Source of the DNA: Chloroflexota bacterium
GTDB lineage: Bacteria > Chloroflexota > Dehalococcoidia > RBG-13-53-26
Direction of reading: 5' to 3'
Assembly (NCBI GenBank): GCA_030616195.1
Contig: JAUWXW010000025.1
Span: 1-11,311, forward strand
DNA length: 11,311 nt
Shown: positions 1-11,311 of the stretch, piece by piece
How the letters are laid out: every line of letters starts with the position of its first letter
Numbering within the stretch: position 1 is the stretch's first letter
Notes under the pieces: model-generated
Told to the model about the DNA's origin: nothing
What the model saw: only the letters and a program-made list of their open reading frames with translations
Databases searched by the model: none
Position numbers and translations under genes: made by a program

Positions 1-105
1 CCCACATTATGGCTCTTCTTTCGATCCCCGTTAAGCACCTGAGGGCTCCGGGACGAAAGGTTTTCGAGGCGCTACATGAGGGGGGGTCTGGCTCCTGGAG
101 GTTTG

Positions 106-124
106 GGCGTTCTAAATAAACGCC
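106..124. terminator. Small inverted repeat, possible weak terminator
   Basis: GGCGTT (106-111) and AACGCC (119-124) form a perfect 6-bp stem around a 7-nt AT-rich loop. It sits at the end of the possible upstream reading frame and just before a -35-like box. There is no T-run after the stem, so intrinsic termination is doubtful. It may only be a fortuitous hairpin. Confidence 0.25.
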
Positions 125-154
125 TTGACAGCCAGCCAGCAAAGCCCCTAGCAT
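125..154 (+). promoter_or_regulatory. Candidate sigma70-type promoter for the flavoprotein gene
   Basis: A perfect TTGACA lies at 125-130. TAGCAT (4 of 6 matches to TATAAT) lies at 149-154 after an 18-bp spacer. Transcription would begin near 161 and give a leader of about 60 nt before the ATG at 223. The call rests on consensus matching only. Confidence 0.4.
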
Positions 155-222
155 AGCCACAGTAGTTGGTATGCGAAATCCCGGTTCCTGGCCGAGATTG
201 AGCCATCAAAAGGAGGAGAGCG

Positions 223-2205
223 ATGGGAAAGCTAAAGTATCTTTTCCAACCAGTGAGAATAGGCTCAATGGAAGTGCGGAACAGGGTAGTAATGCCAGGT
301 ATGACCACAGGCTTTGGGGTCGATGAAGACAGACGTGTTACCCCTCAGCTCACCGAGTACTTTGTGGAGAGGGCGAGGAGCAGGCCAGGGATGATCATAG
401 TCGCCAGCACATTAGTACACCCGCTGGTACTGGGTGAAGCCGGTCCTCGAAGAATATCCCTGTGGGACGACAAGGTTTTGCCCGGCCTGGAAGAGATGGT
501 AAAGGCAGTCCACAACTATGATGTCAAATTCGGGATACAACTAGCACAGAGTTGTGGCCAAATTAGTCTTGACGAGACGGTGGACCCGTCAGCATTTTCT
601 CCATTAAAGGCTGCCACGGATATCTCGGCAAGAGAAATGAGTACAGGCGAAATAAGGAAAACTGTGGAGGCTTACGGAAGAGCAGCGCTCAGATGTGCAA
701 AAGCAGGGTTTGATTTTCTGGAAGTTAATGCAGCTTTTGAGTACGTATTGAGCAACTATCTTACTCCCTTGCGTAATCGCAGAACTGACGAATATGGGGG
801 TAGCTTTGATAACCGAATAAGGTTTCTACTTGAGGTTATACGTGAAATGAGGCGGAAAGTCGGTGATGAACCCCCCCTGGGTGTGAAAATAAACGGAGAC
901 GACTTCTTTCGAGAAGGAGGATGGACGTTGCCTGAGGCATGTAGGTTGGCTCCTATCCTCGAAAAGGAGGGCGTCAATTATTTACATATCGCCGGTGGCC
1001 TTTTGGGTTCCTATCGCTGGTTTATACCCTCCATGTATGAAGAGCAAGGAGCCTTTGTTTACCTCAGCGAGGAAGTCAAGAAGCATACCTCTCTCCCGGT
1101 GATGGCCGTGGTGAGGATCAAGAATCCGATCGTGGCTGATGAGATAATCAGGGAAGGAAAGGCAGACCTGATTGCCATGGGCAGAGCCCATATAGCTGAC
1201 CCCGAAATAGTGGAAAAGGCAAGGAAGGGTGACATAGCAGATATAAGACCATGTATAGGAGACTGCCGGGGGTGTATTGAACCATTCTTCAGGGACCTAG
1301 ATGCCGAAGCAAGCTGCACTGTCAATCCGAGGATGGGTAGAGAGTACCTTATAAAGGATATAGAAGGCGAGAAGAGAACCACTTCCAAGAAAGTCCTGGT
1401 TGCCGGAGCAGGGTGTGCCGGATTAGAGGCTGCCAGACAGGTGGCTTTTGCAGGGCACAAGGTCACATTGTGTGAAAGCAAAGGAAGGATAGGGGGCCAG
1501 CTCAGATTGGCTGCTATGATGCCAAAGAGGCAAGAAATAGGAGACATACTCCCCTGGTATGAAAGGCAACTGAATAAACTGGGAGTGGAAATTCGCTTGA
1601 ATACGCCTGTTGACGAGGATTTGCTTAGTCAAATCAGCCCTGAAGTACTTGTAGTGGCAACGGGGAGCTTGCCCGAAGTACCACTAGGATATATCGACGG
1701 CCTCGGGAACATAAAGGATATAGAGTTGCTAATGGTGGACGAGCTTCTTGAGGAAGAGAGATTGACGGGGGATAGCACCCTCATTTTAGGAGGGGATCAA
1801 ATCGGCTTACAAGTTGCAGATTACCTGTCGGAAGAGGGGAAAAGGGTCTACGTAGCTGAGAAAAGCGCCCGGCTTGCGGCGAAAATGGCCGTTATGGATA
1901 GACATTACCTAATGGAAAGAATAACGGAGAAAGGCGTAAAACAGTACGAAAGCGTCCAGAAAGTGGAGATTTTGCCCGCCGATGAAGTCTGGATTGTGAG
2001 GGATGGTGACAGGGAGCACTTGCCGGAAATCGATAGCATCGTATTAGCTAGTGACAGGCGGCCGAATATATTCCTGGCCGAAGTGGCAGAAAGGAAAGGT
2101 ATCGAAACACACATCATAGGAGATGCCAGTGGTGTCGATGGCGAGGATCAAGGTACAGTCTTGGCCGCTATTGCGGCCGGATATGAGGTTGGACGTAGGA
2201 TTTAA
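223..2205 (+). CDS. FadH-type NADH:flavin oxidoreductase (old yellow enzyme family, FMN/4Fe-4S/FAD)
   Basis: Multidomain flavoenzyme of the 2,4-dienoyl-CoA reductase/trimethylamine dehydrogenase type, probably cytosolic. Such proteins pass electrons from NAD(P)H through FAD and a 4Fe-4S cluster to FMN, which reduces an activated C=C or related substrate. The start is fixed by AGGAGGAG at 211-218, just ahead of ATG. The N-terminal TIM barrel (about 1-335) carries NRVVMPGM near residue 20 and RRTDEYGGSFDNR at 187-198. Cys344, Cys348, Cys351 and Cys365 are the cluster ligands. GAGCAG (395-400) with GGQLRLA near 424-430 marks the FAD fold, and GGDQIG (523-528) the NAD(P) fold. IIGDASG (631-637) is the C-terminal flavin motif. 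At 660 residues it matches full-length FadH (about 670). Tyr174 aligns with the FadH proton donor; the FadH active-site His has no clear equivalent. The substrate cannot be read from the sequence. It appears monocistronic, and its AGA/AGG- and ATA-rich codon use differs from its neighbours. Confidence 0.93.
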   Translation: MGKLKYLFQPVRIGSMEVRNRVVMPGMTTGFGVDEDRRVTPQLTEYFVERARSRPGMIIVASTLVHPLVLGEAGPRRISLWDDKVLPGLEEMVKAVHNYDVKFGIQLAQSCGQISLDETVDPSAFSPLKAATDISAREMSTGEIRKTVEAYGRAALRCAKAGFDFLEVNAAFEYVLSNYLTPLRNRRTDEYGGSFDNRIRFLLEVIREMRRKVGDEPPLGVKINGDDFFREGGWTLPEACRLAPILEKEGVNYLHIAGGLLGSYRWFIPSMYEEQGAFVYLSEEVKKHTSLPVMAVVRIKNPIVADEIIREGKADLIAMGRAHIADPEIVEKARKGDIADIRPCIGDCRGCIEPFFRDLDAEASCTVNPRMGREYLIKDIEGEKRTTSKKVLVAGAGCAGLEAARQVAFAGHKVTLCESKGRIGGQLRLAAMMPKRQEIGDILPWYERQLNKLGVEIRLNTPVDEDLLSQISPEVLVVATGSLPEVPLGYIDGLGNIKDIELLMVDELLEEERLTGDSTLILGGDQIGLQVADYLSEEGKRVYVAEKSARLAAKMAVMDRHYLMERITEKGVKQYESVQKVEILPADEVWIVRDGDREHLPEIDSIVLASDRRPNIFLAEVAERKGIETHIIGDASGVDGEDQGTVLAAIAAGYEVGRRI

Positions 2206-2256
2206 CTAAGGGCGAACCCCAGCCCTATCGCTGCAAAAAAGGGGGCCAAACGTAAA

Positions 2257-2288
2257 GGGTAGGTTGACCGATGTCGGTTAACCTACCC
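2257..2288. terminator. Bidirectional hairpin terminator between convergent genes
   Basis: Arms 2257-2270 and 2275-2288 form a 14-bp stem with one G-T mismatch and an ATGT loop. It lies 52 nt after the flavoprotein stop and about 60 nt after the addA stop on the other strand. On the minus strand the hairpin is followed at once by TTTACGTTT and later by a run of six T, so it fits an intrinsic terminator for the addB-addA transcript. In the plus direction no T-run follows, so termination there is less certain. Confidence 0.6.
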
Positions 2289-2326
2289 CGATGTTAATCT
2301 GTGGGAGAGCCATTCCCGGCTCCACG

Positions 2327-2352
2327 GGGGCGACACGCCGTGTCGCCCCTAC
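2327..2352 (-). repeat. REP-like palindrome, GTAG head, CGACAC core
   Basis: Read on the minus strand, GTAG is followed by a perfect 10-bp stem starting GGGGCGACAC (its G shared with GTAG), a 3-nt GGC loop and the complementary arm. The TAG of the GTAG head (2349-2351) is the addA stop codon. The head and first stem bases match the 28-bp palindromes near the RAYT gene, but the core differs, so this is a related second type. Confidence 0.7.
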
Positions 2353-5300
2353 TTCAAATCGTGCACTTTCCCCGGCTGCGTGAACAGGAGCCGGAGCGTG
2401 ACCTGTGAAGGACCAAGCTCCAGCATCCGGGACAGCGCGCTCCGGTAAAGCGACAGTTGCGAGCGGTATCGTTCCGCCGCCTCAGTCAACTGGGCGTCAC
2501 TGGCAATCTCATCGCTCTTGAAATCCAGCACCGCAGCGCTAAGTGGCCTGCCGTCTGGACCCCGCACGATGGCAACGCGGTCGAAAACACCCGTCACCCA
2601 CTGGTCATCCAGGACAATATCGAAACGCTTCTCACGCCACAGGTCAACATCGCCCTCGGGCCGGGACAGGGCTTGGCGGATCTCCGCAGACGCCAGCGCC
2701 TGGCGGAACTGCTCGACGACCTTCTGCTTCACATCCTCCGCCACTGGCGACATCTGCCGCCATTCCCCAATCAACTCCTCGATATCCACTTGGTCGATCC
2801 AGGAGACCTTCTCGAACAGCTTGTGTACGGCTGTGCCGAAGTCCCGGCTGTCCCGTACATCACGTGCAAACAGCGAACCGGCCGTCTGCTCACCCTCTGC
2901 CCGCTCCGACGGCGACACACGAACCAGTCGCCGCCGCTGCGAAGATTGTTGGCCAAAGTCCTTCGGCAGTTCACGCGGCCCGGCGGGTTCGGCAGGCGGC
3001 TCCCTTCGGGGCGTTTTCGTGTGCCAATCGCTTTCACCGGCCTCGTAGAGACACACAAGCTCTTCACCGTCAATGGTGACCTGCTCCCCATCGACCGGCT
3101 TCGCTTCGCCGACCAGTTGCGATTTCAAAAAAGCGGCGGCCGTTACGGCAGTGGCGGTCTTGCCCGGAAAACCGGTGATTATGTACAGACCCTGTCTGGC
3201 ACGGGTCAACGCCACGTACAGCAGGCACAGTGCCTCGAAACATGCCGTCTCATCGCTGGCCTGAACTTGTGCTGCCAGCACCGGATCGTTTTGGGCCACG
3301 ACCCGGCGCGGCATCTTCAATGCCCACAGTGGCCGGCTGGTCCCGGGGTCGCGGGCGGTTACAAAATCAAGCTGGCCTCCACCAGTCATCCCCCTCCCCT
3401 GCAAATCAGGCAATATGACTATATCGAACCCCAGGCCCTTGGCCTGGTGTATGGTCATGACGCGCACGGCATCATCGGCAGCGAGCTCATCAATTTCGTA
3501 GTTGTCCACGAAACGCAGAAAGGCATTGCAGTCGCGGCTGCCGCTGCCGTCGAACTCGCCGGCGGCGTCGATCAGGTCCTCGATCCTCTTCCGACCAAAA
3601 CCGTCGAGGGGATGCGCCCCGTCCAGCCGCCGACCCCAGTGGCGAAGGAACGCCTGAAAACCGGACGTCTGTATTTCCCGCAGCAGCGCCAGCGGCAGAT
3701 TGTCCCGGTCCAGCCGTTCTTCCGCCAAGCACTCTCTAAGGGGGCTCATCTCCAGGTGGCGCCAGGCAAAGGTATCCCCCGGATGCGCGGCGAACTTCAC
3801 CAGCGAAAGGAGGAGGGACACCACGGGATTATCCTTGATTGGGGCCCTGCCTTCATAGACGATATTCATGCCCTGGCACTCGCCGCGCAGCAAGTTGACC
3901 ACCTCTTTGCCGCTGTCATTGGTGCGTACCAGGACCGCCACCGAGAGCCCGCGTCTCAGCGGGTCGATCTCCTTCAGCAAACGGGCCGCTACCCGGTAGC
4001 GGTCGCCGTCGGTGGGCTTGACTTCGCCCCCTTCACATGGCGGCTCCAGCAGGCCAACATAACCGTGTTGGGGGACAACGTCCTCCTGGCACTGATGCAC
4101 CTCCCAGATTTTCTCCCATTCGGTGATGGCTCCTGCCGGCAACCCACTCCCCCCTAGATTGCCGAAAACGCGGTTGACCGTATCGATGACGGGCTGACAG
4201 GAGCGGAAGGACGTATTCAGCGGGACCTGTTCGATTTGGCCCCCGTACTGTTCCAGTATCTTGCCGAAGAGCCGGGCATTGCCGCCGCGCCAGCCGTAGA
4301 TGGCCTGTTTGACATCACCGACGTAGAAAAAGCTGCGCTGGCCGGTGGTGTCCTGCAGTATCTCATCGGCAAGATTGCGGAGCACCTCCCATTGCAGGTC
4401 GCTGGTGTCCTGGAACTCGTCCAGCAGCCAGTGGTCGAGCTTACAGTCGAGGCGGTAGTCGATGTACAGCCGCGCCTCCTCGCCCAGAGCCCGGCTGAGC
4501 AGGGAGCCGCCACTGTAGCTGTTGGCCGCCGTCAGCAGATACTGGGCATCGGTGAAGGTGAGCTTCCCCTGACGGCGGACCACGTCATCGTAGACCTGCT
4601 CATACTGGTCGAGAACACGGTAAATGCCGTGGGTCTTCTCCAAGGTGGTGTCGAGTTCCGTTTTCATGACGTGAGTGAGCAGCGCCAGAGCCAGGCGGCA
4701 TTGTTGCGGCGGTAGGTCAAAGTCTGTTCTGCCGATCCGGATACTGGCGTTGCTGTGGCGCAGACCTTCTATATCATCAACAAGCTTCTGGAACAGGTAT
4801 TCGACATCCCGTGTCCAGGGAGAGCCGGCATCAAAGCGACGGACGGCATCAATGAAAGTATGCCAGCGGCCCCTGATACTGTCGGATAATCTATCTTTCG
4901 CCAGCAGCACCTCCAGGTCATCCGCAACGGCATTGACGTCATCGACGACCGTCGTCAGCCAGGGCGACCCTCCGGGCCAGATCACCTCTTGTCGGCCCCA
5001 GGCATCAGGCACGGGCAAGACCTGGTAATAGCTTTGGTAACCACCGATGAAAGTATCCAGGCTGCGTTCCAGCCCTTTCTCCTCCTGACCGAAGGTCGCC
5101 TGTTTAAAGGCCTCCAGGAACTGGCGCTGTGCCGCGGGGTCTACATAGCGACTGTCGAAGATTCTACCCAGCGCTTCCTGGCGAGCGCTCTTCGCCGCTG
5201 CCCCATCGTTATCCAGCAACTGCAAATCCGCCGAGATTCCCAGTTCCATGGGGAAAGTCCGGATCACGCCTACAGTGAAGCTGTCCAGCGTGCTGACATG

Positions 5301-5606
5301 CAGGCGGTGCAGGTTGACCAGCAGCGTTCGAAGCAGTCGCAGAAAGTCGTCCTGACCGAACTCCGCCTTGCCAATTCGTTCTCCGGTTTTCCGCGCCTGC
5401 TCCGCCGAAACGGCGGCTTCCCGTAGGTATTTGACGATTGAGTCAAAGATCTCGCCCGCGGCCTTTCGTGAGAAGGTCAGCGCGTTGATCTGGTCCGGTC
5501 TCACCTCGTTGGCCAGAAGCCGCATATAGCGATGGGCAAGCTGAAAGGTCTTGCCCGAGCCGGCCGAGGCCGCTATGGCTTGGTGACCAATCCTTTCGGC
5601 TGTCAT
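2349..5606 (-). CDS. addA: AddA-like UvrD/Rep helicase and PD-(D/E)XK nuclease
   Basis: Superfamily 1A helicase with a C-terminal RecB-type nuclease, the counterpart of AddA in the AddAB complex that unwinds and resects double-strand breaks for RecA loading. From the chosen ATG (1085 residues): Walker A ASAGSGKT at 13-20, motif Ia TFSRKAAGE at 44-52, Walker B LLDEFQDTSDLQW at 394-406, motif III GDVKQAIYGWRGG at 430-442, motif IV near 463-475, motif V TIHQAKGLGFD at 718-728, motif VI LYVALTRARQG at 796-806. Nuclease residues are His928, Asp1009, Asp1028-x-Lys1030 and QLSLY at 1050-1054. Length is a little below Bacillus AddA (about 1230). The start is uncertain: in-frame ATG at 5631-5633 and GTG at 5649-5651 also exist, but both lie within a palindromic element. 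The ATG at 5604-5606 is 12 residues before Walker A, with GGGGAG about 14 nt upstream. The stop TAG is inside an element. Confidence 0.93.
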   Translation of the reverse strand: MTAERIGHQAIAASAGSGKTFQLAHRYMRLLANEVRPDQINALTFSRKAAGEIFDSIVKYLREAAVSAEQARKTGERIGKAEFGQDDFLRLLRTLLVNLHRLHVSTLDSFTVGVIRTFPMELGISADLQLLDNDGAAAKSARQEALGRIFDSRYVDPAAQRQFLEAFKQATFGQEEKGLERSLDTFIGGYQSYYQVLPVPDAWGRQEVIWPGGSPWLTTVVDDVNAVADDLEVLLAKDRLSDSIRGRWHTFIDAVRRFDAGSPWTRDVEYLFQKLVDDIEGLRHSNASIRIGRTDFDLPPQQCRLALALLTHVMKTELDTTLEKTHGIYRVLDQYEQVYDDVVRRQGKLTFTDAQYLLTAANSYSGGSLLSRALGEEARLYIDYRLDCKLDHWLLDEFQDTSDLQWEVLRNLADEILQDTTGQRSFFYVGDVKQAIYGWRGGNARLFGKILEQYGGQIEQVPLNTSFRSCQPVIDTVNRVFGNLGGSGLPAGAITEWEKIWEVHQCQEDVVPQHGYVGLLEPPCEGGEVKPTDGDRYRVAARLLKEIDPLRRGLSVAVLVRTNDSGKEVVNLLRGECQGMNIVYEGRAPIKDNPVVSLLLSLVKFAAHPGDTFAWRHLEMSPLRECLAEERLDRDNLPLALLREIQTSGFQAFLRHWGRRLDGAHPLDGFGRKRIEDLIDAAGEFDGSGSRDCNAFLRFVDNYEIDELAADDAVRVMTIHQAKGLGFDIVILPDLQGRGMTGGGQLDFVTARDPGTSRPLWALKMPRRVVAQNDPVLAAQVQASDETACFEALCLLYVALTRARQGLYIITGFPGKTATAVTAAAFLKSQLVGEAKPVDGEQVTIDGEELVCLYEAGESDWHTKTPRREPPAEPAGPRELPKDFGQQSSQRRRLVRVSPSERAEGEQTAGSLFARDVRDSRDFGTAVHKLFEKVSWIDQVDIEELIGEWRQMSPVAEDVKQKVVEQFRQALASAEIRQALSRPEGDVDLWREKRFDIVLDDQWVTGVFDRVAIVRGPDGRPLSAAVLDFKSDEIASDAQLTEAAERYRSQLSLYRSALSRMLELGPSQVTLRLLFTQPGKVHDLK

Positions 5607-5630
5607 TCTGTCTGTTGCTACTCCCCTTTT

Positions 5631-5656
5631 CATAGGCGGGTGCTCTGTCACCCGCC
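5631..5656 (+). repeat. Palindromic element, CATAGG head, CTCTGT loop (unit 1 of inverted pair)
   Basis: After CATAG, GGCGGGTG and CACCCGCC pair as a perfect 8-bp stem around a CTCTGT loop. On the minus strand this unit contains the two upstream candidate start codons of addA (GTG 5649-5651, ATG 5631-5633). It is the mirror partner of the unit at 5662-5689. Confidence 0.65.
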
Positions 5657-5661
5657 TCCCT

Positions 5662-5689
5662 GGGTGGGTGACAGAGCACCCACCCTATG
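5662..5689 (-). repeat. Palindromic element, CATAGG head, CTCTGT loop (unit 2 of inverted pair)
   Basis: GGGTGGGTG and CACCCACCC form a perfect 9-bp stem. Read on the minus strand the unit begins CATAGGGTGGGTG with the same CTCTGT loop as unit 1. The two head-out units can also pair with each other through a 16-bp perfect core (GGGTGCTCTGTCACCC and its complement). This layout resembles a bacterial interspersed mosaic element, in the addB-addA gap. Confidence 0.65.
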
Positions 5690-5703
5690 TTTGCAGCACT
5701 TCA

Positions 5704-5731
5704 GTAGGGGCAATTCATGAATTGCCCCTAC
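5704..5731. repeat. 28-bp REP-like perfect palindrome (GTAGGGGCAATTCA half-site)
   Basis: A perfect palindrome: GTAGGGGCAATTCA followed by its exact reverse complement. It lies at the 3' end of addB, whose TAG stop codon (5728-5730 on the minus strand) is part of the GTAG head. A GTAG tetranucleotide ahead of a hairpin is the signature of REP sequences recognised by RAYT transposases. Confidence 0.85.
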
Positions 5732-8577
5732 CGCATAAACGCCTCAAATGTCTCGACATTGACGCACTCAGCAACACCGGCATGAAACAGGCTCTCAAAA
5801 TCGTCATACGGGACCTTTGCCGCCGGCGGCCAGAATCTGCGCTTTCGGATATCCTCCAAAACGCCCTCAGCGCACGCCCTGGCAGACGCCAGTAGTCCAT
5901 CGTCGAAACCCTCCCAAATGGTCACGCCCGTGTCGTTTACCGCCTTCGGTATATTGAAGTAGCCGACTTCTATGTGGCCCCGAAATTCTCCCTTGTCCTG
6001 AAGTATGATTATGTAAAGCGGCAGTTGCAGATCGGCCCAGCGCTTCTCCTTGCCATCGACCTTGACTCTCGCATATTCCGCCCCATCCGGCGAAAGGGAA
6101 GCAATATGGGCCTTCTCTGGACTCTGCGCCGTGTCGGAGGTCTTGTAATCCAGGACTCGTATCAGGCCACTGTGACGGTGCCGGTCAATGCGGTCTATCC
6201 GTCCGCGGACAAGCATGCCGGCCAGTTCAGCCTCGATCAGCATCTCAGAATGCAGGATCTCCCAACCTTCCCTGACCAGCCCGGCCTGCACCCGCGCCGC
6301 CGCGCCCAGTCGCTGTTTGGCCGCATCGATCTGTATCCCGACCTGAAGCGACGGTGACGGGCCAAAGCGCCTAGCCGCCCAGTCCTCTGCCTCGGTGCAG
6401 AGGAAGTGGCGCAGTTCGCCCTCGTTTTCACATCGCCGCATCTCGTCATTCTGGGCCATCCTGTGCAGCACATAATGCACCAGCGAACCGAAATCCAGCG
6501 CATCCATCTCCCTTTTCTCATCGCCCAGCTCTTCCATGCCCAGGACGTGCCGCAGGTAGAAACGGAAAGGACATGCCAGGTAATCCCCGAAACAGGTAAC
6601 CGGCATGCTCTGAAGGTCCAGCCGGTCTGCGGCAAGGTCCGCGGGAGGTCCGGCCTCCAGCAGAAAACTGATCGTCGCCGGATAATTGTCCCGCCTCTCC
6701 TCTGGATCGCCGAAAAGGCGTTCGCAGCGGCGGGGCAGTTCCTCGTCGCTGCAGTGGAAGAGCAGGCGTGAAGGCTTCAACGGTTCACCCTCAGCGCTTG
6801 TCTTTCCGGCAATAAAGCAGACGCGGCCCTCTTCCCGGCGTGACTCAATCATTGCCCGCACCAAATACGCATCCCTGGCCAGCCAGTCCGCATCGCGACG
6901 CAGACTCAACTGGCCCCGAAGCGAGTCAGGCAGGAAGACGTCGCTCAACCGGCTGTCGGGCACGAACCCGTCGTTCATTCCGGTGACAATCAGCAGCGGG
7001 GCGTCGTCCCACGGCAGCTCCAGCCATCCCTCAAGGTCGATGGCGGCGCCCTCACGTTCCGGGTAGTACTGCTCCTTGCTCAACCTTCGCAGCAAGAGTT
7101 CCAGGGCGTCCCTTTTCTCGATCCCGAGGGCGCTGACAACTCCACCGGCGAGCTCACCGAGCGTGCCATTGATCAGGTTCGCCACGGCAATGAATTCCTC
7201 TCCCTCCGGATTACTGGGATTGGCCATGCGCACCTCGTACACGGCCTGAAGTAGCGACCGCACCGCGCTGTCCAGGTCACCATTCTCGAAGGCGTCCAAC
7301 TGTTCCCGGACGAAGGCCACCGCCTTTTCCAGGTCACCAAACTCCTCTCGTTCTTCTTCAGATTTGGACGGCAGGCGGGAAAAACGACGAGTTATGTCAT
7401 CCAGCCCCAGGGGCAGGTGACGGTTCTGGAAATTGTCCAGTTGTTGCAGCACCCGGCGCGGCGGCAGGTTGCGTTTATTCTGAAGAAAGCCGAGGACGTC
7501 GGCGTGCCGCAGGAAGGCACTGAAGGCGGCGTACGTGCCCTCATTGACCAGGGCCCGGAACGCCTCAAGAAGCTGGTACAGGGGATGTTGACCCACGGCT
7601 TTTCCAGCAGGATCGAAGGCGGGTAATCCCTTGTCCTCCAGGTCAGCCGCCAGAAAAGGGGTTACTCCGCTGTCCGGCACGCCGATGGCGATGTCATCGG
7701 GGCCGAAGCGGCCCGCCTCCGCCGTTATCACTTCCAGAGCCTTGCGGCTCTGTGATACCGGAGAGCCGGCGAGAATGACATTTGCTTCGGCATCGGGGAT
7801 ATCAATTCGGGACTCACGCCATTTTCCCGCCACAGGGCGCCCCCAGTCGTCAAAATGGTCCGCCAGCGACTCAGGGGCATGTACCAGGATAACCACCGAG
7901 AGCTGCTCTGCCAGGTGCTCCAGCGCCCGGACTACGAGTGGCGTGGGATCAGGTACCGCAGCTACAACTATGCGCTCGATTCCTTCCGGCAGTTCTGGGC
8001 TTTGGGACCGTTTGATCTTCAGGGCGGAGGGGTCCTCTCGGCCAAGTTCCTCGAGCCGCTCCAAGTAGGCCGTCTCCAGCCTGGCCAGATCGCGCCACCG
8101 CTCCGGTTCCTCTAGAACGCTGCCGAAGTCTCTGTGCACATCCACGATGCAGCGCCCGCCGTCCACCAGCACATCGCGCAGCCGCTGAATCATTTCGCCT
8201 GTGTGTATGGCCCAGGTGAAGTCCTGCTCCGGTGTCCCCGCCGGGAAAAGCCCGCTGTATTGGGTGAGGTCGGCCCTCGTCAGCACATCAGCCCAGACCG
8301 CGGCCACTTCCGTCTGGTTAGCCACATTCGCCGCCTCTTCGTCGGGGTGCAGGAAGAAAGATGGTGTCACCACCCGGGGCGAGAGCAGCGCCGTGTTCTG
8401 TTCGGCACAGTGGAGCGCCAGGGCCTGCCGCAGCCGCCGTCCCGCCTGAGCCGTCGGCACCACAATGAGATATTTCCCCAGGTCAACCGGCCCGGAGACC
8501 TGCGGCGGCAGCAGAAACTCCCGCACCCTGGCCGTCACCGGTGCATCCCAGCCGAGAAAATGCCGTTCTACGGGCAT
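5728..8577 (-). CDS. addB: AddB-like PD-(D/E)XK nuclease subunit
   Basis: Second subunit of an AddAB-type double-strand-break resection enzyme, encoded upstream of addA on the same strand. ATG at 8575-8577 is preceded by GGAAGG with 6-nt spacing. The 949-residue protein has an inactive-looking N-terminal helicase fold: the Walker A position reads VVPTAQAGRRLRQAL (39-53) without GKT/S. VTGMNDGFVPDS (531-542) matches the GxNxGxxP signature of AddB/RexB-type proteins. The C-terminal nuclease begins near VTCFGDYLACPFRFYLR (660-676), then His701, Asp795 in RGRIDRID, Asp810-x-Lys812 in VLDYKTSD, and QLPLY at 851-855, so nuclease catalysis appears intact. Of the four AddB cluster cysteines, Cys669 and Cys938 could be present, but the middle Cys-x2-Cys pair is not seen. 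The stop codon falls in a palindromic element. It could also be classed simply as a PD-(D/E)XK family protein. Confidence 0.88.
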   Translation of the reverse strand: MPVERHFLGWDAPVTARVREFLLPPQVSGPVDLGKYLIVVPTAQAGRRLRQALALHCAEQNTALLSPRVVTPSFFLHPDEEAANVANQTEVAAVWADVLTRADLTQYSGLFPAGTPEQDFTWAIHTGEMIQRLRDVLVDGGRCIVDVHRDFGSVLEEPERWRDLARLETAYLERLEELGREDPSALKIKRSQSPELPEGIERIVVAAVPDPTPLVVRALEHLAEQLSVVILVHAPESLADHFDDWGRPVAGKWRESRIDIPDAEANVILAGSPVSQSRKALEVITAEAGRFGPDDIAIGVPDSGVTPFLAADLEDKGLPAFDPAGKAVGQHPLYQLLEAFRALVNEGTYAAFSAFLRHADVLGFLQNKRNLPPRRVLQQLDNFQNRHLPLGLDDITRRFSRLPSKSEEEREEFGDLEKAVAFVREQLDAFENGDLDSAVRSLLQAVYEVRMANPSNPEGEEFIAVANLINGTLGELAGGVVSALGIEKRDALELLLRRLSKEQYYPEREGAAIDLEGWLELPWDDAPLLIVTGMNDGFVPDSRLSDVFLPDSLRGQLSLRRDADWLARDAYLVRAMIESRREEGRVCFIAGKTSAEGEPLKPSRLLFHCSDEELPRRCERLFGDPEERRDNYPATISFLLEAGPPADLAADRLDLQSMPVTCFGDYLACPFRFYLRHVLGMEELGDEKREMDALDFGSLVHYVLHRMAQNDEMRRCENEGELRHFLCTEAEDWAARRFGPSPSLQVGIQIDAAKQRLGAAARVQAGLVREGWEILHSEMLIEAELAGMLVRGRIDRIDRHRHSGLIRVLDYKTSDTAQSPEKAHIASLSPDGAEYARVKVDGKEKRWADLQLPLYIIILQDKGEFRGHIEVGYFNIPKAVNDTGVTIWEGFDDGLLASARACAEGVLEDIRKRRFWPPAAKVPYDDFESLFHAGVAECVNVETFEAFMR

Positions 8578-8616
8578 GGCCTACCTTCCCATACAATACC
8601 GTATTTCGGTTGTTCC

Positions 8617-8644
8617 GTAGGGGCAATTCACGAATTGCCCCTAC
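8617..8644. repeat. 28-bp REP-like palindrome with one central mismatch
   Basis: Same element as at 5704-5731, with C instead of T at the centre (CAATTCACGAATTG), so one central base pair is lost. It fills most of the 63-nt gap between the RAYT stop and the addB start. Its minus-strand GTAG head contains the RAYT stop codon TAG (8641-8643). Confidence 0.85.
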
Positions 8645-9180
8645 TGGTTTGACATGTTGACTGGGTTTTCTTCATCATCTGCCCACCGCAACGGGTTCTC
8701 GGCGATATACTGCCGGATACGGTTCAAAGACGCTTCGTCGCGGATTACGTGTTCATAATAGCTGCGTTGCCAGACGGGAGCACCGTACGTGTGCCGCAGT
8801 TGATTGATTCGTTTGGCCGTGTTCATTTTCGCATAGCCAATGATCTTGGGAAGCGACATCTTGCGACGCTCCGTTCGATATTCCTCCACGGGCAATTCAT
8901 GAATTGCCCCTACAGAGATCACGATGATTCCATGTATACGATTGGGCATAACCACGAAGGCATCTAATTCCACATAGGGATAACGGCGCGGCAAATCCAC
9001 CCAGCACTCCTGGACCATCTCACCAGAGACATTCAACCGCATTGAACCATCGCTGATTTCCCCGAATAGGCCTTCCCCATCTTTGGTACAAACGGTGACG
9101 AAATAGGCTCCAGGTTGGGAATAATCGTATCCCCGAAGCCGGAGCAAACGGCGGTGATGCCCACCTGGATCGAATCTCAT
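8641..9180 (-). CDS. REP-associated tyrosine transposase-like protein (RAYT, Y1_Tnp), probably catalytically impaired
   Basis: Small Y1 transposase-family protein (179 residues). RAYTs are single-strand nucleases that bind and cut GTAG-headed REP hairpins. Family features are RRLLRLRGYDYSQPGAYFVT (10-29), LFGEI (38-42), FVVMPNRIHGIIVI (75-88), KRINQLR (123-129) and VWQRSYYEHVIRDE (136-149), which holds the expected Tyr region. The usual MPNHxH metal-binding motif is MPNRIH here: Arg81 (CGT) replaces the first His, one transition from CAT, while His83 remains. Residues 90-97 (VGAIHELP) are the in-frame translation of a REP-like element inserted in the gene. ATG 9178-9180 follows GGGGAG by 3 nt, a short spacing. 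The stop codon lies in another element. The gene reads toward addB but is functionally unrelated. It may be a decaying or domesticated RAYT. Confidence 0.85.
   Translation of the reverse strand: MRFDPGGHHRRLLRLRGYDYSQPGAYFVTVCTKDGEGLFGEISDGSMRLNVSGEMVQECWVDLPRRYPYVELDAFVVMPNRIHGIIVISVGAIHELPVEEYRTERRKMSLPKIIGYAKMNTAKRINQLRHTYGAPVWQRSYYEHVIRDEASLNRIRQYIAENPLRWADDEENPVNMSNQ
8886..8913 (-). repeat. REP-like element inserted in frame within the RAYT gene
   Basis: Read on the minus strand it begins GTAGGGGCAATTCA and continues with the complementary arm as far as TGAATTGCCC. The last four bases are degenerate (GTGG rather than CTAC). It is read in the only stop-free frame of the element, giving RAYT residues 90-97 between the metal-binding motif and the C-terminal half. 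Confidence 0.8.
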
Positions 9181-9226
9181 TGTCTCCCCTACCTTTTACA
9201 TCTGCGCACGTAAATCCAGTTATGCC

Positions 9227-9253
9227 GTGGGGGAATTCACGAATCGCAGCTAC
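9227..9253. repeat. Decayed copy of the REP-like palindrome
   Basis: The 27-nt stretch starting GTGGGGGAATTCACGAATCG and ending CTAC aligns with the 28-bp element with several substitutions and a 1-nt deletion. The outer GTAG head and part of the stem are lost on one side. It lies about 50 nt upstream of the RAYT start and looks like an older insertion. Confidence 0.55.
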
Positions 9254-9398
9254 CCCCTGTGCGTCATGTACCCCGATTTGTGTCAGTTAGAAGTATCTCT
9301 AGTATAAACATTATCGAAGCCCAAGGCCAAGGGCGGTGCCTACACCCGGAACTGCGGCTGGCGTCGCCTTGCCTCACAGACGGGCATCGCGTTGTCCC

Positions 9399-9426
9399 GT
9401 AGGGGCAATTCATGAATTGCCCCTAC
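9399..9426. repeat. 28-bp REP-like perfect palindrome upstream of the DUF169 gene
   Basis: Identical to the copy at 5704-5731: half-site GTAGGGGCAATTCA plus its exact complement. It lies in the divergent region between the RAYT and DUF169 genes and ends directly beside the -35-like box of the DUF169 promoter. Confidence 0.85.
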
Positions 9427-9455
9427 TTTGCAATTTGGCCATGTATTCCTATAAT
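9427..9455 (+). promoter_or_regulatory. Sigma70-type promoter for the DUF169 gene
   Basis: A perfect TATAAT lies at 9450-9455, with TTTGCA (4 of 6) at 9427-9432 and a 17-bp spacer. The expected transcription start near 9462 leaves a leader of about 29 nt that contains the strong ribosome site. The -35 box begins at the base after the palindromic element ends. Confidence 0.55.
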
Positions 9456-9477
9456 GGTCATGCCATCACGTATAGAA

Positions 9478-9484
9478 GGGAGGA
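9478..9484 (+). promoter_or_regulatory. Ribosome binding site deciding the DUF169 start
   Basis: GGGAGGA is followed by 6 nt and ATG at 9491. An upstream in-frame extension lacks a comparable site, so this start is well supported. Confidence 0.6.
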
Positions 9485-9490
9485 CTCACC

Positions 9491-10201
9491 ATGGACTGGA
9501 GGGATTACTCGCCAATATTGAAGGACATGCTCGCCTTAGAGGGCAGCCCCATTGCTGTCACCTACTCCATGGCCCCTGCCTCGGGAGCAGAGAGCGGCAA
9601 ACATGCCTGGTGCCAGGCTATGCCAGAGGTGCGCTCAGGCGCCATCATCAACCTCAGCAAAGAGAGCTGCGCCTGCCCGGGAGGAGTCTGGCATCTGGGC
9701 CTGGGACCTCGTCCTTCAGGTGACATGGACAAGCTGCTGAAGAATTTCCTGGTGAACGGGGAAAAGCTGTTCTGCTCCATCGCCACCTTTCACCGGGCGA
9801 TGAGTTTGACCGCGTCTCCGCCAGAGGGCCTGGCCGAATACGTGGTCTTCTCCCCCCTGGAGAAGGCGGAGTTCATGCCCGATCTGGTAGTGTTTCTGTG
9901 CAACCCGGAGCAGGCCTGCCGCTTGCTTACCCTGGCCATGTACCCTGATGGCAAACCGCCCAGGGCCGAGCTGGCGGGCGCCACCTGTCACATGGTTATC
10001 GCCTATCCTCTGGTCACCGGGGAAATCAACGTGAGTCTCATGGACTACACCTCGCGGAAGGGCCGGGAATACAAGCCAGATGAACTCTTCGTCACCGTCC
10101 CGTATCACCTGATGCCGGGTCTGATGTGGAGCATAGACCGCTGCACTGCCGGGACAGCCAAGCCGGGGTTCACCCTTGATTTCGAGACCTCACCGGCATG
10201 A
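9491..10201 (+). CDS. DUF169 family protein
   Basis: A 236-residue soluble protein that I recognise as DUF169 (COG2043), an uncharacterised family found in anaerobic bacteria and archaea. Its biochemical role is unknown. Visible family-like stretches are LEGSPIAVTYS near 16-26, a Cys-containing segment HAWCQAMPEVRSG (38-50) followed by SKESCACPGG (56-65), CSIATFHRAM near 95-104, YVVFSPLEK (117-125), a nucleotide-site-like VVFLCNPEQACRLL (133-146), and a C-terminal part with GATCHMVIAYPLVTGEINVS (163-182). Eight cysteines (41, 60, 62, 95, 137, 143, 166, 218) are compatible with metal or redox chemistry, but this is inference. There is no signal peptide or membrane segment. It has its own promoter, appears monocistronic, and ends convergent with the gene at 10400-10909. 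Confidence 0.85.
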   Translation: MDWRDYSPILKDMLALEGSPIAVTYSMAPASGAESGKHAWCQAMPEVRSGAIINLSKESCACPGGVWHLGLGPRPSGDMDKLLKNFLVNGEKLFCSIATFHRAMSLTASPPEGLAEYVVFSPLEKAEFMPDLVVFLCNPEQACRLLTLAMYPDGKPPRAELAGATCHMVIAYPLVTGEINVSLMDYTSRKGREYKPDELFVTVPYHLMPGLMWSIDRCTAGTAKPGFTLDFETSPA

Positions 10202-10346
10202 GGAGGGTGGGCGGAGTGAGACGGAACCCCTCCCGGTTTGACTATCATCGAGCCTGGAAAGGCTCTCCCACAAACAGATTAGTGTGCGAGGCCAATTCCA
10301 GAGGGTCGAGCACAGAGAAGCAGGGTCTCCTTACGGGTCTTATAGT

Positions 10347-10377
10347 GCAGGAGCACGGCACGCCGTGCCCCTGCTAC
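10347..10377 (-). repeat. REP-like palindrome with CACGGCGTGCCGTG core
   Basis: Positions 10347-10374 form a long stem with one mismatch (A10352/C10369). On the minus strand it reads GTAG, then CAGGGGCACGGCGTGC and the complementary arm. Together with the element at 2327-2352 it shares the GTAG head and an ACGGCGTG centre. It lies in the roughly 200-nt gap between two convergent genes and may also act as a transcription-blocking hairpin. Confidence 0.65.
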
Positions 10378-10399
10378 GCCTCAGGGGCGATGTCGTCCG

Positions 10400-10909
10400 C
10401 TAGTGTCCCAGCGGCGCTACACGATACCACCACTCAGCCACCTCCTCGTAGACGGGGTCGCCTGGGTATAAAGGTATTAAGCTCTCTGCAACCCTGGGTT
10501 GGCGGTATCGCCGACGCAAAGGGGGACCTTCGCGTGCCTCGCAAGAGTCCAGTTGGTACAAAATGACGCCATATCCCCCCATCTCCGATGCCTTACTAGG
10601 AAACGATTTGAAGGCCTTGACGGACAAGTCCCATAGGCGTGGGAACTGGCTGGCATCGGCATAGGTAAGGCGCTTTGCCGAGCCCTTAACATACCCCGCA
10701 GCTACCAGGTGCTGGGCTTTGGGATGAGTGCCGGCACGGCCGCCGAAGTGCATCACCACCCTATCCTCCGGAAGCAGGCACGCACGCGCCTGCTTAAACC
10801 GCCTGGGGTACATCATGTCTGCACCGCTCCGCACGCGTTCATCAATGAGCTGCTCGGTAAGCTTGAGTTCGTGTGCAGTATTGATGACCACCCAGATGAC
10901 GGCTCTCAC
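10400..10909 (-). CDS. Conserved-looking hypothetical protein, 169 residues
   Basis: I do not recognise the family with confidence. The start is GTG at 10907-10909, chosen because GGGAGGTG lies just upstream (about 6 nt from GGAGG to the GTG). An ATG 17 codons further upstream lacks such a site. The protein begins with a hydrophobic VRAVIWVVIN, then a basic/acidic helix-like region, then DRVVMHFGGRAGTHPKAQHL (49-68) and VAAGYVKGSAKRLTYADASQ (69-88). It ends with an aromatic and proline-rich part (EEVAEWWYRV at 155-164). The pattern DRVVMHF...GYVKG loosely resembles PUA/EVE-type or ASCH-type nucleic-acid-binding beta folds, but this is only an impression. There is no transmembrane segment beyond the short N-terminal hydrophobic stretch. 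It converges on the DUF169 gene, with a palindromic element between the two stops. Confidence 0.6.
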   Translation of the reverse strand: MRAVIWVVINTAHELKLTEQLIDERVRSGADMMYPRRFKQARACLLPEDRVVMHFGGRAGTHPKAQHLVAAGYVKGSAKRLTYADASQFPRLWDLSVKAFKSFPSKASEMGGYGVILYQLDSCEAREGPPLRRRYRQPRVAESLIPLYPGDPVYEEVAEWWYRVAPLGH

Positions 10910-11173
10910 ACTACACCTCCCGGCTGGCGTTGCCCGGCAGGATTGGTCCGACAAGGACAAGCATACCTGCCCTGTCTTTGGCTGTCAAGAAGGCGGCAAC
11001 GCGTCCCAGCATACGGAATGAACTTGACGACCACCTGTAGCGGGCATACAATCGGTGTAGAGCCAAGGGAAACCAGGCCTGCCTCATGGCGGGTTGCAAT
11101 AGGAAGTCCCCTGATCGGGTCCCCCAAGCCGTGCTTGGAAATAAAGAGGCAAGAGGTAGAGAGACCCCGTCAA
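10910..11173. other. Intergenic region between divergent gene starts
   Basis: Apart from the ribosome site of the minus-strand gene (GGGAGGTG, complement of 10913-10920), I see no clear promoter, hairpin or repeat. Short minus-strand frames reading through 10911-11186 have no ribosome site and no recognisable sequence. The plus frame of the right-edge candidate is open through part of this region. Confidence 0.35.
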
Positions 11174-11311
11174 ATGAACCAGACACTGCCTGTATGGATA
11201 ATTGAGCCGTCAGCTAGAGAAAAGAGACGTCAGTTCTCACAAACCTTAATTGGCGGAAGCGTTGAGCCCGACCTGGAATCCATCAAATCACGCCTGAGAG
11301 AAATCCGCCAG
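11174..11311 (+). CDS. Possible 5' part of a gene cut by the right edge
   Basis: An open frame from ATG at 11174 runs 46 codons to the window end without a stop. It starts MNQTLPVWIIEPSAREKRRQ and ends with a charged helical stretch (ESIKSRLREIR), which looks protein-like. No good ribosome site precedes it: AGAGG at 11152-11156 is 17 nt away. The same frame stays open further upstream to another ATG at 11018, but that extension reads less like protein. I cannot assign a family from so short a piece. Confidence 0.4.
   Translation, partial: MNQTLPVWIIEPSAREKRRQFSQTLIGGSVEPDLESIKSRLREIRQ

Follow-up and report, generated by a model that had tools for sequence, protein, structure and literature searches.

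Genes and palindromes of the window

The window, an 11,311-nt stretch of a Chloroflexota contig (JAUWXW010000025.1), carries an addA-like gene, an addB-like gene and a gene for a RAYT (TnpAREP-like) transposase on its minus strand, together with several GTAG-headed or related palindromes:

2323..2352, minus strand: GTAG-headed palindrome GTAGGGGCGACACGGCGTGTCGCCCCCGTG with a decayed far end CCCCCGTG; its TAG at 2349-2351 is the addA stop
2349..5606, minus strand: addA-like helicase/nuclease gene (Pfam UvrD and PDDEXK_1)
5635..5684, no strand assigned: second, unrelated inverted repeat (pair I10) with 22-nt arms, in the addB-addA spacer
5704..5731, minus strand: perfect double-foot REP GTAGGGGCAATTCATGAATTGCCCCTAC; its TAG at 5728-5730 is the addB stop
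5728..8577, minus strand: addB-like nuclease gene, 949 aa (Pfam PDDEXK_1; 311 homologues found, 120 listed)
8617..8644, minus strand: double-foot REP with minus-strand core AATTCGTGAATT; its TAG at 8641-8643 is the stop of the RAYT gene
8641..9180, minus strand: RAYT / TnpAREP-like Y1 transposase gene, 179 aa (Pfam Y1_Tnp)
about 8886-8913, minus strand: decayed REP with one side preserved, lying within the RAYT coding sequence between its HUH and Tyr motifs; the gene runs through it in the open frame as VGAIHELPV
9227..9253, minus strand: degenerate copy (family D1), 5' of the RAYT gene; supplies no stop
9399..9426, no strand assigned: perfect double-foot REP in the RAYT-DUF169 gene spacer; supplies no stop
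about 10347..10377, no strand assigned: related palindrome with a different core, GGCACGCCGTGCC, 3' of the DUF169 gene; not the DUF169 stop

Reading the minus strand confirmed the preliminary description in that addA, addB and the RAYT gene all end in a TAG that belongs to a GTAG head, whose first G is the third base of the last sense codon (AAG, CGG and CAG, respectively). The two core types it distinguished are also present, GACACGGCGTGTC in the addA element and AATTC(A/G)TGAATT in those of addB and the RAYT gene, and its account of the three frames, one open, one closed at once by TAG and one by a central TGA, describes the AATTC cores correctly but not the addA element, which has two open frames. 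The window elements have the double-foot REP layout GTAGGGGC-core-GCCCCTAC of a RAYT/TnpAREP system. Hairpins with the stop codon in the foot were predicted for the addB-end and RAYT-end REPs (z = -4.65 and -5.02 against shuffles), and the predicted RNA stem of the addA element begins at the G of the stop codon, though with a z of only -1.61 against shuffles. The Rfam search returned no match. Of the seven recognisable copies in the window, three are gene stops, one lies inside the RAYT gene and three stop nothing. Genes run into four of the copies, three of them in the TAG phase (binomial p = 0.11, null 1/3). The earlier three cases out of three are a selected count and make weak evidence within the window, although in relatives the same bias is far beyond chance.

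The addA start is likely the ATG at 5606 (MTAERIG) rather than the GTG at 5651, which falls within another palindrome. The RAYT gene, which adjoins addB both in the window and in locus L001, matches Y1_Tnp with an E value of 4.3e-5 and retains the Tyr region; its HUH stretch reads MPNRIHG (RIH), and that of the 99% identical relative P0121 reads MPNHIHG (HIH). A palindrome-encoded peptide, less its last residue, was present in 108 of the 120 RAYT homologues listed out of 3940 (controls, 1/120 and 7/120), in a listing biased to the query's own peptide; among the 25 listed homologues without VGAIHE, 13 still matched, the match in P0183 being a chance one that falls outside the linker. A RAYT search in viral contigs gave one locus and led nowhere.

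Several of these traits are already in print. The supply of TAG by GTAG REPs was published in 2013 by Di Nocera, De Gregorio and Rocco (PMC3733652), whose accessible text describes a GTAG REP superfamily with the same head, palindromic structure, high copy number and location near 3' ends, and with Chloroflexi among its phyla. The present elements are likewise repeated GTAG-tagged palindromes, seven related genomes carrying between 10 and 185 exact elements apiece, and are mostly non-coding and close to 3' ends; the superfamily REPs, however, are described in that text as tagged at one end, whereas most of those studied here are tagged at both. GTA feet stand on both sides in 166 of 190 palindromes, on one side in 19 and on neither in 5, in stretches mostly chosen for two-headed copies. 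Double-foot REPs, which open with GT[AG]G and close with the reverse complement C[TC]AC, are, according to the available portion of Quentin et al. 2018 (PMC6006769), a mark of TnpAREP subclass 2.4 REPtrons, which are scattered over phyla and in which a REP may lie inside tnpAREP between the HuH and Y motifs with the frame intact. On the strength of that portion the window elements share both the double-foot ends and the in-frame REP, found here at 8886-8913, a likeness in REP features. The main text of that paper nowhere uses the words "stop codon". The accessible text of PMC3733652 contains no phase count, lineage contrast or comparison of TAG-stopped genes with element-free orthologues, and no phase count of TAG-supplying REPs was found in the accessible parts of the open-access literature searched.

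Phase and lineage distribution in related genomes

The first set comprised 171 deduplicated exact elements with 342 ends at 132 loci (658 kb) of nine genomes, with genes called by a custom script rather than a published gene finder. The head TAG was the stop of a called gene at 20 ends, one stop lay inside the element and one end showed a partial overlap. Seven ends were read through, with next stops 149-803 nt further on (all beyond 120 nt), against 146 that followed a stop by at most 300 nt; 167 ends were without a gene. Offset 0 held 20 stops, and every other offset from -40 to +44 held at most 6. A second set of 68 further elements (36 from G042, over 973 kb, 9 from G122, 6 from G076, 15 from G080 and 2 from G001) yielded nine TAG stops, none inside an element, no read-through within 120 nt, six deeper read-throughs and one partial overlap. 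When the bare 8-mer GTAGGGGC was taken as a head, the resulting 474 looser heads gave 37 TAG stops, two stops inside, three read-throughs within 120 nt and 17 deeper ones. Sixteen of the 20 later stretches lay on contigs with exact elements already listed and were expected to add genes but hardly any elements.

Most of the genes concerned resemble known families. Of the 20 genes that the first set shows stopped by TAG, 17 have a Pfam match (one below the cut-off) and three have none; the last domain reaches to within two positions of the profile end in ten and is complete and at most 15 residues from the stop in seven. One TAG stop truncates a DnaJ_C domain (72 of 152 profile positions), so not all such stops are harmless. 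In the second set, four of the nine TAG-stopped genes are short, at 42-100 codons, and could be spurious.

Placement relative to stop codons is non-random, as had been proposed: in G042, G001, G122 and G076 the TAG-phase copies cluster at offset 0 and the other two phases are nearly absent at gene ends. The habit is, however, rare or absent in other relatives. Exact elements occupy the TAG-stop position in 26 of 128 cases in these four genomes against 0 of 105 in G188, G125 and G080, and looser heads do so in 31 of 219 cases in the four against 6 of 239 in G188 and G125, where TAG stops are therefore rare but not strictly absent. Elements with the same arms thus behave differently between lineages, and the notion of an intrinsic mobile stop-codon module was not borne out. 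G188 and G125 have 62 ends that lie no more than 60 nt from a stop, 43 of them at offsets -20 to -40; in these genomes T makes up 43% of the 8 nt that follow the element, as around intrinsic terminators. Spacers in the fetched stretches are shorter in the TAG-stop genomes (median 57.5 vs 101 nt).

Gene ends with and without an element

In two cases element-free orthologues share the codon position of the stop; in two others theirs lies mostly later. Element-free relatives of addA stop at the same codon position, with TAA in L072 and TGA in L002, while L003 and L011 have a TAG one codon earlier, preceded by A. For a TAG-stopped gene resembling polysaccharide deacetylases, the element-free G122 orthologue stops at the same codon (TGA). 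These shared positions fit insertion at a native stop. Relatives of addB are 2-5 residues longer and those of ClpB 0-9 residues longer, and these comparisons would fit truncation. Among proteins only, most of the 30 homologues shown of a TAG-stopped methylmalonyl-CoA mutase end in the same column, and the closest (81%, element status unknown) ends one residue earlier. One gene of G122 and its G076 orthologue (69% identity over the compared stretch) both end at a GTAG head in the same codon position and differ in the core.

Three routes were set aside. Loss of the stop with a downstream TAG as backup predicts proteins clearly longer than their orthologues, which were not seen: against its closest relatives addA has at most one extra residue or falls short of them, the deacetylase-like protein matches in length, and neither addB nor ClpB exceeds its relatives, both being equal or shorter. 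Clean insertion slightly upstream of the old stop, by a few codons, does not serve as a general route, as reading past the element in 24 cases found near stops no more often in the exact frame than in the two others (median 18 vs 14 and 14.5 codons). A left GTA drawn from the target is at odds with the presence of both feet in most copies whatever their place, in stretches mostly chosen for two-headed copies. Orthologues of the ProRS gene of G042 were sought in its order, in which G042 stands alone, and a search for element-free sites among the loci listed shared and repeated sites and led nowhere. Read past its element, addB alone has a plausible tail (REVLQT, then a stop), possibly by chance.

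Origin of the TAG-phase copies

That many copies lie near gene ends and a few TAGs happen to be in frame would suffice for the window alone, where three of four gene-entering copies are unremarkable, but is highly improbable as a general account: in the first set, 20 TAG stops against one other at gene ends give p = 4e-9, or p = 4e-5 for 20 of 28 when all seven deep read-throughs are counted, and the nine against none of the second set give p = 5e-5 (null 1/3 throughout). For the relatives chance is refuted, short of a severe bias in the gene calls. The near-absolute phase bias seen at gene ends would follow automatically from targeted insertion, in which RAYT places REPs at stops, or a target GTAG (G plus a TAG stop) becomes the head and the stop is native. 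The same-codon stops of element-free addA and deacetylase-like relatives and the level ends of the mutase homologues (proteins only) agree with this, and a GTAG guide helps to choose cleavage sites in one TnpAREP, as the available part of PMC8266576 reports. We nevertheless consider targeting unlikely, given that the same arms yield no exact TAG stop in G188, G125 and G080 and few looser ones in the first two, that the element-free same-codon stops are TAA or TGA rather than GTAG and the earlier TAGs of L003 and L011 follow an A, and that flanks show no strong target motif. Both heads are also mostly kept at non-stop sites, in stretches mostly chosen for two-headed copies, so the head belongs to the element.

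Alternatively, the elements could be old functional 3' hairpins, retained as terminators or mRNA stabilisers, the TAG overlap being a by-product of long retention and compact spacers and not of insertion. The G122 and G076 orthologues with one stop and different cores, the shorter spacers of TAG-stop genomes, and the offsets and T content behind elements in G188 and G125 all speak for this account, yet unrelated loci of one genome share the same arms but not the same cores, in-frame copies occur within RAYT genes, and none of the 11 terminator-like sites listed in the window is any of the three stop elements. We judge it distinctly unlikely.

The likeliest explanation, to which we lean, is that RAYT spreads double-foot GTAG REPs and that selection then favours those in the TAG phase. 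The spreading enzyme would most likely be the RAYT (TnpAREP) whose gene adjoins the elements, and, with GTAG at both ends, a gene entering from either side would meet TAG in one of the three phases. Insertions into gene bodies would mostly be lost, and those at gene ends would survive chiefly where TAG ends translation at the hairpin foot, at the old stop or a few codons from it; in the other phases translation would continue across the hairpin and the protein would gain a foreign tail. The TAG and arms could later stay while the core changes, retention being preferred here to repeated insertion for the G122 and G076 orthologues. Several observations weigh against selection in this form: orthologue tails vary by up to nine residues, which suggests that tail changes are tolerated and speaks against near-total removal of other phases; exact coincidence with element-free stops in addA and the deacetylase-like gene would rarely result from random insertion in the last codons; and the exact frame beyond the element shows no surplus of nearby old stops. 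In some Dehalococcoidia, RAYT-driven insertion might instead be tied to stop codons, by way of the GTAG head or the DNA state of gene ends, giving a long-kept heritable stop-plus-hairpin cassette with a changing core that two convergent genes can share, a coupling lost or never acquired by same-armed sister lineages; we regard this as conceivable but improbable. For the question of how RAYTs spread REPs, gene-end copies that nearly all share one phase, chiefly in some lineages, provide a simple readout to separate insertion bias from selection.

By analogy with the REP literature, a hairpin with the stop codon in its foot is probably a 3' mRNA structure. The accessible text of RepRanger (PMC12306157), citing an earlier study, treats E. 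coli REPs that follow a stop codon by up to 15 nt and reports lower translation at distances below 16 nt; there the hairpin lies close behind the stop, whereas in the present elements the stop codon belongs to the repeat itself and falls within the predicted hairpin or at its foot. Since a host gene owes its last codon, its stop and its 3' hairpin to the element, annotation and expression work on such genomes should count it as part of the gene. Three elements each stop two convergent open reading frames, one in the first set (L104) and two in the second (L323 and L326).

Gene stops and palindromes on the minus strand

On the minus strand of the window the gene order is RAYT, addB and addA, the first a TnpAREP-like gene matching Y1_Tnp and the other two PD-(D/E)XK / UvrD-type genes in Pfam searches.

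2349-5606 (-), addA; stop 2349-2351
5606-5731, spacer between addB and addA
5728-8577 (-), addB; stop 5728-5730
8641-9180 (-), RAYT; stop 8641-8643
8886-8913, REP in frame within the RAYT linker
2301-2325 and 10250-10272, palindromes headed GTGGGAGAGCC

Reading the sequence confirmed the preliminary description in that all three genes stop at the TAG of a GTAG-headed palindrome. Its further claim, that three out of three exceeds chance, was not borne out by the window alone: genes run into four of the seven recognisable copies, three times in TAG phase and once, inside the RAYT gene, in open phase (3/4 against a null of 1/3, p = 0.11). The window by itself could not settle the finding, and counts were taken from relatives. 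Those AddB homologues with a given organism, a minority of the matches listed (120 of 311), are from Dehalococcoidia or Chloroflexi, and the nearest loci from named genomes belong to Dehalococcoidia and Chloroflexi metagenome-assembled genomes, with a few under the label Bipolaricaulota or Tritonobacter.

The element, when neither foot is damaged, reads GTAGGGGC-core-GCCCCTAC, with common arms and varying cores (AATTCATGAATT, ACGGCATGCCGT, GTTCAATTGAAC, GACCGGCCGGTC and many others). The window core, allowing at most one mismatch, was found in 8/393 genomes drawn from the class of the relative G001. Because the two feet pair together, the stop codons of addB and RAYT lie inside the foot of a predicted hairpin; at addA the last base of the stop codon begins the predicted stem. 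Two of the three stop elements folded far better than shuffled sequences (z -4.65 and -5.02), the addA element did not stand out (z -1.61), and none of the three was among 11 listed terminator-like sites.

The addB-addA spacer comprises 121 nt with two palindromes, and a REP also lies between these genes in the related locus L001; in many relatives addA begins almost immediately behind the addB stop. REPs thus seem to have pushed the two genes apart. The two GTGGGAGAGCC-headed palindromes are in inverted order, one abutting the addA stop element, and may represent another REP class with a GTGG head.

A peptide that back-translates to a GTAGGGGC palindrome occurred in 108/120 RAYT homologues (those listed, of 3940, a listing biased by the query's own peptide) and in 1/120 and 7/120 members of two control families; its forms include VGAIHELP, VGAIHESP, VGARHAVP, VGATHASP and VGAGFKPA. 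The window RAYT has Arg in place of the first His of HUH, where a 99% identical relative has His, and the L001 RAYT (5464-5991), just upstream of addB, has a stop at codon 18; on these sequence features, the transposase copies adjoining addBA look decayed or variant.

Phase of the element at gene ends in relatives

Genes were called with our own hexamer-score ORF picker, not a published gene finder (132 loci, 731 genes, 85.5% coding), and genes that reached the end of a stretch before their stop were left out. The first set held 171 elements, or 342 ends, after dropping copies with identical 40-nt context. The head TAG was the gene stop at 20 ends; one stop lay inside the element, one end overlapped partially, 146 lay up to 300 nt behind a stop, seven were read through, and 167 had neither a gene end nor an entering gene on that side. 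The read-through genes, two of them RAYT genes, stop 149 to 803 nt past the head. The same definitions were then applied to further sequence, the second set.

Table. TAG ends per elements by genome, and exact two-footed elements with any core. Second-set G042 sequence (the initial 20 kb of contigs picked by number, plus four stretches on contigs C31 and C34) was selected independently of element position; 16 other second-set stretches fall between previously known elements, and those of G122, G076, G080 and G001 were picked for their listed elements.
Genome; first set; second set; exact elements
G042; 11/46; 4/36 (973 kb); 185
G001; 6/18; 0/2; 20
G122; 2/6; 2/9; 15
G076; 1/5; 3/6; 18
G188; 0/49; -; 49
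G125; 0/41; -; 41
G080; -; 0/15 (1 partial); -
G072; 0/4; -; 10
G059; 0/1; -; -
G110; 0/1; -; -

The second set contained no stops inside the element, no read-throughs within 120 nt and six deeper ones; of its nine TAG genes five reach 120 codons or more, and the other four, with 42-100 codons, are possibly false calls. From the first set to the second, the rate in G042 dropped. Over both sets the gene ends comprised 29 TAG, one inside and no near read-through, the other two phases being almost missing. Counting deep read-throughs, TAG phase exceeded one third in the first set (20/28, p = 4e-5) and in both sets together (29/43, p = 5e-6). A looser head, the bare 8-mer GTAGGGGC, gave 37 TAG, two inside, three near and 17 deep read-throughs and one partial overlap among 474 heads, where some of the deep read-throughs must be chance 8-mers. 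TAG is frequent as a stop away from heads (91/215 and 83/233 in two genome groups), so the codon itself is unremarkable.

Of the first-set TAG-stopped genes, 17/20 had a Pfam match, one under its cut-off; they include ClpB-like, prolyl-tRNA synthetase-like, MutL, dephospho-CoA kinase, diacylglycerol kinase and methylmalonyl-CoA mutase genes. The last domain reached within two positions of the profile end in 10/20, seven of these at most 15 residues from the stop; the TAG of a DnaJ-type gene (L104) cuts within DnaJ_C. A single element stops two convergent ORFs in three cases (L104, L323 and L326, one L326 ORF having 70 codons).

Orthologue stops and the origin of the bias

The TAG-phase bias is most simply explained by selection on phase; targeted insertion may also account for it. 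No strong target motif was found in the TAG-stop genomes, where 58% of 130 non-stop flanks have C at position -1, or in G188 and G125, where 53% of 180 flanks have T there and -6 to -2 is A-rich. Removing the element and reading the frame on gave no excess of near in-frame stops.

Among nine relatives at 55% identity or more with the addA end, two element-free orthologues stop at the same codon (L072, TAA; L002, TGA); the others stop one codon earlier (L003 and L011, TAG; L005, TAA) or later by one (L013, L020), seven (L008) or ten codons (L015). For a deacetylase-like gene of G076, the element-free G122 orthologue (73%) has TGA at the identical codon. Most of 30 homologues shown of a G042 mutase share its end column, the closest other one shown (81%) being one residue shorter (proteins only). 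For G001 ClpB, 11/12 orthologues at 72-81% identity end 2-9 residues later, and in the remaining one, L233, the end residue is unchanged and a different GTAG repeat comes immediately behind the stop; ends vary more at 53-57% identity. Fifteen addB relatives with DNA (57-70%) end 2-5 residues later, and in one of them, L001 (62%), a different GTAG palindrome (GTAGGGACACAACATGTTGTGTCCCTAT) supplies the TAG stop of addB. Two closer homologues (98% and 84%, proteins only) share the end residue of the window gene.

In a CoA-ligase-like gene of G122 and G076 (69% identity over 700 bases compared) a GTAG head provides the stop at the identical codon with differing cores, implying either that the stop outlived its core, the likelier reading, or that two insertions hit one codon.

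Published GTAG REPs and the contrast between lineages

TAG stop supply by GTAG REPs is a real, already known habit: Di Nocera 2013 (PMC3733652) describes GTAG termini as frequently supplying flanking ORFs with their TAG stop, and REP insertion into recBCD and uvr genes. A 2018 HuH paper (PMC6006769) already describes REPs of the double-foot kind and also REPs that sit inside tnpAREP genes, between the HuH and Y motifs (TnpAREP subclass 2.4); a 2021 report (PMC8266576) shows GTAG contributing to cleavage-site choice in one TnpAREP. The elements of the window and relatives supply TAG stops as those do, here in a new host and with the habit quantified; the portions of open-access literature searched yielded no phase count or lineage contrast for TAG-supplying REPs.

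The bias at gene ends is strong in four genomes and absent among exact elements in three: 26/128 exact elements carry a TAG stop in G042, G001, G122 and G076 versus 0/105 in G188, G125 and G080 (p = 5e-8, to be taken as heterogeneity, the grouping by outcome being post hoc). G072, G059 and G110 fall outside both groups (six elements, 0 TAG). With looser heads TAG was found at 6/239 in G188 and G125 versus 31/219 in the four. The effective number for G188 and G125 is smaller, as these sister genomes have some insertions in common (DNA identity about 79-91% across the flanks compared).

A repeat of about 170-190 bp in G042, centred roughly on a double-foot REP and with 82-100% identity among copies (L205 18562-18748 and about 20 more places), is a larger composite element. 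In G188 and G125 most copies follow a stop at a distance of a few tens of nt and have A-rich upstream and T-richer downstream flanks, as if they were two-way terminators.
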